A stretch of DNA of 64,000 nucleotides, taken from the IMG/VR virus record IMGVR_UViG_3300025626_000006, positions 47,910 through 111,909 of that record. The stretch is one strand, 5' to 3'. Origin of the DNA: a virus. Position numbers and translations under genes: made by a program. This document shows positions 1 through 64,000 of this stretch, in pieces; within the stretch, counting starts at the first letter, position 1, and each line of letters opens with the position of its first letter. The notes under the pieces were generated by a model that saw only the letters and a list, made by a program, of their open reading frames with translations, had not been told where the DNA came from and searched no databases.

Positions 1-591
1 AGTTTCATTACCAATAATTACAATTCTTGTTGTTGTCACTTTGTCAACAGGTAGAGTTGAAGTTGGTATGAATGAAAATGAGTTTAACCCATTAACAGCG
101 ATTGCTTTACTTGTAGCGTATGAATTAACATTTATTACAGGACTTACTTTTCCTGGAACACCAGCATTACCTGTTATTGTTCCAACGTCACTATTAAGTA
201 ATATAGCAGTGTATCCTAATTGTTCGTTACCACCATTTTTGGTTGTAACATTAATCGGCACCATTATTTCTTCTTCTCTTACTGAGATAGAAGTTTGTGA
301 TACAGTTAGGTATGGTAACTTAACTGTTGTTTTTGGTAACGATAGAAGTTTATACTTCATTAAGTAGTTCTCATCGGTAATAGCCTCTAATACTGGCATA
401 TTCTCGATTACAATACCATAGTAGTCACTACCTAATGAATGCGCGGGATTCCAAAGGTCATAATCTACCTCATCATCAGCTAATGCGAATTGAGTGATTT
501 GAAATTTGTCCCTACCTTCGGCAAGTAACTCTCTTCCACGCTTAGTAAGTATAGCGTCTACTGTTACAGATGAATTATCTAAAAATCCCAT
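1..591 (-). CDS. virion structural protein, N-terminal part (C-terminus beyond window)
   Basis: The frame opens with ATG at 591, preceded by AGAGGA at good spacing, and stays open for 197 codons to the window edge. The N-terminus (MGFLDNSSVTVDAILTKRG) and the following RELLAEG...FQITQFALADDEVDY resemble a family of small beta-rich virion proteins in marine T4-like phages, in which a conserved 'ILTKRGRELL' helix leads into a beta domain. It is the last gene transcribed in the tail block and has a late-type promoter motif 23-33 bases upstream. The exact virion position is unknown; the family link is from memory. Confidence 0.75.
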   Translation of the reverse strand, partial: MGFLDNSSVTVDAILTKRGRELLAEGRDKFQITQFALADDEVDYDLWNPAHSLGSDYYGIVIENMPVLEAITDENYLMKYKLLSLPKTTVKLPYLTVSQTSISVREEEIMVPINVTTKNGGNEQLGYTAILLNSDVGTITGNAGVPGKVSPVINVNSYATSKAIAVNGLNSFSFIPTSTLPVDKVTTTRIVIIGNET

Positions 592-613
592 AATTGTTTT
601 CCTCTTTTATACA

Positions 614-624
614 TATAAATATAG
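614..624 (-). promoter_or_regulatory. candidate late-type promoter (CTATATTTATA)
   Basis: Read on the minus strand this is CTATATTTATA, 23 bases before the structural gene starting at 591. Similar (C/A)TATTTATA boxes lie just upstream of several other genes. There is no TTTG at the spacing used by the host-like promoters, as expected if a gp55-type sigma reads only a -10 box. Confidence 0.4.
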
Positions 625-675
625 TTTTTTTTATTATTTAACCTATTTCTTGTTTTATAGTTTATTTAAGGTAAA

Positions 676-3600
676 TTAAAACCCTAAATTACGTGCGTTT
701 CTATTTCGTCTACCCCTTAATCCTCGTTGAACTATATCAGTTGATATACGAGTTTGATTTGGTATTATTTTTGGGTTACTAGCTGCTTTACCACCTCGTA
801 TTCCTTTAACCCTTGGGATTGGAAGTGGTTTAGATACTTGGAATGAACTCTCAACGTCTTGTGCTGAATCAACAGCGTCTTCTTTATCTACTTCTTTGAT
901 ATATGCTACTAAATCTTCAACAGGAACGAGTTTAACAGGTTTGATAGGTTTTGTACCACTACCAGCACCTGAACCTACACTACCATTATCAGATGGAGTA
1001 TTGTACACTAATACAGTTGGTTCAACTTTAGTTATTTCAATCACAGGCCCACCATCGGGTGTATCTAATGAATCTGTTGTTAATGAATCACTTGATATTT
1101 TACAACCATTGTAAAGTAAATTTTCTATATTACCAGCAAGACGTGTGTCTTGTACTCTTGCGAAATGAAACGATGCTGAATTAGCGAATTCGATTCCTAA
1201 AGAAGCACTTACTGAATTACTATAAAAGTATTTTGGTTCTAAGTAGTGAGATGACATTCTCGCATTTGTTATATGTGAACCTGTTGGTGAATATTCCCAA
1301 TACGGGTTTGTATCATCAAAGTATTGACCAGTTGTTATATTTAGTCTTTGTATTTTTTCAAACTTGTAAACAGCTGATGTAAAATTATCTATGTCAATAC
1401 TTGAGGACAAATGAAGGAATGACCCACTAATACTTTGTACCACAGTAATAGGATTAGCTTTGTACTGATGGTCAGTATGTGATATAGTGTCAGGTCTTTT
1501 GTAATTATTTCTTTCAAATACATGAGGTTCAATCAATATACCTTTGTGCCAATCAGCTCTCGCAGGTACAATTTGTTTCATAGAATCAAATATAGACATA
1601 TCATATCTTGATAACATATCTATGATTAATTGAATACCAGTACGACCAGTATACTTTTGAAAATAGTTTCTAGCTCTAAAGTCTAATATATCATAACCAT
1701 CGTTATTTCTGACATCAGTATCCCCTACTAAATCATCTATTTCAAAATACCCCTCTGATGCGTATATATCAAAGTTGACAGTATCTGTTGTTGAAAAGTA
1801 TGTTCCTAATAGGTTTGAATCATTTGGAGCAAAATCATATTGACTCACTTCATTTGATTTATCAAATAGTAATGGGCCTTTTAACGAACCTGATTCAATT
1901 CTTACTTTATTGTTAGTAAGGTTTAATGCACCTACTGATGGAATTGTTACATACATCGTATCAACTTCACCCACCAATTGACTCGGACTTCCGTTTGCAT
2001 ATGATGCTGATAAGAAATGACCATAGTCCGAAGTTGATATTTTTTGATTTGGATGTCTTGATATTATAGAACCACTAATTGTGTTAAAAGTACTATCAGG
2101 AAATATTCTGTATAATACTTTTTCAAATGAAGTATCTAAATCTAAGTCAGTTGTATTGTCGTCACTAAAATAAGCTTCTCTATTTTTAGCGTGTTCTTGA
2201 ATTATCTCATTTGATAATGGTTCTGAATAATATCTGACTTCTTGAATACTTGAAGTTGTATTAATTCCATTATTAAATGGAGATTCTAATCTGTTTAAAC
2301 TACTTGATTGTTGTGTTGAGTTCCAAATAATATTAATATCATGTGATGTTGTTGATGCAGTCGGATTAGCTAGTATATCACCCCAATCGTCTACCCACGC
2401 AGAATATAAACTATATCCACCAGAACCAGAGTTTACTGTCACAGCGATATCACGTTGTTTCTTATATGGAACAGTTGGTGTGGTCATAAACGCTGAACTT
2501 CCGTTTGTGACTGAGAAATGTCCAGTAGCTAATTGAGAGTTGTAATGCCATCTCAAATCAGAAGTAGCCCCATCCCATTGGTGTAATCTAAATACAGTAT
2601 GGTTACCTTGTGGCATTTTTCCTATAATTTCAATAGCACCTGGTCGTTTAGATTGTATAGTATCCCATGGGTGTATGGCTGGTTGACCGCCTGATAATTT
2701 TAGTTTATATACAAATCTATCGTGTTCGTATACATTTTTAGTATCTGCGATTTTTGGCCCACCATACTCTCTAATTTTAAGAAATGAACTTGGAATACCA
2801 TATGATGATATCAATGATTTAAATGACCTAGCAGTACCTTTAGATTTATATATACCAGGTAAGTTGTTTAGTAAACGTCTCCACGTTTCTTGTACTATTT
2901 CTTTTGTAGGTTTCGTCTCAAGTGAGCCGGAATTAATCCCATCATTAGTACCTGTTTTATTAACACCTAATTCATAATTCCATAAAGCTGCGTCTGAGTA
3001 TCCGTTGAACAACTTCCAACCAAACCCTTCAGCTACTACATCGACTAATTGATTTGGAAGTCCATCTTTTGGATGTTCTTCTCGTAGGTTTACAGTTGTT
3101 AGAGCTTCTATGTAAGTCCATACTATATCAAAATGTTGCCCAAGCATATTAATAAATGTTATATACTCAGAGTTCTTTTCGTCATCTTGTATATTTACAG
3201 GAATTAAATTTCGTAATCTTCCAGCGTTTACGGCATCATAGTCTTCAGCTATTTTGTAAGTTTTATTATACCACAACTTACCTTGTGAAGTTGTTGACCC
3301 ATAGAGCTCATTTGGATTTGTAGAAGCTTTTGGGTATGGTTCTACAATAAACTCAGATGATGAGTGATGTGTATATAGTGAAGCTTGATTACTATAATAT
3401 AACCAATATTCAAAATCGTCAAATCCACCAATTAATGCGTCTCGTCTATTTTGTGATTGAGATATGTTAGTTAATGCTTCAGAACCACTTACATTATTTA
3501 ATGTGGAAATTCTTGAATCAAATCTTTCAATTTGTTGTAGTTTATATCTAAAGTTCTTGACTCTCTCAGCTGCTGACGAGAAGTTTACAAAGTTTGAAAA

Positions 3601-4890
3601 ATCTGAATGGTCGGTGTTTAGTTTAATGTTACCTAAAGACCCACTAAAAAACTTGTCTATTACTTGTTGGCTAGTTGGGTATCCTGCGTCTAACAAACTA
3701 TTCCAACTTTCAAATTCTCCACTACCATTATTGGATGATGCTAATTCGTAGTTAAAGTTTGGTTCAGAAAAATCATTAGCACTACCGATTGTTTCCAATG
3801 CATTGAAGACTATTAATTTCTCAACATAAGGTTTTATTAATTCTAATTGAACATCTACTACGTCATTAATTTTAACTGATGAGTCAACTTCCGTATATAA
3901 CTTTAATATTGCCTCATCTACTGATTGTAATCCATCAGCTTGTGTATTATATGTTAAGCTAAGATTGTCAGTATTAATAACAACAGTACCACCCGTTTCT
4001 ACTAACCTTGCCGTATCTTGTGGTACATCTGGTGGTAATGATCCAGATGTTAAGAACGGCTCATCATCTTTCTTAATCCAAGACAATGTAGTATTAGAGT
4101 TTCTTGTTAGTTTATATCTATCAAAGTTTTGGGTTACAGGATACGCTGTTGCACTTCCCGGATAAACTGTATTGAATGGTCGAGTCGTGTCTACTTCCAT
4201 AAACGTTGCCCATTTACCAACACCACCATTACCATCTAAGGTTGTAGAAGTTGGTATCCAAACCAAACCTGCTCCATCGTTTGGATAGGGCAGAGTGGCA
4301 ACAGTAACAGGATTTAACGTTCCAAAGAATGCCATATCTAAGACATTATTTATTTTGTTATTACCTAAGTTTAAAATAAATGGCGTATGATTATCTCTGC
4401 CCTCAAAAGAATTACTTGGACTTCCAATATTTTTTCCATTGTATACGTTTCGTAATCCCAAAAATGCATTAGGGGTTACTGAAGCAATTCTAATTTCTTT
4501 TTTGTCTGCGGATATCTCTGTTATTCTACCCCTAGCTACTTGATGAACATGATTATATACAATTGAATATGTACCCGATTGAAATCCAGCATATCTAATA
4601 TCCTTTTCAGGTTGTACTAAAATAGCAGGAGATGTTCCATTTGCTGGAACATTGGTTTTTATTTGATTACCAATACTTGAGTATTGTCTTTGGTCACCAG
4701 AATAAACGTGGTACTCCATTGTTGGAATCGTAAGACCCCGTACACCAGTACCAGTTAAATCTTGTGGTTGTAGCTCTAACTCAACTATCCCATTTGATAT
4801 AGCGGCTAAATCGTCTGCAGACCACGTCTGCCCAAAAGTAGGAGACTTGGAATTAACTTGGTCGGTATTTGTATATCTATCTAAAGGCAT
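676..4890 (-). CDS. large tail/baseplate protein with concanavalin-like domain (1404 aa)
   Basis: This is the largest gene of the window, in the tail block after the gp6-gp25 group. The middle (about residues 640-780) has a segment reading LPGIYKSKGTARSFKSL followed by GIPSSFLKIREYGGP, typical of baseplate-associated proteins of marine T4-like phages. A later part (about 800-960), ending in SIQEVRYYSEPLSNEIIQEH, has the look of a LamG/concanavalin-like beta sandwich. Many Ser/Gly/Asn-rich loops fit an extended fibrous protein. It overlaps the nucleotidyltransferase gene upstream by 14 bases. It may replace gp7, gp8 or gp10; no one-to-one match is claimed. Confidence 0.75.
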   Translation of the reverse strand: MPLDRYTNTDQVNSKSPTFGQTWSADDLAAISNGIVELELQPQDLTGTGVRGLTIPTMEYHVYSGDQRQYSSIGNQIKTNVPANGTSPAILVQPEKDIRYAGFQSGTYSIVYNHVHQVARGRITEISADKKEIRIASVTPNAFLGLRNVYNGKNIGSPSNSFEGRDNHTPFILNLGNNKINNVLDMAFFGTLNPVTVATLPYPNDGAGLVWIPTSTTLDGNGGVGKWATFMEVDTTRPFNTVYPGSATAYPVTQNFDRYKLTRNSNTTLSWIKKDDEPFLTSGSLPPDVPQDTARLVETGGTVVINTDNLSLTYNTQADGLQSVDEAILKLYTEVDSSVKINDVVDVQLELIKPYVEKLIVFNALETIGSANDFSEPNFNYELASSNNGSGEFESWNSLLDAGYPTSQQVIDKFFSGSLGNIKLNTDHSDFSNFVNFSSAAERVKNFRYKLQQIERFDSRISTLNNVSGSEALTNISQSQNRRDALIGGFDDFEYWLYYSNQASLYTHHSSSEFIVEPYPKASTNPNELYGSTTSQGKLWYNKTYKIAEDYDAVNAGRLRNLIPVNIQDDEKNSEYITFINMLGQHFDIVWTYIEALTTVNLREEHPKDGLPNQLVDVVAEGFGWKLFNGYSDAALWNYELGVNKTGTNDGINSGSLETKPTKEIVQETWRRLLNNLPGIYKSKGTARSFKSLISSYGIPSSFLKIREYGGPKIADTKNVYEHDRFVYKLKLSGGQPAIHPWDTIQSKRPGAIEIIGKMPQGNHTVFRLHQWDGATSDLRWHYNSQLATGHFSVTNGSSAFMTTPTVPYKKQRDIAVTVNSGSGGYSLYSAWVDDWGDILANPTASTTSHDINIIWNSTQQSSSLNRLESPFNNGINTTSSIQEVRYYSEPLSNEIIQEHAKNREAYFSDDNTTDLDLDTSFEKVLYRIFPDSTFNTISGSIISRHPNQKISTSDYGHFLSASYANGSPSQLVGEVDTMYVTIPSVGALNLTNNKVRIESGSLKGPLLFDKSNEVSQYDFAPNDSNLLGTYFSTTDTVNFDIYASEGYFEIDDLVGDTDVRNNDGYDILDFRARNYFQKYTGRTGIQLIIDMLSRYDMSIFDSMKQIVPARADWHKGILIEPHVFERNNYKRPDTISHTDHQYKANPITVVQSISGSFLHLSSSIDIDNFTSAVYKFEKIQRLNITTGQYFDDTNPYWEYSPTGSHITNARMSSHYLEPKYFYSNSVSASLGIEFANSASFHFARVQDTRLAGNIENLLYNGCKISSDSLTTDSLDTPDGGPVIEITKVEPTVLVYNTPSDNGSVGSGAGSGTKPIKPVKLVPVEDLVAYIKEVDKEDAVDSAQDVESSFQVSKPLPIPRVKGIRGGKAASNPKIIPNQTRISTDIVQRGLRGRRNRNARNLGF

Positions 4891-5458
4891 TTTTTATATC
4901 CAAATGTACTCCAGAATAAATATCCTCTTGTACTCTTTTTTTAGCTTTAGCTATTGTACGATAATCATAACCATCCATTTGATACAATCCACATGGTAAT
5001 GGTGTAACTCTATATTTGGTTTCATATCTTGTTATAGTCCTTGGCGTATTAATATCTCTTGCTTCGTATTCAGTAAAATTTTTAATTCGTGTAAACTTTT
5101 CAGTTTTCTGTATTCGTTGACACTTTTTTCTTATAGCTAAATGCTCTTGATAAAGATTTTGATTTTGCCATTTTATATCTATAAGTAGTTTATTTTGAAA
5201 TCCTAAAATCATTGCTTTATCTAAAACATCTTTTAAATTAGGATAACTTTTAATCTCACCTCTTAGTATTATATCAATATCATTTGTTTTAATATTAGCA
5301 CCATACACTTTTTCTGCAAATGAACCTACTAAATAAACTTTATAGTCGTCTAAGTTAGTAGCTTTTTTAAGCTGACCCCACCATGATTTGAATGCCATCA
5401 TTGTTGGTTCATTCCATGGGGTTCGAGTTTCTATGTTACCTGCTCTAAAATAAAACAT
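4877..5458 (-). CDS. minimal nucleotidyltransferase-fold protein in the tail gene block
   Basis: The motif VGSFAEKVYGANIKTNDIDI (about residues 44-63) matches the Pol-beta-type nucleotidyltransferase signature hGS...DhD, with Gly45-Ser46 and metal-binding Asp60 and Asp62. Such enzymes transfer NMP to proteins, RNA or small molecules. The C-terminal half is basic and unassigned. The gene sits between two structural genes and overlaps the 1404-aa tail gene by 14 bases, so it is co-translated with virion proteins. Substrate unknown. Confidence 0.7.
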   Translation of the reverse strand: MFYFRAGNIETRTPWNEPTMMAFKSWWGQLKKATNLDDYKVYLVGSFAEKVYGANIKTNDIDIILRGEIKSYPNLKDVLDKAMILGFQNKLLIDIKWQNQNLYQEHLAIRKKCQRIQKTEKFTRIKNFTEYEARDINTPRTITRYETKYRVTPLPCGLYQMDGYDYRTIAKAKKRVQEDIYSGVHLDIKNAFR

Positions 5459-5466
5459 ATATTCCT

Positions 5467-6057
5467 TTAATCTGAGTAATAGTCATCTGAGTAATAGTTT
5501 CCACCACCACCACCACCAATGGAGTTTGAACCACCAGTAACACCCGATAGGTTACCTACTCCACCACCACTTGTGTTTCCAGCTGGTTGATTAGCTTGTG
5601 CATTATTAAGGTTAGCCATATTATTATCAATGTAACCTGGTGGCACCATTGATGTGGTTTCTGTTTGACCTTCTACATAACCCCATCCAGCTGTTGTAGC
5701 TAAGTCTCTTGGGATTTGTGAATAAGTTCCTGTATTAATTCCGGCTGGAACACTTGGGTATACAAATGACAATTTCTTGATAACTGTATCTATATTATTT
5801 CTAAACGTTTGGTCATCATATCGTGTAGCTTTTGTTGATGGAGTACCTTCTATTGGTAGTACAGGCAACTGTCCATATGTTGGTGTTGCAAGGTCTGAAC
5901 TATTTGGAACTATCTCATATGATATTATCTGACCTCTAACGTTTCGCTCAATAGGACGTGACACCTGTGGGTTTTCTCCACTTGGTGCTTGTAATGGAGT
6001 TCCTGAATCTACGTTAACTGGTGTAGATGTTTGATTTGTTGTAGGTGCCATTGCCAT
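5467..6057 (-). CDS. putative tail-associated protein with Gly/Asn-rich C-terminus
   Basis: A 196-aa protein with a Thr/Ser/Pro-rich N-terminus, a short structured middle (about residues 75-140) and a low-complexity tail rich in Gly, Asn and Ser that ends with two YYSD copies. It lies between the DNRLRE-like tail protein and the nucleotidyltransferase with very short spacings, so it is read as part of the late structural operon. No family recognised. Confidence 0.6.
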   Translation of the reverse strand: MAMAPTTNQTSTPVNVDSGTPLQAPSGENPQVSRPIERNVRGQIISYEIVPNSSDLATPTYGQLPVLPIEGTPSTKATRYDDQTFRNNIDTVIKKLSFVYPSVPAGINTGTYSQIPRDLATTAGWGYVEGQTETTSMVPPGYIDNNMANLNNAQANQPAGNTSGGGVGNLSGVTGGSNSIGGGGGGNYYSDDYYSD

Positions 6058-6058
6058 A

Positions 6059-8134
6059 TTATCTTACCACTTTAAAATAAAAATTATCATCATAGTATCG
6101 TGTTGTACCACCTTGGTCTACTCTAAAACAAAACTTATAGAATCTTTCAGGTTGTAATCCATTAAACCAAAAGTTAAAGTAATTACCACTTGAATCACAA
6201 CTTAACTTTGTATAGCTTGTATCAAATGGAATAATAACTTGGTCTGTATCGGCGTCAACTATCGAGTAATATGATGTGGTTGGTAAATACTTTATAGACT
6301 TTAATGGGTTTGACGCAAAACTTCTACTTGGATATCGTTCTCTACCAAATACTCGTATCTTACCTTTTGATTTTTCTTTATATTCGGTTTGTAGGTTTTT
6401 AACATAAACTACTATATCGTCTGAAACTAATGATGATAGTGACCCCGTAACAAAAGAAGAATCATCCCATCGTGTTTCTAAAACAGGTGGATATATTGTA
6501 TGCGTGTCTGATGAAAAGAATTTGATTGTACCAAACTTTGTTGGAGAACTCTCATCTACATTTTTCTTTTTGATTATGAACCCATTGTTATTACGAGTTC
6601 CATCAATCCACTCTGTAACATATTGTGTTACATTGGTGTCAAAACTTTCTGTGTATTTATCAAATGATTGGGTGTAGTGTAATCCGCTAAATGATGACGT
6701 GAACCATGTACCCCCACCTTCGGTTACAGACCAACGTGCGTCATAAAATACATCGGCGTATAACGATGAGGTTGTATCGACATTAAATGAGATTAAATTA
6801 AAGTTGTCCAATGACCCACTAGCCGAATAACTACCACTAGCGAAGAATGTCCATCTAAACAAATAATCTCCATTTTGACGTGCATTAAATGAAATTGATG
6901 GAGATAGGCTTGATGTTATATTTTTAACATATCCAGTTAAGTCATTTGTGTCAACCACACGACCATCAGGATCAATAATATCAAATTCAATTCCTTGTGC
7001 AGTTCCATCAGCGTATGTTGTTTTATAGTTACCAGAATCTAAATCGAAACTAGCAGTATACCCAGCGTCAGCTTGTAAATAGTATTTTCTATTAAGAGTT
7101 GCTCCGCCAAATCCGTTTGCGTTTAATTGCATTTTACTATTACTAATGACAGCAGACCCAGTAGTTTGTGGATTTCCAGCATCACCCGTAATTGGTTGGT
7201 TTAAGGTGTAAGTAGTAGGTAGTGTATCTGACTCAACATTAAATTGGTCTAAGATTAATGTACCAGGAGGTGTTGTTGCAAATAATAAGAAGTTGTCAAT
7301 ATTACCCGATGAACCATCAGCTCCGTTAGTATCAAAGAATGTATATTGTATTTTATACTGACCGGCCATACTTGATGTAAATCCAAGTTTGTAAGTTCCA
7401 GTAGCTGATATTGATTCCTTGTATCCTACAATTTCATCATTTAATCGTGAACCGCTTGGGTCGATTACATTAAAATCTACACCTGATAATGTGTCTCTAT
7501 TAAAATCAAAATGAATATTATATATTTTAGCATCGTCCAATGATGCTGACAAGTTTGCCGTTCCACCACTAAAATTAGATGATGATAATACTAACTTACC
7601 ATCTATTGCTTGTACAGATGGTACTTCACCTAATGTACCATTGATAGCTTCAACTAATGTAAATCCACCAGTATTACCAACGAAATCATAATATGCTTCT
7701 AATGCGCCAACTGTTGCAGCGTCAAGTGGTTTGTCCACTGTTGAATTTGCTGTATCCCAACTTGAACCACTTAGTCGTTGTGTCCAAGTAACACTTTGGT
7801 CTTTTAATGGATAGTCTATTTTTCCAATACCCTCTTCCCAAGATTCTTTTAATGGAAACGTATATAGAGTGTAGTCCGATTGTATTTCTCTACTCTCAAT
7901 GTTTTCTAATCTAAGTCTATATTGTGGTGATGTTATTGTACCAGCATCCACAAGACTCTTTAACTCGTTTAAATTAAATTGAATTAAAGCTCGTGAGTTA
8001 CCTAATAGGGTAGTGTTATCTGTGTCGTAAAACTTTCCGACTTCAAGAATTTCATCTTTACCTGTGTTTTGAGACTTACGAACATTGTCTTCGTATATTG
8101 TAGCGTCTTTTTGTGGATATATTCTATAAATCAT
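6059..8134 (-). CDS. tail fibre/baseplate protein with DNRLRE-like domain and two inserted beta repeats
   Basis: The N-terminus (IYPQKDATIYEDN...GKDEILEVGKF...ALIQFNL) and the region near residues 540-590 (TEWIDGTRNNNGFIIK) match the DNRLRE jelly-roll pattern of phage and surface fibres. Two copies of a beta-sandwich-like segment are inserted (about 185-285 and 340-450), each with FD-hDP-G followed by a YkhxaTFF strand and a closing 'IDNFLLF' or 'LDNFNLI'. The C-terminal ~110 residues form a separate Ig-like domain. It lies directly after gp6 in the baseplate order, suggesting a peripheral baseplate fibre. Carbohydrate binding by the repeats is inference. Confidence 0.7.
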   Translation of the reverse strand: MIYRIYPQKDATIYEDNVRKSQNTGKDEILEVGKFYDTDNTTLLGNSRALIQFNLNELKSLVDAGTITSPQYRLRLENIESREIQSDYTLYTFPLKESWEEGIGKIDYPLKDQSVTWTQRLSGSSWDTANSTVDKPLDAATVGALEAYYDFVGNTGGFTLVEAINGTLGEVPSVQAIDGKLVLSSSNFSGGTANLSASLDDAKIYNIHFDFNRDTLSGVDFNVIDPSGSRLNDEIVGYKESISATGTYKLGFTSSMAGQYKIQYTFFDTNGADGSSGNIDNFLLFATTPPGTLILDQFNVESDTLPTTYTLNQPITGDAGNPQTTGSAVISNSKMQLNANGFGGATLNRKYYLQADAGYTASFDLDSGNYKTTYADGTAQGIEFDIIDPDGRVVDTNDLTGYVKNITSSLSPSISFNARQNGDYLFRWTFFASGSYSASGSLDNFNLISFNVDTTSSLYADVFYDARWSVTEGGGTWFTSSFSGLHYTQSFDKYTESFDTNVTQYVTEWIDGTRNNNGFIIKKKNVDESSPTKFGTIKFFSSDTHTIYPPVLETRWDDSSFVTGSLSSLVSDDIVVYVKNLQTEYKEKSKGKIRVFGRERYPSRSFASNPLKSIKYLPTTSYYSIVDADTDQVIIPFDTSYTKLSCDSSGNYFNFWFNGLQPERFYKFCFRVDQGGTTRYYDDNFYFKVVR

Positions 8135-8143
8135 GTTTTACCT

Positions 8144-10066
8144 CTAAAATAACGGAACTACTCTACCACGAATATCAATATCAGGAAATTTAATTTCAAA
8201 TACCGATGGGTCTTTAGGTGGGTATACAATACCCTTCTTTGTAGCGTTCTTAATGTTATACTTTCGTGGTGAATATTGACCACCATCTTTATTTATTATT
8301 TGTAAACCACCCTCACCTAAAGCGTTCGGTCTAACCACACTCTGAACACCGTCAACTTCATCTAACATTACATAAAGGTCAGATAACAGAATGGGTTGGT
8401 TGATTCCAATTTTGTCTACTGCAAAATAATTTTTTAATTTAGCTATACAATTTAAAAGAACTTCGTTAGCGTTAAAGTTTGGTTTAACTACAAGTTCGAA
8501 ATCAATAGCAATATTTACTATATATGCATTCTTTATATTGATAGCATCTGTTAGGATTCTATAAAAAGACATATAGTTTAATAAGTTTGTTTTAGTTGCG
8601 TTGTTTATTAAAGCAAGTTTCTTGTTAGAATCGTATCCTAATACATAAAAGTTTATAGCTAATGGATTTGAAACAGATGTATCTGTAAATACCCCATCAT
8701 CTAATAATGTTTGGATTTGAAAATCTGGCGCCACAAATGCTTTTGATATAGAACCAAATTGAGGTGGCATAGCGTAAGCTCTTACTACATAATCTTCTCG
8801 TGTTACTGCTCTTGCCTGAGCTCCAAAATATGCTTTAGCATTTTCTCTTACCTCATCCATGGTCTCTTCAAACTTACCACCCATTGCTGGTACTTCATTT
8901 GATACTGCTATTGACTTTTTAGCTTCTTTAAATAAGTCACCATCTAATCCTATATCTGTTGTTTCGATAACTACATTAGCTAACTTATTCAAATCTTGTG
9001 CAACAACATTATCAATAACACCCTTACTAATTCTATACGTTACACTTAATGTAGTGTTTGCTGGAGCGACTCCATAGGTTTTTGAATACAAAAAGTTTGA
9101 TGGGTCAAGTCCTTGATTTAAGTTACCAGTTGCATTGTACAATGATGACCCAACGTTATCTGGATTTGGAAGTAACTCTTCATCAGCATTTGATGATACA
9201 CCTGCTCCAAATTGAATTTCAATCTCCCCCTCGTCTGTTACACGAGTTATATATCGTTTAGGAACTTTTTTTAATTTTAATAAAGCTGGAGTTTCACTTG
9301 CAAATGCTGAATGCTTTAATGAGTACTCTGATGTGTTAGGTGATTCTTCAAATACAGTATCTTGCCCAAGGTAATCTACCTTAGTCCACTCATCACCCTC
9401 AGAATCCATTATTTTAATTACGTCAATTAAACCATCTTCATCTTTTAATCGTATCTTATCATATATCTTAGGAGAACCGAATGTATATGTTTTAACCTTC
9501 TCTTTACCACTTGTAGCTTGTACATATTTTTTCAAAAGAAATTTTACTGGTAGATTTGTATTGTCATCTATTTGATAAACGGATACTTCCGTTGGGTCGA
9601 ATGATGATGAATAATTAAATCTAACTTTTTGATTTGTAGTAAATGCAATATCACCATCAGATTCTGCGGTGACTTTAGCTCCTTCTTGAAGAGTAAGTGC
9701 GTATCTAAAATCAGGCGATACATTAACACCAGTACCAATAGCTGGAACTAATTGGTACATACTTAACTTAGAAGTTGCTGGCACATTAAGTTTAGGTTTA
9801 TATCCTAAAGATTGTGCGATTGCAAATACGTTCTTTTTTTCTTGTGCTTGTTCTAATAGAGACTCTCTTAACTGAACATCCGTATAGTACGAAAGTACAT
9901 CACCTACATATGATGCGATTTCCATCATCATCATACCAGGAGAAGCCTCGTTGAAGTCATTGTAAGTTTGAGGGAAATAGTTTTTTGTGAAGTCTATAAG
10001 ATTAGTTCTTATACTTCCAAAATCTCTACCTATTAAACTAACATCTTTTTTAATTTTATCTGCCAT
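8144..10066 (-). CDS. 6: baseplate wedge protein gp6-like
   Basis: The N-terminal region (DVSLIGRDFGSIRTNLIDF, then PGMMMMEIASYVGDVLSYYTD) is the hallmark of T4 gp6 and of baseplate J-like proteins. The length (640 aa) matches gp6. It forms the inner ring of the baseplate with gp25 and gp53. The neighbours fit: gp25 lies immediately upstream with 11 bases between, and fibre-like genes follow downstream. Confidence 0.92.
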   Translation of the reverse strand: MADKIKKDVSLIGRDFGSIRTNLIDFTKNYFPQTYNDFNEASPGMMMMEIASYVGDVLSYYTDVQLRESLLEQAQEKKNVFAIAQSLGYKPKLNVPATSKLSMYQLVPAIGTGVNVSPDFRYALTLQEGAKVTAESDGDIAFTTNQKVRFNYSSSFDPTEVSVYQIDDNTNLPVKFLLKKYVQATSGKEKVKTYTFGSPKIYDKIRLKDEDGLIDVIKIMDSEGDEWTKVDYLGQDTVFEESPNTSEYSLKHSAFASETPALLKLKKVPKRYITRVTDEGEIEIQFGAGVSSNADEELLPNPDNVGSSLYNATGNLNQGLDPSNFLYSKTYGVAPANTTLSVTYRISKGVIDNVVAQDLNKLANVVIETTDIGLDGDLFKEAKKSIAVSNEVPAMGGKFEETMDEVRENAKAYFGAQARAVTREDYVVRAYAMPPQFGSISKAFVAPDFQIQTLLDDGVFTDTSVSNPLAINFYVLGYDSNKKLALINNATKTNLLNYMSFYRILTDAINIKNAYIVNIAIDFELVVKPNFNANEVLLNCIAKLKNYFAVDKIGINQPILLSDLYVMLDEVDGVQSVVRPNALGEGGLQIINKDGGQYSPRKYNIKNATKKGIVYPPKDPSVFEIKFPDIDIRGRVVPLF

Positions 10067-10077
10067 ATCCTATTACC

Positions 10078-10515
10078 CTATGCTATTGATAGACCACCTT
10101 GTTCATCTACATTTAATATAATTATGTTATTTGCTCCACTTTCTCCAACAGAAAATGTAAAAGAAATATTAACTCTATTACTATCCGCTAAGTTTTCTAC
10201 TACTATTTCAGTCATATTAATATATGGTAGCCAGAATTTAATATCTTCCGATACAGTATCTTTTAGATTATCTAATAGCTCTTGAGTTATATTTTCAAAT
10301 AAGAATGATGGAATATCTGTTCCAAATAATGGTTGTAGTGGTCGTTCTCCTTTACGCGTTAATAGTAAATTTTTTAAATTAGATAAAGCTTGGTCTTGTG
10401 TTGTGTAAGTGCTAGCGAATATTGGAGTACCCCCTAATGGGAATGGTATTCCAACTGCCACATTCTTTTGTAAATCTAAAGGATTTATCTTTTGTGATAC
10501 TCTAGCTTTTGCCAT
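10078..10515 (-). CDS. 25: baseplate wedge protein gp25-like
   Basis: A 145-aa protein with the gp25 pattern: GIPFPLGG...Y.T.DQALSNLKNLLLTRKGERPLQPLFG followed by helices and a final beta hairpin. gp25-family proteins join the baseplate wedge to the tail sheath and are also found in type VI secretion (TssE). It shares one base with the upstream gene and sits next to gp6, as in T4-like phages. Confidence 0.92.
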   Translation of the reverse strand: MAKARVSQKINPLDLQKNVAVGIPFPLGGTPIFASTYTTQDQALSNLKNLLLTRKGERPLQPLFGTDIPSFLFENITQELLDNLKDTVSEDIKFWLPYINMTEIVVENLADSNRVNISFTFSVGESGANNIIILNVDEQGGLSIA

Positions 10516-10961
10516 TACAATAACCCTGATTTCTTTTTATTAATAGCTTTCATTAGCCCTGAGTAATCTCGTGTTAATGCATCTGCTACACCAGAGTCAA
10601 CGACTTTCTGCATATCAGTTGTTCGTCCATCTGAATCTGTTTGTGGTATCATGGATGTATTTACTTGACCATTACCACCAAATGCTTGAGCCATATCAGC
10701 CCCAAACATACCATTTGGTGTACCACTCATATTTCTCCATTGACCATCATTAGCGGTTTCATTTAATAAATCAGAAAACTTGTTCTCTTTGAACATTGCT
10801 GTGTTTGGTTTACTTTTAGTTTTTCGACTAATCGCTTGCTTTGGAGTATTAGCTTCTTTTAAAAGAGATTCCTTAATAGCCATTGTCTGTTTAGCTACTT
10901 GCTTTTTTACCTCTTCTTTAATTAACAATTTGATTGCTTTTACAAATTTGTTTGTGTCCAT
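10515..10961 (-). CDS. hypothetical protein of the baseplate operon
   Basis: A 148-aa protein with a basic, helical N-terminus (KFVKAIKLLIKEEVKKQVAKQ) and a flexible Gly/Asn/Met-rich remainder. It lies between the gp5-like hub gene and gp25, where marine T4-like phages often carry a small uncharacterised structural or assembly protein. A late-type motif (ACTATTTATT) lies 4-13 bases upstream of its start. Function unknown. Confidence 0.6.
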   Translation of the reverse strand: MDTNKFVKAIKLLIKEEVKKQVAKQTMAIKESLLKEANTPKQAISRKTKSKPNTAMFKENKFSDLLNETANDGQWRNMSGTPNGMFGADMAQAFGGNGQVNTSMIPQTDSDGRTTDMQKVVDSGVADALTRDYSGLMKAINKKKSGLL

Positions 10962-10964
10962 AGT

Positions 10965-10974
10965 AATAAATAGT
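10965..10974 (-). promoter_or_regulatory. candidate late-type promoter (ACTATTTATT)
   Basis: The minus strand reads AAACTATTTATTACTATG, so the box almost touches the start codon of the gene at 10961. If it is a promoter for that gene the mRNA would be leaderless; it may instead serve gp25 and gp6 further on. Confidence 0.3.
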
Positions 10975-10985
10975 TTAAATTATTT

Positions 10986-12041
10986 TTATTGTTTCATTAA
11001 GCCCAATTCAGTCGTTATTTTTGCAATACGAGCTGTTATTGCGGCTGTTTGTCCTTTGAGTGTAGCACCTGCGCCAGCAAGTGGGGCATTTACCCCTACA
11101 ATAGTGTTTGGAGTTGTAGAAATGTTTCCAATTGCTCCAGCTTGCGCAAAACTACTCACAGCACTTGTTAACTCATTTAACTCATTTTTGATTTCTTCGA
11201 TTTGAGTAAACATATTATCCATAGCAGCTTTCCATGTTGGAGTTGATATATTTACATCACCACTACCAATGATAGCTACACTATCTGTTTTAGCATTAAG
11301 TACAATCCTATCACTATTAGCTACAATCTGATTACCAGTGTAGACTGCTGTTGGTATAATCCCCCTAGCTCCAGCTACATCATGTGCTGAGTCAAGGGAT
11401 ATTTTATGTCCCGATGTAAGGTATATTGACGTGTCGTCATCATTTACATCTTCGATTGTGAATGTGTTCCAACCATCTGCTTTTTGAGTATTTCTTAAAA
11501 TTGTGATTGGGTTTGCTGGTGGGCCTGACCAAGTAGGTTCTTTAGATGTTTGTGCTCCTGATGGTGTATATCCTAATCTTATCGATTGACCGAATCTACC
11601 TTCAAGTAAAACATCACCACTAAATGGTTGAAGTTGTGATAGGTCAGCTACTTCTTCAAATCCAAAATCAAAAGCAAAATCAGAAGAACCACCACCCGAT
11701 GGATTCCCTGCTGCAGCTGCTTCGTAACTACCACCGTCTGTACCAGATGATAACCCAAGTGAAGATTTAGGAAGTACGTTGTGATTTATGTTTCGTTGTA
11801 AAGATACCGAAGTTGTATAGTAGTATCTTGAAGTTCTTGATAATGAACTAGCGTCTGGTCCGGGATGTTTTAGAATATGAATCATTTCACCTATAACAGG
11901 AACACGTTGAATATTCGTGTCCATTGGCCATGCTACAACTTCACTAAAAGCGTTTCCACCATTATTGATTTCTACTATTATGGAGTGTAGAAAATCAGAT
12001 TCGGAGTCATTAAGTTTAACTTGTTTAACAGTACCTACCAT
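10986..12041 (-). CDS. 5: gp5-like baseplate hub/spike protein (OB-fold), no lysozyme domain
   Basis: Residues 1-60 (VKLNDSESDFLHSIIVEINN...EVVAWPMD...VPVIGEMIHIL) match the N-terminal OB-fold of T4 gp5. The middle carries a second beta-rich section (SIRLGY...GPPANPITILRNTQ...SIYLTSGHKISLD), common in gp5 homologues of marine myophages, and the end is helical. No lysozyme domain is present, as in many cyanophage gp5 proteins. Its stop and the next gene's start are adjacent, consistent with one operon. Confidence 0.8.
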   Translation of the reverse strand: MVGTVKQVKLNDSESDFLHSIIVEINNGGNAFSEVVAWPMDTNIQRVPVIGEMIHILKHPGPDASSLSRTSRYYYTTSVSLQRNINHNVLPKSSLGLSSGTDGGSYEAAAAGNPSGGGSSDFAFDFGFEEVADLSQLQPFSGDVLLEGRFGQSIRLGYTPSGAQTSKEPTWSGPPANPITILRNTQKADGWNTFTIEDVNDDDTSIYLTSGHKISLDSAHDVAGARGIIPTAVYTGNQIVANSDRIVLNAKTDSVAIIGSGDVNISTPTWKAAMDNMFTQIEEIKNELNELTSAVSSFAQAGAIGNISTTPNTIVGVNAPLAGAGATLKGQTAAITARIAKITTELGLMKQ

Positions 12042-12403
12042 TACTCGTCTCCACTTTCTTCTTTAGGTAAATCTTTTTCTACTTCATCGATAGCGTCCAT
12101 TAGTTGGCGCTTTTCGTCTTCTGATAACATAAACCCACCATCGTCTGATGAGTTATTGTCTTTCATCATTCTTTGAACAATAGCCGCTAGTTTTACTAAT
12201 GCGTCATCATTCCTAACTGATATGTCAAGATATTCCTTTATTAATGGAACAACTACTGATGCATCATTTAGATTCTTGACCATTGGTTCAAGTTGTGCAA
12301 TCAGTAGTTTAATTTGTCTATCTTTCTTTTTTTGATTGGAGTATATATCCCCCATCAAGTCAGCAAAAGACTTTCCTTTAAATATTTCATCGTCTTTGGT
12401 CAT
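12041..12403 (-). CDS. hypothetical acidic helical protein between sigma factor and hub gene
   Basis: The ATG at 12403 is chosen because GAGG stands six bases before it; an upstream TTG in frame (12415) is less likely. The 120-aa product is mostly helical (SFADLMGDIYSNQKKKDRQIKLLIAQLEP) with an acidic C-terminus. It overlaps the late sigma gene by 17 bases, implying coupled translation. Similar small proteins sit next to gene 55 in marine T4-like phages, but no role is known to me. Confidence 0.6.
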   Translation of the reverse strand: MTKDDEIFKGKSFADLMGDIYSNQKKKDRQIKLLIAQLEPMVKNLNDASVVVPLIKEYLDISVRNDDALVKLAAIVQRMMKDNNSSDDGGFMLSEDEKRQLMDAIDEVEKDLPKEESGDE

Positions 12404-13118
12404 TGAATTCCTCAATTCTATGGTTTAGATTTTGTAAACCACCATTTAAATAATCGATATATAATTCTTTATATAAGTATTTTAATTTTCCAATTACTTT
12501 TGTTATATATTGTGTTTGTACGCCGGTTCTTTCTCTAATAAGTATGTAGAGTGCCTTTTTGTTGTACGAATAAAGGTCGTGTCGTGTTCTAAATAACTCA
12601 TTAATAGAGTCAGCAATTTTTTGGTCTCGTTCTTTTGTAAACAATTTAAATAGATTAGCATCTATATATCTTACATAGAAATCAAAAAAGTCAGATACCG
12701 ATTCTCTCATTTCTTTATCAAATACTTCATTCGTTATATTTCTTGAAGTATCAATCGCTTCTACCTTATCTTTTTGCTTCATACGTTGGTAGTTCTGATT
12801 GTTTTCATTGAAGAGGTAGTTTCTAGCTACAACTGTAAAGTAGGAAAATGCTCTACCATTTTCTCCATTGAATTTAGTTATCTTTTGATTTAGAAAAGCT
12901 ACTACGTTTGCCTTTACGTCATCGTAAGGAACATCGAAGTAATACGTTTTGTAAGTATGTATTACATTTTCAGACAACTTATCGAATGGGTAGTGAATAA
13001 ATCTATTGTAGATTTTATTCTTTAACTTCATATCATCAGAACCATTATATGCGTTTATAGCTATTTCTGTGATTTTTGTAAAATACCTCTTACTTCGTTT
13101 CCTTCGCTTCTTGGCCAT
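12387..13118 (-). CDS. 55: late-transcription sigma factor, gp55-like
   Basis: A 243-aa protein whose N-terminus is strongly basic and whose middle contains KITKFNGENGRAFSYFTVVARNYLFNENN, the conserved segment of gp55-type sigma factors of T4-like phages. gp55 replaces the host sigma on RNA polymerase and recognises an 8-base late -10 box. The candidate late motif here is (C/A)TATTTATA. The gene overlaps both neighbours, and the baseplate genes it would activate lie immediately downstream. Confidence 0.8.
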   Translation of the reverse strand: MAKKRRKRSKRYFTKITEIAINAYNGSDDMKLKNKIYNRFIHYPFDKLSENVIHTYKTYYFDVPYDDVKANVVAFLNQKITKFNGENGRAFSYFTVVARNYLFNENNQNYQRMKQKDKVEAIDTSRNITNEVFDKEMRESVSDFFDFYVRYIDANLFKLFTKERDQKIADSINELFRTRHDLYSYNKKALYILIRERTGVQTQYITKVIGKLKYLYKELYIDYLNGGLQNLNHRIEEFNDQRR

Positions 13119-13380
13119 AATATTTTTCTAAGTCTTCTATTATTTCATACATCTGCTTAAATATAGTCCCAGTCTCATCGTCAGCTTCAAATGCTCCTTT
13201 GGTATCTAAGTCTTTTAACTTTTCCATCGACTTATCAATCTTTTGAGCGATTGTCGATATTGTGTTTTCCTGCTCTTCAACAACATCCTCAGTAGCTTCG
13301 TTCTTACGGAGTAAATTCCATGTTGTAAAAATGAATACTAATGATACAATTGTATTGAGTATAATAATTGTTGTTATCAT
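13090..13380 (-). CDS. small membrane-anchored coiled-coil protein
   Basis: One N-terminal transmembrane segment (residues 3-22, IIILNTIVSLVFIFTTW) is followed by an acidic coiled coil (about 30-90). Homologue-like small membrane proteins stand beside the gp55 gene in other marine T4-like phages. It overlaps the sigma gene by 29 bases. Function unknown. Confidence 0.65.
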   Translation of the reverse strand: MITTIIILNTIVSLVFIFTTWNLLRKNEATEDVVEEQENTISTIAQKIDKSMEKLKDLDTKGAFEADDETGTIFKQMYEIIEDLEKYYGQEAKETK

Positions 13381-13381
13381 A

Positions 13382-14164
13382 TTAATCTTCTACTATGTCT
13401 TTAAATGCATCAAATACATTTACAGACGTTTTTGTTTGTTTAGAAAACGTATCGCTTAACTTACCTTTAGCTGACGGTCTACCATTGGGGTTTCGAGTTG
13501 ATTTAACTTTACTACCTTGTGTTTCCCATCTTTTGTTTTCATAAATAGCAGCCATCTGGTCTGCAGTGTGCATGATGAATGGTAATGAGGTTTTTAATCT
13601 GTCATCGTTATTGTACTTAATGTAATATTGTTTATTACCTTCGTCATATAACCCATCAGTTAATCTCATACCTATCATTTCCACTTCGGTATACTTTACA
13701 CCAAAATGATTTAGGTTGAACATAGTTCGGTCATTGGTATTCATCCAATGAATATCAGGACTTGTTTTATATATCTTTCCTTGATTCTTAACATGCCACT
13801 CAGAATCATTCTTTATATAATAGTCTTTGTCAGCAGTACCTAACTTACCTAAGTCATGGTGAAGTGCTGTAAACAACAAGGTCTCTCTGTCAATGTCTTC
13901 CATTATCATTCCAAGGTCTTTCCATAGGTCGTATACCTTTAGTGAGTTTCTACACACTCTAAGTACATGGTCTACATATCCACCTGGAAATGCATTATGA
14001 TAATGTTCAACTGATGATGCTGGTGTGTAAATCATTCTCTCTTCATAATGGTCATACATTTTGTTAAGAGATTCCAACCTTTCACCAGTAAAGGTTTGGT
14101 TGATTAACTTTCTGAACTTTTGGTAGTTTTCTACAAGTTCTTCTGCTGTAAAGAAATTTGTCAT
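13382..14164 (-). CDS. HD-domain phosphohydrolase
   Basis: The HD signature is visible: HNAFPGGYVDHVLRV (first His), then LLFTALHHDLGKLG (the HD pair), with a distal HTADQMA segment supplying the last acidic ligand. HD proteins hydrolyse nucleotides, cyclic nucleotides or ppGpp-like signals; length (260 aa) and order fit a phage nucleotide hydrolase. The last ~45 residues are basic and disordered. It lies one base from the membrane protein downstream and 10 from ClpP upstream. Substrate not known. Confidence 0.8.
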   Translation of the reverse strand: MTNFFTAEELVENYQKFRKLINQTFTGERLESLNKMYDHYEERMIYTPASSVEHYHNAFPGGYVDHVLRVCRNSLKVYDLWKDLGMIMEDIDRETLLFTALHHDLGKLGTADKDYYIKNDSEWHVKNQGKIYKTSPDIHWMNTNDRTMFNLNHFGVKYTEVEMIGMRLTDGLYDEGNKQYYIKYNNDDRLKTSLPFIMHTADQMAAIYENKRWETQGSKVKSTRNPNGRPSAKGKLSDTFSKQTKTSVNVFDAFKDIVED

Positions 14165-14174
14165 TTTATATTAT

Positions 14175-14816
14175 TTAAATTATTACGTCTACTATTCCTA
14201 ACTCCTTAGCTCGTTCAGATGACATAAAGAAATCTGATGATGATATGTTTTCCCAATATGCTTTATCTTCGTTAGAATATTTAGCCATTAATTCATTACA
14301 ATCGCTTTCTAATTCTTCGCTAAATTTAGCATTAGATTTTACATCATTTAATTTACCAACAACAACTGTTGATAATTGGTGAACCATAATCTTAGAATGT
14401 TTTGATATCATTCGATTACCAGTTCCACAAGTAAGTAGTAATGCAGCTGCAGACATGGCTGCTCCCCTAACTATAATATTAAAAGTTATACCTTGTGCTT
14501 TCATTGTATCCATAAAGTCAATTAAAGCCAAAGTTTCTATTACATCTCCTCCTGGAGAATTTAATAGAATATTGAACACCTTAACATCTTCGTTAAGTTT
14601 CATTAACAATCGTGTTTTAGCAACGACATCGAATGTCATTCCTGATTGTATTTCACCTTCAATAATAATTACATTATCTTTAGTATCAATACCATAGTCG
14701 AATTCTCTGAAATACTTTCTGTTTGGGTCTGTCATTCCTTGCTCTTCTTTATTATAGGAAACCGATATACTATCATCTAAATAGGTGTTCGATTCATTTC
14801 CGTATAGTTCGTCCAT
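14175..14816 (-). CDS. clpP: ClpP-like serine protease
   Basis: The ClpP fold is evident: NILLNSPGGDVIETLALID, then the catalytic Ser122 in RGAAMSAAALLLTCG and His146 in SKIMVHQLS; the Asp is probably in SSDFFMSSERAKELGIVD near the end. Length (213 aa) fits ClpP. It may form a proteolytic chamber with the host Clp ATPase, or serve as a head maturation protease, as ClpP relatives do in some phages; no capsid genes lie next to it here. A ClpS adaptor is encoded at 51.85-52.08 kb. A host-like promoter lies just upstream. Confidence 0.88.
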   Translation of the reverse strand: MDELYGNESNTYLDDSISVSYNKEEQGMTDPNRKYFREFDYGIDTKDNVIIIEGEIQSGMTFDVVAKTRLLMKLNEDVKVFNILLNSPGGDVIETLALIDFMDTMKAQGITFNIIVRGAAMSAAALLLTCGTGNRMISKHSKIMVHQLSTVVVGKLNDVKSNAKFSEELESDCNELMAKYSNEDKAYWENISSSDFFMSSERAKELGIVDVII

Positions 14817-14837
14817 AATTCTATTATTAAAGTTATA

Positions 14838-14869
14838 CTAATATACAACATTTGTATGAGAATACCAAA
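14838..14869 (-). promoter_or_regulatory. host-type promoter for clpP (TTTG-N20-TATATTAG)
   Basis: On the minus strand TTTG (-33) at 14869-14866 and TATATTAG (-7) at 14845-14838 are 20 bases apart, the Bacteroidota housekeeping layout. The start codon of clpP is 22 bases downstream of the -7 box. The paired TTAACA boxes found at other copies are absent. Confidence 0.75.
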
Positions 14870-14878
14870 TGTTTTTGT

Positions 14879-15967
14879 TTATTTTTTAGAAGTGTCAGCG
14901 TAGTTGTGTTTTGAGTTACGTTTTATGGATTCACCATAAAGTTCTTTAGTGTCTAAGGTTTCAACTTTTTCATTAGGAACAAACCTTACTTCTTCTTTTT
15001 GAGGTTGTTCTTTTTCCACCTCTTTTTCACTATCTCCGCCCGTTTTTTCATCAGCATTAAACTGCTCGTTAAAATCTTGCATCTCTTCTTCAGTCCACAT
15101 ACCATCATCTATAATATCTAAAACCTTCTCACTATCATCAATATCTTCAGCTTCTTTATTTTTTTTATCGTTTCCTAATAACTTATTTAATGCTATTACC
15201 ATAGCTATCGCTAATGGGTCAAACACAAAGACAATTAGTAATGTAAACCAATTTACAATTACATTCATAGCTTTACCAGTTATTTCAGACATATATCTAA
15301 GAGGCCCAATTTCAGCGGCTATCTCATTATTAGATTCTAAATCTAATATTTGTAAGTCAAGCCTTGTAATTGAATCTGTAACTGATTCTATCTTTATACT
15401 AATATCATTTCGTGATTGTACAGCCAAGTCTAACTCTTTTGTTAATAACCTTCGAGTTGAGGATGATTGTGTCGTAATTATATTACCAAGCGTGTCTTTA
15501 TATTGTATCTTATTATTAGTTATACCATTCCTTAAATCACCAATCGATGTACTTAGGCTGGATTTCTCATTCATAAAATAATTTAATTGTTCATTAAACC
15601 TATTCTTTTTTAGTTCAATTACATTTATCTGTTTATCCATAACACCAAGTTGGTCAGCTGTTTTTTGATAAGCAGCAGTTAGGAATCCATAGATACCAGC
15701 TGATGTGATTATCATTAATACACCTACTGCTAAGGTAAGATACCACTTCATCCACCCAGCTTTATTCCAATGGTTATGTAGGTATGATGCTATTATTAAT
15801 TTAGAGAACTCTAAAGCAGCCGCCATAATTATTACTTCTGTTTTTGCTCCAGCAAATAAAGAGCTAAGCCCAAAGACCGAATAGTATGCTGCTGAACCAG
15901 CCAACGCAAGTGTACTGAGTATCATCAGTAATATGAATATATTTGACCTGTTAAATATTTTTTTCAT
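14879..15967 (-). CDS. four-helix membrane protein with coiled coil and acidic tail
   Basis: Four hydrophobic segments (about residues 10-30, 40-62, 72-95 and 230-258) flank a long extracytoplasmic or cytoplasmic coiled coil (about 100-225) rich in Lys, Asn and Ser. The C-terminal 100 residues are highly acidic and end with a polar tail. It resembles uncharacterised membrane proteins of Bacteroidota phages. It may act at the inner membrane in host takeover or lysis timing; there is no direct evidence. Confidence 0.65.
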   Translation of the reverse strand: MKKIFNRSNIFILLMILSTLALAGSAAYYSVFGLSSLFAGAKTEVIIMAAALEFSKLIIASYLHNHWNKAGWMKWYLTLAVGVLMIITSAGIYGFLTAAYQKTADQLGVMDKQINVIELKKNRFNEQLNYFMNEKSSLSTSIGDLRNGITNNKIQYKDTLGNIITTQSSSTRRLLTKELDLAVQSRNDISIKIESVTDSITRLDLQILDLESNNEIAAEIGPLRYMSEITGKAMNVIVNWFTLLIVFVFDPLAIAMVIALNKLLGNDKKNKEAEDIDDSEKVLDIIDDGMWTEEEMQDFNEQFNADEKTGGDSEKEVEKEQPQKEEVRFVPNEKVETLDTKELYGESIKRNSKHNYADTSKK

Positions 15968-16025
15968 GTTTTTGTACCAAAATTGATTTTATTAACTTTT
16001 AGTTTTGTACTTATATCTACACAAC

Positions 16026-16068
16026 CTAAGTTGCTAAGCTTAATAACTTAGTAATTATCTAAGATAAT
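16026..16068 (-). other. two hairpins in the leader of the membrane-protein gene
   Basis: CTAAGTT (16026-16032) pairs with AACTTAG (16045-16051), and ATTATC (16054-16059) pairs with GATAAT (16063-16068). Both lie between a CTATATTTATA box (16077-16085) and the start at 15967, so they would be in its 5' leader. No U-run follows, so a terminator is unlikely. Confidence 0.35.
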
Positions 16069-16076
16069 CACAAGTA

Positions 16077-16085
16077 TAAATATAG
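16077..16085 (-). promoter_or_regulatory. candidate late-type promoter (CTATATTTA)
   Basis: The minus strand reads CTATATTTATAC about 110 bases upstream of the membrane-protein gene at 15967, matching the box before the structural gene at 591. No -33 TTTG is found at N20. Confidence 0.35.
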
Positions 16086-16134
16086 ATTATTAAATTAATT
16101 AATAAATAATAACAAGCTTTCCCCATACTATGCC

Positions 16135-17046
16135 CTATTGGTGTCTACCAAAATTGGAAAGATAATTTAAGACTGTCAACTCTTTTTCCTTAGCTTCTAC
16201 TACAATGTCAATATCATGACCATATGTATTTATTTCTGAGTAGATGTAATCCGAGTGAGCTTGTGGTTTTGCAGTCTCATCTTCAAGTGTTCTTGATTCA
16301 GAATAATGTACAACAGGTTTTATATCACCCCACGTTGACATAGCTAACTCTAATGCTTCTTGTTCTGACATACCACCAGTGTTAAAGGTGTGGTGATGAT
16401 AATCAAATACAATAGGAATACCAATACGTTCATGTATGTACATTAAATCTTTTACTGAGTACATAGAACCTTTATCATCATTCTCTACTGTAAGACGTGT
16501 CTGAACTGATTCAGGTAATCTCTCAAAGTTCTTACAGAACCTATCCATAGCAGATATCTTATCACCATACACGCCATTACAATGTATATTTATTTTATTG
16601 TAAGGAGTACGAGACAATCCCATGAGGTCAAATGTCTCACCATGTATAGTTAAGTCTTTGATTGTGTTATCCACAACTCGGTCAGTTGGTGATACCAATA
16701 CGTTAAATGGGCCAGGATGTGATGTTACACGTTGACCATACTTTTCAGCTAATCTACCAGCGCCATTTAGTAATATAGCGAACTTACGATAATCAGGCAT
16801 ATCTGTTAACTTGAACTCACTAGCCCAAGGTATTAGATTAGAGCTCATACGGAACAGATTAAACCCATTCTTATGATTCCATTTGATTATTTCGATAAGG
16901 TCTCTAGCGTTCTCTAAAGCAAGTCCAGATGACTTTGATATACCTTCTTTTAGAAAGGTTCGTTTAATCATACTACGATTTGTAGTAATCTTTGGTTTTT
17001 GTTTACCTAACGTTTGATTGATACAAGCGTATCCTAAATTTACCAT
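16135..17046 (-). CDS. uvdE: UV damage endonuclease (UvdE/UVDE family)
   Basis: The N-terminus (MVNLGYACINQTLG) and the later strings NLFRMSSNLIPWAS, RVTSHPGPFNVL, INIHCNGVYGDK, RLTVENDD and IPIVFDYHHHTFN are the hallmarks of the TIM-barrel UvdE family, whose His/Glu/Asp residues bind metals and cut DNA 5' to UV lesions. Length (303 aa) is normal. It would let the phage repair sunlight damage in surface water. It is preceded by its own promoter, which overlaps the terminator of the upstream gene. Confidence 0.93.
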   Translation of the reverse strand: MVNLGYACINQTLGKQKPKITTNRSMIKRTFLKEGISKSSGLALENARDLIEIIKWNHKNGFNLFRMSSNLIPWASEFKLTDMPDYRKFAILLNGAGRLAEKYGQRVTSHPGPFNVLVSPTDRVVDNTIKDLTIHGETFDLMGLSRTPYNKINIHCNGVYGDKISAMDRFCKNFERLPESVQTRLTVENDDKGSMYSVKDLMYIHERIGIPIVFDYHHHTFNTGGMSEQEALELAMSTWGDIKPVVHYSESRTLEDETAKPQAHSDYIYSEINTYGHDIDIVVEAKEKELTVLNYLSNFGRHQ

Positions 17047-17075
17047 ACAGTTTTCATTTATTAATTATTATACTA

Positions 17076-17107
17076 CTAATATAACAAAAAAAGGGGACTT
17101 ATACAAG
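17076..17107 (-). promoter_or_regulatory. host-type promoter for uvdE (CTTG-N20-TATATTAG)
   Basis: The -33 box CTTG and -7 box TATATTAG are 20 bases apart, 30 bases upstream of the uvdE start. The -33 and spacer lie inside the terminator hairpin of the preceding gene. Confidence 0.65.
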
Positions 17108-17111
17108 CCCC
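17086..17111 (-). terminator. intrinsic terminator overlapping the uvdE promoter
   Basis: The minus-strand RNA forms GGGGCUU-GUAU-AAG-(U)-CCCC followed by seven U residues, a standard Rho-independent terminator 17 bases after the stop of the 67-aa gene at 17128. The same DNA supplies the uvdE promoter, so termination and initiation share about 20 bases. Confidence 0.75.
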
Positions 17112-17127
17112 CTATGTTAAATAATTG

Positions 17128-17331
17128 TTAAATTTCTTGCCACTCTACATCCGTAACTTCTTCAAGGAAATAGAAAAACCCATCGCTTCCCTTCAGTACA
17201 GTGTCGCAGTTCAAATAAGACTTCCACGTTTCTACAATCGGACGCCGGTCGGAATGTATTTTACGCTTGATTAAATATAACTTGTTGTTGTGTTGTAATT
17301 TGGGATATCTAAACCACGAATACGCTGACAT
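17128..17331 (-). CDS. hypothetical 67-aa protein
   Basis: A small beta-rich protein with many aromatic residues (YSWFRYPKL, GFFYFLEE). It lies five bases downstream of hsp20 and is followed by an intrinsic terminator, so it is the last gene of that transcript. No family recognised. Confidence 0.55.
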   Translation of the reverse strand: MSAYSWFRYPKLQHNNKLYLIKRKIHSDRRPIVETWKSYLNCDTVLKGSDGFFYFLEEVTDVEWQEI

Positions 17332-17336
17332 TTAAC

Positions 17337-17681
17337 TTATTTAACTGTTACCTTAATGTTTTTTGCTTTCCTATCTTCATATTTAGGAATTGTAATATTA
17401 AGTAATCCATCTTTAGCTATTGCATTTGTAGCAGATAAGTCAAACGACTCGTGAATTTTATATTTCTTTTCAAGTTTACGAGAATCTTTCTCAGCTTTAA
17501 TTGTTAATAACCTATCTTCAACGTTAACTTCAATATCTTTATTGGATAATCCAGGTACTTCTAACTCCATAGTTAGTATATCATCTTTAATATACGAACT
17601 TGTATCTGAAATACTCTTACCATTATCAACATCCCAGTTTAACATACTTGATATAACGTGGTCAAAATTTGTGTAAATCAT
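17337..17681 (-). CDS. hsp20: small heat shock protein (Hsp20/alpha-crystallin)
   Basis: The alpha-crystallin core is clear: LTMELEVPGLSNKDIEVNVEDRLLTIKAE and a C-terminal GLLNITIPK, with the I-x-I-type end (IKVTV). Length 114 aa, short N-terminal arm. Hsp20 proteins hold unfolding proteins for refolding; marine T4-like phages often carry one. An AGAGGA-type ribosome site precedes the ATG. TGACA repeats lie about 80-105 bases upstream. Confidence 0.93.
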   Translation of the reverse strand: MIYTNFDHVISSMLNWDVDNGKSISDTSSYIKDDILTMELEVPGLSNKDIEVNVEDRLLTIKAEKDSRKLEKKYKIHESFDLSATNAIAKDGLLNITIPKYEDRKAKNIKVTVK

Positions 17682-17761
17682 AATTTTCCTCTTTTTAAAA
17701 TTTATTTCTTTACGTTATATACTACCAATATTGTTCCAATGGTGATTTCACTATCATAACC

Positions 17762-17787
17762 TGACAATGTGTCACAATGTACTGACA
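17762..17787. promoter_or_regulatory. TGACA dyad and repeat upstream of hsp20
   Basis: TGACA-ATG-TGTCA (17762-17774) is a perfect 5-bp-arm dyad, and another TGACA follows at 17783-17787. They sit in the 111-base gap between the 128-aa gene and hsp20. This could be an operator for hsp20; it does not match CIRCE. Confidence 0.3.
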
Positions 17788-17792
17788 AAATG

Positions 17793-18179
17793 TTAGTTTG
17801 ATGAGATAGGACTACCTTTATCTATGAGTTGATATACACTTGCTGTACCTTTATCGTGTTGATGAAGTAACATATACCCATCCATAATAAACATTCTAAG
17901 TGTACGTTCTTTAATACCTTTATCTATACAATTGATAATAAAGTGTGAGTCTGTTAGAATTACATCAACCTTTAAAGGACTAACATCATCTTGTGATTCT
18001 TCGTCATTCTCATAGTCCCATATGTCCCCACCTTCATCCTGAGATTGTTCATCTTCCCAATCGTCAGCAAACTCTTCGGAATGGAATAACCAATCATATA
18101 AGTAATAGACTTTTTCGTCATCTGCCAACTCCATAAAGAAGTTATATTCTGCTTTATCCCATTGTAGTGTCATATCCAT
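17793..18179 (-). CDS. hypothetical acidic protein
   Basis: A 128-aa protein with a long Asp/Glu/Gln-rich stretch in the middle (about residues 35-75) between two more ordered ends. The acidic patch could mimic nucleic acid, which is speculation. First of a row of small genes read from 21.2 kb down; preceded by an ACTATTTATA box. Confidence 0.55.
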   Translation of the reverse strand: MDMTLQWDKAEYNFFMELADDEKVYYLYDWLFHSEEFADDWEDEQSQDEGGDIWDYENDEESQDDVSPLKVDVILTDSHFIINCIDKGIKERTLRMFIMDGYMLLHQHDKGTASVYQLIDKGSPISSN

Positions 18180-18188
18180 CCTCTTTAA

Positions 18189-18198
18189 TATAAATAGT
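18189..18198 (-). promoter_or_regulatory. candidate late-type promoter (ACTATTTATA)
   Basis: The minus strand reads AACTATTTATATTAAAGAGG, ending in the ribosome site of the gene at 18179. The box overlaps the stop codon of the previous gene. Confidence 0.4.
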
Positions 18199-18551
18199 TA
18201 AGGACGAGCTTTCCACACTCCATTTAAATAAAGTATTCCTTCTTTGGTTATAGCAGTAAGCTTATTTTCCATAACAAAATCAGAAAATATATCTAATGTG
18301 TTATGTATAGCTTCAGATGTATACACACGTTTAATTTGTCCGATTCTAATTAACATAGCTTGAGCATATAATTCATCTACTGGTGTTTCCGAATTAAGAA
18401 GTTCATGTATCTTACCCTTAGCTATTGTATAATATGGGTCTTTCTTTTCTACAATAATATCTCGTATCGATGCTATGTAGACTTCCAAATCCGTTTTACT
18501 TAGATTATCAGCGTCTTCTAATAAGGAGAATAGGTCGTTTTTGGGAGGCAC
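18198..18551 (-). CDS. hypothetical helical protein (117 aa)
   Basis: Predicted all-helical from its sequence (LFSLLEDADNLSKTDLEVYIASIRDII), with a C-terminal YLNGVW strand. Three bases separate it from the upstream gene. Small-gene cluster of presumably early or middle functions. No family recognised. Confidence 0.55.
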   Translation of the reverse strand: MPPKNDLFSLLEDADNLSKTDLEVYIASIRDIIVEKKDPYYTIAKGKIHELLNSETPVDELYAQAMLIRIGQIKRVYTSEAIHNTLDIFSDFVMENKLTAITKEGILYLNGVWKARP

Positions 18552-18554
18552 AAT

Positions 18555-18863
18555 TTACATATTTAGTCTGTACTTCTTCTTAGCAATTTCTGACGCTTCG
18601 AAACAAGTAATAGCGATTTTGTGAGCTTCTGCCATTGTAAGGTCTACTTCGGTGTTACCTATCATTAGTGTTCCTATCTTAGTAGCACCATGTGGGTATC
18701 CCTCTGAATGGTCTTGATGTTCTAACATTTGGAAATCAATTTGACTCCAAAGTTTTCCTTTTCTTTCATCGTGCTTTTTTCTAGCGTCATCCGTAATACC
18801 ATGTGATTGGTTAACATATCCACCTCTACCGGCACGATGTTTGTTTGCATTATATTTCTTCAT
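18555..18863 (-). CDS. hypothetical protein (102 aa)
   Basis: The N-terminus is basic and Gly/His-rich (KYNANKHRAGRGGYVNQSHG); the C-terminus is one helical hairpin (DLTMAEAHKIAITCFEASEIAKKKYRL). It is preceded by an ACTATTTATA box at 18889-18898. No family recognised. Confidence 0.55.
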   Translation of the reverse strand: MKKYNANKHRAGRGGYVNQSHGITDDARKKHDERKGKLWSQIDFQMLEHQDHSEGYPHGATKIGTLMIGNTEVDLTMAEAHKIAITCFEASEIAKKKYRLNM

Positions 18864-18888
18864 GAGAATTTAATTTATGATTTATATC

Positions 18889-18898
18889 TATAAATAGT
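18889..18898 (-). promoter_or_regulatory. candidate late-type promoter (ACTATTTATA)
   Basis: AACTATTTATA on the minus strand, 26 bases before the start at 18863, in a 54-base gap between genes. No TTTG at N20. Confidence 0.4.
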
Positions 18899-18917
18899 TT
18901 TCTCATATATAATTAAA

Positions 18918-19235
18918 CTACTTTCTTCTTCGATTTCTTAAAGAAACTCTATTAAACTTTTTCTCATCAATAGCTGTTTCTTTTCTAAGCGGATGTGTAC
19001 GTCTAAAGTTTTGATTGATTTGTACACTTCTTGAAGCCCAATACCAAGCGTCCCATACGGACGCTTGGGGTGGGATAAATAAATCATCACCAACAGTGCC
19101 ACCAAGCCCATCTGATACATAAAACTTCCCATCGGATGTCATTTGTGTTTTTGCTTTAGAGAATCGCTTGTTAACTTTTCTTTTAAATGCGTTGAACTTT
19201 CGTTTAGCTATCTTACTATCTGCTGGTTGCTTCAT
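18918..19235 (-). CDS. hypothetical basic protein (105 aa)
   Basis: Lys/Arg-rich at both ends (KRKFNAFKRKVNKRFSKAK and RVSLRNRRRK) with a hydrophobic, Trp-rich middle (ASVWDAWYWASRSVQ). The charge suggests nucleic acid binding. Five bases after the preceding gene. Confidence 0.55.
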   Translation of the reverse strand: MKQPADSKIAKRKFNAFKRKVNKRFSKAKTQMTSDGKFYVSDGLGGTVGDDLFIPPQASVWDAWYWASRSVQINQNFRRTHPLRKETAIDEKKFNRVSLRNRRRK

Positions 19236-19240
19236 TCTAT

Positions 19241-19450
19241 TTAATTTTTATTTAAGTTTTTTGTAAGCCCTCTGTGTATATGACAAGTGGTTAGTTCTTT
19301 GTTAACAGAACACCTTTCCACTATTTTACCATTTTCAAGGAGTACTTCATATACGAGACCTTTTTTTAATCTGGTTCTGTTAAGGACTTGTCCAACATGG
19401 TAAGCCCCATTTAAGTTTAAGATTAGTTTGTCTCCTTTTTGAAATACCAT
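19241..19450 (-). CDS. hypothetical SH3/KOW-like small protein
   Basis: The pattern KGDKLILNLNGAYHVGQVLNRTR...GLVYEVLLENGKIVERC is that of a small SH3-like beta barrel (69 aa). Such domains mediate protein or nucleic acid contacts. One base after the previous gene's stop. Specific role unknown. Confidence 0.55.
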   Translation of the reverse strand: MVFQKGDKLILNLNGAYHVGQVLNRTRLKKGLVYEVLLENGKIVERCSVNKELTTCHIHRGLTKNLNKN

Positions 19451-19451
19451 A

Positions 19452-19652
19452 TTATTTAATTACTTTAATTATTTTAGTTTCGATAACTGCACTCACCTCG
19501 AATTCAAGATTAGCACCTTCGAAGTCCTTAACTACCTTAGTCTCAGCGTCTGTAACCGATACCGCGTTAACGACATATTGTTCTGTTACTTTTTTTACTC
19601 TTCCTTTGTCATCCGTATGATGAACTTTTACTTTAGCGATGTAATACTGCAT
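19452..19652 (-). CDS. DUF4494-like small protein
   Basis: The sequence YYIAKVKVHHTDDKGRVKKV-TEQYVVNAVSVTDAE resembles DUF4494, a family of uncharacterised proteins found in Bacteroidota and their phages (IAKVKY...G...KKVTE.YLVDA.S.TEAE). Its presence supports a Bacteroidota host. The assignment is from memory of the pattern. Confidence 0.6.
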   Translation of the reverse strand: MQYYIAKVKVHHTDDKGRVKKVTEQYVVNAVSVTDAETKVVKDFEGANLEFEVSAVIETKIIKVIK

Positions 19653-19672
19653 TTTGTTTTTGTTTTTGATTA

Positions 19673-19891
19673 TTAATTATTATTGATTATTTGACTTAAT
19701 TCAAACTCATCAACGAGTTTGTACGTTCCGTTAGGCCCTACGTCATGGTAGTCCTCACTTATGATGTGATAGTATTCAACCATCGTCTCACCATTACTTT
19801 GTTTTCCAGCGGAAATAACTATATAAGAAAAGTTATCACCTTGGTCTTGATAGGAAGTTACTTCCCTTTTAAATTCTTTAAAATTTGCCAT
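19673..19891 (-). CDS. hypothetical protein (72 aa)
   Basis: A small, probably beta-rich protein (NFSYIVISAGKQ...VEYYHIISEDYHDVG). It follows the next gene's stop by one base in the tiny-gene cluster. No family recognised. Confidence 0.5.
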   Translation of the reverse strand: MANFKEFKREVTSYQDQGDNFSYIVISAGKQSNGETMVEYYHIISEDYHDVGPNGTYKLVDEFELSQIINNN

Positions 19892-19892
19892 A

Positions 19893-20081
19893 TTAAAATT
19901 GTTTTCTTAAATTTGAATCATATTGTTCTGCAATCTTTCTGAGATACTCTAGCGACTCGGTACTACCTATTAAAGTGTCTACCTTACGAGTATACATCCT
20001 AACTACATATTCTGTTCCTAAGTCCTTAACCATTTGTTGTAAGGTACTAATACTTGGTAATTGTTTTTTATTAAATCCCAT
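19893..20081 (-). CDS. hypothetical protein (62 aa)
   Basis: The ATG at 20081 is preferred to an in-frame TTG at 20090. Helical (LPSISTLQQMVKDLGTEYVVRMYTRK...SLEYLRKIAEQYDSNL). One base after the previous stop. No family recognised. Confidence 0.5.
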   Translation of the reverse strand: MGFNKKQLPSISTLQQMVKDLGTEYVVRMYTRKVDTLIGSTESLEYLRKIAEQYDSNLRKQF

Positions 20082-20082
20082 A

Positions 20083-20442
20083 TTAATCAAACCATTGTGT
20101 TCTGTTAGTCTTTATATTCTTGATACCCTCATCAGTATACTTAGGGTTATCCTTTTCCATCTCATCGAAACGTTCTTTAATTTTCTCAAAAGCAACGTTC
20201 TCATTCTTCTTACCAATCTCACCAGCTTTCTTTAAATCGTCCTTAGTAAGTTCCTTACCTTGAGATGCGGCTGAAATTGAAGCGTATCGTTTTGTATGAT
20301 ATGAACTTAATGGTTTGGAAAATTGTTTTAGGTACTCAGCTTTTGAATCTAAGTATTCTAAGAACTTATCAAAGTTCTCTTCACCTAATAGGTGTAACTC
20401 TGCATCGGTAAGAGGATTGTCTGGGTCGTACTTTAGATTCAT
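20083..20442 (-). CDS. hypothetical charged helical protein (119 aa)
   Basis: Rich in Lys, Glu and Asp with repeated helical segments (DAELHLLGEENFDKFLEYLDSKAEYLKQF). A host-type promoter with -33 inside the preceding gene lies directly upstream. No family recognised. Confidence 0.5.
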   Translation of the reverse strand: MNLKYDPDNPLTDAELHLLGEENFDKFLEYLDSKAEYLKQFSKPLSSYHTKRYASISAASQGKELTKDDLKKAGEIGKKNENVAFEKIKERFDEMEKDNPKYTDEGIKNIKTNRTQWFD

Positions 20443-20447
20443 ATCTT

Positions 20448-20479
20448 TAAATATACAAAATTATTTATTAATAAACAAG
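20448..20479 (-). promoter_or_regulatory. host-type promoter (CTTG-N20-TATATTTA)
   Basis: CTTG and TATATTTA are exactly 20 bases apart; the start codon at 20442 is only 6 bases from the -7 box, so the mRNA would be nearly leaderless or begin at the gene. A weaker copy of the class. Confidence 0.4.
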
Positions 20480-20901
20480 CCTTTTCTCTTCATTTGTTCG
20501 TTACAATAGAAATCAAATAATTGTTCAGCGTCCATTGCTCTTCGATTCATCATTTTGTCCCAAAGACAAAACCCAAAGTGCTTGTGTAATTCTTTTTTTA
20601 AACTATCAAGAATTTTAATGTCGTCTTTTAAAGCTTCTTCATCTAACTTCATTGCCTTGATATGTTTCATTTTTGATTTAATTCGAGCTTCAGCTTCCCA
20701 CTCAAAGTAATCAGAACCCTCGGTCATTCTACTCATATGTTCGTTGAAGATTGCCAACTGCTCTTCACGAGCAGCGGCAGCTTCTGAGTAAAATTGAGAG
20801 TAATCAAAATCTCCGTTTTTAATTCTATCGTAAAGATGTTCTTTAACGGAGAGTTTCCTTTTACGGCCTTTAGTCCACCATCTATATGGGTTATATGCCA
20901 T
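20461..20901 (-). CDS. hypothetical helical protein (146 aa)
   Basis: Basic N-terminus (YNPYRWWTKGRKRKLSVKEH), then long charged helices with many Met residues. One base after the previous stop. No family recognised. Confidence 0.5.
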   Translation of the reverse strand: MAYNPYRWWTKGRKRKLSVKEHLYDRIKNGDFDYSQFYSEAAAAREEQLAIFNEHMSRMTEGSDYFEWEAEARIKSKMKHIKAMKLDEEALKDDIKILDSLKKELHKHFGFCLWDKMMNRRAMDAEQLFDFYCNEQMKRKGLFINK

Positions 20902-21240
20902 TTAATTTTTTTGTTTAAGTTGAATGATAATGTCTGTTACAAATTTAGATGTTTTAGTTTTACCACCAACATTCCATTCTTGTAACCACACTTTTGTGTA
21001 TTCCTCTGATTCGGTTTTCCAATCATAGATACTGAATACCTCACCCGTAGAGTTATCTTGAATAACCCACTCCTTACGAACCTTACCACCCGAGTGGAGT
21101 TCTGTGAATGTAGGTTGACCGAATGCGGCAACAAGTTGAGTGTAGTTCCAACCGACAAGTCGTTCTTGAACTTTACCACCAACCAACGCTTTAACAGCGA
21201 TAGTCTTGTCTTTTAAAATAGTGTAATTTGGTTTTTTCAT
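20902..21240 (-). CDS. hypothetical protein (112 aa)
   Basis: A mixed alpha/beta protein (LVGWNYTQLVAAFGQPTFTE...KVRKEWVIQDNSTGEVFSIYDWK). The segment GK-rKEWVIQ...G-vFsIYDWK recurs in small phage proteins, in my memory near polyvalent-protein (LPD) domains. It is the first of the small genes after the MoxR gene. Confidence 0.5.
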   Translation of the reverse strand: MKKPNYTILKDKTIAVKALVGGKVQERLVGWNYTQLVAAFGQPTFTELHSGGKVRKEWVIQDNSTGEVFSIYDWKTESEEYTKVWLQEWNVGGKTKTSKFVTDIIIQLKQKN

Positions 21241-21279
21241 AATTGTATTATTATTAAATTAATAAAGACTTACTAACCC

Positions 21280-22545
21280 TTAAAATGGGTTAGACACGTC
21301 TTCAGTTTCAACATTAAATAAATCCTCATTCTCTGGCGTTTCACCTAAGAACTTTTGAATATATTGTTTGATGTAAATTCTTTCCGATTGAGCTCCACCA
21401 CTTTGGTCGAACAATGGGTAGATAGTAATCTCAGCAGCCTCAGCCAAATCAAATCCATCATAAAGTAATGAACCAATTTCGACAGCCGTTCTCGTTGATA
21501 ACGAGTTGGTCAATTTAGGTGTCTCAGACATCACATCACTTCTTGTCATAGAAGTAATCTCAGCGACATTCTGAAGAAGTGTTTTTTCTACTGAAGGATA
21601 CATCATTTCAAGAAGAGAAGTCTCTTGGTCATGAGTTAAAGTATCCATCTCAATCACAGTGAATCTATCAAGGATAGCTCTATCGAGAGCTCTTGTAGCA
21701 GTATATTCATTACCAATGTTAGCCGATGCGATGAAGGAAACACCCTCAGCCACCTTGACAACAGGAGAATCAGACGCCTCATCCAACCTTAAGTATCTTT
21801 GACCTTGGTCAAGTACAGTCATCAGAATGTTATGAGCCTCAGGATGAGCTCTCGTCAACTCATCAAGAACTACAATAGTGTTTGGAGTTTGAATCGCCTT
21901 AACGAAAGGTGAAGGGTTAAACATTGTACCCTTCTTGGTATCAAACTGAGTGTTACCAATAAGAGTTGTTCTTGGGTCTTGAGTAGCTCCCAAGTTAATA
22001 ATGAAAGTATTGTAACCTTCAAGAGAGTTAGCAGCCGCCTTAGCAGCCATGGTCTTACCACAACCAGCGGGACCTGTCATCATAATGTTCTTACCTCTCA
22101 GAATATTTCTGATTAGGTACTTCCACTTGAGTGACTGCATGAACAACATTTTAGGTTTTAAACCTTCTGACTTTTCATGAATGAAACTAAGAACATCTGA
22201 GGTCATCTCAGCCGTAGCAGCCTCAGTAACTATTTGTTTATATTGTAACGACACCAAACCACCATTAGGTTGGTTGAAGTTACCAACAGGAGTTGGGTTT
22301 TGTTCGACCTTGTCTGAAGGAACTCTTGTGAATCCAAGTTCTCCATTAGCCAAAGTACCAACTACTCTAATCTTGAAACCATACTTGTCAGGTCTCTTAG
22401 CGGCCTGTCTAGCCCTTACATATAGGGAAGTACCCTCTTCATTTAATTGAGGAACGTTGAATTGTACCCCACTTGAATCTTGGAACAAGAATAGTCCATC
22501 TACATTGACAATCTTTCCGAAAACTGATTTTTGTGCTTTACTCAT
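21280..22545 (-). CDS. MoxR/CbbQ-type AAA+ ATPase
   Basis: A beta-rich N-terminal region (1-100) precedes an AAA+ core with Walker A GPAGCGKT (158-165), Walker B TIVVLDELTRAHP, sensor ASANIGNEYTATRALDRAILDRF. MoxR/CbbQ ATPases remodel protein complexes together with a VWA-domain partner, which is encoded just upstream at 22.65-24.8 kb. A host-type promoter with paired TTAACA boxes starts this transcript. Confidence 0.88.
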   Translation of the reverse strand: MSKAQKSVFGKIVNVDGLFLFQDSSGVQFNVPQLNEEGTSLYVRARQAAKRPDKYGFKIRVVGTLANGELGFTRVPSDKVEQNPTPVGNFNQPNGGLVSLQYKQIVTEAATAEMTSDVLSFIHEKSEGLKPKMLFMQSLKWKYLIRNILRGKNIMMTGPAGCGKTMAAKAAANSLEGYNTFIINLGATQDPRTTLIGNTQFDTKKGTMFNPSPFVKAIQTPNTIVVLDELTRAHPEAHNILMTVLDQGQRYLRLDEASDSPVVKVAEGVSFIASANIGNEYTATRALDRAILDRFTVIEMDTLTHDQETSLLEMMYPSVEKTLLQNVAEITSMTRSDVMSETPKLTNSLSTRTAVEIGSLLYDGFDLAEAAEITIYPLFDQSGGAQSERIYIKQYIQKFLGETPENEDLFNVETEDVSNPF

Positions 22546-22594
22546 AATTTTTACTTTTTATTTTTGATTAATACTCTTACTAATTATTACTCTA

Positions 22595-22650
22595 CTAAAG
22601 TACGGAATATATTTTACAATTCCAAATTTCTAATGTTAAGAAATTGTTAA
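22595..22650 (-). promoter_or_regulatory. host-type promoter with paired TTAACA boxes (for the MoxR gene)
   Basis: TTTG at 22626-22623, N20, then TACTTTAG at 22602-22595. Upstream are two TTAACA boxes 11 bases apart (TTAACA-N5-TTAACA-N7-TTTG). The boxes overlap the stop region of the VWA gene. Confidence 0.8.
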
Positions 22651-24803
22651 ATCTTTACTTCGAACTTTTTATTCAATGTTTTTGCCAGCTGAGTAACGTT
22701 GTTTACATCAATGAACTCTGCTCCTTTACCATACATCTTAGTAAATGACTCGTTACTACTTCCATAGTAACCATCTGAAATAAAGTAAGATAAAACTTGT
22801 ACACCGGCTTGTTGAATCTTTTTTACTTGAGCTGCTGTATGTTCAACAGCGTAAGTACCACCATATGAAATTTCTTTATTATCGAAACCTGGCCACCCAT
22901 CTGAAAAGTTAATGAAATAACTCTCTGTACCATTCTTTGTAGAAGTCAACTCTTTTAATACAGCCTCAAAACATAATCCCTCAGGAGTAGTTCCACAATA
23001 CATAATGTGTTTGAACAATGTCTGAATCTTGGAGAATTTATCTTTTCTTGAATCGTAAGCCATTAACATTAATGGTTGAATCGTATTGTGACTAGCACCT
23101 CTATTATACCAAATACTTCTATAAGAAATAACAACATCGATATTCTCGGTCATCGAAGCCGCCTTAGCAATAGCGACAGCAGCCGTTTGAGTCTTATTCC
23201 ATTTGTTACCACTCATTGACGAACTAGCATCAATAGAAATGTGAATCAAACTTGGAGTAGCTGTATTGATATTAATTTGGTCAAAAATATCAAAGTTACC
23301 GAATCCAATCTCGTGTAACATTCTACCATTTAGTTTACCACTCTTCATTCGTGGAGTAGAAAGAATTCTTTCTTCATTTCTCGTTTTAAGTTTTTTACCT
23401 AATTGAATACCTAATCTAATACCAGCGTTAATATTATTTTGGTTTCTATCTGTCCAAGTAGAATATGTAGTTAACATTTCCATGACATCTGAATCAACGA
23501 GGTTTTTGTTGAAGTTTCTGATGACATATGTCTGAACCCCATTTGATTGATACCCACCATAGTAACCTTGAGAAAGACCCTTACCAGTGACCTCACTTTG
23601 AATGTCAGCTTTGTCAAGTGTTTCAATCTTTTTCTTATCAGCTTTAGTAACTTTCTTTTTAGCAATATCACCATCCATAAACTTCTTTTGTTTTTCGATA
23701 GCGTTATCTAACATCTTTTTTTGTTTATCATTCAAAGGAGAAGGTGGTATCCCACCAGCACCATTCTTATTAGGAGTTGAAGGAGAACCACTCTCAGCGG
23801 TTTCATCAGTTGGGTCACCATCTTTACCATTATCAGAATCACCATCTGACTTGGAAACCTCACCCTTACCCTCGGCCTTCATAGGAGACCCACCTTGGGA
23901 TTGGTCATCAGGATCACCACTCATTGGAGACTCACCATTAGTAGTATCATCACCATCGTCACTCTCAGTACCTTGACCTTGACCACTACCCTCATCCGAT
24001 TGTGGAAGTGGGATATTCTTTTCAAGAACCATCATAATCTCACCAGCCAACTCAAGAGAGTCATCTGTACTTTTTAGTCTTGAAATATTTCTAAGGTCAA
24101 GAAGATTCCAAATCTCTTTCAACCCATTCAATGCGTCCAAGTCTCTATTGGAGTTGGTTATATTAATAAGTCTGTACATATAAGAATCCCAATCCTCAGT
24201 TCTGTATTCCGAAGACTTAAGTCCCTTGTCAACTATATTAGCGTGGAAGTACTTGTCATACATAGACTCATAGTAACCTCTATAACCAGGAGCCGATTGG
24301 TAAATTGAATTATCAATTCGTCTATCTTCTACATAGTTAAGTAGATTTTTAATGTTAGTGAAGAACTCAGTATTGTACTGAAGGTGTGTTCTTAATGTAT
24401 CAACGTCATCTTTACCATACTTATCCATTAAAACATTAGTGTCAATAGACTTTGGTAGTATACCACTAAGTAAGTGGTTTAGAACTTTAAAGTCGGTTAA
24501 AGCGATGTGAGAACCCTCATGTAAAGCCAGACCAACAACAGGGTCAAACTCTTTATCGTCCAACTTAGCCGAAATAACAACAGACTTACCATCGGTATAA
24601 GAATCACCCCTACCATCAAAGGTCACAGGAATACTTTTACCTGTCACGATATTAACAAAGTTACTAATACTCTTCTTATATGACATCAACTTCATGAGGT
24701 CATTAGACTTTTTCTCTACCTTGGTCTCATCTTTAGACTCTTCCCATATAGACTTGTCAGCCCAAAAGGATGAATAATTTAATTTGTTAGTTGTATATTT
24801 CAT
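22647..24803 (-). CDS. VWA-domain protein with N-terminal zincin motif (MoxR partner)
   Basis: The ATG at 24803 is preferred; a GTG 11 codons upstream is also open. LALHEGSHIALTDF gives HExxH at residues 95-99, with NYVEDRRID further on as a likely third ligand, as in the putative metallopeptidase family that carries a VWA end. A low-complexity acidic Gly/Ser linker (about 270-370) leads to a VWA domain with MIDAS motif DASSS near residue 525. Like CobT/CbbO/CoxE it would work with the AAA+ ATPase encoded next. 718 aa. Confidence 0.8.
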   Translation of the reverse strand: MKYTTNKLNYSSFWADKSIWEESKDETKVEKKSNDLMKLMSYKKSISNFVNIVTGKSIPVTFDGRGDSYTDGKSVVISAKLDDKEFDPVVGLALHEGSHIALTDFKVLNHLLSGILPKSIDTNVLMDKYGKDDVDTLRTHLQYNTEFFTNIKNLLNYVEDRRIDNSIYQSAPGYRGYYESMYDKYFHANIVDKGLKSSEYRTEDWDSYMYRLINITNSNRDLDALNGLKEIWNLLDLRNISRLKSTDDSLELAGEIMMVLEKNIPLPQSDEGSGQGQGTESDDGDDTTNGESPMSGDPDDQSQGGSPMKAEGKGEVSKSDGDSDNGKDGDPTDETAESGSPSTPNKNGAGGIPPSPLNDKQKKMLDNAIEKQKKFMDGDIAKKKVTKADKKKIETLDKADIQSEVTGKGLSQGYYGGYQSNGVQTYVIRNFNKNLVDSDVMEMLTTYSTWTDRNQNNINAGIRLGIQLGKKLKTRNEERILSTPRMKSGKLNGRMLHEIGFGNFDIFDQININTATPSLIHISIDASSSMSGNKWNKTQTAAVAIAKAASMTENIDVVISYRSIWYNRGASHNTIQPLMLMAYDSRKDKFSKIQTLFKHIMYCGTTPEGLCFEAVLKELTSTKNGTESYFINFSDGWPGFDNKEISYGGTYAVEHTAAQVKKIQQAGVQVLSYFISDGYYGSSNESFTKMYGKGAEFIDVNNVTQLAKTLNKKFEVKI

Positions 24804-24848
24804 AATTTTCAATTTAAGTAGTGAATAAACTCTCACCCATTAACTATA

Positions 24849-24904
24849 CTAAAGTACGACAATTATTTGACATTGCCAAATTTCTAATGTTAAGAAATTG
24901 TTAA
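24849..24904 (-). promoter_or_regulatory. host-type promoter with paired TTAACA boxes (for the VWA gene)
   Basis: TTTG (24880-24877), N20, TACTTTAG (24856-24849), with TTAACA boxes 7 bases further upstream at 11-base spacing. Nearly identical in sequence to the promoter at 22595, so the two partner genes have matched control. Confidence 0.82.
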
Positions 24905-25041
24905 ATTTTGTTTTTATGCTTTTCTTTACGAGTATAGTGTTTCTTGCTTTTATGAGGCATTGGAACCCTGAGTGAATCTCTCCACTCTTGAAAGGTAAGG
25001 GTTACCTTCTCTAATTTGATATTTTTATCTGATTTAGCCAT
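24901..25041 (-). CDS. hypothetical small basic protein (46 aa)
   Basis: ATG at 25041 has AAGG a few bases before it. The product is basic (MPHKSKKHYTRKEKHKNK at the end) with a conserved-looking TFQEWRDSLRVPMPHK segment. Own host-type promoter upstream. No family recognised. Confidence 0.6.
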   Translation of the reverse strand: MAKSDKNIKLEKVTLTFQEWRDSLRVPMPHKSKKHYTRKEKHKNKI

Positions 25042-25067
25042 AATGCCTTATCTCTTTCTTTACTATG

Positions 25068-25123
25068 TAAAGATAGTGAATTGTATCAGTATTTCCAAAC
25101 TTTAAATGTTAAAATTATGTTAA
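25068..25123 (-). promoter_or_regulatory. host-type promoter with paired TTAACA boxes (46-aa gene)
   Basis: TTTG (25099-25096), N20, TATCTTTA (25075-25068), and TTAACA-N5-TTAACA upstream with N7 to TTTG. Spacing is identical to the other copies. Confidence 0.75.
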
Positions 25124-25151
25124 AGTTTTCAACACTATATGTTAATAACTA

Positions 25152-25502
25152 TTAGAGTTTACCTTCGTCTCGTAGATTTTGACGAATTTTAGTAGCTGAT
25201 ATCTCATGAATATCCGCTGGTGGAACGTGTTCTATTACATCATAACCAACCCCACGACCATAATTAACCGACTCGATGTCGGGTATGATTATTACCTTTA
25301 CTCTACCCTCTGCGATTGGGTCGAATAACTTTATCTGTAAGTTGTCGTATACCTCTTGTGGTGTATATGGTTGATTAGTATTTGGTTCAACATCACGAAT
25401 AGCAATACAGACCCGCTTACCCTCATTGAGTCGTTGGTCTATTAACCATTGATGACCATCGTGCCATGGTTGCCATCTACCTATGAATAGCGAGTACTTC
25501 AT
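25152..25502 (-). CDS. HxGH nucleotidyltransferase (cytidylyltransferase-like)
   Basis: IGRWQPWHDGHQWLI contains the HDGH (HxGH) motif of the nucleotidyltransferase alpha/beta phosphodiesterase fold, and ISATKIRQNL at the end matches the second signature (ISSTxIR). Length 116 aa is close to a minimal NMN/phosphopantetheine/glycerol-3-P type enzyme. It overlaps the APS-kinase-like gene by 26 bases, a pairing I recall in other marine phages. Substrate unknown. Confidence 0.78.
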   Translation of the reverse strand: MKYSLFIGRWQPWHDGHQWLIDQRLNEGKRVCIAIRDVEPNTNQPYTPQEVYDNLQIKLFDPIAEGRVKVIIIPDIESVNYGRGVGYDVIEHVPPADIHEISATKIRQNLRDEGKL

Positions 25503-25914
25503 TTAATGTATGTATTGGTAATTTATCATCGGTACATAACCATATATCATTAGCTCCAATCTCCATTGAGTCGGTATGATAATGCTCACGTCCTCTTATT
25601 TCGTTTGTAAACATATAGAATGACCTTGGACTTAAATCTATTAACTCATCCCTAACGTCTTTATACGGGCCTACTACTGATATGATTACATGATAATCTT
25701 GAGTATATAGGAATCTAGCTATGGTAGTTACCTTACGCATATTATTCTTACGACCTACTTCACTATAATCGGTGTTCTGAAATACATCTCTCATGACATC
25801 ACCATCTATATGTATAACCGGCTTAGTTACTTGACCATACTCAAGATGTTCTTTTAAAAGTTTTGCTATTGTTGTCTTGCCTGAACCCGGCTGACCATAA
25901 AACCAATATATCAT
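25477..25914 (-). CDS. adenylylsulfate-kinase-like P-loop kinase
   Basis: ATG at 25914 overlaps the upstream stop as ATGA (an in-frame TTG is at 25923). Walker A GQPGSGKTT (about residues 8-16), then IHIDGDVMRDVFQNTDYSEVGRKNNMRK, the DGDxxR and GRxxN elements of APS kinase (CysC). CysC makes PAPS, the sulfate donor for sulfotransferases; one is encoded at 49.5 kb. Related kinases act on other substrates, so PAPS formation is inference. Confidence 0.75.
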   Translation of the reverse strand: MIYWFYGQPGSGKTTIAKLLKEHLEYGQVTKPVIHIDGDVMRDVFQNTDYSEVGRKNNMRKVTTIARFLYTQDYHVIISVVGPYKDVRDELIDLSPRSFYMFTNEIRGREHYHTDSMEIGANDIWLCTDDKLPIHTLNEVLAIHR

Positions 25915-26186
25915 ATTAACCAATCTTTAATACTAACTTTAACTTTGTTATTCTTTTGCATATCCCAAGAACGTTTCCATGTTCTGTTAAGCCATTCTCT
26001 ATGATGGTCAAACAACTCATCACCCCTATCGGTATATGTTATTATACCCTTCATAACTGCAAATATACTTTCCTTATCTTCTTTAGTCAACATTGAATTG
26101 TCTACCAATTCATGTAAGATTAATATTATCTCACTTGTATGCTTCTTTTTCCAAAGAGATTCTATGTATTCAGTTTTGGTCTGCAA
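25911..26186 (-). CDS. hypothetical protein (91 aa), TTG start
   Basis: The only sensible start is TTG at 26186, overlapping the methyltransferase gene by 17 bases. The product is helical and basic, ending NRTWKRSWDMQKNNKVKVSIKDWLI. Translation is coupled to its neighbours. No family recognised. Confidence 0.5.
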   Translation of the reverse strand: MQTKTEYIESLWKKKHTSEIILILHELVDNSMLTKEDKESIFAVMKGIITYTDRGDELFDHHREWLNRTWKRSWDMQKNNKVKVSIKDWLI

Positions 26187-26805
26187 TGTAATTCTTAAAA
26201 TCGTTAATTGATATTAAACCCAAGTCTTCTTCTCTATTAGCGTCCATGATATTAAACTCATAGAATGGGTTATGATTTTGTACAAGAGGTGTATTTAACT
26301 TAAGATTATTTCTGATGATACCAATACCCCAATCAGTATCTACTGTTAACACATTCAAATCTGTACGATGTGTTCTTGCCCAATAAATAGCTTTCCAAGT
26401 TGTACCATTCCATGGTTCATATCTACCATTTACCATATAGTCCTCTCGCGCCATATGAATATCAGGTGGGTTACAATCGTGTAATATAATATATCCGTTT
26501 GGATTTAAGTATCGAAGACTATTAACTATGTCTGTTTGTACTTGATATGATTTATGTAACCCATCAATAAATACTACATCATATTTTCTTGGGTCTTCTT
26601 GTACGTCTAAGAAATAAAAGAAATCATCAGAAGTCATCTTATAGTCAACTGGGTTGTCTTCAAACTCCACTCCAGGGTCGACACCATGTTTGGTGTCACA
26701 TATAACTTTATCAAAACAAACTGATGGGTCACATACCCCAATCTCAAGATAGGTCTTGAAGTTGTGTTTATTTATTACATCATTTATTATATCGTATCTT
26801 AACAT
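26170..26805 (-). CDS. class I SAM-dependent methyltransferase
   Basis: FKTYLEIGVCDPSVCFDKV is the SAM-binding motif I region, YDVVFIDGLHKSYQVQTDIVNSLRYLNPNGYIILHDCNPP matches the Methyltransf_24 pattern (hIDG.H.Y..v..Dl). Length 211 aa. Such enzymes methylate sugars or other small acceptors, consistent with nearby glycan genes. It begins the operon ending with the HxGH transferase. Confidence 0.8.
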   Translation of the reverse strand: MLRYDIINDVINKHNFKTYLEIGVCDPSVCFDKVICDTKHGVDPGVEFEDNPVDYKMTSDDFFYFLDVQEDPRKYDVVFIDGLHKSYQVQTDIVNSLRYLNPNGYIILHDCNPPDIHMAREDYMVNGRYEPWNGTTWKAIYWARTHRTDLNVLTVDTDWGIGIIRNNLKLNTPLVQNHNPFYEFNIMDANREEDLGLISINDFKNYIADQN

Positions 26806-26818
26806 ATCTATAACTTAG

Positions 26819-26890
26819 TACTCCGTAGGAGAATCGAACTCCTATTTTATGGATGAAAACCATATGTCCTAACCGTTAGACGAACGGAGC
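26819..26890 (-). tRNA. tRNA-Glu (UUC)
   Basis: Full cloverleaf: acceptor GCTCCGT/ACGGAGT, D arm GTC...GAC, anticodon loop TTTTCAT between TATGG/CCATA, T arm AGGAG-TTCGATT-CTCCT, discriminator A. CCA is not encoded. It is the last RNA of the cluster and follows the two tRNA-like RNAs. Confidence 0.95.
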
Positions 26891-26904
26891 CGATTCACTT
26901 GACT

Positions 26905-26985
26905 GGCAGTTGAGCGGAAGGGTGGCTACTGCCCCACCATCTATGTACTGGATGTACATCGAGTTTCTCTAAACTCTTCTTCCGC
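26905..26985 (-). ncRNA. tRNA-like structured RNA 1 (tRNA-Gly mimic)
   Basis: RNA runs from 26985 down. Stem P1 26979-26985/26914-26920 (7 bp), P2 26971-26976/26961-26966, P3 26954-26959/26943-26948 with loop AUCCA, P4 26934-26938/26921-26925 with 8-nt loop. Connectors of 2, 1, 4 and 0 nt are those of a tRNA. G1-C72, C2-G71, U73 and UCC at positions 34-36 match glycine identity, followed by CAA. Position 33 is A and no T-loop motif exists; the P4 loop pairs with the 3' tail (26905-26910, 6 bp). Confidence 0.75.
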
Positions 26986-27062
26986 AGTTGAGCGAAGGGT
27001 TGGAACTGCCCCAACTTCTCCTATCTGGATGATAAGCGACTTTCTTTTAAGTCTTCCCTCGC
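26984..27062 (-). ncRNA. tRNA-like structured RNA 2 (tRNA-Gly mimic)
   Basis: A diverged copy of the neighbouring RNA. P1 27056-27062/26992-26998 (7 bp with one G.U), P2 27049-27053/27038-27042, P3 27031-27036/27020-27025 (one U.G) with loop AUCCA, P4 27011-27015/26999-27003 with 7-nt loop GGCAGUU. The two G.U pairs exist only on the minus strand and many stem positions differ from copy 1 while still pairing. The loop pairs with the tail at 26984-26989. The promoter at 27074-27105 starts transcription a few bases upstream. Confidence 0.75.
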
Positions 27063-27073
27063 AATTATGTTAC

Positions 27074-27105
27074 ACAATATACGAAATAAATTCCATACTA
27101 CCAAA
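27074..27105 (-). promoter_or_regulatory. host-type promoter of the tRNA-like RNAs and tRNA-Glu
   Basis: TTTG (27105-27102), N20, TATATTGT (27081-27074). Expected start near 27067, about 5 bases before the first stem of RNA 2, so the transcript begins directly with the structured RNA. No paired TTAACA boxes. Confidence 0.7.
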
Positions 27106-27126
27106 TGTTTTATGAATTAAATTTTG

Positions 27127-27200
27127 TGGAGAATATCGGAGTCGAACCGATGACCTCTTCGGTGCAAGCGAAGCGCTCTAGCCAGCTGAGCTAATTCCCC
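27127..27200 (-). tRNA. tRNA-Ala (UGC)
   Basis: Acceptor GGGGAAT/ATTCTCC with discriminator A, D arm GCTC...GAGC, anticodon loop CTTGCAC, T arm TCGG-TTCGACT-CCGA. CCA not encoded. 74 nt. Confidence 0.95.
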
Positions 27201-27205
27201 TTGAG

Positions 27206-27290
27206 CGGAGAAGAAGGGATTCGAACCCCTGGTACGTTTCCGTACGCTGGTTTTCAAGACCAGTGCATTCGACCACTCTGCCACTTCTCC
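27206..27290 (-). tRNA. tRNA-Ser (UGA)
   Basis: Acceptor GGAGAAG/CTTCTCC, discriminator G, anticodon loop CTTGAAA, long variable arm with GTACG-AAA-CGTAC-type pairing, T arm AGGGG-TTCGAAT-CCCTT. 85 nt, normal class II tRNA. Confidence 0.95.
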
Positions 27291-27299
27291 GTTGAGGCG

Positions 27300-27578
27300 T
27301 TACCCTTTGAGTAACTCCTTTCCGTTTACATCTGACTCAATCGTTTCAACATCAGCACCATACTCCTTACCGAAGTTTGCCGCTAGTGTCTCTAACTTGT
27401 CAGTTGCGTTGGCTAGTAGCTCAACAAGATTATCAATTTCCTCAGTATGTTGTGGATGTTCACCTATTGCAACAGGTGATTCAAAGTAAATAGACAAACG
27501 GGCTCTTGCGTCCATTATATCTGCGGTGTACTTAGCTTCTAATGCTTGATACAATCGTCTTGAAATTTTGTAGTTCAT
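27300..27578 (-). CDS. hypothetical protein between tRNA genes (92 aa)
   Basis: A helical protein (RRLYQALEAKYTADIMDARARLSIYF...EIDNLVELLANATDKLETLAANFG) lying between tRNA-Met and tRNA-Ser on the same strand. Its stop is 9 bases before the tRNA-Ser 5' end. An AATATTTATA box is 24-33 bases upstream. No family recognised. Confidence 0.6.
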   Translation of the reverse strand: MNYKISRRLYQALEAKYTADIMDARARLSIYFESPVAIGEHPQHTEEIDNLVELLANATDKLETLAANFGKEYGADVETIESDVNGKELLKG

Positions 27579-27601
27579 ATTGTTATATTAAGATTACTAT
27601 G

Positions 27602-27611
27602 TATAAATATT
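27602..27611 (-). promoter_or_regulatory. candidate late-type promoter (AATATTTATA)
   Basis: Minus strand AATATTTATACATAG between tRNA-Met and the 92-aa gene; same core TATTTATA as the other late-type boxes. Confidence 0.3.
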
Positions 27612-27637
27612 AAAATTATATTAATTAATACAATAGG

Positions 27638-27711
27638 TGTTCCCAATAGGACTCGAACCTATGACCTAATCATTATGAGTGATTTGCTCTAACCAACTGA
27701 GCTATGAGAAC
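27638..27711 (-). tRNA. tRNA-Met (CAU), elongator or Ile-lysidine type
   Basis: Acceptor GTTCTCA/TGGGAAC fully paired at 1-72, so not an initiator; anticodon loop CTCATAA; T arm ATAGG-TTCGAGT-CCTAT; discriminator A followed by CC. It could be modified to read AUA (Ile); sequence alone does not settle this. Confidence 0.93.
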
Positions 27712-27716
27712 AATGG

Positions 27717-27790
<74 letters not shown>

Positions 27791-27887
27791 ATAAAAAAGA
27801 GAGGTTTCGGGTCTTTCGGGGTTACTACGATATAGAGGTTAACCCTTACCTTTTTCTATACCATTGTAGCTTCACTACCTCTCTTTG
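27791..27887 (-). ncRNA. structured RNA filling the tRNA-Leu/tRNA-Arg gap
   Basis: The minus-strand RNA closes with a 10-bp stem (27877-27886/27796-27805). Inside are CTAC/GTAG (27866-27869/27825-27828) and TATAGA/TCTATA (27855-27860/27831-27836); the loop sequence at 27840-27845 can pair with 27819-27824 (GGGTTA/TAACCC) to form a pseudoknot. A CCCGAAA motif is repeated twice near the 3' side. tRNA processing on both sides would release it as a 97-nt RNA. Type unknown. Confidence 0.6.
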
Positions 27888-27973
27888 TACCGAAGGTGGG
27901 GCTCGAACCCACACGAACATTACTGCTCAAGGGATTTTAAGTCCCTCGTGTCTACCTATTCCACCACTTCGGC
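27888..27973 (-). tRNA. tRNA-Leu (UAA)
   Basis: Acceptor GCCGAAG/CTTCGGT, anticodon loop CTTAAAA with GGGA/TCCC stem, long variable arm, T arm TGGG-TTCGAGC-CCCA, discriminator A. 86 nt. First RNA of the cluster, about 6 bases after the predicted transcription start. Confidence 0.95.
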
Positions 27974-27985
27974 AATCGAACAGTA

Positions 27986-28041
27986 CTAATATACGATAGG
28001 ATTATTTAAAATCCAAATGGTATATGTTAAAAAAGTGTTAA
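27986..28041 (-). promoter_or_regulatory. host-type promoter with paired TTAACA boxes (tRNA operon)
   Basis: TTTG (28017-28014), N20, TATATTAG (27993-27986), preceded by TTAACA-N5-TTAACA-N7. It drives the tRNA-Leu to tRNA-Arg part of the cluster. Confidence 0.8.
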
Positions 28042-28042
28042 G

Positions 28043-28384
28043 TTAGTATGTGTTAAGTTGGTCATTAATTCGGTCTACTATTTTCTGATGTTTATTTAAC
28101 CCCTCATCAGTTAGTAGGTTTTTAATATCATTTAATAAACCACTAACCCTTTGTTTAGATTTTTTCTTAGCCATTGTAACATTCTTATGTTGTACTTTAT
28201 ATAAGTGAAATGCTATTGGGTCTAAGTTAAATAACTTATCTTCGTATTTAGATACACGAGTATCAACGATTCTTCCGGCCGTTGAGGTATGGTTTGGAAC
28301 ATATCCTTTGTAGAGTTCATCTAACCTTCCTGTTAGATATTGTATTTCCATCATTTTGTGGATGGTTGCGTAATCAATTTCCAT
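28043..28384 (-). CDS. hypothetical helical protein (113 aa)
   Basis: Charged, mostly helical (ATIHKMMEIQYLTGRLDELYKGY...RVSGLLNDIKNLLTDEGLNKHQKIVDRINDQL). It overlaps the GT25 gene by 11 bases, so it is co-translated. No family recognised. Confidence 0.55.
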   Translation of the reverse strand: MEIDYATIHKMMEIQYLTGRLDELYKGYVPNHTSTAGRIVDTRVSKYEDKLFNLDPIAFHLYKVQHKNVTMAKKKSKQRVSGLLNDIKNLLTDEGLNKHQKIVDRINDQLNTY

Positions 28385-29129
28385 TTTTATTATTTTTATA
28401 TTCTTCAGTTCCTATGTAGTATTCAAATTGTTTAGTGTGTTTACCAACGTCTTCGGTCATAGAGTTCCACTCTTCAGATAGTTGTTCAATATAATCCGAT
28501 TGAGGGGTTATCATATTTAAGAATGGTGGAAATTCTTTCAAAACATCTTCTCTTTCATGAGGAGCGTATGTAGACCCAAGGAATTCATCGGTGGGTAACA
28601 ACCTCATATTGAAGTTAGTATCAAGGAGCTTCTTTATACCACGCCTACTCATACAATATGCGTGGGTGTTGTAACGGAAACATGGTATCATCCAAGTATC
28701 ATTATAGGGAACGTCCTTACCCTCATGATTCATTTTAGTACTACCTAAATAGAACCCATCCACATTATCATCGAATGTATTTAAATCTAAATCCTTACAA
28801 CTCTTTAGTCGTTTAAAGTCTTCTTCTAAAAAAAGTACCCACTCATGTCCTTCGTCATATGCTTGCTTCCATGCATTCCAATGGCTCATTGAACAACCAA
28901 CCTCACCATCGGTCATAGGACGACACCACCAATCCATATGGTGTTCACTTTGTTGAAGTTCCCACTTGTCCCAACACTTAAACGGAACATCGGTGTTTCT
29001 ACCGATAACCCCATATTTAATCTCATATGGAATTTCGTAAGGTAACTCTAATTCAGATAACTTATTAATAATGGTATCGACATCCATACGGATATTCAAT
29101 ACAAATATTTTATTAATCGTTCTTAACAT
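28374..29129 (-). CDS. glycosyltransferase family 25-like
   Basis: KIFVLNIRMD at the start and GEVGCSMSHWNAWKQAYDEGHEWVLFLEEDF match the GT25 (LPS biosynthesis) pattern, with the acidic EEDF as the metal/nucleotide-sugar site. 251 aa. Such enzymes transfer a hexose to LPS or protein glycans; in a phage they may change the host surface or modify virion proteins. Confidence 0.82.
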   Translation of the reverse strand: MLRTINKIFVLNIRMDVDTIINKLSELELPYEIPYEIKYGVIGRNTDVPFKCWDKWELQQSEHHMDWWCRPMTDGEVGCSMSHWNAWKQAYDEGHEWVLFLEEDFKRLKSCKDLDLNTFDDNVDGFYLGSTKMNHEGKDVPYNDTWMIPCFRYNTHAYCMSRRGIKKLLDTNFNMRLLPTDEFLGSTYAPHEREDVLKEFPPFLNMITPQSDYIEQLSEEWNSMTEDVGKHTKQFEYYIGTEEYKNNKNGN

Positions 29130-29274
29130 CTACACTATATATTTTACTAAATGATTCCACACTCAACATCTTCCGTTTACTAAAGAGTTTTATAGCACCT
29201 TCTTCAGTACGTGCTTTTGTACTTCCTATTGCTTCTTTAGTTTTGTCTTTGGTAATGTAAAAGTAGTATATCAT
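29113..29274 (-). CDS. hypothetical small protein (53 aa)
   Basis: ATG at 29274 with TAGGAAT upstream; stop overlaps the GT25 start by 17 bases. The product is basic (MIYYFYITKDKTKEAIGSTK...KLFSKRKMLSV). Coupling to GT25 is likely. No family recognised. Confidence 0.6.
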   Translation of the reverse strand: MIYYFYITKDKTKEAIGSTKARTEEGAIKLFSKRKMLSVESFSKIYSVDVKND

Positions 29275-29281
29275 TTTATTC

Positions 29282-29668
29282 CTATATTTTTTTATCAGTT
29301 AATCCTAAGTATTTAATAAATATATGTCCCGATTGGTAATTAGTTGCTAATGGTACTTGATGTACGTCACACAGCCTCATCAACATACTAACGTCAACTT
29401 CGTGTGGGTGTTTCCCAAGTGGGTCTCTAAAAAATATAACTGCCCCTATTTCACCACGAGTTACCATAGCGGCTATTTCTGCATCTCCCCCATATGGACC
29501 AGAGTTGACCATCTCGATTCCTTTAACACCAGCGTGTTCAATTGTCTTACCCGTTGTACCAGTCGTTACTATACTAATATCCTCTCTATTAAAGAAAGGT
29601 AGTCGTTTCATCACGAAGGCTACCATATCTGCCTTTTTACCATCGTGTGCTATTAACGCTATTTTCAT
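29282..29668 (-). CDS. mgsA: methylglyoxal synthase
   Basis: Near-complete family pattern: IALIAHDGKKADMVAFV, TTGTTGKTIEHA, SGPYGGDAEIAAM, VIFFRDPLGKHPHEVDV, LMRLCDVHQVPLATN. The phosphate-binding TGTTG and the catalytic Asp residues (GGD, DPL) are present. It converts dihydroxyacetone phosphate to methylglyoxal and phosphate. ATG at 29668 is preferred over an upstream TTG. 128 aa, slightly short at the C-terminus compared with E. coli. A metabolic bypass in infected cells is inference. Confidence 0.93.
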   Translation of the reverse strand: MKIALIAHDGKKADMVAFVMKRLPFFNREDISIVTTGTTGKTIEHAGVKGIEMVNSGPYGGDAEIAAMVTRGEIGAVIFFRDPLGKHPHEVDVSMLMRLCDVHQVPLATNYQSGHIFIKYLGLTDKKI

Positions 29669-29703
29669 ATTCAATCGTGTGTTTTTTAAAATATTTTCGT
29701 GTG

Positions 29704-29723
29704 AAAAGGAAGCTGACGCTTCC
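29704..29723 (-). terminator. intrinsic terminator
   Basis: GGAAGC-GTCA-GCTTCC hairpin (29708-29723) followed on the minus strand by TTTT, 21 bases after the stop of the 74-aa membrane protein. Confidence 0.7.
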
Positions 29724-29744
29724 TTGCTTTATTCGCTTATCACC

Positions 29745-29969
29745 TTAATGCTTTCTCAATGTCTCTATAAATGCCTTGATGAAGTGATACCAAAATATAG
29801 ATACCGATATCGGCCATGTAAGTAATGATATAGCTCTTTGCTCCATACTCCAAGGATATCCTCTGTGCTTCACACCCTTTCGTACCGTCCAATCCATTAT
29901 CATTTCGACAACGAACAGATTGACAGCCCCAACAAGTAGGTAGAGTGATATTTGTTTAATTATTTCCAT
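29745..29969 (-). CDS. small two-helix membrane protein (74 aa)
   Basis: Two hydrophobic segments (ISLYLLVGAVNLFVVEMI and ISLLTWPISVSIFWYHF) separated by a short basic loop. Overlaps the upstream gene by 10 bases and is followed by an intrinsic terminator. Function unknown. Confidence 0.6.
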   Translation of the reverse strand: MEIIKQISLYLLVGAVNLFVVEMIMDWTVRKGVKHRGYPWSMEQRAISLLTWPISVSIFWYHFIKAFIETLRKH

Positions 29970-30277
29970 AGTTCATACTCTTCTTTTGTTAATATGTCGA
30001 CTCGTTCATTGTCCCAATGCTGAGAGGGTATCTCTTCTATATAGGTATTGATGTAATACTCTGAAAGTATATCGGATAGTTCTTTGTCTCCTAACCTCTG
30101 TAACTTACGTTCATTAATATATATCTGAGGATAGTCTAAATAGTATACCTCTAAGTTATCTAATGATACTGAAAACTTCTTTGAAGTTCTATTTGCATCT
30201 TCCCTGTTGAAGTGTATGACTCCGTATAATACTGAGGAATCTTTGATATCACCAAAATCTACCATAGTTGATACCAT
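29960..30277 (-). CDS. hypothetical protein (105 aa)
   Basis: Mixed alpha/beta, acidic (VLYGVIHFNREDANRTSKKF...LEVYYLDYPQIYINERKLQRL). Overlaps both the membrane gene downstream and a 48-aa gene upstream. No family recognised. Confidence 0.55.
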   Translation of the reverse strand: MVSTMVDFGDIKDSSVLYGVIHFNREDANRTSKKFSVSLDNLEVYYLDYPQIYINERKLQRLGDKELSDILSEYYINTYIEEIPSQHWDNERVDILTKEEYELWK

Positions 30278-30405
30278 TTTTTTTTGATGGGTGTTTCCAT
30301 CTCATCGATAATCCACTTCAATCTTTCACTTGCCATCATAGGACAATCCGAATCACACAATTCTTTTATAGACTTTAAGTCTTTTAATATAACTTCTTTA
30401 TTCAT
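30259..30405 (-). CDS. hypothetical small protein (48 aa)
   Basis: ATG at 30405 behind AAGGTG; overlaps the preceding gene by 8 bases and the following by 19. The product is helical with two Cys (ELCDSDCPMMASERLKWI) and ends in Trp. Short but well placed. Confidence 0.55.
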   Translation of the reverse strand: MNKEVILKDLKSIKELCDSDCPMMASERLKWIIDEMETPIKKKWYQLW

Positions 30406-30580
30406 CACCTTCTAATGCTTGAGTAATTTGTGTATATGCTATTTGAAAGGAATCTAGTTTACTTATTGTATTATCATCTTCTCTTAACTTACTAGCTAAT
30501 TGCATCACTTCAAGTCTAATACCATATGCACTAGCTTCAAACAATATCTCTTCTATATGTTCTGCGTTACTCATACTCAT
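30398..30580 (-). CDS. hypothetical small helical protein (60 aa)
   Basis: An all-helical acidic protein (NAEHIEEILFEASAYGIRLEVMQLASKLREDD). ATGA overlap with the upstream membrane protein. No family recognised. Confidence 0.5.
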   Translation of the reverse strand: MSMSNAEHIEEILFEASAYGIRLEVMQLASKLREDDNTISKLDSFQIAYTQITQALEGDE

Positions 30581-30765
30581 GATGTAAATAGATTATAGAT
30601 TATTAAAGATACAATAAAGATAGCTCCAGCAATGATAGTTACCTGCATCGCAGCTTCTGTGCTTTCAACCTGCTTCTTACTTCTACCTTGTCTATACTTT
30701 ATATCATCTTCCGTAGATGACTTCTTTCTTAAGTATTCTTTTCCGTTGTTTGCAAAATGATTCAT
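30577..30765 (-). CDS. small C-terminally anchored membrane protein (62 aa)
   Basis: A basic N-terminal half and one C-terminal transmembrane segment (AMQVTIIAGAIFIVSLIIYNLF). Overlaps the next gene by 4 bases. Tail-anchored topology. Function unknown. Confidence 0.55.
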   Translation of the reverse strand: MNHFANNGKEYLRKKSSTEDDIKYRQGRSKKQVESTEAAMQVTIIAGAIFIVSLIIYNLFTS

Positions 30766-30766
30766 A

Positions 30767-30853
30767 TTATTCGTAGTGTTTATCCAACAAGAGTTTAGCG
30801 ACCTCTTCGCTAATCATGTTTTCGTTATATAGTTTCCAAATTAATTTACTCAT
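30767..30853 (-). CDS. possible 28-aa micropeptide
   Basis: ATG at 30853 to TAA at 30767 between thyA and the next gene, filling the gap with one or two bases on each side. Sequence starts MSKLIWKLYNENMISEEVA. No clear ribosome site, so the call rests on tight packing only. Confidence 0.4.
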   Translation of the reverse strand: MSKLIWKLYNENMISEEVAKLLLDKHYE

Positions 30854-30855
30854 GT

Positions 30856-31704
30856 CTAATTACTTAATGGTGCTTTAATAGTAGGATGTGATTGATAATC
30901 TTTTAGCTCAAAATCAAACTCTCCATTTAATATATCTACATTACTTAATGTAAGTGTAGGTAGGTCTTCATACCCCACTCTATTCATTTGTTCTTTAGCT
31001 TGGTCTAAGTGATTATTATATAGATGAACGTCACCAAGATTTCCGATAAGGTTACCTGGCGTATATCCAGTCTCTTCACACAATAGTAATAATAGTAATC
31101 CATAAGATGCGATGTTGAATGGTAGTCCTAAGAACGTATCAACACTTCTTTGATTCCACATAAGCGATAGTACTCCATCTGAAACATTACATTGGAATCC
31201 GTAGTGACATGGTGGTAACGTCATCTGGTCTAATTCAGAAACATTCCAAGCTGATACCATATGTCTTCGTGAATCAGGGTTATTCTTTAACCCATCGATG
31301 AGGTTCTTCATCTGGTCGATACCTGGATGAATAGTCTTGGTCTCATTTAGTATGTGGTTTGTTTGACGATGAGAGCCCCAACGTCTCCATTGTTTTCCGT
31401 AGATAGGGCCTAACTCACCATCTTCTCTCCCACTCTTCTCGTAATCACCATCCCATATGTGACAATTATTATCGTGAAGATATTTTATATTAGTATCCCC
31501 CTTTAAGAACCACTTCAATTCAGTAGCGATAGTCTTTAGAGGCATTTTCTTAGTTGTAAGTAAAGGAAATCCATCACACATACAATGTCTGATTTGTGCA
31601 CCGAAGATTGATTTGGTGCCTGTACCAGTTCGGTCTGATTTGTCTGCTCCGAGTTGAACAATCAAATCTAATAGGTTTAAATAACGACTGTCTAGTCTAT
31701 TCAT
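30856..31704 (-). CDS. thyA: thymidylate synthase
   Basis: Classic ThyA: DRTGTGTKSIFG at the N-terminus, LPPCHYGFQ with catalytic Cys166, MWNQRSVDTFLGLPFNIASY and the NLGDVHLYNNH folate/dUMP region. 282 aa, typical length. It methylates dUMP to dTMP for phage DNA synthesis. Its own promoter (TTAG-N20-TATATTGT) stands just upstream. Confidence 0.97.
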   Translation of the reverse strand: MNRLDSRYLNLLDLIVQLGADKSDRTGTGTKSIFGAQIRHCMCDGFPLLTTKKMPLKTIATELKWFLKGDTNIKYLHDNNCHIWDGDYEKSGREDGELGPIYGKQWRRWGSHRQTNHILNETKTIHPGIDQMKNLIDGLKNNPDSRRHMVSAWNVSELDQMTLPPCHYGFQCNVSDGVLSLMWNQRSVDTFLGLPFNIASYGLLLLLLCEETGYTPGNLIGNLGDVHLYNNHLDQAKEQMNRVGYEDLPTLTLSNVDILNGEFDFELKDYQSHPTIKAPLSN

Positions 31705-31730
31705 TGTAACTAAGTTTGATATTGTTTAAT

Positions 31731-31762
31731 ACAATATACGAAATTTAATTCATATATCCTAA
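31731..31762 (-). promoter_or_regulatory. host-type promoter for thyA (TTAG-N20-TATATTGT)
   Basis: The -33 box is TTAG rather than TTTG; spacing N20 and the -7 box TATATTGT are kept. The -33 overlaps the stop codon of the 43-aa gene upstream. Confidence 0.55.
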
Positions 31763-31890
31763 TTAATTTTATCTTTTTCTTCTATTGGCATTTCATTCTC
31801 GTCATATGTTGGGGCGTTGAGTAGTTCACAACCTATCCACATCCATACTGCGATAAAGACAAATGACCCAATAATAAATAATGTGTTCAT
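31759..31890 (-). CDS. small membrane protein (43 aa)
   Basis: ATG at 31890, one base after the next gene's end. One transmembrane segment (LFIIGSFVFIAVWMWIGCELL) and an acidic-basic tail. Function unknown. Confidence 0.5.
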   Translation of the reverse strand: MNTLFIIGSFVFIAVWMWIGCELLNAPTYDENEMPIEEKDKIN

Positions 31891-31891
31891 C

Positions 31892-32248
31892 TTAACTCTT
31901 TTTTAGGGTTTGTTTTCGGAATATAGACAATGGAATTGATATTGATAAACTTCCCATAGATGTAGCGAGTACATCTCTCCCATCAAACATATTGTTCTTT
32001 TGGGTTGAGTCTAATGTTTCTTTTGCTATTCCAGCAGCGAGTCCCATTCCAATGGAAATAAAAAGGGCCTTCCTTTTGTTTCCGTATTTTCTTAAAGCCC
32101 ATTCATAGGTAATGCCGGTAACAACAGCCCCAGCAGCGAAGTGATATTGTTTATCCTTTTCTTGGAGTATGAATTGATTATTGTTATAGAACTGACCAGA
32201 ACAATAGCTGGAAATAGATAACAACAATATAAGGTAAAATAGTTTCAC
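31892..32248 (-). CDS. exported protein, YHFxAG-type (DUF2279-like)
   Basis: A GTG at 32248 preceded by GGAGAG gives a clean signal peptide (KLFYLILLLSISSYCSGQF); a TTG further upstream would spoil it. The mature part has KQYHFAAGAVVTGITYEWAL and GMGLAAGIAKE, a His and Gly-rich helical pattern seen in DUF2279-like periplasmic or membrane proteins. 118 aa. Role unknown. Confidence 0.6.
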   Translation of the reverse strand: MKLFYLILLLSISSYCSGQFYNNNQFILQEKDKQYHFAAGAVVTGITYEWALRKYGNKRKALFISIGMGLAAGIAKETLDSTQKNNMFDGRDVLATSMGSLSISIPLSIFRKQTLKKS

Positions 32249-32279
32249 TAAGACTCTCCATAATGGTTTGTATATATAA

Positions 32280-32753
32280 TTAGTCTTGATATACAAGTTT
32301 AGCTTTTAATTGTTCAATTAATTTCTTCTCGTTAACTCCCCAATGACCATGTATACTCTTCGACCCAGTCGATTTAGATTTAAGGTAGGGGATAACATCT
32401 GTTGTAGGTACTTGGTATATTTTCTTAAGTGTAACACCATCTCTGATAGCGAAGTACATATCTTCAGTCTCAGCGTACCCTTTTATTTTATTCTCAGATA
32501 ACCAATGAAATTGAAACGAACCCTTGCCTGATTTAGACCTTTCGTTTATAGCCTTGTATTCAACAGGCCTTTTCTTATTGGTATCATATGCGTCACCACC
32601 TTGTGTGTTGTTACCATACTCATGACCTAACTTGTCAGCGATGAACAACTCTATGAACCTCTCGTTATAGAATATGTTCTCAAGACCCAATTCGTTCTTA
32701 GCGATTTGTTGAGCCTCTTCCAAAAGTTTTTGTATTTTACTAACTGATGTCAT
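32280..32753 (-). CDS. PD-(D/E)xK nuclease-like protein
   Basis: GGDAYDTNKKRPVEYKAINE carries the D...ExK arrangement of PD-(D/E)xK nucleases, followed by a Lys/His-rich strand-helix part (GSFQFHWLSENK). Similar architecture occurs in type II restriction enzymes. ATG at 32753 assumed; 32792 is possible. 157 aa. Target unknown; could degrade host DNA. Confidence 0.55.
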   Translation of the reverse strand: MTSVSKIQKLLEEAQQIAKNELGLENIFYNERFIELFIADKLGHEYGNNTQGGDAYDTNKKRPVEYKAINERSKSGKGSFQFHWLSENKIKGYAETEDMYFAIRDGVTLKKIYQVPTTDVIPYLKSKSTGSKSIHGHWGVNEKKLIEQLKAKLVYQD

Positions 32754-32922
32754 TGGAGTGAGTTCTAAATCCCATAATAGGTTTGTGACCATTTACTTTG
32801 TGTACTCTCGATTGGATTAAATCCTTTGAGAAATTCAATGCCTCTAAATCTTCTGAGGTCTTTACCCATTCAACGAATAGGTGTGTAAGTAATTTGCTCT
32901 TCAGCTTTTTAACTATATTCAT
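32740..32922 (-). CDS. hypothetical protein (60 aa)
   Basis: A small protein with helical N-terminus (NIVKKLKSKLLTHLFVEWVKTSEDLEALNFSKDLI) resembling short phage 'KSKLLTHLFVEWV' proteins seen repeatedly in Bacteroidota phages, as I recall. Overlaps the nuclease gene by 14 bases. Confidence 0.5.
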   Translation of the reverse strand: MNIVKKLKSKLLTHLFVEWVKTSEDLEALNFSKDLIQSRVHKVNGHKPIMGFRTHSNDIS

Positions 32923-32938
32923 TTTTTATTTATTTAAA

Positions 32939-33124
32939 TTAGTACATACAAGTTACAGTGTCGTAGTCTTCAACTGATAGGGAATCCCACCAATCTTTTG
33001 CTACCTCTTCTTCTTCGATTGAGATACTAAACTCTTTATCATAACTTCCATCCGAGTTCTGAGGATAGATACACATACTTGAAGTGTCAAATACACTTCC
33101 TACCGATTCTAATACTATTAACAT
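32939..33124 (-). CDS. hypothetical protein (61 aa)
   Basis: Acidic small protein (DGSYDKEFSISIEEEEVAKDWWDSLSVEDYDTVTCMY). Between the SprT-like gene and the 60-aa gene. No family recognised. Confidence 0.5.
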   Translation of the reverse strand: MLIVLESVGSVFDTSSMCIYPQNSDGSYDKEFSISIEEEEVAKDWWDSLSVEDYDTVTCMY

Positions 33125-33135
33125 AATTTTTAATT

Positions 33136-33576
33136 TTAATTAAACAATACCCATTCTTTTTCTTTAGCCGTAGCTTCTACTTCATATGGGTGGGTCATGT
33201 AATCATATCCCATATCGTAGTATCTTTTAAACCATGAAGGTGATTGAAGATGGTGTTGGTACTCATGAACCAACGTCTCAATAATAGTTTGTCTTGAATT
33301 CATTTTTGGATGATACAAAACAATAGTGTTGTCTTGTCTATCGAACTCAGCGTCTGGGTCACAATCACCCATCTTTAATTCTTCAGGAAAGTCTTCTGAC
33401 ATTTCTTGGTCATCTTCACCAGTTAGTCTGACATATATGTTCCAATGTAATTCAACCCAAGGTGAACACTCATGGAATTTTGATACTCCATAATGTTTTA
33501 CTATCTTAGGGTAAACCTCATCGACAATCTTTTGAACTTTTTCTTTACTTAATAATCCTCTTATCATATCACTCAT
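33136..33576 (-). CDS. zinc metallopeptidase-like protein (HExxH)
   Basis: IIETLVHEYQHHLQSPSWFKRY contains HEYQH, the zincin motif, and HPYEVEATAKEKEW offers a third ligand Glu about 30 residues later. 146 aa, a minimal catalytic domain like SprT or other phage zincins. Starts a transcript from its own promoter with paired TTAACA boxes. Target unknown. Confidence 0.72.
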   Translation of the reverse strand: MSDMIRGLLSKEKVQKIVDEVYPKIVKHYGVSKFHECSPWVELHWNIYVRLTGEDDQEMSEDFPEELKMGDCDPDAEFDRQDNTIVLYHPKMNSRQTIIETLVHEYQHHLQSPSWFKRYYDMGYDYMTHPYEVEATAKEKEWVLFN

Positions 33577-33586
33577 AATTACAGTA

Positions 33587-33642
33587 CTAATATAAGGATA
33601 AAAAACGTAACTACCAAATTTCTAATGTTAAATAATTGTTAA
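33587..33642 (-). promoter_or_regulatory. host-type promoter with paired TTAACA boxes (metallopeptidase gene)
   Basis: TTTG (33618-33615), N20, TATATTAG (33594-33587); upstream TTAACA-N5-TTAACA-N7. The start codon at 33576 is 10 bases from the -7 box. Confidence 0.8.
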
Positions 33643-33665
33643 ATTTATTAACAAGTTATTAACAA

Positions 33666-34514
33666 TCAATTTCCTCGTTTTCTACTTACCGACCCATTTG
33701 AACGGCTGGGTGGTGATGAGGTTCTTGTTGGAGTCGTGTTTATACTTCGTGTATTAGTGTTTGGACGACTGTTGTTATTATTCCTAATATTGTTATTAAT
33801 CTCAGGTCTACTATAACCTCTTGGTTTAGAGTTGTTTATGACACGAGGTTTATTTCTAATAATAATAGTGTTTGTATTATTGTTTGTATTAGTATTGTTT
33901 CTGATAATTCGTGGACGTGAGTTATTTGTATTAACAACAACTCTATCTTTTATTACATTAGTTCTTCTACCAACTACAACATTGTTTGAACCTCGTCTAC
34001 CACTATGATAAGAATAACGTCCACCATAGTAGTTGTTGTTATTCCACCATCCATTATGATAACCATTCCAAGTATTACCCCAGCCATAGTAACCATTGTT
34101 CCAACCATAGTAATTATTATATCCCCATCTATCATATCCAAATGGTGACCATCTGTGTGGAGTAAAATATGGATAACCCCATACCCAATCATTCCACATC
34201 ATATCTCTATCCCAATAAGACGAACCCCACATATTAAATCCATATGGATTATAGAAGTTGTACCTATTACCTAATATCCGATTATTCCAATCGAATGAAC
34301 GAGGTTGGGTTAACGCATATTGTGCATAGTTGTATCTAAACGTGAAATCTGTTCTGAGTAACCTATCGAACTGACCTTGTGATTTAATCACTGTGACCTC
34401 TATCTCGTTTCCGTTGGAATCGTAGATGGGGTCGTGGTTTAATGTTGATACTTGGAATGTCGCACAACTTGTCGTGAGCAATACGAATGATAATAGTAAT
34501 AGAATGTTTTTCAT
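33666..34514 (-). CDS. surface lipoprotein rich in Tyr/Trp/Asn/Gly
   Basis: Starting at ATG 34514 gives a lipoprotein signal (LLLLSFVLLTTSCATF; lipid at the Cys). Residues ~85-190 are very rich in Trp, Tyr, Asn and Gly (YNNYYGWNNGYYGWG) and the C-terminal third is an Asn/Arg/Thr/Ser low-complexity tail. Similar lipoproteins occur in Flavobacteriia chromosomes, suggesting a host origin. Probably attached to the outer membrane; possible role in host-surface change during infection. An ACTATTTATA box is upstream. Confidence 0.7.
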   Translation of the reverse strand: MKNILLLLSFVLLTTSCATFQVSTLNHDPIYDSNGNEIEVTVIKSQGQFDRLLRTDFTFRYNYAQYALTQPRSFDWNNRILGNRYNFYNPYGFNMWGSSYWDRDMMWNDWVWGYPYFTPHRWSPFGYDRWGYNNYYGWNNGYYGWGNTWNGYHNGWWNNNNYYGGRYSYHSGRRGSNNVVVGRRTNVIKDRVVVNTNNSRPRIIRNNTNTNNNTNTIIIRNKPRVINNSKPRGYSRPEINNNIRNNNNSRPNTNTRSINTTPTRTSSPPSRSNGSVSRKRGN

Positions 34515-34535
34515 AATATATCTTTCTGTGTTGTA

Positions 34536-34545
34536 TATAAATAGT
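34536..34545 (-). promoter_or_regulatory. candidate late-type promoter (ACTATTTATA)
   Basis: Minus strand reads TACTATTTATATACAACAC, 22 bases before the lipoprotein start at 34514. No TTTG at N20, matching the late class. Confidence 0.45.
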
Positions 34546-34690
34546 AAAAAAAGTGACATGAAAATTAATTAGCTAAATACCAGAGTATATAACAACACTA
34601 ATAACAATACCACTATATGTAAAGATAAAGAAGATATCTATACACATACATAGGTATATACATAGATAACCTCAAAATCTATACCGAACC

Positions 34691-34873
34691 CTAACTCAGT
34701 TTAACCTTAATCCCTTTAAGTGTATTCTCATACCCTTTAGGATACCTTCCAAATCTCCAAGTACAATAAGATAGGGCTTCCTTAACCTCAAGGGCTGTTA
34801 TCTTACCACTCCTTTTGATAAACTCAATAGACTTTTTCTTTGGTACATAATTTAAACTGATTCCTTTTAACAT
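34691..34873 (-). CDS. hypothetical basic protein (60 aa)
   Basis: Basic small protein (GISLNYVPKKKSIEFIKRSGKITALEVKEALSYC), with a possible helix-turn-helix (GKITALEVKEALSY). Own host-type promoter upstream. No family recognised. Confidence 0.5.
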   Translation of the reverse strand: MLKGISLNYVPKKKSIEFIKRSGKITALEVKEALSYCTWRFGRYPKGYENTLKGIKVKLS

Positions 34874-34934
34874 ATATTAGATTTTAATTGTGCCTCTCAG
34901 TTATAGGGAGAGAGACTTAACCCTTATTACCTTA

Positions 34935-34966
34935 CTAATGTACGACAATTACTTCAGACTGCCAAA
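34935..34966 (-). promoter_or_regulatory. host-type promoter (TTTG-N20-TACATTAG)
   Basis: Perfect spacing; drives the 60-aa gene at 34873. The upstream sequence lacks the paired TTAACA boxes, but ATTAACAA lies about 30 bases further up. Confidence 0.65.
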
Positions 34967-35212
34967 CATTATACGACTTATTTTAAAAAGTTATTAACAA
35001 TTACCCAATTAGCTAATAGAAAAGTAGCTGTATATGGGTAATCCCATCTCAGAGGGGACTTTCTCCCCAGTCAAAAAAACCGGGGTCGATATGAAAACGT
35101 ACCACAGCCCCCCGTAACTAATTGATTGCTAGAGGTTTACATTTAAATGCCCCCACCCCCCCTTTGGGAATCGGAGAACCTCATCACCTCGCTAGCGCTC
35201 GGTTGGGTTATT
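34967..35212. other. non-coding region with GC-rich oddities
   Basis: No gene seen. It contains GGGGA-ctttc-TCCCC (35054-35068), a C-rich run (35151-35162), a CGCTAGCG palindrome near 35190 and other short repeats, in contrast to the AT-rich surroundings. It may hold a structured leader or processing region for the transcript crossing it. Confidence 0.4.
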
Positions 35213-35220
35213 CTAACCCA
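35204..35220 (-). other. hairpin straddling the stop codon of the 69-aa gene
   Basis: TGGGTTA-gaa-TAACCCA perfect 7-bp stem includes the TAG stop of the gene at 35213. No U-run follows, so termination would be weak; it may protect the mRNA end. A similar hairpin (36396-36410) straddles the stop of the Smr gene. Confidence 0.45.
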
Positions 35221-35422
35221 GCATATTGGGGTTGGTATCCCACTCACGCCCGATGAAGTAATCCAACTTGCGATGAGCTGAATCTACCCCTCGAAGGTTA
35301 TTTGCCTCTACGGCTTCATTTAACTTGGTTGTCCAATACTGAATCTTATTCCAGTATCCGTTAGTATACTTAGCCTTGTCGCTGTATACTCCTGTATTCT
35401 TACTATTGAACTCATCTCTCAT
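35213..35422 (-). CDS. hypothetical protein (69 aa)
   Basis: A charged helical protein (DKAKYTNGYWNKIQYWTTKLNEAVEANNLRGVDSAHRKLDYFIGR). It lies alone between two non-coding regions, with a 200-base leader from the nearest promoter (35631). A GATATAAATAAAT stretch precedes it. No family recognised. Confidence 0.55.
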   Translation of the reverse strand: MRDEFNSKNTGVYSDKAKYTNGYWNKIQYWTTKLNEAVEANNLRGVDSAHRKLDYFIGREWDTNPNMLG

Positions 35423-35630
35423 ATACTATGTATTTAGCTATTATTTATTTATATCACTTTTTATTTCACCCAATCGTATCGAGCCGTTACACCCCCATTG
35501 AGCTTGGATACTCGTTTCATATCATAGGGTAACGTACTCCCTCAACTACTTTGAGCCTGTTTTTGGATTTTGAAAGGGAACTCCTTAGTTAATTCCTCGC
35601 AGTATTCCCCCCAAAACCTCATCAACAGTA

Positions 35631-35686
35631 CTAAGATAAGGATAAATTTCCACATATCCAAGCTTTTTATGTTAAATTTATGTTAA
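35631..35686 (-). promoter_or_regulatory. host-type promoter with paired TTAACA boxes
   Basis: CTTG (35662-35659), N20, TATCTTAG (35638-35631), with TTAACA-N5-TTAACA-N7 upstream. The dyad at 35688 abuts the boxes. It would produce a leader of about 200 bases before the 69-aa gene. Confidence 0.72.
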
Positions 35687-35687
35687 A

Positions 35688-35710
35688 TTATCAACAATTA
35701 GCTGTTAATA
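35688..35710. repeat. dyad element 1 (TTATCAACA-N6-TGTTAATA)
   Basis: Copy 1 of three inverted elements: TTATCAACA (35688-35696), six bases, TGTTAATA (35703-35710). It lies directly upstream of the promoter at 35631. Confidence 0.6.
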
Positions 35711-35747
35711 TCTCTGCTTGGGGACTTTTTTAGGACAGGACCCCCCT

Positions 35748-35779
35748 ACAATATACAAAAAATATTTGAATTGCACAAG
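35748..35779 (-). promoter_or_regulatory. second host-type promoter in the non-coding region
   Basis: CTTG (35779-35776), N20, TATATTGT (35755-35748). No paired TTAACA boxes; dyad element 2 lies 15 bases upstream instead. Confidence 0.55.
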
Positions 35780-35794
35780 TTTTTAGCCATAAAC

Positions 35795-35818
35795 TTATCA
35801 ACACCCCATTGTTAATAA
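35795..35818. repeat. dyad element 2 (TTATCAACA-N6-TGTTAATAA)
   Basis: TTATCAACA (35795-35803), CCCCAT, TGTTAATAA (35810-35818). The arms pair with one C/T mismatch. Confidence 0.65.
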
Positions 35819-35903
35819 CTTTTTAGGCGTTACATATGTAAACAATTACGTCAATTTGTCAGGGTTTTAGGCTAAAATAGTTACATTTGTAACACAAAAT
35901 AGT

Positions 35904-35927
35904 TATCAACAAAGGGCTGTTAATAAC
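35904..35927. repeat. dyad element 3 (TTATCAACA-N6-TGTTAATAA)
   Basis: TTATCAACA (35904-35912), AAGGGC, TGTTAATAA (35919-35927); the flanking AG/CT extends the arms to 11 bases as in element 2. A GTTACA-TT-TGTAAC palindrome stands 10 bases away at 35881-35894. Confidence 0.65.
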
Positions 35928-36401
35928 TTTCCCAGTAAAAATTTTGCTTTCCGCAAAGACATGGACAAGACCCGCTACTTATTATTGGTAAATTATTATC
36001 CCTGAAGAATACTACGAAGTGTTTGTGTTAATTGTGGGAAAAGTGAATGATTTTAGCAATATCTCCCCTAGCCCACTCCCTATATGGGTTCTTTAAATAC
36101 GATAAACTCTCTTTTAATAAGGAATAAAGAGGGGCTTGTTTGCCAGAAAGTGGGAAATAGTGGTAAAAAGAGGGAAAAAAGAAGGGTTTAAGGCACGGAT
36201 TCCCTCAACTTGTTGTAGGGATTCCTTTATTTGTCCATATAGTGGAAGAGTCTATTCATGACTATGTAGAATAGGACAAGGATAAGGATAGACTTGATAT
36301 AAATCATACTCCTATAAGTATATAAAATTTGGTGGTAATTGAGGGTTTTCAGCTATCCGTAGGTGGAATGAGCTAGAATAATTTGTGTAACCTATGTAGG
36401 G

Positions 36402-36638
36402 TTACCCTACTATAATGGTTCTACCCATGTTATAGGTTTCTATCATATACTGAAAGTCGTGTTCATCTAAGAAGTCCCATACTAACTCTTTCATTATCTC
36501 TGAATCTCCTGTTAGTATTTGTGTGTTTAGATAACCTTTCTTTCCGTTAAGAAGTTTCTTCTCTAATAAGGGTATAACCTTATGATGTCTTATACCATGT
36601 AAATCTATTGTGTTTCTATTTAAGTTTCTTTTACTCAT
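36402..36638 (-). CDS. Smr-domain protein
   Basis: ATG at 36638 follows AAAGGA at good spacing. NTIDLHGIRHHKVIPLLEKKL and TQILTGDSEIMKELVWDFLDEHDF match the Smr fold with the LDLHG signature and a degenerate TGxG (TGDS). 78 aa, a stand-alone Smr. Smr domains nick DNA or cut RNA at ribosome collisions; which applies here is unknown. The stop codon is inside a GTAGGG-CCCTAC hairpin. Confidence 0.75.
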   Translation of the reverse strand: MSKRNLNRNTIDLHGIRHHKVIPLLEKKLLNGKKGYLNTQILTGDSEIMKELVWDFLDEHDFQYMIETYNMGRTIIVG

Positions 36639-36640
36639 AA

Positions 36641-36865
36641 TTAATCCTTTGGATTCCACTCATCATTAAAGTATTTATCCCCACTTTTTGGAGTATGATA
36701 CTTCTTTACCTTTGAGTCGAACTGATAAGCTTGAAATGAAATCGTTTCCAATTGGGTACGATAACTCATATACATAGGATGTGTTTGAAGAATTTTCTTC
36801 AACCCCTCATCGGTGTGTATTGTAATATTATCTTCGTTATCTATTGTGATTGATTTTAATATCAT
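36641..36865 (-). CDS. hypothetical protein (74 aa)
   Basis: Small alpha/beta protein with TIDNEDNITIHTDEGLKKILQTHPMY. ATGA overlap with the gene upstream. No family recognised. Confidence 0.5.
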   Translation of the reverse strand: MILKSITIDNEDNITIHTDEGLKKILQTHPMYMSYRTQLETISFQAYQFDSKVKKYHTPKSGDKYFNDEWNPKD

Positions 36866-37080
36866 TTTCGTGACCTTGCTTTAGTTTCATTAACCTTCCA
36901 TTTCTTACAATACCTCTCTACGAAGTTTCCTATACCCATATCCTTTATATCGCTACCAATGGGAATAATCTTAGAACGAGCCGAATTAACTTTGTCTATA
37001 TGATAAGGTATTAGTGTTACCCTCACCTTTGAACATCTCGGTGGTATATAAGCAACTGTGGTCTGATTTGTATTTTCCAT
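36862..37080 (-). CDS. hypothetical basic protein (72 aa)
   Basis: Basic protein (PPRCSKVRVTLIPYHIDKVNSARSKIIPIGSDIKDMG...RYCKKWKVNETKARSRK). First gene after a 105-base gap (37081-37185) in which I see no clear promoter. No family recognised. Confidence 0.5.
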   Translation of the reverse strand: MENTNQTTVAYIPPRCSKVRVTLIPYHIDKVNSARSKIIPIGSDIKDMGIGNFVERYCKKWKVNETKARSRK

Positions 37081-37185
37081 ATAACTGATTTTTAACCATC
37101 CATAACTGTATTAGAAATAATTTGGGATACTTTCCAAATTTTTCTTGACACACGTTATCGAACGTTTCTCGTGGGTCGATGTATC

Positions 37186-37398
37186 TTATGAGTCTTGATT
37201 AGATGTTAAGTCTTGAGTAATATCTTCTTCGGTAAGGTCAAATTTAATGTTTTTGAATTCATGTTTATATACGAATGGTCGTTGTGCGTTTTGTACGAAC
37301 CACATTCCTGCATCTGATAGAGATTCTACGATTGAACTTGATGATGGGGTATTGACTTCTTTTTTGTTTTTGTTTCCAACTTGTTTAAACTGCGTCAC
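37186..37398 (-). CDS. hypothetical protein (70 aa)
   Basis: A polar N-terminus with a Ser run, then QNAQRPFVYKHEFKNIKFDLTEEDITQDL. ATGA overlap with the Nudix gene. No family recognised. Confidence 0.5.
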   Translation of the reverse strand: MTQFKQVGNKNKKEVNTPSSSSIVESLSDAGMWFVQNAQRPFVYKHEFKNIKFDLTEEDITQDLTSNQDS

Positions 37399-37802
37399 TG
37401 TGTTTCCTTTTCTTTCTTTCTTAAAAATAATGAATAACTTCTTCTTACTATATATACTATTTCTGTGCTTATAGGAGTTAATTTATATGATTTAATTTCA
37501 CTCATATCTATAAATTTTACCTTCTGATGTACATTTAACTTAGGTTTACCACTTTTGAATCGTAAAAGGAACGGATATGTATCTATTCCATTGATTTCTC
37601 TATTTGGTATTTCATAGTAAGCCTCAACGTCAATATCCAACTCTTCTTTCCATTCTCTGATAATAGCATCGTAGGAAGTTTCTCCTTCATCTATCTTACC
37701 ACCTGGCAATTCCCAATAACCCCCATATGAGCTATTTTCGTCTAAACGTTGTCCAATAAGGAATTTCTCTTCATCAAATAGAAGTCCAGCTACTACCTTC
37801 AT
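37395..37802 (-). CDS. Nudix hydrolase
   Basis: The Nudix box GGKIDEGETSYDAIIREWKEEL matches Gx5Ex7REuxEExGu. ATG at 37802 is favoured by AGGA eight bases before it; 37811 is also open. 135 aa, MutT/CTP-pyrophosphohydrolase size with a preceding LIGQR strand. It hydrolyses nucleoside diphosphate derivatives, probably to clean or reshape the nucleotide pool. Overlaps the upstream gene by 29 bases. Confidence 0.85.
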   Translation of the reverse strand: MKVVAGLLFDEEKFLIGQRLDENSSYGGYWELPGGKIDEGETSYDAIIREWKEELDIDVEAYYEIPNREINGIDTYPFLLRFKSGKPKLNVHQKVKFIDMSEIKSYKLTPISTEIVYIVRRSYSLFLRKKEKETQ

Positions 37803-38010
37803 CGATATCATCCTGTTCTATACCTAATGCATAATAGTCCATTGGTACATTGTATTTAGTACATAACTTTACCATAGCTTCTGTAGCGTGAATCATAGCA
37901 TCTGTTCTTGTACACCACATAAGTTTAGCCATTATATTTTCTGGAAAGAAATCTGAGGTTGAACTCGGACTCCAATCACTTTTACCTAATTTAATTCCCA
38001 TACGTTCCAT
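37774..38010 (-). CDS. hypothetical protein (78 aa)
   Basis: Middle part helical with Met/Cys (ENIMAKLMWCTRTDAMIHATEAMVKLCTKYN), end acidic (QDDIDEGSSW). Overlaps Nudix and the membrane gene upstream. No family recognised. Confidence 0.5.
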   Translation of the reverse strand: MERMGIKLGKSDWSPSSTSDFFPENIMAKLMWCTRTDAMIHATEAMVKLCTKYNVPMDYYALGIEQDDIDEGSSWTSI

Positions 38011-38266
38011 TTATTAAATGTAGTGTCCATGCAATCATTCCGTTGATTTGTAACAGTACTAAGTTCCATTGTTTACGAGATGCTGTTTGTATTAATACAC
38101 ATATAAATCCTGATATGAATAGCCATGGATTTAATGTCCATTGTCCTGCTACTAAGAATCCTGCTCCCATATATCCAATCCTACTAGCTAATCTTTCTAT
38201 TGGTCTGAGTTTTCTTTCTCGAACCATTGATTGTAATACTTTCTTTCTCCAAGATTTTCCTAACAT
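37991..38266 (-). CDS. small two-helix membrane protein (91 aa)
   Basis: ATG at 38266, directly after the nuclease stop, is preferred over a TTG at 38290. Basic start, then two hydrophobic segments (MGAGFLVAGQWTLNPWLFISGFICVLIQ and a weaker one). Function unknown. Confidence 0.5.
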   Translation of the reverse strand: MLGKSWRKKVLQSMVRERKLRPIERLASRIGYMGAGFLVAGQWTLNPWLFISGFICVLIQTASRKQWNLVLLQINGMIAWTLHLINGTYGN

Positions 38267-38267
38267 C

Positions 38268-38879
38268 TTACTCTTCTCTAAAATCTCCAAAGTCCACTCC
38301 CTTCACATTTTTATTAGGGAATACAAATCTCCATTTATGTTTACCTGCCCATATAATCTTCTCAAATCCACTTGGAATTAGAGCACCATCTTGACCTCGT
38401 TCTTCGTAATCAAATATAATGGTTATTTGTACATTGACCTCTTCAAATACTTTTGATAGATTTCTTTCAAATCGTTCCAATTCTTTCCATGGGCCTCTAT
38501 TTAGTGATTCATGTTGGAGTGCACAATTTAGATAGTTAAATGTTTCTTTAAGAGTTTGTTTATCATAACAATTGAAGTTAGCTGCTGGAGCCATATGTCC
38601 TTTGTCATATATGTTATCTTTATAGTCATTATTATCTGACGTATTCCATCCATCTGGTTTCCAAAAGTTCATACCATCTCTACTGATATCACCTTGGTTA
38701 CATAATACTTTATATGTTACTTGAAGAGGTTGTTGGTAGTCTTCTGAATATAAGACTTGGTATAATTCACCTTCGTATAGTCTATTTTCTTGTCCATTAA
38801 GTGTTGTTGCGAACAACATCATGGTATAGAATCCTAATGCGATTCTTAAAAACCAATCTACGCTATTTATTTTTTTCAT
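38268..38879 (-). CDS. secreted DNA/RNA non-specific endonuclease (NUC1 family)
   Basis: A signal peptide (LRIALGFYTMMLFATTLNGQ) leads into a NUC1 domain with the DRGH-type motif YDKGHMAPAANF (residues 91-102; catalytic His95) and LNCALQHESLNRGPW, the Asn/Gln metal-binding helix. 203 aa. It cleaves DNA and RNA outside the cytoplasm with Mg2+. In a phage it could degrade periplasmic or extracellular nucleic acid, exclude other phages or release nucleotides; role is inference. Confidence 0.85.
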   Translation of the reverse strand: MKKINSVDWFLRIALGFYTMMLFATTLNGQENRLYEGELYQVLYSEDYQQPLQVTYKVLCNQGDISRDGMNFWKPDGWNTSDNNDYKDNIYDKGHMAPAANFNCYDKQTLKETFNYLNCALQHESLNRGPWKELERFERNLSKVFEEVNVQITIIFDYEERGQDGALIPSGFEKIIWAGKHKWRFVFPNKNVKGVDFGDFREE

Positions 38880-39196
38880 AGGGATAAATTTTCTTCTTTA
38901 ACGAATACTCCGTTAATTGTTTTGCCTTTTCTATTTTCTATTTCGTTGTATGCTAATTGTAAACATTCTGTTGGAGAATATCCCAATTGTTGGCATAATA
39001 TAATAAGAGTAACAAATGAATCACCGATTCCATCTTTGATTTCATCTTCCTTATTTTTCAAAAGTGCTCCAGCAGTTTCACCTACTTCTTCCATCACTTT
39101 CAACATTTGTTTTGGTGCATTCTCTGGTTTATCAATACCTTTTGATATAGCCCAATTTCTTACTTTAATTTCTAAATCGTTAAATGTATTATTCAT
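38876..39196 (-). CDS. mazG: MazG-like NTP pyrophosphohydrolase
   Basis: MEEVGETAGALLKNKEDEIKDGIGDSFVTLIILCQQLG carries the ExxE...ExxD metal sites of the all-alpha NTP pyrophosphatase (MazG) family. 106 aa, single domain. Phage MazG proteins hydrolyse dNTPs or (p)ppGpp-related nucleotides. ATGA overlap with the nuclease gene. Confidence 0.88.
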   Translation of the reverse strand: MNNTFNDLEIKVRNWAISKGIDKPENAPKQMLKVMEEVGETAGALLKNKEDEIKDGIGDSFVTLIILCQQLGYSPTECLQLAYNEIENRKGKTINGVFVKEENLSL

Positions 39197-39371
39197 TTTT
39201 CTCGTTTTTTCTACTTGGTTTTCTACCTGGTCGTTTCTTTACAACATGCGTACCATTCTCAACGTTAGCTAATATCTCTTTAAGTTTAGCTACATTTATT
39301 GGATTCCCACCCATTGCAATGGTATGTTTTAAGTTTTCTACAACTTCATTGTATCGTTCTTTTTTAGTCAT
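39189..39371 (-). CDS. hypothetical protein with basic AT-hook-like tail (60 aa)
   Basis: A helical N-terminus (YNEVVENLKHTIAMGGNPINVAKLKEILANVENG) ends in the basic KKRPGRKPSRKNEKNE, similar to an AT-hook (GRP/GRK core). DNA binding is plausible, not shown. Overlaps mazG by 8 bases. Confidence 0.5.
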   Translation of the reverse strand: MTKKERYNEVVENLKHTIAMGGNPINVAKLKEILANVENGTHVVKKRPGRKPSRKNEKNE

Positions 39372-39384
39372 TATTTTTCATAAT

Positions 39385-39915
39385 TTATTTTGATATTCCT
39401 TTATAGTATAATTCTTCTTCTAAGTCGATTCTCATCTTATCTAAATTCTCTCTATACTCATCATCTTCCCAAACTCTGTCATAGTCAACCTCATGGTCAA
39501 CTTCTTGATAGTAGGATTTGTTTTGACTATAAAAGAATGCGCCAAATGGCTGAATACCTTCATCTTCAAAATTACCCCAAACCATTGAATCTGAAGCTCT
39601 AGCACATAACCAATCTTTAAGTCTCAATACGAACGCTTCTGGCATATGCCATGCTGAATGTAACATTACACTAATTTGGTCGTCTTCAAAGTTTTCTTCG
39701 GGTTCTTCACAATACATCCACTTTGCACCAAAACATTCTGATGCTTTTGCACCACTATCCCAATCATCTTTAGTATAATCAAAGAATCGTTCTCCTAAGA
39801 CCCCAGTTCCAGTTTCGTAACTACCTGATAATGGAGTTAGCTTCTCATTAAGTTCTTTTAAGGTCTCTTTATCAGTACATTTGATATTTACCCAAGTATA
39901 TACGCTATTAGCCAT
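39385..39915 (-). CDS. hypothetical protein (176 aa)
   Basis: Starts at ATG 39915, sharing 8 bases with the 62-aa gene upstream. The protein (ANSVYTWVNIKCTDKETLKELNEKL...AKASECFGAKWMYCEE...ISVMLHSAWHMPEAFVLRL) has a ferredoxin-like N-terminal alpha/beta pattern, found in proteins of unknown function of large phages. No function assigned. Confidence 0.55.
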   Translation of the reverse strand: MANSVYTWVNIKCTDKETLKELNEKLTPLSGSYETGTGVLGERFFDYTKDDWDSGAKASECFGAKWMYCEEPEENFEDDQISVMLHSAWHMPEAFVLRLKDWLCARASDSMVWGNFEDEGIQPFGAFFYSQNKSYYQEVDHEVDYDRVWEDDEYRENLDKMRIDLEEELYYKGISK

Positions 39916-40096
39916 GTTTTTGTATTTTCCAATTAAAGGGTTCTCTATTTCTTTGAAATTGTTCCATTGTGTAATCAATATCATTTGTTTCGAATGTCTC
40001 ATAATATGATTCACTCGTTTTACCATATGTGTTAGATAATGGTGATATTTCAACGACTACTTTAGTCTTTGATTTTTCGTTCGAAGTATTCTGCAT
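39908..40096 (-). CDS. hypothetical protein (62 aa)
   Basis: Small protein (KTKVVVEISPLSNTYGKTSESYYETFETND). Overlaps the cytidylyltransferase gene by 35 bases and the next gene by 8. No family recognised. Confidence 0.5.
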   Translation of the reverse strand: MQNTSNEKSKTKVVVEISPLSNTYGKTSESYYETFETNDIDYTMEQFQRNREPFNWKIQKHG

Positions 40097-40541
40097 CTGT
40101 TAGTATTTGAGGGTTTTGTTTTATTGTTTGCATAGTTATTTTGTCTTTGAGTAAAGTTGTACTCCAACCATGAGCTCTTGACGTATAAATAATCTTTGGT
40201 GGTAAGTCATGACCTGTGAATTTATCTTTACCAATATAATCTTCACCTAAGATTCTTACATCTGGTTTAAAAAACTTAATTAATTCATACAATTCATCTT
40301 CGGTCTGATAAATAAACACCTCATCAACATAACCAATAGCCATCAAAGCTCTATATCTTTCATATAATGGGATAATAGGTTTGTATTTTGATTTTCTATG
40401 TAATGATGGGTCTTTCTGTAAAAATACTATGAAATGGTCACAGTGTTTTTTAGCATCTTCAAATGTGTAGATGTAACCAGGATGAATTATATCAAAGTTT
40501 CCTGCCGTAAATCCTACTACTTTTTTATTTATCGTCTCCAC
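40062..40541 (-). CDS. cytidylyltransferase-family protein with altered HxGH motif
   Basis: FTAGNFDIIHPGYIYTFEDAKKHCDHFIV follows the TagD/glycerol-3-P cytidylyltransferase pattern, but the HxGH motif reads HPGY: the second catalytic His is Tyr. RYRALMAIGYVDEVFIY, ILGEDYIGK and STTLLKDKI keep the rest. A GTG at 40541 (or TTG at 40550) starts it; overlap with the J-domain gene. It may be inactive, use the site differently, or bind a nucleotide. Confidence 0.7.
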   Translation of the reverse strand: METINKKVVGFTAGNFDIIHPGYIYTFEDAKKHCDHFIVFLQKDPSLHRKSKYKPIIPLYERYRALMAIGYVDEVFIYQTEDELYELIKFFKPDVRILGEDYIGKDKFTGHDLPPKIIYTSRAHGWSTTLLKDKITMQTIKQNPQILTDAEYFERKIKD

Positions 40542-41168
40542 GTTTTCCAATTAATTTAGTTTCTTCTTTTTTTAAGTCTTCGGGCAAATCCTCATTAGCT
40601 ATTATTTGACCCGTCTCATCTTGTACTCTATTTACACAAAATTGACGTTCTTCTGAACCACCAGTTCCCCATAACCATCCAATTGTACCTTTGACTTGTT
40701 TTATTTCACGTTCAATCTTATTTAAATTTCTCTCTAACAATATTGCGTCATTACTATCCATTTCGTATTTAACACCAAATTTACCTGCTAAATCTAACAT
40801 TTCTGCTAAATCTTGTGATTCATACGCGTCTTTTACCGACTGAAACACACTTTCATCTCCACCTGTTTTATCTGGGTGAGTTTTGGTTGCTAATTTCTTA
40901 TACAATGCTTTTACTTTAGTTGGTGCGTTTTTAAGAAGAGCTCTACGTTCTTTTTGTTCTTTATCCTTTTCTGCTCGTTCTCGTTTTGCATTTTCAAAGT
41001 GTATGTTTGGATTTTCAAATTTTATTGTTTTCTTTTTACTTGACACATAATACTTCGAGAAAAACGAATCAAAATCTGAGGTGTACTCGTTCATTGATTC
41101 ATTTATCTCTTCAAGTTCTAATTTTAGATACTCATGTTTTAGTTGAAGTATTTTGAGTTTTCGGTTCA

Positions 41169-41169
<1 letters not shown>
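40525..41169 (-). CDS. J-domain protein (DnaJ-like co-chaperone)
   Basis: APTKVKALYKKLATKTHPDKTGGDESVFQSVKDAY holds the J-domain helix II/III with HPD at residues 98-100. The N-terminus is a coiled coil and the C-terminus is a separate helical part. It shares one base with groEL (stop at 41169), so it is made with the chaperonin. It may recruit the host DnaK; the substrate-binding Zn domains of full DnaJ are absent. Confidence 0.8.
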
Positions 41170-42773
<1,604 letters not shown>

Positions 42774-43385
42774 TTATTTACCTTTTTTATTTATTTGTTT
42801 TTCTTTTGCTTTTTTAATTTGTTCTGCTCTCCATTGAGGTTGTTTACCACGAAGGTTTCCACGCAGATTGTGGAAACAATTGTAACACAAAAATCTTAGA
42901 TTCTCTTTTAAATGATTTGTCCAATCATCGTCTTTATGGTCAAGAATCAAAGGAATTGTATCATCAGTAACACGTTTTTCGTCATACCCACAACAATGAC
43001 ATTTATGTGGGAAATCTAATTCTTCTTTATGTGAATTGTTTATTAATCTTTTTTTAAGTAGAAATACAGGATATGATGGATGTTTACCTGTTAGTATATC
43101 TATTAGAGAATATTTACCTTGAGTTAGATTGTATGGTTTTTTAACACCCTTACCTTTCTGATTCTTATGTAAATCCCAAAGAGTTTTACCAGTTGTCTCA
43201 TCTTTATATAACTTAGAATATTTCTGATATGTAGTTAAGGACACGTTTAGGAATCTGGCACCACCTGAGTTTGATTTTGAGTTCTTCATAGCGTATCTAA
43301 TCTGAGACTCTGTCAAATTCAAAGGAGTTCTACCTTTTCCTAATACATAACCATTTGGTAATTTATGACCTTTTTTCATATCCAT
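42774..43385 (-). CDS. HNH endonuclease (homing type)
   Basis: CHCCGYDEKRV...LILDHKDDDWTNHLKENLRFLCYNCFHNL shows two Zn-binding CxxC pairs and the HNH active-site H-D-H-N pattern. The N-terminal part (NSGGARFLNVSLTTYQKYSKLY) looks like a DNA-binding helix domain of phage HNH homing enzymes. 203 aa. It sits immediately before groEL; such enzymes spread by cutting DNA lacking the gene. Confidence 0.87.
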   Translation of the reverse strand: MDMKKGHKLPNGYVLGKGRTPLNLTESQIRYAMKNSKSNSGGARFLNVSLTTYQKYSKLYKDETTGKTLWDLHKNQKGKGVKKPYNLTQGKYSLIDILTGKHPSYPVFLLKKRLINNSHKEELDFPHKCHCCGYDEKRVTDDTIPLILDHKDDDWTNHLKENLRFLCYNCFHNLRGNLRGKQPQWRAEQIKKAKEKQINKKGK

Positions 43386-43403
43386 TTATATATAAGTATC
43401 TAC

Positions 43404-43631
43404 TTATCCGTATTTTTGTACTATACTATCTAAAAATTGAAAATCTTTATAGGATAACGTTACTCTATCGTTCAATACTTTATTACTTATTGTTAACAAT
43501 CTTTTTTTATCACGCCAAGCCATAATCCCTTTAATATGTTTAGGGTTCTTGTATACAATGTCAGTACATACTTTTATCATACGTTTATGTCTACTTAACT
43601 CTAAAACTACAAAATTAGACTTCATTTCCAA
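43404..43631 (-). CDS. hypothetical basic protein (75 aa)
   Basis: Basic (VVLELSRHKRMIKVCTDIVYKNPKHIKGIMAWRDKKRLLTIS). Overlaps the membrane gene upstream by 10 bases. No family recognised. Confidence 0.5.
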   Translation of the reverse strand: MEMKSNFVVLELSRHKRMIKVCTDIVYKNPKHIKGIMAWRDKKRLLTISNKVLNDRVTLSYKDFQFLDSIVQKYG

Positions 43632-43972
43632 AATATTTGAACTGATAATAATAACACTGCCAATCCTAATGATACTGCTACTTTGGGTGTTACTCCTTGA
43701 TTAAAGAAATAAGATAAGCCTAAAGCGTATACTACCATTCCTACTGCAAATCCTGTAAATCTAGCTGACCACATGACTCCATCAAATCCCATAACAGTAT
43801 ACTTAGTACCCCATATATACATAAATGATATAGGTACACCAGCAATTGCTAACCACATTGGATTATCTTTGAACCAATCCCACTTGAATTGACCATTTAA
43901 CTGAAAGAATACAGCTATGTGACCACACAAGAAAAAGAATATACCTAATAATAGATTTCTACTCATTCTCAT
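43622..43972 (-). CDS. four-helix membrane protein (about 116 aa)
   Basis: Starting at ATG 43972 (or 43966) overlaps the 46-aa gene and gives four hydrophobic segments (LLLGIFFFLCGHIAVFF, WLAIAGVPISFMYIWG, FTGFAVGMVVYALGLSYF, VAVSLGLAVLLLSVQIF). A protein of this type, with KYTVMGFDGVMWSARF, is common in T4-like marine phages, from memory. Function unknown. Confidence 0.6.
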   Translation of the reverse strand: MRMSRNLLLGIFFFLCGHIAVFFQLNGQFKWDWFKDNPMWLAIAGVPISFMYIWGTKYTVMGFDGVMWSARFTGFAVGMVVYALGLSYFFNQGVTPKVAVSLGLAVLLLSVQIFWK

Positions 43973-44099
43973 ATGCTTTAGGAGAGGGTAGATTTGAATA
44001 GTAACACCATTCAGCATAATTAGCATCATACTCTGAATCAGCTAATACATCATTACCCTTCTGCATTTCATCGTCAATTAATCTTTTAGTAAAACTCAT
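43959..44099 (-). CDS. hypothetical small acidic protein (46 aa)
   Basis: ATG at 44099 overlaps the groES stop by one base (TAATG). The product (SFTKRLIDDEMQKGNDVLADSEYDANYAEWCYYSNLPSPKAY) is short and acidic. Translation coupling to groES is likely. No family recognised. Confidence 0.55.
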   Translation of the reverse strand: MSFTKRLIDDEMQKGNDVLADSEYDANYAEWCYYSNLPSPKAYENE

Positions 44100-44392
44100 T
44101 ACGATAATCTGATTAAGATTTCATGTTCTCTATATAGATTGTATTTTTCACCATCTAATTTTAACTGAGTACCAGTATTTGGAACGATAACAATATCACC
44201 CACATTTAATAACATAGGTATTTTAGTACCATTAGCAGTATAAATACCTTGACCAATGGCGATTACCTCACCCTTCATCTGTTCTTTACTTGACTCTGGT
44301 TTATATAAACCACCCTTAGTTTTTTCTTCCTCTTTAACCACTTTGATTAAAACATGGTCGTTTAGAGGTTCATACATTACGTTTTTTGCCAT
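44099..44392 (-). CDS. groES: GroES-type co-chaperonin
   Basis: Pattern of Cpn10: PLNDHVLIKVVKEEEKTKGGLYKP with the mobile loop, GEVIAIGQG, LLNVGDIVIVPNTGTQLKLDGEKYNLYREHEIL. 97 aa, right size. It caps the phage or host GroEL. A host-type promoter lies just upstream of its start. Confidence 0.95.
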   Translation of the reverse strand: MAKNVMYEPLNDHVLIKVVKEEEKTKGGLYKPESSKEQMKGEVIAIGQGIYTANGTKIPMLLNVGDIVIVPNTGTQLKLDGEKYNLYREHEILIRLS

Positions 44393-44413
44393 AACTTTTC
44401 TTATATTTGTTTA

Positions 44414-44445
44414 CTAATATACAACTTTTATTTGGATTTACCAAA
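44414..44445 (-). promoter_or_regulatory. host-type promoter for groES (TTTG-N20-TATATTAG)
   Basis: TTTG (44445-44442), N20, TATATTAG (44421-44414), 21 bases before the start at 44392. No paired TTAACA boxes. It probably serves the groES to J-domain transcript. Confidence 0.75.
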
Positions 44446-44700
44446 TTTATTTTGGGTTTGTATAAAACTATTTTCCCACTTTATTAAATCACACTTCCTT
44501 ACATACCTCTTACTTCCGAGATTAATTAAAGGTAACCCCTTCTCTTCTTCCCATTTGTTTATGGTAATTCTATCAACCCCATATAATATTTGGAGTTCTT
44601 GTTTTGAAATTCTTGGTTCAAAATCAATATGAGTTTCTATTGGTTTTTTCCTTAACTGACCACTAGCAGTCTTTTGTTGAAGTCGTTTTCTACTCGCCAT
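44428..44700 (-). CDS. excisionase/MerR-like DNA-binding protein
   Basis: PRISKQELQILYGVDRITINKWEEEKGLPLINLGSKRYVRKCDLIKWEN is the winged HTH of the excisionase/AlpA (HTH_17) family. 90 aa, basic N-terminus. It overlaps the groES promoter. A candidate DNA-binding regulator of phage genes. Confidence 0.72.
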   Translation of the reverse strand: MASRKRLQQKTASGQLRKKPIETHIDFEPRISKQELQILYGVDRITINKWEEEKGLPLINLGSKRYVRKCDLIKWENSFIQTQNKFGKSK

Positions 44701-44797
44701 AACTATTTTTGTTTTTCATTTCTCTTTGGTGTTAAAGGTTATATGTCTCTACATACAAATTGATGGATAAACCCATCTTTATATGCTTAAACTCTTA

Positions 44798-44968
44798 TTA
44801 ATGGTGTAAATAAGCACCATTAAATGTTATTTCATTATGATGTGAAATCCTTTTCTCATTTCTTTTCTTTTTACAACCACCACATTTTTTAAGATATGCT
44901 GCGTTTAAAGACCCACATCCGCAAGTCCAAATATTATCTACATACCAATTTGGCGGCTTATTTTTCAT
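44798..44968 (-). CDS. small zinc-ribbon-like protein (56 aa)
   Basis: ATG at 44968 overlaps the previous stop. CGCGSLNAAYLKKCGGCKKK gives two CxC/CxxC pairs for one zinc. Basic C-terminus with His residues. Nucleic acid or protein binding is plausible. Role unknown. Confidence 0.6.
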   Translation of the reverse strand: MKNKPPNWYVDNIWTCGCGSLNAAYLKKCGGCKKKRNEKRISHHNEITFNGAYLHH

Positions 44969-45203
44969 TTCTACTTATTATTCCTAAAAGATTATTTAAA
45001 TCTTCAAATTCTTGAAATCTTATGTCCGATTCCATAATCGATACTTCTATTCCATCACGTTCCCAATCATCTGAATCATTGGAAATAAATTCTACACCAC
45101 CAACTTCTCGTGAATAATAAAACCAATCTGTTTCACTACCACTATTGGCTGCCGTTTCATCGTACCTGTTAAATCCAAGTTCGATTAAGTCATTTTCTGA
45201 CAT
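44958..45203 (-). CDS. hypothetical acidic protein (81 aa)
   Basis: Acidic (SETDWFYYSREVGGVEFISNDSDDWERDGIEVSIMESDIRFQEF). Ends overlapping the zinc-ribbon gene by 11 bases. No family recognised. Confidence 0.5.
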   Translation of the reverse strand: MSENDLIELGFNRYDETAANSGSETDWFYYSREVGGVEFISNDSDDWERDGIEVSIMESDIRFQEFEDLNNLLGIISRNEK

Positions 45204-45213
45204 TGAGTTCTCC

Positions 45214-45414
45214 TTATCTAATTATTTTAAGGTTTTTTACACCATCACAATCTAAACAAAACTCTGTATCTATTCGTCCCCTTACACAAGAATCATGTTC
45301 CCACAACTCAACTGTATTTGTCGAACCACACTCACACTTTGAGCCAGTACATTTCTTATGAAGATACTTTTTTAACTTTGGGTTACTAACCCACTCTTCT
45401 TTTAAATATATCAT
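45214..45414 (-). CDS. small cysteine-rich protein (66 aa)
   Basis: CTGSKCECGS and CVRGRIDTEFCLDCDG supply CxC/CxxC pairs of a likely zinc ribbon. Two bases after the HAD gene stop. Function unknown. Confidence 0.5.
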   Translation of the reverse strand: MIYLKEEWVSNPKLKKYLHKKCTGSKCECGSTNTVELWEHDSCVRGRIDTEFCLDCDGVKNLKIIR

Positions 45415-45416
45415 AA

Positions 45417-45773
45417 TTATATTTTAAGGTCAGAAAACCCACTATTTTTTTCAACTGAAATACCAACAGCTCTTTTTTCATTAGGATTTTTGTCTGATTT
45501 ATTGTTTATTAGGATTCTCTCAGCTCTACCGATACCCATCACCAATTGGTGAAATGGAATTCCTAAGATATCCATTTCTTGGATAGTAATATCTCTTAAG
45601 GATTCGGGTCTAGCAGTAGTCAACACAATGTGATGACCTTCGTTGAACCAACCAACCATCTTATCAACAACGCCAGGTAGGGCTTTTGAAAGATTAGGGT
45701 CGAGGTTTTCGAATTGCACTTGGTGGACTAAAGTCCCATCGATGTCTGTGAAAATTGTTTTCTGTTTTATCAT
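45417..45773 (-). CDS. HAD-family phosphatase
   Basis: FTDIDGTLVHQV is HAD motif I (DxDGT) and IVLTTARPESLRD matches motif II with the Thr. 118 aa, minimal HAD, comparable with phage 5'(3')-deoxyribonucleotidases or polynucleotide phosphatases. Promoter with paired TTAACA boxes directly upstream. Confidence 0.82.
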   Translation of the reverse strand: MIKQKTIFTDIDGTLVHQVQFENLDPNLSKALPGVVDKMVGWFNEGHHIVLTTARPESLRDITIQEMDILGIPFHQLVMGIGRAERILINNKSDKNPNEKRAVGISVEKNSGFSDLKI

Positions 45774-45814
45774 AGATTAATTAAAGGGTTAAACACTCAC
45801 TCATTATTACAGTA

Positions 45815-45869
45815 CTAATATACGAATTTTTATTGAATTTACCAAATTTTAATGTTAAGAAATTGTTAA
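45815..45869 (-). promoter_or_regulatory. host-type promoter with paired TTAACA boxes (HAD gene)
   Basis: TTTG (45846-45843), N20, TATATTAG (45822-45815). TTAACA-N5-TTAACA upstream, but with N6 rather than N7 to TTTG, the only shortened copy. The boxes overlap the 3' end of the PhyH gene. Confidence 0.78.
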
Positions 45870-46547
45870 ATTTTTGTTAAAGTTTTGAGTATGGAATCCT
45901 ACAAAGTTAGGAAGTTCATGCTCTGGATTACGATGGTAATCTCCAATATTTTTAGTAGAATATACACAAGCATATAATCGTCTTGGTTTATTTGACGTAT
46001 TTTCAGAAGACCTGTGTAATGTATTACCTTCAATAGCTACTATGTCACCAGCTGAAGGATAAAGTTTTTCCCACTCTCCATTTGATGTGTTACATAATTC
46101 TAATGTTCCTGACTCATCTGTAAAATCATCCAATATCCACGAAAAGTTAATTGTTTTATATATACCATTTCTTGACTCATGTAAATCAGGACCATATTGG
46201 TTATCAAAATGTTCGTTAAATTGAAACTCTTCATTTGGTAATTTTACAACAACTTGGTCGTTAAATAAGAAAACATTAGGTGTATTTAGATAATATGAAG
46301 ACAAGTCATACATAAAATTATCAGTATAACATTTTAGTAGTCTTGAATTTAGACTACTCGCCATTTCAATACCACCCCACCATTGACCAGTACCAGCATC
46401 ATATCGTTGTAAACCAATCACACCTTTTTTTACCAAATGATTTTTCATATGTAAAGTTTCTACTTGTGATATTTTTAACAAATCAGCTGGTATTACATTT
46501 TTTAAATGAATGTAACCTTGTGAATTAAATGTTTCTAAGTTTTTCAA
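45855..46547 (-). CDS. phytanoyl-CoA-dioxygenase-like Fe(II)/2OG enzyme
   Basis: NEHFDNQYGPD gives the HxD pair, GDIVAIEGNTLHRSSENTSNKPRRLYACVYS the distal His and 2OG-binding Arg of the PhyH fold. 230 aa. Such enzymes hydroxylate small molecules, sugars or lipids. The overlap with the GT32 gene suggests a role in glycan or surface modification. Substrate unknown. Confidence 0.82.
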   Translation of the reverse strand: MKNLETFNSQGYIHLKNVIPADLLKISQVETLHMKNHLVKKGVIGLQRYDAGTGQWWGGIEMASSLNSRLLKCYTDNFMYDLSSYYLNTPNVFLFNDQVVVKLPNEEFQFNEHFDNQYGPDLHESRNGIYKTINFSWILDDFTDESGTLELCNTSNGEWEKLYPSAGDIVAIEGNTLHRSSENTSNKPRRLYACVYSTKNIGDYHRNPEHELPNFVGFHTQNFNKNLTIS

Positions 46548-47179
46548 TATACTTGTTCTTGACGATTATCAACCCAACTAAATAATCTAGAGTCTTCTAC
46601 ATCATGAAGTACTACACACTTTTCATCCAATGGGTCATCATTGTAAAAGTATCTATGACCAAACAAAGCAATATCTGTACCCATCTCTGAAATCATGATA
46701 TCACTAAATACTTTACACCCATTAGCCCAATTTATGTTATCATATGTACTTAATGCTAAATCTACTGCTCTCGAATCACGAGCACTTCCATAAACTGTAC
46801 AATCTATTAATGTATTGTTACTTTGACTTGGTTTTAGTCCTGAAAAGAATGTGTGTTCTGGATGTAACTCTTTTAGAATCATATCAAATGGTCTAATCGG
46901 TTTAGCGTCTACATCACAATAAACACCACCATAGTCTCTAAGTAAAAGTAATCTTACCCTGTCACAAATAAAAGCCCATTTGAATAATTCAGGGTCTTTA
47001 AGGTAGTTTTGTAAAAATGGGTCGTCTTTGTAAAGGTCAAATACCTCATTACCCCAAAGTTTAACATCCCAATATGGATGTAACTTTTTCATCAAGTCTA
47101 CATATTCTTGACAATGTTCTGGAATAGGGTTATCACCTACCCATAGTTGGTGAATGATTTTGGGAATTTTAGTATTCAT
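46544..47179 (-). CDS. GT32-type glycosyltransferase with DxD
   Basis: IPKIIHQLWVGDNPIPEHCQ and LLLLRDYGGVYCDVDAKPIRPFD (DVD nucleotide-sugar motif) match the glycosyltransferase sugar-binding DXD (GT32/capsule) family. 211 aa. It overlaps the dioxygenase gene by 4 bases. It may modify host surface glycans or virion proteins. Confidence 0.83.
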   Translation of the reverse strand: MNTKIPKIIHQLWVGDNPIPEHCQEYVDLMKKLHPYWDVKLWGNEVFDLYKDDPFLQNYLKDPELFKWAFICDRVRLLLLRDYGGVYCDVDAKPIRPFDMILKELHPEHTFFSGLKPSQSNNTLIDCTVYGSARDSRAVDLALSTYDNINWANGCKVFSDIMISEMGTDIALFGHRYFYNDDPLDEKCVVLHDVEDSRLFSWVDNRQEQVY

Positions 47180-47198
47180 ATATAACTGTGTTTGTATT

Positions 47199-47230
47199 CT
47201 ACTATAAGTATTAAAAATAAATTAATCAAA
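47199..47230 (-). promoter_or_regulatory. possible host-type promoter (TTTG-N20-TATAGTAG)
   Basis: Correct spacing, but the -7 has one change from TAnnTTAG. It lies 20 bases before the GT32 start. Confidence 0.4.
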
Positions 47231-47441
47231 TTGATAGGTGACTTAATTTTTCATGAAGACGTTTCATATGTTTACAAGGTGAGTGTCTATTGAACTCCCT
47301 TGCTTTACATTCACACTCTGATATCCTATAATCGGTAACAGTTACATCATAATACGATAGTTTTCCGGTCTTTTTATTCCTACTACCCATTTCTCTATAC
47401 TGCCATTTACTACCCTTTGGCATTGTAAATATACTATTCAT
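47226..47441 (-). CDS. SWIM zinc-finger protein (71 aa)
   Basis: ISECECKAREFNRHSPCKHMKRL has the CxCx(n)CxH ligand set of a SWIM finger. Such fingers bind DNA or proteins in recombination mediators. Overlaps its upstream gene by 8 bases. Function unknown. Confidence 0.65.
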   Translation of the reverse strand: MNSIFTMPKGSKWQYREMGSRNKKTGKLSYYDVTVTDYRISECECKAREFNRHSPCKHMKRLHEKLSHLSI

Positions 47442-47730
47442 TTTCGTTATTAATTAGTTCATACAATTTTTCAGTACTTAAAACTGATGGTTCACTCCAT
47501 TTAAGTTCATGGTCACGATACTCAAACTTCTCAGCAATAGTTGATTGAGCCTCAACCATTTTTGTTAGATGTTTTACTAAATCATTAGAATACAACAACA
47601 CATCCGAATTGACTTCGATTTCGAACTCATGACCACCTTTCGGTTTCCAATGTGGAACTTCACCGAACCCCTCGGGCCCAACGTTATAGTTTTCGAAATA
47701 CTGACAACCTACGATTAATTTACAATCCAT
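47434..47730 (-). CDS. hypothetical protein (98 aa)
   Basis: Begins KLIVGCQYFENYNVGPEGFGEVPHWKPKGGHEFEIEV, a beta-rich, Gly-rich pattern I recall from other phage proteins of unknown role; the end is helical and acidic. Part of the small-gene operon from 48552. Confidence 0.55.
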   Translation of the reverse strand: MDCKLIVGCQYFENYNVGPEGFGEVPHWKPKGGHEFEIEVNSDVLLYSNDLVKHLTKMVEAQSTIAEKFEYRDHELKWSEPSVLSTEKLYELINNENE

Positions 47731-47735
47731 AATTT

Positions 47736-47933
47736 TTATTTTAATCCAATTATTAATTTTTTATAGTCTACTGATATTAGTCCAAGGACACCAAGTACTA
47801 AACCTAATACACAAAATGCCATTTCATTTAGAACATCAGAGAAGTGGATATATTGTTGGATAGTTCCACTCATAGTTAAGTATCCTAATCCAAATCCTAA
47901 TATTGTCAAGATGATTGATTGATAATTTTTCAT
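47736..47933 (-). CDS. small two-helix membrane protein (65 aa)
   Basis: Two hydrophobic segments (QSIILTILGFGLGYLTM and MAFCVLGLVLGVLGLISVD) with a short loop. Function unknown. Confidence 0.55.
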   Translation of the reverse strand: MKNYQSIILTILGFGLGYLTMSGTIQQYIHFSDVLNEMAFCVLGLVLGVLGLISVDYKKLIIGLK

Positions 47934-47943
47934 AATTTATATC

Positions 47944-48552
47944 TTAAAGGTTTAATGATAATTTAACGTTATTGAATTCTTTATCGGTCATATACGTTTT
48001 GTTCATACTTAACCAACCACCAGCTTTCTTAACCATACTCATATAATGTTCATAGTTTGGATTTTCAGAAGTCATACTTTTGAAGTTATTATATTCATTC
48101 ATCCAATACTCAACTGAACCCCATTGTGGAGCGTTTTTTACGAAAACATATGAAGGGAAGTATTTTAATGGAGTATTGTTATCGGTAGTTTTTGTACCTT
48201 CATTGTACTCATAGATATCTTCCATACCATTGAACGAACCAGCTTTGAACTGATTACCAAACTCTGAAATCATTTCATATACATTCTGTTCAATTTCTGA
48301 ACCATCTAAATTAGATAGAGAAACATCAACTGAAGAACCACCACTATATGTTTGTGATTTACTCCAAACCTTAATATCAGGAAAGTTTTTCTTTACATAT
48401 TGTTTGATGATTGAGGCGGTATGTTTAGCACTCATATGGATGTAAGTTTCTTCATTCCATTGGGAATCTTTTTTCAACTTCAACGCCGAAATTGGTAATT
48501 GATACTCTTCACCTAAAATCGTTAACTTAATTTTTTTACTCATTTTATTCAT
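47944..48552 (-). CDS. LPD29-like protein (202 aa)
   Basis: SAKHTASIIKQYVKKNFPDIKVWSKSQTYSGGSSVDVSL resembles the LPD29 domain of large polyvalent proteins of mobile elements (iKq.Lkk.FPd.kfsVrs.tySgGsSi.V). The C-terminal half has Tyr/Asn-rich helices. Preceded by a promoter with paired TTAACA boxes. The assignment is from memory of the pattern; function unknown. Confidence 0.55.
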   Translation of the reverse strand: MNKMSKKIKLTILGEEYQLPISALKLKKDSQWNEETYIHMSAKHTASIIKQYVKKNFPDIKVWSKSQTYSGGSSVDVSLSNLDGSEIEQNVYEMISEFGNQFKAGSFNGMEDIYEYNEGTKTTDNNTPLKYFPSYVFVKNAPQWGSVEYWMNEYNNFKSMTSENPNYEHYMSMVKKAGGWLSMNKTYMTDKEFNNVKLSLNL

Positions 48553-48596
48553 TTTTTAATTATTAGTGGATTAAACTCTCAACCCTTATTACACTA

Positions 48597-48652
48597 CTAA
48601 TATAGTGATAATATTTGAAACTACCAAACTTTTAATGTTAAGAAATTGTTAA
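48597..48652 (-). promoter_or_regulatory. host-type promoter with paired TTAACA boxes (LPD29-like gene)
   Basis: TTTG (48628-48625), N20, TATATTAG (48604-48597); TTAACA-N5-TTAACA-N7 upstream. The start at 48552 is 45 bases away. Confidence 0.8.
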
Positions 48653-49102
48653 ATCTTCAGTTACCATTTCGTTCTCTTTGTAAGCCATTGAAGCCCAACT
48701 CGTAGCATTAACTGATTTGTATTGTTCGTTAGAATAAAGGTTGGTGTTGTAGAACATACCATTGATGTGACCTACATTCAAATCAATCAATATAGATTCA
48801 TCGATTAGTTTAACCTTCTTACCTGTTCTACTAAAGATGGTTAACCAAAAGTTACAACCTTCAGGTTTGAATTGAACAGTTTGGAGAACACCTTTCTTAT
48901 AGCCGGTGATTGTGGATGAAGGATGTTCACACATTCGTGGATTATCGAAATCTCTAGCATCAACACAAGTCATACCTAATTTCGTTTTAACTATATGTCG
49001 GAACTCACCACTACCATATTGGGAAAGGATATCTACTAACATCATATCGGAATTACCGATGATTTTTAAAAGGGGATTGTTAATCTTTCTTTGGATATTC
49101 AT
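48638..49102 (-). CDS. hypothetical protein (154 aa)
   Basis: A basic N-terminus and a Gly/Tyr/Phe pattern (YGSGEFRHIVKTKLGMTCVDARDFDNPRMCEHPSS). Between two promoter-bearing gaps. No family recognised. Confidence 0.5.
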   Translation of the reverse strand: MNIQRKINNPLLKIIGNSDMMLVDILSQYGSGEFRHIVKTKLGMTCVDARDFDNPRMCEHPSSTITGYKKGVLQTVQFKPEGCNFWLTIFSRTGKKVKLIDESILIDLNVGHINGMFYNTNLYSNEQYKSVNATSWASMAYKENEMVTEDLTIS

Positions 49103-49105
49103 TTC

Positions 49106-49378
49106 TTATTTGTTTAAGGTTATCATTGATAATGGAACATTGTATGAACCATATCCGTTCAACACGCTGATTACACATTTAGTTCTGTTGATTTTCTCAA
49201 CTCTACATTGTTTACCTTTTAACTTTGGGTGATTAACTGAAACATTAGCTCCAACATATAGAGATTGTTTTGTTTCGTAACCAACCATAGACTTTTTACT
49301 TTTGATAACATCAATTATCATGGAGTTAAGATTTCTCAACTCATCGATGTTCATTTCATTTAATTTTGAATAATTCAT
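49106..49378 (-). CDS. hypothetical KOW/SH3-like protein (90 aa)
   Basis: The C-terminal half (LYVGANVSVNHPKLKGKQCRVEKINRTKCVIS) is a KOW/SH3-like barrel as seen in RNA-binding factors; the N-terminus is helical. Own promoter with paired TTAACA boxes. Possible RNA or ribosome binding. Confidence 0.55.
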   Translation of the reverse strand: MNYSKLNEMNIDELRNLNSMIIDVIKSKKSMVGYETKQSLYVGANVSVNHPKLKGKQCRVEKINRTKCVISVLNGYGSYNVPLSMITLNK

Positions 49379-49424
49379 AATTTTTACTTTTTATTTTTGA
49401 TTAGACTCTCACTCATTAACTATA

Positions 49425-49480
49425 CTAAAGTACGACAATTAATTGAGAATTCCAAATAAAAAGTGTTAAAGTTTTGTTAA
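49425..49480 (-). promoter_or_regulatory. host-type promoter with paired TTAACA boxes (KOW-like gene)
   Basis: TTTG (49456-49453), N20, TACTTTAG (49432-49425), TTAACA-N5-TTAACA-N7 upstream. Its -7 to spacer region repeats the one before the VWA gene, so the copies may have arisen by duplication. Confidence 0.8.
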
Positions 49481-49492
49481 AGTTATTAACAA

Positions 49493-50143
49493 TTATGAAC
49501 GATGTTTAAATCCAGCTGGTAATGGTGTTTGAGTTTCCCACATATCAATAACTTCATACTTATCATATCCAAATTGTATATAATCGTCTTTGAATTTAGT
49601 ATAACACAAATTTCTTAGTTCATCTTTATTGAATATTCTATTGGCTGGTAATATGGTTTTACCAATTGATGGTACATCAGTAAGAGTTACTGATTTCATA
49701 AATGGTAAAGTTAATAAGTCAAGCTTGAGTGTTTCAGCTCCGATGACAAAGTCAATTCGTTTATTAGTATTTCTGATAAGATTCCACAAACCCCATCCAT
49801 TAATCCAATCATCACTCATAGCTTCTAAACACTCTATTGGAGTGTGTTTTTCAGGATCAATCATTTCATGTTCTTCACCACCCAACCCATACTTGTAATA
49901 ACTTAGCCATCTGTAATATGGGTGTCGTATACTCGCAATATGAATGTAATCATCACCTGCTTCTTCAGGCCAATTGTTTACATGAGTAAAATTGGATGGG
50001 TGTTCATCAGAAGGCCAATCGGGATTTAAATCACAATGTTCTATAAAAATATCTCGGACAGACCTTGATGCTACCTTGGCAGGAGCAGTCCATACGAATT
50101 TACACTTGTGACTTATATTAGCCCCTCGTTTTGCAAAGTCCAT
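49493..50143 (-). CDS. sulfotransferase
   Basis: FVWTAPAKVASRSVRDIF is the 5' phosphosulfate (PAPS) loop and IASIRHPYYRWLSYY the 3' phosphate-binding segment of the sulfotransferase family. 216 aa. It transfers sulfate from PAPS to a hydroxyl or amine, often on glycans. An APS-kinase-like protein that might make PAPS is encoded at 25.5 kb. One base shared with the oxygenase gene. Confidence 0.83.
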   Translation of the reverse strand: MDFAKRGANISHKCKFVWTAPAKVASRSVRDIFIEHCDLNPDWPSDEHPSNFTHVNNWPEEAGDDYIHIASIRHPYYRWLSYYKYGLGGEEHEMIDPEKHTPIECLEAMSDDWINGWGLWNLIRNTNKRIDFVIGAETLKLDLLTLPFMKSVTLTDVPSIGKTILPANRIFNKDELRNLCYTKFKDDYIQFGYDKYEVIDMWETQTPLPAGFKHRS

Positions 50144-50721
50144 TATCTTTCAGTATTAAAAAAGAAAGTCTGAAATAATCTACCATCATACTTATCTTGA
50201 CCAAAATAATCTAACGACATATGAAACTTATCACCTCTGTAAATGATTAATCTATTATATACATTAGCAAATCTATCTACCAGTTCCCATTTAGTCATGT
50301 CTTGTGCATCGTTACCAATTATATCCATCAACCCTTGGTCGTAAGAACCATCTGCGTGTCTTGGAGCTTCAGTAAGACCTGTTGTTTTATGTCTGAATAT
50401 ACCAGTACCACCACTTAGTGGAGCGTCTGGAGTTAAATAACAAACACCTGCCCATTTAGTAGTTTGGTCAGCATGAATCCAACTTCTGTCTCTTGATATT
50501 GTAAATTGATATGAACCTGTGTATTCATCACCCCATTCTATAACATTCCCCCAATTAGGCGATACTATATTATTAATAGTTTCTTTAATTGAGTCATTAA
50601 GAAATTGTTGGGTTCTTGGGCCAGGATAATTACCTCTAACTGAAAAATCTTGTTTTAATGCGAATTCTCTGACATCATCTACGTCTGTGTAGAAGTTGTC
50701 TATTATATATGCTTGTACCAT
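50143..50721 (-). CDS. DUF6445-like 2OG-Fe(II) oxygenase
   Basis: SWIHADQTTKWAGVCYLT gives the HxD site, with GTGIFRHK and IYRGDKFHMSLDYFG...GRLFQTFFFN supplying the distal His and Arg, the DUF6445 pattern. 192 aa. Likely hydroxylates an amino acid, sugar or nucleotide. One-base overlap with the sulfotransferase gene suggests a shared pathway. Confidence 0.75.
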   Translation of the reverse strand: MVQAYIIDNFYTDVDDVREFALKQDFSVRGNYPGPRTQQFLNDSIKETINNIVSPNWGNVIEWGDEYTGSYQFTISRDRSWIHADQTTKWAGVCYLTPDAPLSGGTGIFRHKTTGLTEAPRHADGSYDQGLMDIIGNDAQDMTKWELVDRFANVYNRLIIYRGDKFHMSLDYFGQDKYDGRLFQTFFFNTER

Positions 50722-50738
50722 AACTAATTAATTTTAAT

Positions 50739-51647
50739 TTATTTCATATATTTTGTTATTGATTCAGGAGCATTATCCTTCACCCAACTAAATAATAAAC
50801 GTTTCCATACTTTTTCATTAACCATACCCTTACCTTCTCGTTTGATAGGTAATGCTAAGAAACCTTTTGCTATTCCTTTTACATCATTACCATCTGCGTC
50901 TTTATAGAATACAGTATGTTGTGGGTTATTTAGGATTACATCACATCTACCATTTAATCCTCGTGGCATTGCTTTTGTTACAAGACCCCATACAGTATTA
51001 GCCGCTCCTTCATGGGTCTTAAGTAAAATATCTTCAGGAACCATACGGGAACGTTCTCTGTTATTTTCCATAGCCGTTACATAGTTAGTAAGTACCCAAG
51101 TTAAGTGTATGTTTTTAGAATTATATCCAGCTTTTCTTAACTGTGGAATAATTGATGTGATATCAGTTACATCTTTAGCAGTAATGTCAAACATTATATT
51201 AGGTAGTACTTCAGGATTATTCTTACCCATTAACATAGCTTCGAGAGTTTTTTCTTTTATACCCATAGCTTTTACTAAAGTATGTAAAGCATAAACATGG
51301 TCTGGTTTTTTGAGATTCATGTTCTGAAGGTTATACCCATCCGCCTTAACTTGATTTATATTTTCCAAGTCTTTTGGTTTTATATTCTTACCATGTTTTT
51401 TAACAATAGTATCTATTGATATTTTACCAAATCGGTTTAGTATTTGAAGTGACTTTTTTAATTCATCTACGTCTCTTACTTTGAATGAGGCTGAGTCAAT
51501 AAAGTGACTTCCTGCGAAACCTTTACCACTACCAGCTCCACCAGCTAAAAATACAATTTGACCATAGTTACTTCTATTATTATAGGTTAATAACTTTTCG
51601 TCTAATTGTTCTTCTGTAATTACTTCTTGTATAAGTTCTTTAATCAT
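50739..51647 (-). CDS. P-loop kinase, zeta-toxin-like
   Basis: IVFLAGGAGSGKGFAGSHFID is a Walker A for a zeta/AAA-type kinase; later ITWVLTNYVTAMENNRERSR resembles the lid with Arg residues. 302 aa. Such proteins in phages phosphorylate nucleotides, tRNA or cell-wall precursors. The rest of the sequence is unassigned. Confidence 0.7.
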   Translation of the reverse strand: MIKELIQEVITEEQLDEKLLTYNNRSNYGQIVFLAGGAGSGKGFAGSHFIDSASFKVRDVDELKKSLQILNRFGKISIDTIVKKHGKNIKPKDLENINQVKADGYNLQNMNLKKPDHVYALHTLVKAMGIKEKTLEAMLMGKNNPEVLPNIMFDITAKDVTDITSIIPQLRKAGYNSKNIHLTWVLTNYVTAMENNRERSRMVPEDILLKTHEGAANTVWGLVTKAMPRGLNGRCDVILNNPQHTVFYKDADGNDVKGIAKGFLALPIKREGKGMVNEKVWKRLLFSWVKDNAPESITKYMK

Positions 51648-51648
51648 A

Positions 51649-51864
51649 TTACTTCCTTAGTGGGAAATTTGGGTTATCTGAATTAGTTATTTTTTTAGAA
51701 GGTGTATATGGAAACATTTTATTTAGCTTATCTTGACGTTTTTTACATCCGCAATCTTCTGCTCCTGCTATTTCAGCAATCTTTTCAGCTAACTTGTCTA
51801 AACGAGTTGCTGATGTGATTTTAGCTATTGTATCTCCTAAACCTTCTGATTTATTCATCATCAT
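51649..51864 (-). CDS. hypothetical conserved small protein (about 71 aa)
   Basis: Overlaps the clpS stop; an ATG at 51864 or 51858 starts it. GLGDTIAKITSATRLDKLAEKIAEIAGAEDCGCKKRQDKLNKMFPY is a conserved pattern I remember from tail or DNA-related small phage proteins. CGC pair may bind a metal. Function unknown. Confidence 0.55.
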   Translation of the reverse strand: MMMNKSEGLGDTIAKITSATRLDKLAEKIAEIAGAEDCGCKKRQDKLNKMFPYTPSKKITNSDNPNFPLRK

Positions 51865-52081
51865 TTCCAATTCTTACGTTAAATCCGTTACTAATAAATA
51901 TGTCAAATAACCGTTCGACCATAACTTCTTCACCAGTATATATACAACAACTACCATTTTGATGAACAATACTTGCTATTGAATGTCCTTGGAGTGTTGG
52001 ATAAGATAAATAACGTCTTAGAATGTTCACAACATTCTCAAAACTATTAACGTCATCATTTAATAAATATAACTTTTTCAT
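51851..52081 (-). CDS. clpS: ClpS-like N-degron adaptor
   Basis: LYLLNDDVNSFENVVNILRRYLSYPTLQGHSIASIVHQNGSCCIYTGEEVMVERLFDIF follows the ClpS signature (NDD...FExV, then the HxxG substrate helix). 76 aa, core only. ClpS delivers N-degron substrates to ClpA/ClpC-ClpP; a phage ClpP lies at 14.2 kb. It may redirect host proteolysis. No Clp ATPase is seen in this window. Confidence 0.82.
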   Translation of the reverse strand: MKKLYLLNDDVNSFENVVNILRRYLSYPTLQGHSIASIVHQNGSCCIYTGEEVMVERLFDIFISNGFNVRIGNDDE

Positions 52082-52086
52082 TATTT

Positions 52087-52275
52087 CTATAACTCGTATC
52101 TTATTACCTCTGTAATGTCATACTTGTTCTTATATTTTGTAATATAAATGTCTAATTCCATCTCATTACACAACTCGGCTTCAATTGACTGATTTGTTTC
52201 TGACTTCACATACACTATGTGTGTGTTTTCTGTACTCTCTAAATCATCATTTAGTTCTTTTATTTCTATTTTCAT
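52087..52275 (-). CDS. hypothetical protein (62 aa)
   Basis: Small acidic protein (IKELNDDLESTENTHIVYVKSETNQSIEAELCNEMEL). Overlaps the next gene by 29 bases. No family recognised. Confidence 0.5.
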   Translation of the reverse strand: MKIEIKELNDDLESTENTHIVYVKSETNQSIEAELCNEMELDIYITKYKNKYDITEVIRYEL

Positions 52276-52462
52276 TATGACTCTCCATCATATCTAATAA
52301 CTCTTGTACTTTTTTACATTTTAAGTATTCTTCAGTACTTAAATAGTGGTCAAGTAATTTTGTCAATATTTTATATTTCGTTGTACCATCTACAAACGTA
52401 GGATTGTACGACATAATGTCATACACTTCATCCATAGCTTTCTCAATGTACTTGTCTTCCAT
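52247..52462 (-). CDS. hypothetical helical protein (71 aa)
   Basis: Helical (YIEKAMDEVYDIMSYNPTFVDGTTKYKILTKLLDHYLSTEEYLKCKKVQELLDMM). Between clpS-linked genes and a coiled-coil protein. No family recognised. Confidence 0.5.
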   Translation of the reverse strand: MEDKYIEKAMDEVYDIMSYNPTFVDGTTKYKILTKLLDHYLSTEEYLKCKKVQELLDMMESHNENRNKRTK

Positions 52463-52488
52463 AAATATGATTCGTGAAGTTAATAAAA

Positions 52489-52869
52489 CTATATTTTAGC
52501 GAGAGCTTCTGATAAAATCCACCCTAAAATACCAACAAGACCACTAAAAAGTACCCAAAGTGCTTTTACTACACCACTTTTCCACTCTTTTAAGTTAGAT
52601 ATTTCATTTTGGAGTTCAATAAATTCTTCTTGAATACCTTCTGTATCGAGTCTGGCATCCGTATTTTTGTTAACTCTTACTATTACACCATTTTCTGGAT
52701 TTAGTAAGGTATATTTAATATCTGATAAGTCTTCTTTTATATCTCCATATGTCATTTTCATATCCTTGATAGTATGTTCCATTCGTTTAAGCTCTCCGTT
52801 TGGGAGCTTAGTTTTCATAGACGCTATTTCGTCAAGTATATTTTCTAAGATATCTTTTTGTGTAGCCAT
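52489..52869 (-). CDS. coiled-coil protein with C-terminal membrane helix (holin-like)
   Basis: Helical and charged (about residues 1-95), then one transmembrane segment (VVKALWVLFSGLVGILGWILS). 126 aa. This layout resembles XhlA-type holin-associated or spanin-like proteins, but no endolysin is adjacent. A CATATTTATA box precedes it. Confidence 0.55.
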   Translation of the reverse strand: MATQKDILENILDEIASMKTKLPNGELKRMEHTIKDMKMTYGDIKEDLSDIKYTLLNPENGVIVRVNKNTDARLDTEGIQEEFIELQNEISNLKEWKSGVVKALWVLFSGLVGILGWILSEALAKI

Positions 52870-52888
52870 TTGAAGAACCCTCTTTTAT

Positions 52889-53461
52889 TTAATATAAATA
52901 TGAGGTAAACTCACTATTAATATGATTTTCAAGTAAATCTTTTCGTTTAGATTCACTAAAGTGTTCTAGTGCTAGTACTGACTTTATTCTTACTTCTGGA
53001 TATTTTCTTTGAAGTTGTTGTACTGCTTTGACATTCTTTATAGAATCGTCCATAAAAGCAATATCCGTATAACCTTTTTTGATATGTTTTTCTATCCAAT
53101 CAGCTTTGTCTTTTGGGTTGTTACTCCCTAAAGTTACTGGATATACATCTAACCCATACTCATCTTTAAAGAACTTTCTGATTGGGAATCCTATTTTACG
53201 TGCCGTTAGTATCGTTACTTTCTTACTTGGATTCTTTAACATACGTTGTAATAGTTTGAAGTTTTTCTTTATGACCTGTGGTTCATTCAGCATACTATTA
53301 AAATCTTTAAAATCAAATTCGTCACCTGGTTTTTCTTTGTACTTAGCGTATTCACCAGGATTCAAAGTAGATTTCTTACCATCTTTATGTGTTACATAGA
53401 TGTAGGCAACACTCTTAGCAAGTGTGTCATCAAAATCAAATACTCTTAATGTTCTTCCCAT
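52889..53461 (-). CDS. HAD-family phosphatase 2
   Basis: LRVFDFDDTLAKS is HAD motif I (DxDDT); VTILTARKIGFP matches motif II and AFMDDSIKNVKAVQQL motif IV. 190 aa with a cap. Similar to phage polynucleotide 3'-phosphatases or nucleotidases. Own promoter upstream. Confidence 0.82.
   Translation of the reverse strand: MGRTLRVFDFDDTLAKSVAYIYVTHKDGKKSTLNPGEYAKYKEKPGDEFDFKDFNSMLNEPQVIKKNFKLLQRMLKNPSKKVTILTARKIGFPIRKFFKDEYGLDVYPVTLGSNNPKDKADWIEKHIKKGYTDIAFMDDSIKNVKAVQQLQRKYPEVRIKSVLALEHFSESKRKDLLENHINSEFTSYLY
52893..52902 (-). promoter_or_regulatory. candidate late-type promoter (CATATTTATA)
   Basis: Minus strand CATATTTATATTA, 24 bases before the start at 52869, overlapping the end of the HAD gene. 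Same core as the other late boxes. Confidence 0.35.
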
Positions 53462-53482
53462 AATTTTTACCTTTTAGTGAAT

Positions 53483-53514
53483 ACAATATACAACAATTTA
53501 TTGACTTATCCTAA
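53483..53514 (-). promoter_or_regulatory. host-type promoter (TTAG-N20-TATATTGT)
   Basis: The -33 is TTAG as at thyA; -7 TATATTGT; spacing N20. It is 22 bases before the HAD start at 53461 and overlaps the end of the 108-aa gene. Confidence 0.55.
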
Positions 53515-53832
53515 CTTTTTTACTATAAAGTCTATATCTACTTGAATACCATAACCTGCACCTTCAAAGTCATTCAATGGTTTAAATTTAATTTTGGTCT
53601 TCTTTTCAGCATATTTAACTAATTGTTTAGTTATAGCATCTTTTGATATATCACCTAATTTATCTATCTTATCTAAATCAACTGATTTTCTTGGAATAAA
53701 CTGTATTACATTATGTAACCTACCATGTACTAAGAAATCAGCTATTTCTGATATTGAATCAGCGTTTTTATCGTTAGATTGTAATAGTATCTTTCCTTCG
53801 TTTAATAAATCTTTTAATTTCATAATTTTCAT
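53506..53832 (-). CDS. hypothetical protein (108 aa)
   Basis: ATG at 53832 with AAGG six bases before it. 'MKLKDLLNEGK' at the start is a common opening of phage virion-linked proteins. The rest is alpha/beta (SEIADFLVHGRLHNVIQFIPRK). No firm family. Confidence 0.5.
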   Translation of the reverse strand: MKIMKLKDLLNEGKILLQSNDKNADSISEIADFLVHGRLHNVIQFIPRKSVDLDKIDKLGDISKDAITKQLVKYAEKKTKIKFKPLNDFEGAGYGIQVDIDFIVKKLG

Positions 53833-53850
53833 AATTTTACCTTTATTATC

Positions 53851-53979
53851 TTACTGATATAAGTTTCTTTTTATATAATCTTCTATAAATCCAACCTCAA
53901 CTTGATATGGTCTCCACAATCCTATGGTGAGAGGTTTATACTTCCATTCTTTAAATTCTGTAATTTTTAATTCTTTCAT
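53851..53979 (-). CDS. hypothetical small protein (42 aa)
   Basis: ATG at 53979 overlaps the membrane gene stop (TAATG). The product (KELKITEFKEWKYKPLTIGLWRPYQVEVGFIEDYIKRNL) has many aromatic residues. Coupled translation supports it. Confidence 0.5.
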   Translation of the reverse strand: MKELKITEFKEWKYKPLTIGLWRPYQVEVGFIEDYIKRNLYQ

Positions 53980-54212
53980 TAGAATGGTAACATTGTCATA
54001 CCAACTTTATTTAGTAGGAATTCCATAATAACTACAAATGTTATTCCACCTACTATCTGCCATACCCAAAATTGCCATCCAGTTAAACTTTCTTGCCATT
54101 TACGAAACTTACTTCTTTTAGCCCACTCATATACTCCTAGCTTAGAGTTGATTTTATTAGCCCACCAACCCATATCAAATAGGTTACCAAACATAATTAA
54201 TAATTTTCTCAT
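53979..54212 (-). CDS. small membrane protein (77 aa)
   Basis: One clear transmembrane segment near the C-terminus (WVWQIVGGITFVVIMEFLL) after a basic part. ATGA overlap with the upstream 563-aa gene. Function unknown. Confidence 0.5.
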   Translation of the reverse strand: MRKLLIMFGNLFDMGWWANKINSKLGVYEWAKRSKFRKWQESLTGWQFWVWQIVGGITFVVIMEFLLNKVGMTMLPF

Positions 54213-55900
54213 ATAGATACCTTTTGATTCTGAGTTTTGAAATCTTTCTTTCTCATCACAGTTTTAGCTATTACTTTATTAGCTTGTTTCATAAAAGGTA
54301 TATTGATATTGGTTCTATCATCTACAGCGACTACTTGCTTATATGTATCTAAGAATGATAAGAACTCTTTTTTCTTTTTAGATAACCTTTTAAAGAATCC
54401 TATAAGTTCTGCTTTTGATATCTCTTTATCATTTCTTGGGTCGTTTAACCTATCAAAGAAATGTTTATCTGTAAGTACTACATCTACTGGATTGAGTTTC
54501 TTATCAGCGAATGTATCTATTTGTTTTAAATCACCCATTGGGATTTCTGATAAGGGTTCTCTGATTGTTGGTGATGGGTGATTCTTATCAATACATCTAC
54601 CATCCAATGTTGTTGGATTTTTACATTTATTACCAAATCTATCAAAATAGATTTCTGTAAATATGTTTTGTGTTCCTGCGTTTCCAACATAAGAAACAAA
54701 ATACACTCTTTGTTTACCAACTTTTTTAGAAAGTACTTGTCCTTCTTTACCTGATTTTTCAAGTTCTTTTTGTGCATTATCAGGTTTTAAATAAAAGTTT
54801 CTCTTTTGTTTCATTAGAGATGCTTTTTTACTTTTCTTCTTCTTCTTCGGTTTTTTCTTTTCTGTGATGAATTTCTGTTCTTTAGCGACCTTTAATACTT
54901 TTTTCTTTTGAGAATTTGATAGTTTATGGTAATCAGGTCCAAATTCTTTGTGTGAGATTACATCTAACATATCCATTACAGTTGTACGGTTCGATAGTTT
55001 TTTACTACCTTGTGGATGTGCACTTTCTGGCGAATCTTCTTTTTTCAATCTACTTTTCTCAGCTCTACCTCTGTTCTTAGATTCATCTTCGAATCCAACA
55101 ATCTTCCCACCTTTGTGAGATGCATCTTTACCATCACCATTACCATAAGTACCTTTGTCTCTGTTGTACTTATTTAGTTCTGCTCTATACTTCTTTGCTT
55201 TCTTAGATTTTCCGTATTTTGCGTATTCTTTTTTGTAATCTCGTTTAGTTTCTTCACCAATATTTAATCTTTTGTAATCTTTTGATGTAGTTTGATGTGG
55301 TTGATTATCATGACCACATTTATGACATATGTATAAATCATCACCACCATCTTTTATCATCCAAGTCCAACCACAATTAGAACACTCTATCTTGTCAGCC
55401 ATTATTGTTTCTTTAAGACCAGTGATTTTGTTAGTTTTTTTCCAAGCTTTTTTATCAAATATCAAGTCATCTTTGACCATCATTATCATTAAATCTCTTC
55501 CGAACTTGTTACCATTTTTGATGTGAGTATATTCTTTAGCATTTTTTCTAGCCCACTTGTACCATAATGCTGATAAAGTTAAGAACATCTTACCACCATC
55601 TCCAGAATGTTTGATGAGTTCTTTTTTGAACATCTTTCTATTTTTGTATGCATATTTCTTAAAATCTAAATATACAAACTCATTAGGACTATCCATAGGA
55701 ATAGGTCGGCCTTCTATTATTGATTCTTCTACCGATGGTAATAGTCTAAATTTCATGAATGGTCTACCATTAATTGTGATATCACCTTTTTCATTCTTAT
55801 CAATAGATTTAACGACAATTCTCTTGTTTTTAAATTTACCACCTAAAACTGTATCACCTACCTTAATTGGTATTACTATATTTTCCCAAAGAATTCTCAT
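54209..55900 (-). CDS. lysine-rich multidomain protein with zinc ribbon
   Basis: About residues 170-205 (IECSNCGWTWMIKDGGDDLYICHKCGHDN) form a CxxC/CxxC zinc ribbon. A very basic middle (about 215-290) carries DYKKEYAKYGKSKKAKKYRAELNKYNRDKGTYGNGDGKDASH, which I link to the DUF5872-type basic domain of large phages. The C-terminal part is a separate Lys-rich domain. Likely DNA- or virion-associated; function unknown. 563 aa. Confidence 0.6.
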   Translation of the reverse strand: MRILWENIVIPIKVGDTVLGGKFKNKRIVVKSIDKNEKGDITINGRPFMKFRLLPSVEESIIEGRPIPMDSPNEFVYLDFKKYAYKNRKMFKKELIKHSGDGGKMFLTLSALWYKWARKNAKEYTHIKNGNKFGRDLMIMMVKDDLIFDKKAWKKTNKITGLKETIMADKIECSNCGWTWMIKDGGDDLYICHKCGHDNQPHQTTSKDYKRLNIGEETKRDYKKEYAKYGKSKKAKKYRAELNKYNRDKGTYGNGDGKDASHKGGKIVGFEDESKNRGRAEKSRLKKEDSPESAHPQGSKKLSNRTTVMDMLDVISHKEFGPDYHKLSNSQKKKVLKVAKEQKFITEKKKPKKKKKSKKASLMKQKRNFYLKPDNAQKELEKSGKEGQVLSKKVGKQRVYFVSYVGNAGTQNIFTEIYFDRFGNKCKNPTTLDGRCIDKNHPSPTIREPLSEIPMGDLKQIDTFADKKLNPVDVVLTDKHFFDRLNDPRNDKEISKAELIGFFKRLSKKKKEFLSFLDTYKQVVAVDDRTNINIPFMKQANKVIAKTVMRKKDFKTQNQKVSI

Positions 55901-56544
55901 AACCTACTTGTTTTTTTTAAATATTTAAACATAGAATATCCTAACTTCATACCAAATGAAGAATCACTTGGATAATGAGCTCTAGCTATGTTTCTACTTT
56001 TAGATATATCTCTACCTAAACTCATTAGATTATATTCATGTGATGGATACATATCTGATAATACTTTTCCGATTAATATTCCCTGCGTAGAATGTCCTGA
56101 TGGATACGATGGTGTTTGCATTGAGTCCATCATATGTGTTTTACCAATATCTACATTAATCAAAGGATGTGATGCCAATTGAGAAGGTCTAGGTCTATTG
56201 TAATGATACTTTAACTTCATTATTACAATAGATGAGTCATCTAATAAAGACTCAATTAGAGAGGATGGGAACTCGATTCCAGCTGAGTCACAATATTCTT
56301 TGAATACTTTATCAACGTTATCCATTTCCTTTACGAAGTTATTATCAATTCTTAGTTTTGATAATTCTTCTAACTCCAACTTTACAGCTGAAGATGTATT
56401 ACAATGTGGTGGGTTACTTTGGAATTGATTCCATTCGAATCCAGCCAACATCGATGGTTTAGAGTTAAGTTTTTGTAGATGTTTTGGATTGATATCATCT
56501 GTGTAACCTAACGTTTTCAGATTTAAAATATCAGTTAGTTTCAT
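55897..56544 (-). CDS. PAP2-family phosphatase
   Basis: KLKYHYNRPRPSQ, PSYPSGHSTQG and SRNIARAHYPSDS reproduce the three PAP2 signature blocks (KxxxxxxRP, PSGH, SRxxxxxHxxxD). 215 aa with no transmembrane segments, so a soluble acid-phosphatase type. It may remove phosphate from lipids or sugars. Overlaps the next gene by 4 bases. Confidence 0.85.
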   Translation of the reverse strand: MKLTDILNLKTLGYTDDINPKHLQKLNSKPSMLAGFEWNQFQSNPPHCNTSSAVKLELEELSKLRIDNNFVKEMDNVDKVFKEYCDSAGIEFPSSLIESLLDDSSIVIMKLKYHYNRPRPSQLASHPLINVDIGKTHMMDSMQTPSYPSGHSTQGILIGKVLSDMYPSHEYNLMSLGRDISKSRNIARAHYPSDSSFGMKLGYSMFKYLKKTSRL

Positions 56545-56675
56545 CTACCTTGTCCTTTATATTTTTTCTTGTAGTTTTTACTATGTTTACTACTTGAATT
56601 TTTGTTCTTTGAATGTACACCTGGTCGTTTTTTACTATGTGTTTTTCTGTGATTTGATGCGATTATTTTTGCCAT
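56541..56675 (-). CDS. very basic small protein (44 aa)
   Basis: ATG at 56675 overlaps the PAP2 start region as ATGA. Sequence begins MAKIIASNHRKTHSKKRPG and is Lys/Ser/His-rich. Very similar small proteins occur in Bacteroidota phages, from memory. Possibly nucleic acid packing. Confidence 0.6.
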   Translation of the reverse strand: MAKIIASNHRKTHSKKRPGVHSKNKNSSSKHSKNYKKKYKGQGR

Positions 56676-56687
56676 AACATATACCTT

Positions 56688-57092
56688 CTAAAATTGAGAA
56701 GCTTTTTTTAATTCATTTACTGCTTCTTGAAGTTCATCTAAATTAACAGGACATTCTAAATCTAACCCTGCTTTAAATACAGTTTCCTTTATACCATCTT
56801 TAAAAATAATTAAAGTAGGAGCCATTCTTATTCTATATTCTTTTTTAGCTACTGGTGCGTTTGCGATATCGACTCTGTAATAGTGAGTGACACCTTCTAA
56901 CTTATCCCAATCAGTAAATGCGTTTGATTCATTAAACTTTGCCCAAAACTCGATAACTATAATACTTACTTCATCATCACCAAACGCTGACTTTTCATGA
57001 ATTGCGTTATCGAACTTATTATCGTCAATATATTCTTGTCCGTATGAGTTTAAAAATAAACTCATCATTGTTAAAACTAATATCTTTTTCAT
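56688..57092 (-). CDS. exported thioredoxin-fold protein without CxxC
   Basis: ATG at 57092 gives a signal peptide (KKILVLTMMSLFLNSYGQ); a TTG upstream is less likely. IIVIEFWAKFNESNAFTDWDKLEGVTHYYRVDIANAPVAKKEYRIRMAPTLIIFKDG follows the thioredoxin pattern including cis-Pro (MAPTLIIF), but the active-site CxxC is absent. 134 aa. It may be a structural or chaperone-like thioredoxin. Last gene of the export module. Confidence 0.75.
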   Translation of the reverse strand: MKKILVLTMMSLFLNSYGQEYIDDNKFDNAIHEKSAFGDDEVSIIVIEFWAKFNESNAFTDWDKLEGVTHYYRVDIANAPVAKKEYRIRMAPTLIIFKDGIKETVFKAGLDLECPVNLDELQEAVNELKKASQF

Positions 57093-57107
57093 ACATCCCA
57101 AATTTAA

Positions 57108-57389
57108 TTATTTTTTAGACATATCGTACATACGTTCTTCTAGCTTATCGAATTTTTCTAAAAGCATTTCAACATCTTCTTGAGTGTCCATAATAGTTTG
57201 TCGGATGAGTTCATCCTTTAAATCGTACTCTACTCTCTCAATCACAGGTTCAGGAAGTTCCATAGCTCTCTGAATATCTGCTTGTAATGCAAACCACATC
57301 CCTACTAAGGACGCAATTCCAACTGCTATCATACCGATGGTCTTTAAATCTAACGTTACTTTTGTTTCTTCACCAATTTGTTTAGCCAT
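57108..57389 (-). CDS. membrane-anchored coiled-coil protein (93 aa)
   Basis: One transmembrane segment (IGMIAVGIASLVGMWFALQ) then an acidic helical tail. Similar size and topology to the 83-aa protein at 61.1-61.3 kb. May connect the inner membrane to the exported proteins around it. Function unknown. Confidence 0.6.
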   Translation of the reverse strand: MAKQIGEETKVTLDLKTIGMIAVGIASLVGMWFALQADIQRAMELPEPVIERVEYDLKDELIRQTIMDTQEDVEMLLEKFDKLEERMYDMSKK

Positions 57390-57401
57390 ATTTCCCTTTT
57401 A

Positions 57402-58619
57402 CTATTTGAAAGTGTAGTTAATACCAAAAGTTGTTTGGTACAACTTACTATCCCACATTTTAGAATATTCACCCTCTATGAAAATTCCTAAATTTTTTCC
57501 TATTTTTGTTCCTAAGCTAATCCCTGCTGAGTAGTCATCCCATTGTTCTAATTCCGAATCTTGTATTAATCCTCCTCTTCCCCAGTTGTTTCTATTTAAA
57601 TAACTAAATTCTTCTTCACCAGCAATGTATTTGTGAGCTGGAAGAATGTAGTTGGCATAAGCATGAAACCAAAAATCTGATTTGTAGTGGTAGAAATCGA
57701 ATCCGATGATTGGAGCAACTTCCATCCATGGGTCTAATAAATCCCATGCTTCACCATTAAAACGGTTAATTAATCCAGGCATTACTTCTTCTCTAAAATT
57801 TAAATCAGAATGTGCTACTTGATTTCCATCAGCATCTACCCAACACCAATCTTGAGTTACATTACCATTTTCATCTGTTGATGTATAAAATATATCATCA
57901 TACCCATATTCAAATCCTAGGGCATACCATTGATTAGTATAATAAGGTACACCATTGGCATCTGGTTCCATTTCGTTTAACCAAATTTCAAATGGATTAT
58001 ACCCATAAGCTCTTTCATGACCTCTAGCTATAACCCCTGCTGAAACACTAAACTTTTTACCTATTGGTAATCTTCCTCTTACTTCAGCTGAGTTGTATTT
58101 AAGATTGATTTTACCTACTTCTCTTGATTGTATTTTTACAATATGATATTTACCTGTATGTTTTAAAAAGTAGTTAAAGTTTGTAAAATTTTCCCCTCTC
58201 CATCTTTCTTTTTCATAGTGAAATTGATATTCTAAACCTTGTACTGCAGATGTTGGAGCTCCAAACACTAATTGTTCTTCTGTACCATCATAAAAGTTTT
58301 TAGGTTTTCTTTCGTAATCAAATCTAGCTAATTTTCTAATACCAAATCCATATCTATAGTCATAAGGAAAGACAGGTGTATTATCTACTACATCTGGAGT
58401 AGAGTATATACTTCCATCGGGGTTAGTTCTTAAAAAATATGTAGGTTCTGCTGCTTCTACAGAGTTACTTATATCTCCTGCTCCGTAAAGTGTTCCATAC
58501 TTTAAGAAGTCTTGATAGAATTCTTTTAAGAATGAATCTTTCTTTTCTTTTTTAGCTTCTTGTGCTACTGTACTATATGATATGAATATACATAATAGTA
58601 AAATTAATAATTTTTTCAT
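57402..58619 (-). CDS. putative outer-membrane beta-barrel protein (405 aa)
   Basis: A signal peptide (KKLLILLLCIFISYSTVAQ) and a long series of alternating amphipathic strands (YEYQFHYEKERWRGENF, YHIVKIQSREVGKINLKYNS, FIEGEYSKMWDSKLYQ) ending in TTFGINYTFK, an aromatic end typical of barrels. Phage-encoded outer-membrane proteins may exclude other phages or reshape transport. The promoter at 58645 serves this gene. Confidence 0.68.
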   Translation of the reverse strand: MKKLLILLLCIFISYSTVAQEAKKEKKDSFLKEFYQDFLKYGTLYGAGDISNSVEAAEPTYFLRTNPDGSIYSTPDVVDNTPVFPYDYRYGFGIRKLARFDYERKPKNFYDGTEEQLVFGAPTSAVQGLEYQFHYEKERWRGENFTNFNYFLKHTGKYHIVKIQSREVGKINLKYNSAEVRGRLPIGKKFSVSAGVIARGHERAYGYNPFEIWLNEMEPDANGVPYYTNQWYALGFEYGYDDIFYTSTDENGNVTQDWCWVDADGNQVAHSDLNFREEVMPGLINRFNGEAWDLLDPWMEVAPIIGFDFYHYKSDFWFHAYANYILPAHKYIAGEEEFSYLNRNNWGRGGLIQDSELEQWDDYSAGISLGTKIGKNLGIFIEGEYSKMWDSKLYQTTFGINYTFK

Positions 58620-58644
58620 TGTTTCCCTCTATTGTATTCTGATA

Positions 58645-58676
58645 TAAATATACAAAAATTAATTTAAAAGTCCTAA
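58645..58676 (-). promoter_or_regulatory. host-type promoter (TTAG-N20-TATATTTA)
   Basis: The -33 is TTAG, -7 TATATTTATA, which also fits the late-type box. Spacing N20 kept; 25 bases before the start at 58619. Confidence 0.5.
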
Positions 58677-58678
58677 TT

Positions 58679-59119
58679 TTACTTGAGAATCTTCTCGATA
58701 GCCTTCTTAACTGCCGATGCGAACGTTGTTTTATCAAATGGTATTTCATCATTCTGTAAATCTATAAATGTAGCTTCTACCGTAGATTTAGCTTTTCCTT
58801 CAACCTCAATTACCTTTCCATCCATATAGATTAGTAAAGTAACTATTGTCTTTTTACTCACTTTAGTCCATGGGCCAAGTTGGATTCCTGTCTGAGGAGC
58901 TTCTATTGATTGTACAATAACCTCAACAGGTTTTCCATCCATACACAAATCATATTTATCTGAGATGATGTCTTCCATCATTTGTTTAATACCAAATACA
59001 ATCCTTCTTTGACTAATCTCTTCCATTTCAATTGTAGTTGTTACTCCCTTAACAGAATAACAATCTTTTTGTGCTAATAATAATGTAGGTAATAGTAAAA
59101 GTATTAATAATTTTTTCAT
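58679..59119 (-). CDS. small exported protein next to the CsgG gene (146 aa)
   Basis: Signal peptide (KKLLILLLLPTLLLAQ) with a mature part of alternating strands and helices (VEVIVQSIEAPQTGIQLGPWTKVSKKTIVTLLIYMDGK...TFASAVKKAIEKIL). The pattern has a faint look of the CsgG/LpoB-type alpha/beta fold. Two bases after the next gene's stop, so co-expressed. Unknown role. Confidence 0.6.
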   Translation of the reverse strand: MKKLLILLLLPTLLLAQKDCYSVKGVTTTIEMEEISQRRIVFGIKQMMEDIISDKYDLCMDGKPVEVIVQSIEAPQTGIQLGPWTKVSKKTIVTLLIYMDGKVIEVEGKAKSTVEATFIDLQNDEIPFDKTTFASAVKKAIEKILK

Positions 59120-59121
59120 AA

Positions 59122-60399
59122 TTAGAACCTAATTTTACCACCAGTTAATACTTGATAGTTCAAAGCGTTTCCACCTGATTGCCATACTGCTGTAAAACTG
59201 ATGTTATATTTAAATGTTTTTGTAATTTGAATATCCCAAGAACTAAATGGTACAATTAGTAGACCTGGGTCCCACCATTGACCTTCGTAGTATTGAGTAA
59301 ATGGAGAATAGACTCCTAATATTAGAGCTGATGTTGTTACTTTGGGAGTAACTCTAAAATTTCTATGAACACCACCAACAGCCGATAGATTTTGTAATTG
59401 ACGTTTTCCTAATTTACCTATTGTAAAGTTAGCACCTATCATACCAGTATATTTCTTTTTACCGAATTTAAATGATTCTAACGCTGTAGTTGTATTTAGG
59501 TGATTTTCCTTCCAATCAGTCATTGTAGTATTAGCACCTACTAAATTAAATGTTCTATTTGGATTAATCCACGATTTGTAAAGAGTTAAACTAAAATCAT
59601 TTGTTACACTTGTATATGTGAATAATGCACCTTTTATTTTGTTTTGTTTTGTATTAGCGTGGGTAATAGAACCTACTACTTTTACTTGACGACCATTTGA
59701 ATTATCTCTATTATCAATAACTATAATATCACCCGATGCTATTAAAGACCCTGAGTTTTTATTAGCTTCTGCACTTCCATCACCACCATCAACTGCGTTT
59801 GAAATAGAGTTAGCCAATGACATAGCCACCGTACCTTCTTTTGATTCTTCTTTTGTACTCCCATCACCTTCTGATGTACCACTTCCACTTGTACCACTTC
59901 CACTTGTACCACCTTCTGATGTACCACTTCCACTTGTACCACTTCCACTTGTACTACCTTCACCACCATCTCCATCATCTTCACCTGCTGAATTATCTAT
60001 TGCTTCTGCAACTGGAACTGAGGATGCTGAAACTGCTTGGGGTATCATGTCTCCACCTAATATACCCATAATATTTGTAATAACTCCAATAGTATTTTGA
60101 ACTGCTACTGAACTTGTAGTGTTCATAATAACTTGAGTTACAGATTCACATGGACTAGCAGAATTAGATTGAGTAACTAAATTCATCCATGAATCAAATG
60201 CACCATTTGTGAAATCATCTTGTGTAAACGTTTGAACATTACCAAAGTAATTTAAGGCAATAGAATTACCACTACCCATTTGAATAGTTTGTTGAGTTAG
60301 AGTACAAGGGTCTGTAAACGTATAAGACCATTGACCAAAACTAATCAATGGTGTTAAGAATAACAGTAATGTAATTATTTTACTCTTTAAATATTCCAC
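59122..60399 (-). CDS. exported beta-barrel protein with SGT-rich linker (425 aa)
   Basis: GTG start at 60399 behind AAGG. Signal peptide (KIITLLLFLTPLISFGQ); an N-terminal Cys pair domain (PCTLTQQT...PCESV); a low-complexity acidic Ser/Gly/Thr linker (about residues 135-180) made of short tandem repeats; a C-terminal barrel-like region ending GGKIRF with final aromatic. It overlaps the csgG gene by 20 bases, so translation is coupled to it. Possible partner of the CsgG pore. Confidence 0.7.
   Translation of the reverse strand: MEYLKSKIITLLLFLTPLISFGQWSYTFTDPCTLTQQTIQMGSGNSIALNYFGNVQTFTQDDFTNGAFDSWMNLVTQSNSASPCESVTQVIMNTTSSVAVQNTIGVITNIMGILGGDMIPQAVSASSVPVAEAIDNSAGEDDGDGGEGSTSGSGTSGSGTSEGGTSGSGTSGSGTSEGDGSTKEESKEGTVAMSLANSISNAVDGGDGSAEANKNSGSLIASGDIIVIDNRDNSNGRQVKVVGSITHANTKQNKIKGALFTYTSVTNDFSLTLYKSWINPNRTFNLVGANTTMTDWKENHLNTTTALESFKFGKKKYTGMIGANFTIGKLGKRQLQNLSAVGGVHRNFRVTPKVTTSALILGVYSPFTQYYEGQWWDPGLLIVPFSSWDIQITKTFKYNISFTAVWQSGGNALNYQVLTGGKIRF
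59869..59958. repeat. 45-bp tandem repeat in the linker of the barrel gene
   Basis: Two copies (59869-59913 and 59914-59958) of a 45-bp unit, each containing tandem 15-bp subunits (gtaccacttccactt). In frame it codes SGSGT/SEGGT-type linkers, so slippage changes the linker by 5 residues without frameshift. Confidence 0.75.
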
Positions 60400-61084
60400 G
60401 TTTTATCATCCTTTTTACGATACGAGCCGTTCCGGATTCTAAAGCTTTTTTAGTTGCAATTCCAATTGTTGATTGATTGAACTTAACTTCGTTGTCATCA
60501 CCAATTTGAGTTCTTTTAATTGTAACGGCTTCACCACTTCCACTTCCTGTAAAAATAGTTCCAGTTTCAGCATTAACAAATCGTACTTGCATACCAATAA
60601 TAGTTTTAAGTACAGTCTTTACTCCATCAATTGTAACTTCTTCTTCTTCTGATACTGAATAATCGTATATTTCTACATATACAAAATACTCAGCCAATAC
60701 AACATTACCCACAACTTTAATATCATTTGACGATATACCTTTTGCAGCTGCTTTATGTTGTTTAACCATTCTTTGTTTAATATCTTCTTTGTCTTCTGTA
60801 AATAAAAATCTATCAGTCCATTCTAAGTAAGATAATGTAATATTACTAACACCCAAACCTACTCTATTCTCTCTTAGTTCAGGATAGAATTCGTATAGTT
60901 CTGGTGTAAACCCAATATTCAAAACTTGAATAGGTAATTGGTAATCTAACATATAATCAGATACCTCATCAATGTCTGCTTTTTGTTCAAAACTAGCTTT
61001 ATAGTCTTCAGTCTCCGTTTTACCTATTTGACCATAGACTGTAAACGTAGTTAACAAAAAGATTAGTGTATATAATCTTACCAT
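60380..61084 (-). CDS. csgG: CsgG-family secretion pore (curli-type)
   Basis: The second half (IKVVGNVVLAEYFVYVEI...GMQVRFVNAETGTIFTGSGSGEA...VKFNQSTIGIATKKALESG) matches the CsgG pore family, which forms a ring in the outer membrane for curli secretion (type VIII). A signal peptide is present but no lipobox Cys follows it, unlike E. coli CsgG. 234 aa. CsgA/B fibre subunits and CsgE/F are not recognised near. Overlaps both neighbours. Confidence 0.82.
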   Translation of the reverse strand: MVRLYTLIFLLTTFTVYGQIGKTETEDYKASFEQKADIDEVSDYMLDYQLPIQVLNIGFTPELYEFYPELRENRVGLGVSNITLSYLEWTDRFLFTEDKEDIKQRMVKQHKAAAKGISSNDIKVVGNVVLAEYFVYVEIYDYSVSEEEEVTIDGVKTVLKTIIGMQVRFVNAETGTIFTGSGSGEAVTIKRTQIGDDNEVKFNQSTIGIATKKALESGTARIVKRMIKRGIFKE

Positions 61085-61329
61085 GTTATTTCTTCTTCTT
61101 TTGGTTTAGCAGGTGGTATCACTATTGTTTTAGATATTACAATAGTATCCTTAGATTCGGCTGGTGGATTAATTCTTTGTTCCATTACAGGTTGTACAAC
61201 CTCTTCTTTAGGTTCAAATATTGATTGCATATTAGCAATTAGTAATCCAAACGCTGCCGTTATGACCAACCCTACACCTGTTACTACTTGGTTTTTAATT
61301 TCCGAAAAAAATCCTTTGTTCTCACTCAT
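61078..61329 (-). CDS. small membrane-anchored Pro/Glu-rich protein (83 aa)
   Basis: One transmembrane segment (VVTGVGLVITAAFGLLIANM), then a Pro/Glu/Lys periplasmic-type tail (PPAESKDTIVISKTIVIPPAKPKEEE). It overlaps csgG by 7 bases and the T9SS cargo gene by 4. It might link the pore to the inner membrane. Function unknown. Confidence 0.55.
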   Translation of the reverse strand: MSENKGFFSEIKNQVVTGVGLVITAAFGLLIANMQSIFEPKEEVVQPVMEQRINPPAESKDTIVISKTIVIPPAKPKEEEITW

Positions 61330-62063
61330 GTCTTTATTATCTTAAATGTTTTTACAAATTTACCATTACTTACTTGTAGCAAATAAACTCCAGCTGATAA
61401 CGTTGATAAATCAGTTTGAAATGAAGCGTAACCACTAAAAAGTTTTCGTGTAAATCTTTTATATTGTACACCACTAAAATTTATTACTCTAATATCATAA
61501 TAATCATTATCGGGCACAGTTAACTCAAATGTTAATTCACCTCTTGTTGGAACTGGATAAACTACACCATAAATTCCATCTGGCAATTCCGTAGGAAATG
61601 CAGACATTCTTTTATTAACGTATCCATCTGTATTTTCAACTTCAATATCCCATCCCAATTCAGTTCCAGCCGTTTTTCTACCAATTGTAATCGGAATAGT
61701 ATCCCAATTTTGATTAGTAACTCTAAATCTTACTGTAAATAATTCGGTTGTATTAGTTATAGTAAAATTACCAAATGATGCATCGTAACCACCCCATCTA
61801 ACAGTTTCACCTTCCCAGTCCATAGTATACGTTAACCACTCTTGGGCTTTAGGTGTCACACTAATCGATACGAACTCTAAATAATCTGAATCATAGTTCA
61901 GTGCGAATTCTAAACTACCAACATTTTCACCCTGAGTTTCTATTTCTACGGGTAAGTTAATAAACTCACTAGCAGGCACATCAATCTCAGGTACGTTAAA
62001 TACTACCTGAGACTGAGCGCTTGTTGTGAATATTAATATTAATGTTAGTAGACATAATCTCAT
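61326..62063 (-). CDS. cohesin-like protein with T9SS C-terminal sorting domain
   Basis: Signal peptide, then a cohesin-like beta sandwich (about residues 25-150: FINLPVEIETQGENVGSLEFALNYDSDYLEFVS). The end (about 165-245) is a type A T9SS sorting domain: VYPVPTRGELTFEL, YDIRVINFSGVQYKRF, LSAGVYLLQVSNGKFVKTFKIIK. Such domains send Bacteroidota proteins through the type IX system to the cell surface. One base after the dockerin gene stop. Strong evidence of a Bacteroidota host. Confidence 0.88.
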   Translation of the reverse strand: MRLCLLTLILIFTTSAQSQVVFNVPEIDVPASEFINLPVEIETQGENVGSLEFALNYDSDYLEFVSISVTPKAQEWLTYTMDWEGETVRWGGYDASFGNFTITNTTELFTVRFRVTNQNWDTIPITIGRKTAGTELGWDIEVENTDGYVNKRMSAFPTELPDGIYGVVYPVPTRGELTFELTVPDNDYYDIRVINFSGVQYKRFTRKLFSGYASFQTDLSTLSAGVYLLQVSNGKFVKTFKIIKT

Positions 62064-62064
62064 T

Positions 62065-63168
62065 TTAATTCAAACCTGTACCATTAGCATCACCTAATAC
62101 TAATAGATAGAAGTTACCAGCAGTAGTTCCATTTATTGTTGGTGATAAAAACTCTGATAATCCTGGAATCGAACTTGATTGGTCTGATGATGCCGCGTTA
62201 ATAGTATTGAACTGAGTTTCAGTAAAGAATAATACATCTGGGTTATTAGCGTAATCTGTACCATTAGTTGCTAATCTAGCAAATACTAAATACGAATCCG
62301 ATGCCGTTACACCATTAGCTTGATTTGGATTAGCAGTATAGAATTGTATACCAGAAGCCGATTGTACACCAACCGCTATTTGTGCTATCATATTAGCATC
62401 TGCCGTTGATAACGCTGTACTAGCATCTAACCCACTTGCAATCTTAAGTCTAACTTGCCAATAACCTTGGTCTACATTTTCTGAGAATGTTGCTTTTCCA
62501 TCTGCTCCAGTTGTTATTGTAGTAATATCTACCCAAGTATTACCATCCGAAGATTTCTGTAAGATTACAGGAATTGATTCAGCTGGGTTTGTACCACTAT
62601 TTAAAATAGTAGCTACATAATCAAATGCGGGTTCTACAAAGTTACCACCATTATCTTGTTTACCTAATACACCATCTGTACCATCTGTTTTTACATAATA
62701 AGCAGTTAGGTCTGTTGTAAAGTCTATATCATCAACAGAGGATTGTGTATAGTTACTAAGGAATGGTATGTCAACTGTAAACATATTACCATTAGTCATA
62801 TCAAATGTTGTAGTTGACCCAGTGTATACCCAAACTACTTTTACAATCCCATTTGTTGAATCAACATCATACGACATATAACCATCTGTACCAGATGTGT
62901 TGTTATATGCTAACGTTGGTTCATCAAACACGTCTTTATCGTAGTTGAAAGAAAACTGAATACCTTTGACTGCTGTACCTGATGTGTTACCATAGTAAAT
63001 GTCAAAAGTAGTGTTGTCACTTGAATCAATAGATTCTAATGTGTAAGTGGAATCTAATATAATCCATGGTTTAGTGTTATCTGGCGCAGTAGTTTGGCCA
63101 TAACTTAATGTACTAAATGCTAACAATAGTACCATTAATGTGTTTCGTAATAGTGTAATTTTTTTCAT
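62065..63168 (-). CDS. cohesin/dockerin-like exported protein (367 aa)
   Basis: ATG at 63168 gives a signal peptide (KKITLLRNTLMVLLLAFSTLSYG); 63180 is also open. The front half is a cohesin-like domain (IQFSFNYDKDVFDEPTLAYNN...GNMFTVDIPFLSN). The back part has dockerin-like segments (ALSTADANMIAQIAVG and NGVTASDSYLVFARLA). The pairing with the dockerin of the next gene suggests a surface complex. No T9SS signal seen at its end. Confidence 0.7.
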   Translation of the reverse strand: MKKITLLRNTLMVLLLAFSTLSYGQTTAPDNTKPWIILDSTYTLESIDSSDNTTFDIYYGNTSGTAVKGIQFSFNYDKDVFDEPTLAYNNTSGTDGYMSYDVDSTNGIVKVVWVYTGSTTTFDMTNGNMFTVDIPFLSNYTQSSVDDIDFTTDLTAYYVKTDGTDGVLGKQDNGGNFVEPAFDYVATILNSGTNPAESIPVILQKSSDGNTWVDITTITTGADGKATFSENVDQGYWQVRLKIASGLDASTALSTADANMIAQIAVGVQSASGIQFYTANPNQANGVTASDSYLVFARLATNGTDYANNPDVLFFTETQFNTINAASSDQSSSIPGLSEFLSPTINGTTAGNFYLLVLGDANGTGLN

Positions 63169-63203
63169 TGGATTTCCCATATGTTTTTTAGTTAATAATA
63201 TTT

Positions 63204-63998
63204 TTAGTTTTTATGTCCAGCTCTTAATAAATAGTATGTTGTTTGATTTCCATTTAACAAATCGAACAAAGACCAATTTCCATAACCATTGAATATTGTC
63301 TTATCGTCCGTATCTACTGAAACTGCATCCCAATAAAAGGGCGTTTGCCAATAGTTTGTACTCCATATTTCTTGTCCACCACCAGGAAAATTAGTAATGT
63401 TACCATGTCGTTTCTGATGCATTAAATAGATGTCTGATACTGAAAATGTACCTGTATTATTGACATCCATTCTCCAATAATCTTTTGAACTAAATGTATC
63501 AATAAATAATCTATCTGTAAACCAGTTAATATCTGAAGTTGTAAGTGTTCCTATTGTTGGAGCGATGTCTATTGTAAAATCGTAATCGTTGTAATTTAAT
63601 GTGGTATTAAATGAATAATATCCGTTTGAATCTGTTGTTGTGGTGGCTTGTGTTGTGTATGAGAAACCAACTTGATTTTTATTCTGTGTCTTTAGGTAAA
63701 CAGTTTGTCCTGCAATACCTTGTTCTTCTGCACCTTTAATATAACCATCTGCTGTAATTGGTTCTACATTAGGGTCAGTAGCAGACCACTCTGCAAATGG
63801 ATGATTAGGACTAAGTTGGTTGTATGTATTACCATTTGGTAAGATATATTGAAAATTTGCTGCACCTATACCACCATAGTTTTGGATTCTATATTCAAAC
63901 TCATACCATTGAGTTTTATCTAGTGTTGCTGTACCATACGCCCAAGTATTCCAACCATAATATTTTGTAACTATATCATTAGTCTTACCAATACCTTT
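63204..63998 (-). CDS. large exported protein with dockerin-like and PA14-like regions (N-terminus beyond window)
   Basis: The frame is open from the window edge to the stop at 63204, at least 264 residues. Upstream part: WAYGTATLDKTQWYEFEYRIQNYGGIGAANFQYILPNG resembles a lectin-like (PA14-type) domain; then an Ig-like segment (GIAGQTVYLKTQNKNQVG). MDVNNTGTFSVSDIYLMHQKRHG is a dockerin-type Ca-binding loop. Probably exposed on the host surface. Full length and export signal not visible. Confidence 0.7.
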   Translation of the reverse strand, partial: KGIGKTNDIVTKYYGWNTWAYGTATLDKTQWYEFEYRIQNYGGIGAANFQYILPNGNTYNQLSPNHPFAEWSATDPNVEPITADGYIKGAEEQGIAGQTVYLKTQNKNQVGFSYTTQATTTTDSNGYYSFNTTLNYNDYDFTIDIAPTIGTLTTSDINWFTDRLFIDTFSSKDYWRMDVNNTGTFSVSDIYLMHQKRHGNITNFPGGGQEIWSTNYWQTPFYWDAVSVDTDDKTIFNGYGNWSLFDLLNGNQTTYYLLRAGHKN

Positions 63999-64000
63999 AA

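What the first reader, a model, noticed from the sequence alone, without database searches (positions are those of the whole stretch)
26905..27062. Tandem tRNA-Gly mimic RNAs with a loop-to-tail pseudoknot in a phage tRNA cluster
Seen: two adjacent minus-strand units with 7-bp acceptor-like stem, 2-nt, 1-nt, 4-nt and 0-nt connectors exactly as in tRNA, conserved AUCCA loop and a GGCAGU loop complementary to their own 3' tail (6 bp). Stems differ between copies but keep pairing, and two G.U pairs exist only on the minus strand. Both show glycine identity elements (G1-C72, C2-G71, U73, UCC in the anticodon position) and CAA in place of CCA. They lack U33 and a T-loop, so ordinary decoding is unlikely. 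T4 also carries two stable RNAs of unknown role in its tRNA cluster. Inference: glycyl-tRNA decoys, for example for GlyRS, T-box leaders or anticodon nucleases.
Basis: partly seen in the sequence, partly recalled or inferred. Interest (0 to 1): 0.88.

Follow-up and report, generated by a model that had tools for sequence, protein, structure and literature searches.

The report
Phage glycine-tRNA likely for DNA marking
Two tiny RNA genes in a phage are altered glycine tRNAs that look unable to serve in protein synthesis; across many phages such RNAs sit beside or together with DNA-marking enzymes, which suggests that the phage uses a private glycine tRNA to put glycine onto its own DNA.

Summary
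The two units are real. They belong to a large, strongly covarying RNA family (91 distinct sequences with the altered elbow tallied) that ARAGORN and Rfam miss. They are altered glycine tRNAs: all bacterial glycine identity elements (G1-C72, C2-G71, G3-C70, U73, C35, C36) are kept, while in the window's clade position 33, the wobble base, U8 and the normal T-loop are lost. The elbow is rebuilt rather than missing: A18 always goes with G55, canonical G18 with U55 (99 distinct sequences, no mixed case).

Function is suggested by gene neighbours. In unrelated phages the RNA overlaps or abuts mom, the gene for the adenine-modifying enzyme known from phage Mu. Starting blind from a DruA-like protein, 44 of 80 loci carry a tRNA-Gly or this RNA on the same strand. 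All ten large RNA-positive records of the window's phage group carry two or more mom genes; two large relatives without it carry none.

Best reading: a non-ribosomal glycine tRNA donating glycine to phage DNA through Mom/DruA-like enzymes. Association is shown; chemistry is not. The window's record ends before the region that holds mom in relatives.

The parts
26987..27062 (-). Unit A, altered tRNA-Gly (71 nt + U73, C74 and 3 nt)
   Evidence: CM R1 95.1 bits, E 6e-21; homologue set A1
26909..26985 (-). Unit B, altered tRNA-Gly, directly behind unit A
   Evidence: CM R1 92.6 bits, E 3e-20
27027..27029 (-). Unit A anticodon-position UCC inside C32-A33-UCC-A37-G38; 32-38 can pair, U33 lost
   Evidence: C35-C36 in 90 of 90 scored variant sequences
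26950..26952 (-). Unit B anticodon-position UCC (position 33 = A)
27004..27010 (-). Unit A T-arm loop GGCAGTT (54-60): G54 G55 C56 A57 G58, coupled to A18-G19 in the D-loop
   Evidence: 18/55 tally, no mixed case in 99 distinct sequences
26926..26933 (-). Unit B T-arm loop GGCAGTAG (8 nt)
27075..27105 (-). Bacteroidota-type promoter-like sequence (TTTG 27105-27102, TATATTG 27081-27075), about 13 nt before G1 of unit A
   Evidence: read and the corresponding stretch in L061/L062; inference, no transcript data
26818..26890 (-). tRNA-Glu(UUC), next gene downstream
   Evidence: ARAGORN, Rfam
27126..27200 (-). tRNA-Ala(UGC), upstream neighbour
   Evidence: ARAGORN
27205..27290 (-). tRNA-Ser(UGA), upstream neighbour
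   Evidence: ARAGORN

Best explanation
Each unit is an altered tRNA-Gly that the host glycyl-tRNA synthetase still charges (inferred from the complete glycine identity set) but that is withdrawn from translation: anticodon-loop changes stop decoding, and the changed elbow and T-stem reduce use by EF-Tu and the ribosome (inferred). The glycyl-RNA is the glycine donor for phage GNAT-fold enzymes of the Mom family and probably for DruA-like proteins, which put glycine on phage DNA as an anti-restriction mark. The known Mom base is adenine carrying a glycinamide group, a net gain of C2H3NO, which is exactly one glycine residue; acyl transfer to N6 followed by a Smiles-type rearrangement would give it (my inference). 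Shown: RNA family, identity elements, elbow coupling, gene linkage and co-occurrence. Inferred: charging, exclusion from the ribosome, donor role, chemistry. For the window's own phage the partner genes are predicted, not seen, because the record ends short of them.
For: Glycine identity: variant units U73 91/91, C35-C36 90/90, while 33 and 34 vary; the bacterial glycine set is U73, G1-C72, C2-G71, G3-C70, C35, C36 (PMC9976931). Caveat: the 3' CGCTC was fixed by some search patterns, but the anticodon was not in the collection-wide patterns, and the DruA-derived set was free of any RNA pattern. Mom linkage: L172 neighbour is Pfam Mom, E 6e-44; Mom overlaps or abuts the RNA in 17 loci found by an RNA-only pattern, including three bacterial MAG contigs; in the scan by Mom protein alone 5 of 80 loci carry it, L417 with two identical copies flanking mom. 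DruA linkage: 44 of 80 loci found by protein alone, same strand, most gaps 8-81 nt downstream or 9-13 nt upstream; the 23 loci checked with ARAGORN show no tRNA other than Gly. Co-occurrence: all ten large records with the RNA carry two or more Mom, the two large ones without carry none. Cultured: Pelagibacter phage HTVC008M has the RNA and a DruA-like gene; Microbacterium phage Appa has an annotated tRNA-Gly directly beside mom. Partner is a true Mom: model pLDDT 85, best PDB match phage Mu Mom 8bv8, E 6e-14. Evolutionary series beside DruA from canonical tRNA-Gly to the full variant.
Against: No biochemistry; charging and transfer are inferred. Phage Mu and most cultured Mom phages checked lack the RNA, so Mom does not need it; they would have to use host Gly-tRNA. 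The window's record has no mom or DruA; synteny says only that the corresponding region is missing. A second group with a near-canonical form (L105, L114, L120, L098; L203) has neither partner detected, and L162, L165 and L137 have none either. 36 of 80 DruA loci lack the RNA locally, some with 4 kb on both sides. DruA and Mom profiles are not significantly related and the DruA model is poor. In some tRNA-rich phages the same elbow change occurs in Ala, His, Val and Lys tRNAs, so the elbow change alone does not imply a glycine-donor role. Co-occurring phages are related, so counts are not independent.
Confidence: 0.6

Rival explanations
1. Decoy: the RNA imitates tRNA-Gly to absorb a host anti-phage toxin or nuclease, or to occupy GlyRS; the linkage to DNA-modifying genes reflects clustering of counter-defence genes.
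For: Anticodon loop and acceptor end kept, decoding lost; units come in tandem or triplicate; DNA-modifying genes are themselves counter-defence.
Against: Does not explain why the partner is specifically Mom or DruA-like, why gaps are often 8-81 nt, or why fully canonical tRNA-Gly occupies the same slot beside DruA in related phages. No tRNA-Gly-targeting host system was identified.
Confidence: 0.15
2. The RNAs are working elongator tRNA-Gly with an unusual elbow, serving glycine codons during infection.
For: The near-canonical clade keeps U33 and a standard anticodon loop (TTACCAA, TTTCCAA); canonical tRNA-Gly(UCC) sits in the same slot in relatives; other isotypes carry the same elbow change in some phages.
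Against: The window's clade has any base at 33, a C32-G38 pair that shrinks the loop, and no fixed wobble base; these RNAs are often the only tRNA in the locus and keep company with Mom/DruA.
Confidence: 0.1
3. The RNA is charged and the partner enzymes use it to glycylate something other than DNA (protein, lipid or small molecule), or they modify the charged RNA itself.
For: Enzymes that use aminoacyl-tRNA outside translation are known (FemX, L/F-transferase; PMC4052509); DruA-like chemistry is unknown.
Against: Mom is a known DNA adenine modifier and its product has the composition of adenine plus glycine; catalytic-looking residues (H, Y, E, S, D) are conserved in the partners.
Confidence: 0.1
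4. Degenerate tRNA-Gly pseudogenes or a local repeat without function.
For: Clear descent from tRNA-Gly; ARAGORN and Rfam do not call them.
Against: Strong covariation and invariant loops over many phages, consistent identity elements, own promoters in clade 2.
Confidence: 0.03

Closest known systems
Non-proteinogenic tRNA-Gly of Staphylococcus aureus (glycine donor to FemXAB in cell-wall synthesis)
   Same: tRNA-Gly with G18-G19 replaced and T-stem pairs weak for EF-Tu (PMC4052509), feeding an aminoacyl-tRNA transferase outside translation
   Different: Phage-encoded; A18-G19 with G54-G55-C56-R57-G58 rather than UU/CU at 18-19; anticodon loop also broken in the window's clade; linked to DNA-modifying genes, not cell-wall genes
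Mom DNA modification of phage Mu (Pfam PF25680, PDB 8bv8)
   Same: Partner proteins are members of the family, with matching fold and conserved residues
   Different: Mu carries no such RNA; published proposals assume an acyl-CoA such as glycyl-CoA as donor (PMC7824862)
DruA (PF14236), part of the Druantia defence system
   Same: Partner proteins in pelagi-type T4-like phages match DruA above Pfam's cut-off
   Different: Found in phages beside tRNA-Gly, not in a recognised Druantia operon; function unknown
Canonical phage tRNA-Gly
   Same: Clear ancestor: next-best CM hits, same acceptor end, canonical forms in the same slot
   Different: Window units lack U8, U33, G18, U54-U55 and A58
T4 stable RNAs C and D
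   Different: No relation was found or tested; not supported

Membership tests
Elongator tRNA-Gly | Cloverleaf with tRNA spacing and glycine identity elements | tested here: met
   identity set from PMC9976931
Elongator tRNA-Gly | U33 and 7-nt decoding loop | tested here: not met
   position 33 is A in both window units; any base in the clade; C32-G38 can pair
Elongator tRNA-Gly | T-loop UUCRA and G18-G19 | tested here: not met
   GGCAGTT / GGCAGTAG with A18-G19
Elongator tRNA-Gly | Called by the Rfam tRNA model or ARAGORN | tested here: not met
Non-ribosomal (non-proteinogenic) aminoacyl-tRNA | Changes at 18-19 and in the T-stem/T-loop of the kind that weaken EF-Tu use | tested here: met
   sequence feature only: A18, U51-A63 instead of G51-C63, G54-G55; reference pattern in PMC4052509
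Non-ribosomal (non-proteinogenic) aminoacyl-tRNA | Is aminoacylated and feeds a transferase | not testable with these tools
   needs charging and transfer assays
Mom family (partner proteins in relatives) | Family profile, fold and conserved residues | tested here: met
   PF25680 E 6e-44; fold match 8bv8; invariant H, Y, E, S, D
Mom family (window's own phage) | mom gene present in the genome | tested here: inconclusive
   absent from the 112 kb record, whose end lies before the mom/DruA region of the syntenic relative G001
T-box-type or other cis-regulatory RNA | Conserved position upstream of one regulated gene | tested here: not met
   downstream genes differ between phages

The most novel reading that the evidence does not exclude
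Phages encode a dedicated glycyl-tRNA, barred from the ribosome, as the glycine donor for DNA hypermodification by Mom and DruA-like enzymes: tRNA-dependent DNA modification. It would also give the source of the Mom group and a clue to the unknown chemistry of DruA.
Probability: 0.55. Interest if true: 0.96.

Novelty: new variant of a known kind. Interest (0 to 1): 0.9.

Why it matters
If right, it joins translation and DNA modification: an aminoacyl-tRNA would be the building block of a DNA base. It would make the question of where the Mom group comes from directly testable in E. coli with phage Mu, suggest that DruA-like proteins transfer glycine, and add a widespread RNA family that tRNA finders miss. 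Even without the mechanism, the coupled A18-G55 / G54-G58 elbow is a clean natural case of a rewired tRNA tertiary contact.

Tried and rejected
Pseudoknot as a conserved feature: rejected (an earlier count mis-placed some loops). Cis-regulatory element: downstream genes differ. Rfam family: none. Close homologues in cultured phages by BLAST with window-clade units: none, later found by model in HTVC008M. Acetyltransf_6 (PF13480) as partner of the second clade: none in 12 records; the 544-aa ORF with a weak Mom-like match in G031 is not shared. Mom-DruA relation by profile comparison: not significant; DruA has no relative among solved structures by sequence and its model was poor. First genome contigs pattern: no hits; the looser one gave 44 contigs, of which three (L234, L259, L268) are convincing. 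PA5oct, said to carry five Mom enzymes, has no such RNA. Literature: no paper in the held library links Mom to glycyl-tRNA; preprints and most subscription papers are not held, including any paper for PDB 8bv8, so prior publication cannot be excluded.

Full report
Observation. Both units are in the window as described, on the minus strand of a tRNA cluster (Leu, Arg, Met, Ser, Ala, units A and B, Glu). Rfam and ARAGORN call the flanking tRNAs but not the units. Each has a 7-bp stem, 2-1-4-0 connectors and three hairpins; column numbers agree with tRNA numbering up to position 44. Energies favour the minus strand. The 3' tail of unit A (ACTGC) shares its last two bases with the first two of unit B.

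A real RNA family. A pattern scan of IMG/VR found tandem homologues at once. A descriptor and then a covariance model (R1) found about 70 strong hits in 82 loci of related T4-like phages. Over 37 units, 11 pairs show changes on both sides, 139 cells are compensated (0 of 500 shuffles reach this), and sliding the partners by 1-3 columns drops this to 16 or fewer. Looser patterns showed that the family is much wider: the window clade; a near-canonical clade in pelagi-type and other T4-like phages, in many of which the RNA is the only tRNA in the locus and starts right behind a sigma-70-like promoter; a clade in GC-rich phages and MAG contigs; and tRNA-rich large phages.

What it is. Below the family the model's next hits are true tRNA-Gly (30-40 bits). 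Among 91 distinct variant sequences U73 is present in all, C35-C36 in 90 of 90 with a 7-nt loop, and G1-C72/C2-G71/G3-C70 in nearly all; position 33 is U, A, G or C and position 34 U, A or C (a GCC case occurs in L168). This is the bacterial glycine identity set (PMC9976931) without the decoding features. In the window clade C32 and G38 can pair, U8 is A, and U33 is not kept. Some patterns fixed the 3' end, so U73 is partly by selection there, but not in the set found through DruA.

The elbow. In tRNA numbering the odd loop is G54 G55 C56 R57 G58, opposite D-loop A18 G19. Over 99 distinct sequences of this family plus true tRNA-Gly, A18 occurs with G55 73 times and G18 with U55 26 times, with no mixed case; 54/58 is G/G 64, U/A 32, U/U 3. 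So G19-C56 is kept while G18-Psi55 and U54-A58 are replaced. Intermediates (L073:4297, L092:5149, L339, L355, L372, L412, L414) connect the canonical and the full variant. HTVC008M adds A54-G55-C56 with A18.

Partner genes. In the GC-rich clade the gene that overlaps the RNA is Mom (Pfam PF25680, E 6e-44; PHROG 1384). A home-made Mom profile finds Mom overlapping or abutting the RNA in 17 loci that were found by RNA pattern alone, among them MAG contigs L234, L259 and L268. In L175 mom begins right behind the RNA. In the window's own phage group, G001-G006, G064, G068, G074 and G076, all over 100 kb and RNA-positive, carry at least two Mom genes; G001-G006 also have DruA. G008 and G009, RNA-negative, have neither; G010, RNA-negative, has a single Mom of a third type. 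G002, G064, G074 and G076 are near relatives, so these are not ten independent cases.

The reverse test. A search started only from the L145 DruA-like protein gave 424 relatives and 80 loci; 44 of these carry a tRNA-Gly or variant on the same strand: 22 within 81 nt downstream, 10 within 13 nt upstream, most others within 630 nt. ARAGORN finds no tRNA other than Gly in the 23 loci checked. Of the 36 without, many are cut near the gene, but several have 4 kb on both sides. The Mom scan is weaker: 5 of 80 loci, one with identical copies on both sides of mom. In cultured phages, HTVC008M has a DruA-like gene and the RNA 8 kb apart; Microbacterium phage Appa has a tRNA-Gly beside mom (normal elbow); Mu and most other Mom phages checked have none. 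S-SCSM2R's depositors named the DruA-like protein 'methylcarbamoylase mom'.

The window's own phage. G000 is a 112-kb fragment without mom or DruA. Its window is collinear with G001 from 20 to 78 kb, and G001's DruA (102 kb) and mom pair (109.5-111 kb) lie beyond the stretch that G000 covers. Partner genes are therefore predicted for the window's phage, not observed.

Mechanism. Mom is a GNAT-fold enzyme; the model of the G001 protein matches the solved phage Mu Mom best (8bv8, E 6e-14). Published proposals name an acyl-CoA such as glycyl-CoA as donor (PMC7824862). The Mom base is, from my knowledge of the earlier chemistry, N6-carbamoylmethyl-adenine, i.e. a purinyl glycinamide: adenine plus C2H3NO, one glycine residue. 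Glycyl transfer to N6 and rearrangement would yield it. S. aureus offers a precedent for tRNA-Gly kept out of translation for a non-ribosomal transferase (PMC4052509). None of these steps is tested.

Limits. The second, near-canonical clade of tRNA-rich phages lacks a detected partner; L162, L165 and L137 too. In some large phages other isotypes have the same elbow change. The literature library is partial, so the donor idea may have been published elsewhere.

Noticed in passing
window 27790-27886 (minus strand), between tRNA-Leu and tRNA-Arg: A second structured non-tRNA element (GAGAGGT...ACCTCTC + T run), nearly identical in L075:2200-2295 and L017:217-311; fold z about -2. Possibly another stable phage RNA.
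   Followed up: partly
L202:7270-7345, L203:10942-11016 and 10238-10313, L177:2042-2117 and 5555-5629: Ala, His, Val and Lys tRNAs of tRNA-rich phages carry G55 T-loops like this family, so the elbow change is not limited to glycine.
   Followed up: partly
L079:6434-6761, L082:6513-6838, L083:7009-7334: Phage-encoded tmRNA genes in relatives of the window's phage (tags GNTSYAMAA, GNTSLAMAA), in L079 just upstream of the tandem units.
   Followed up: no
L417:2857-2932 and 3910-3985: Two identical copies of a glycine-tRNA-like RNA flank a mom gene, as if mom plus RNA were a mobile cassette.
   Followed up: no
L062:923 and L077:4718 (unit A start): A small ORF (MNWDSVHISDKIHWL...) ends with its stop codon inside the D-arm of unit A; in the window this ORF is absent and the promoter-like stretch lies next to unit A.
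   Followed up: partly
L297:1363-2919 (G031): ORF of 518-544 aa with a weak Mom-like match and nuclease-like sequence, resembling the Mom-endonuclease fusions described in PMC7824862.
   Followed up: partly
window 21280-22545 and 22647-24836: Adjacent AAA ATPase (421 aa) and a 729-aa protein that looks like a VWA-domain partner, close to the tRNA cluster; the former was used to find relatives.
   Followed up: no
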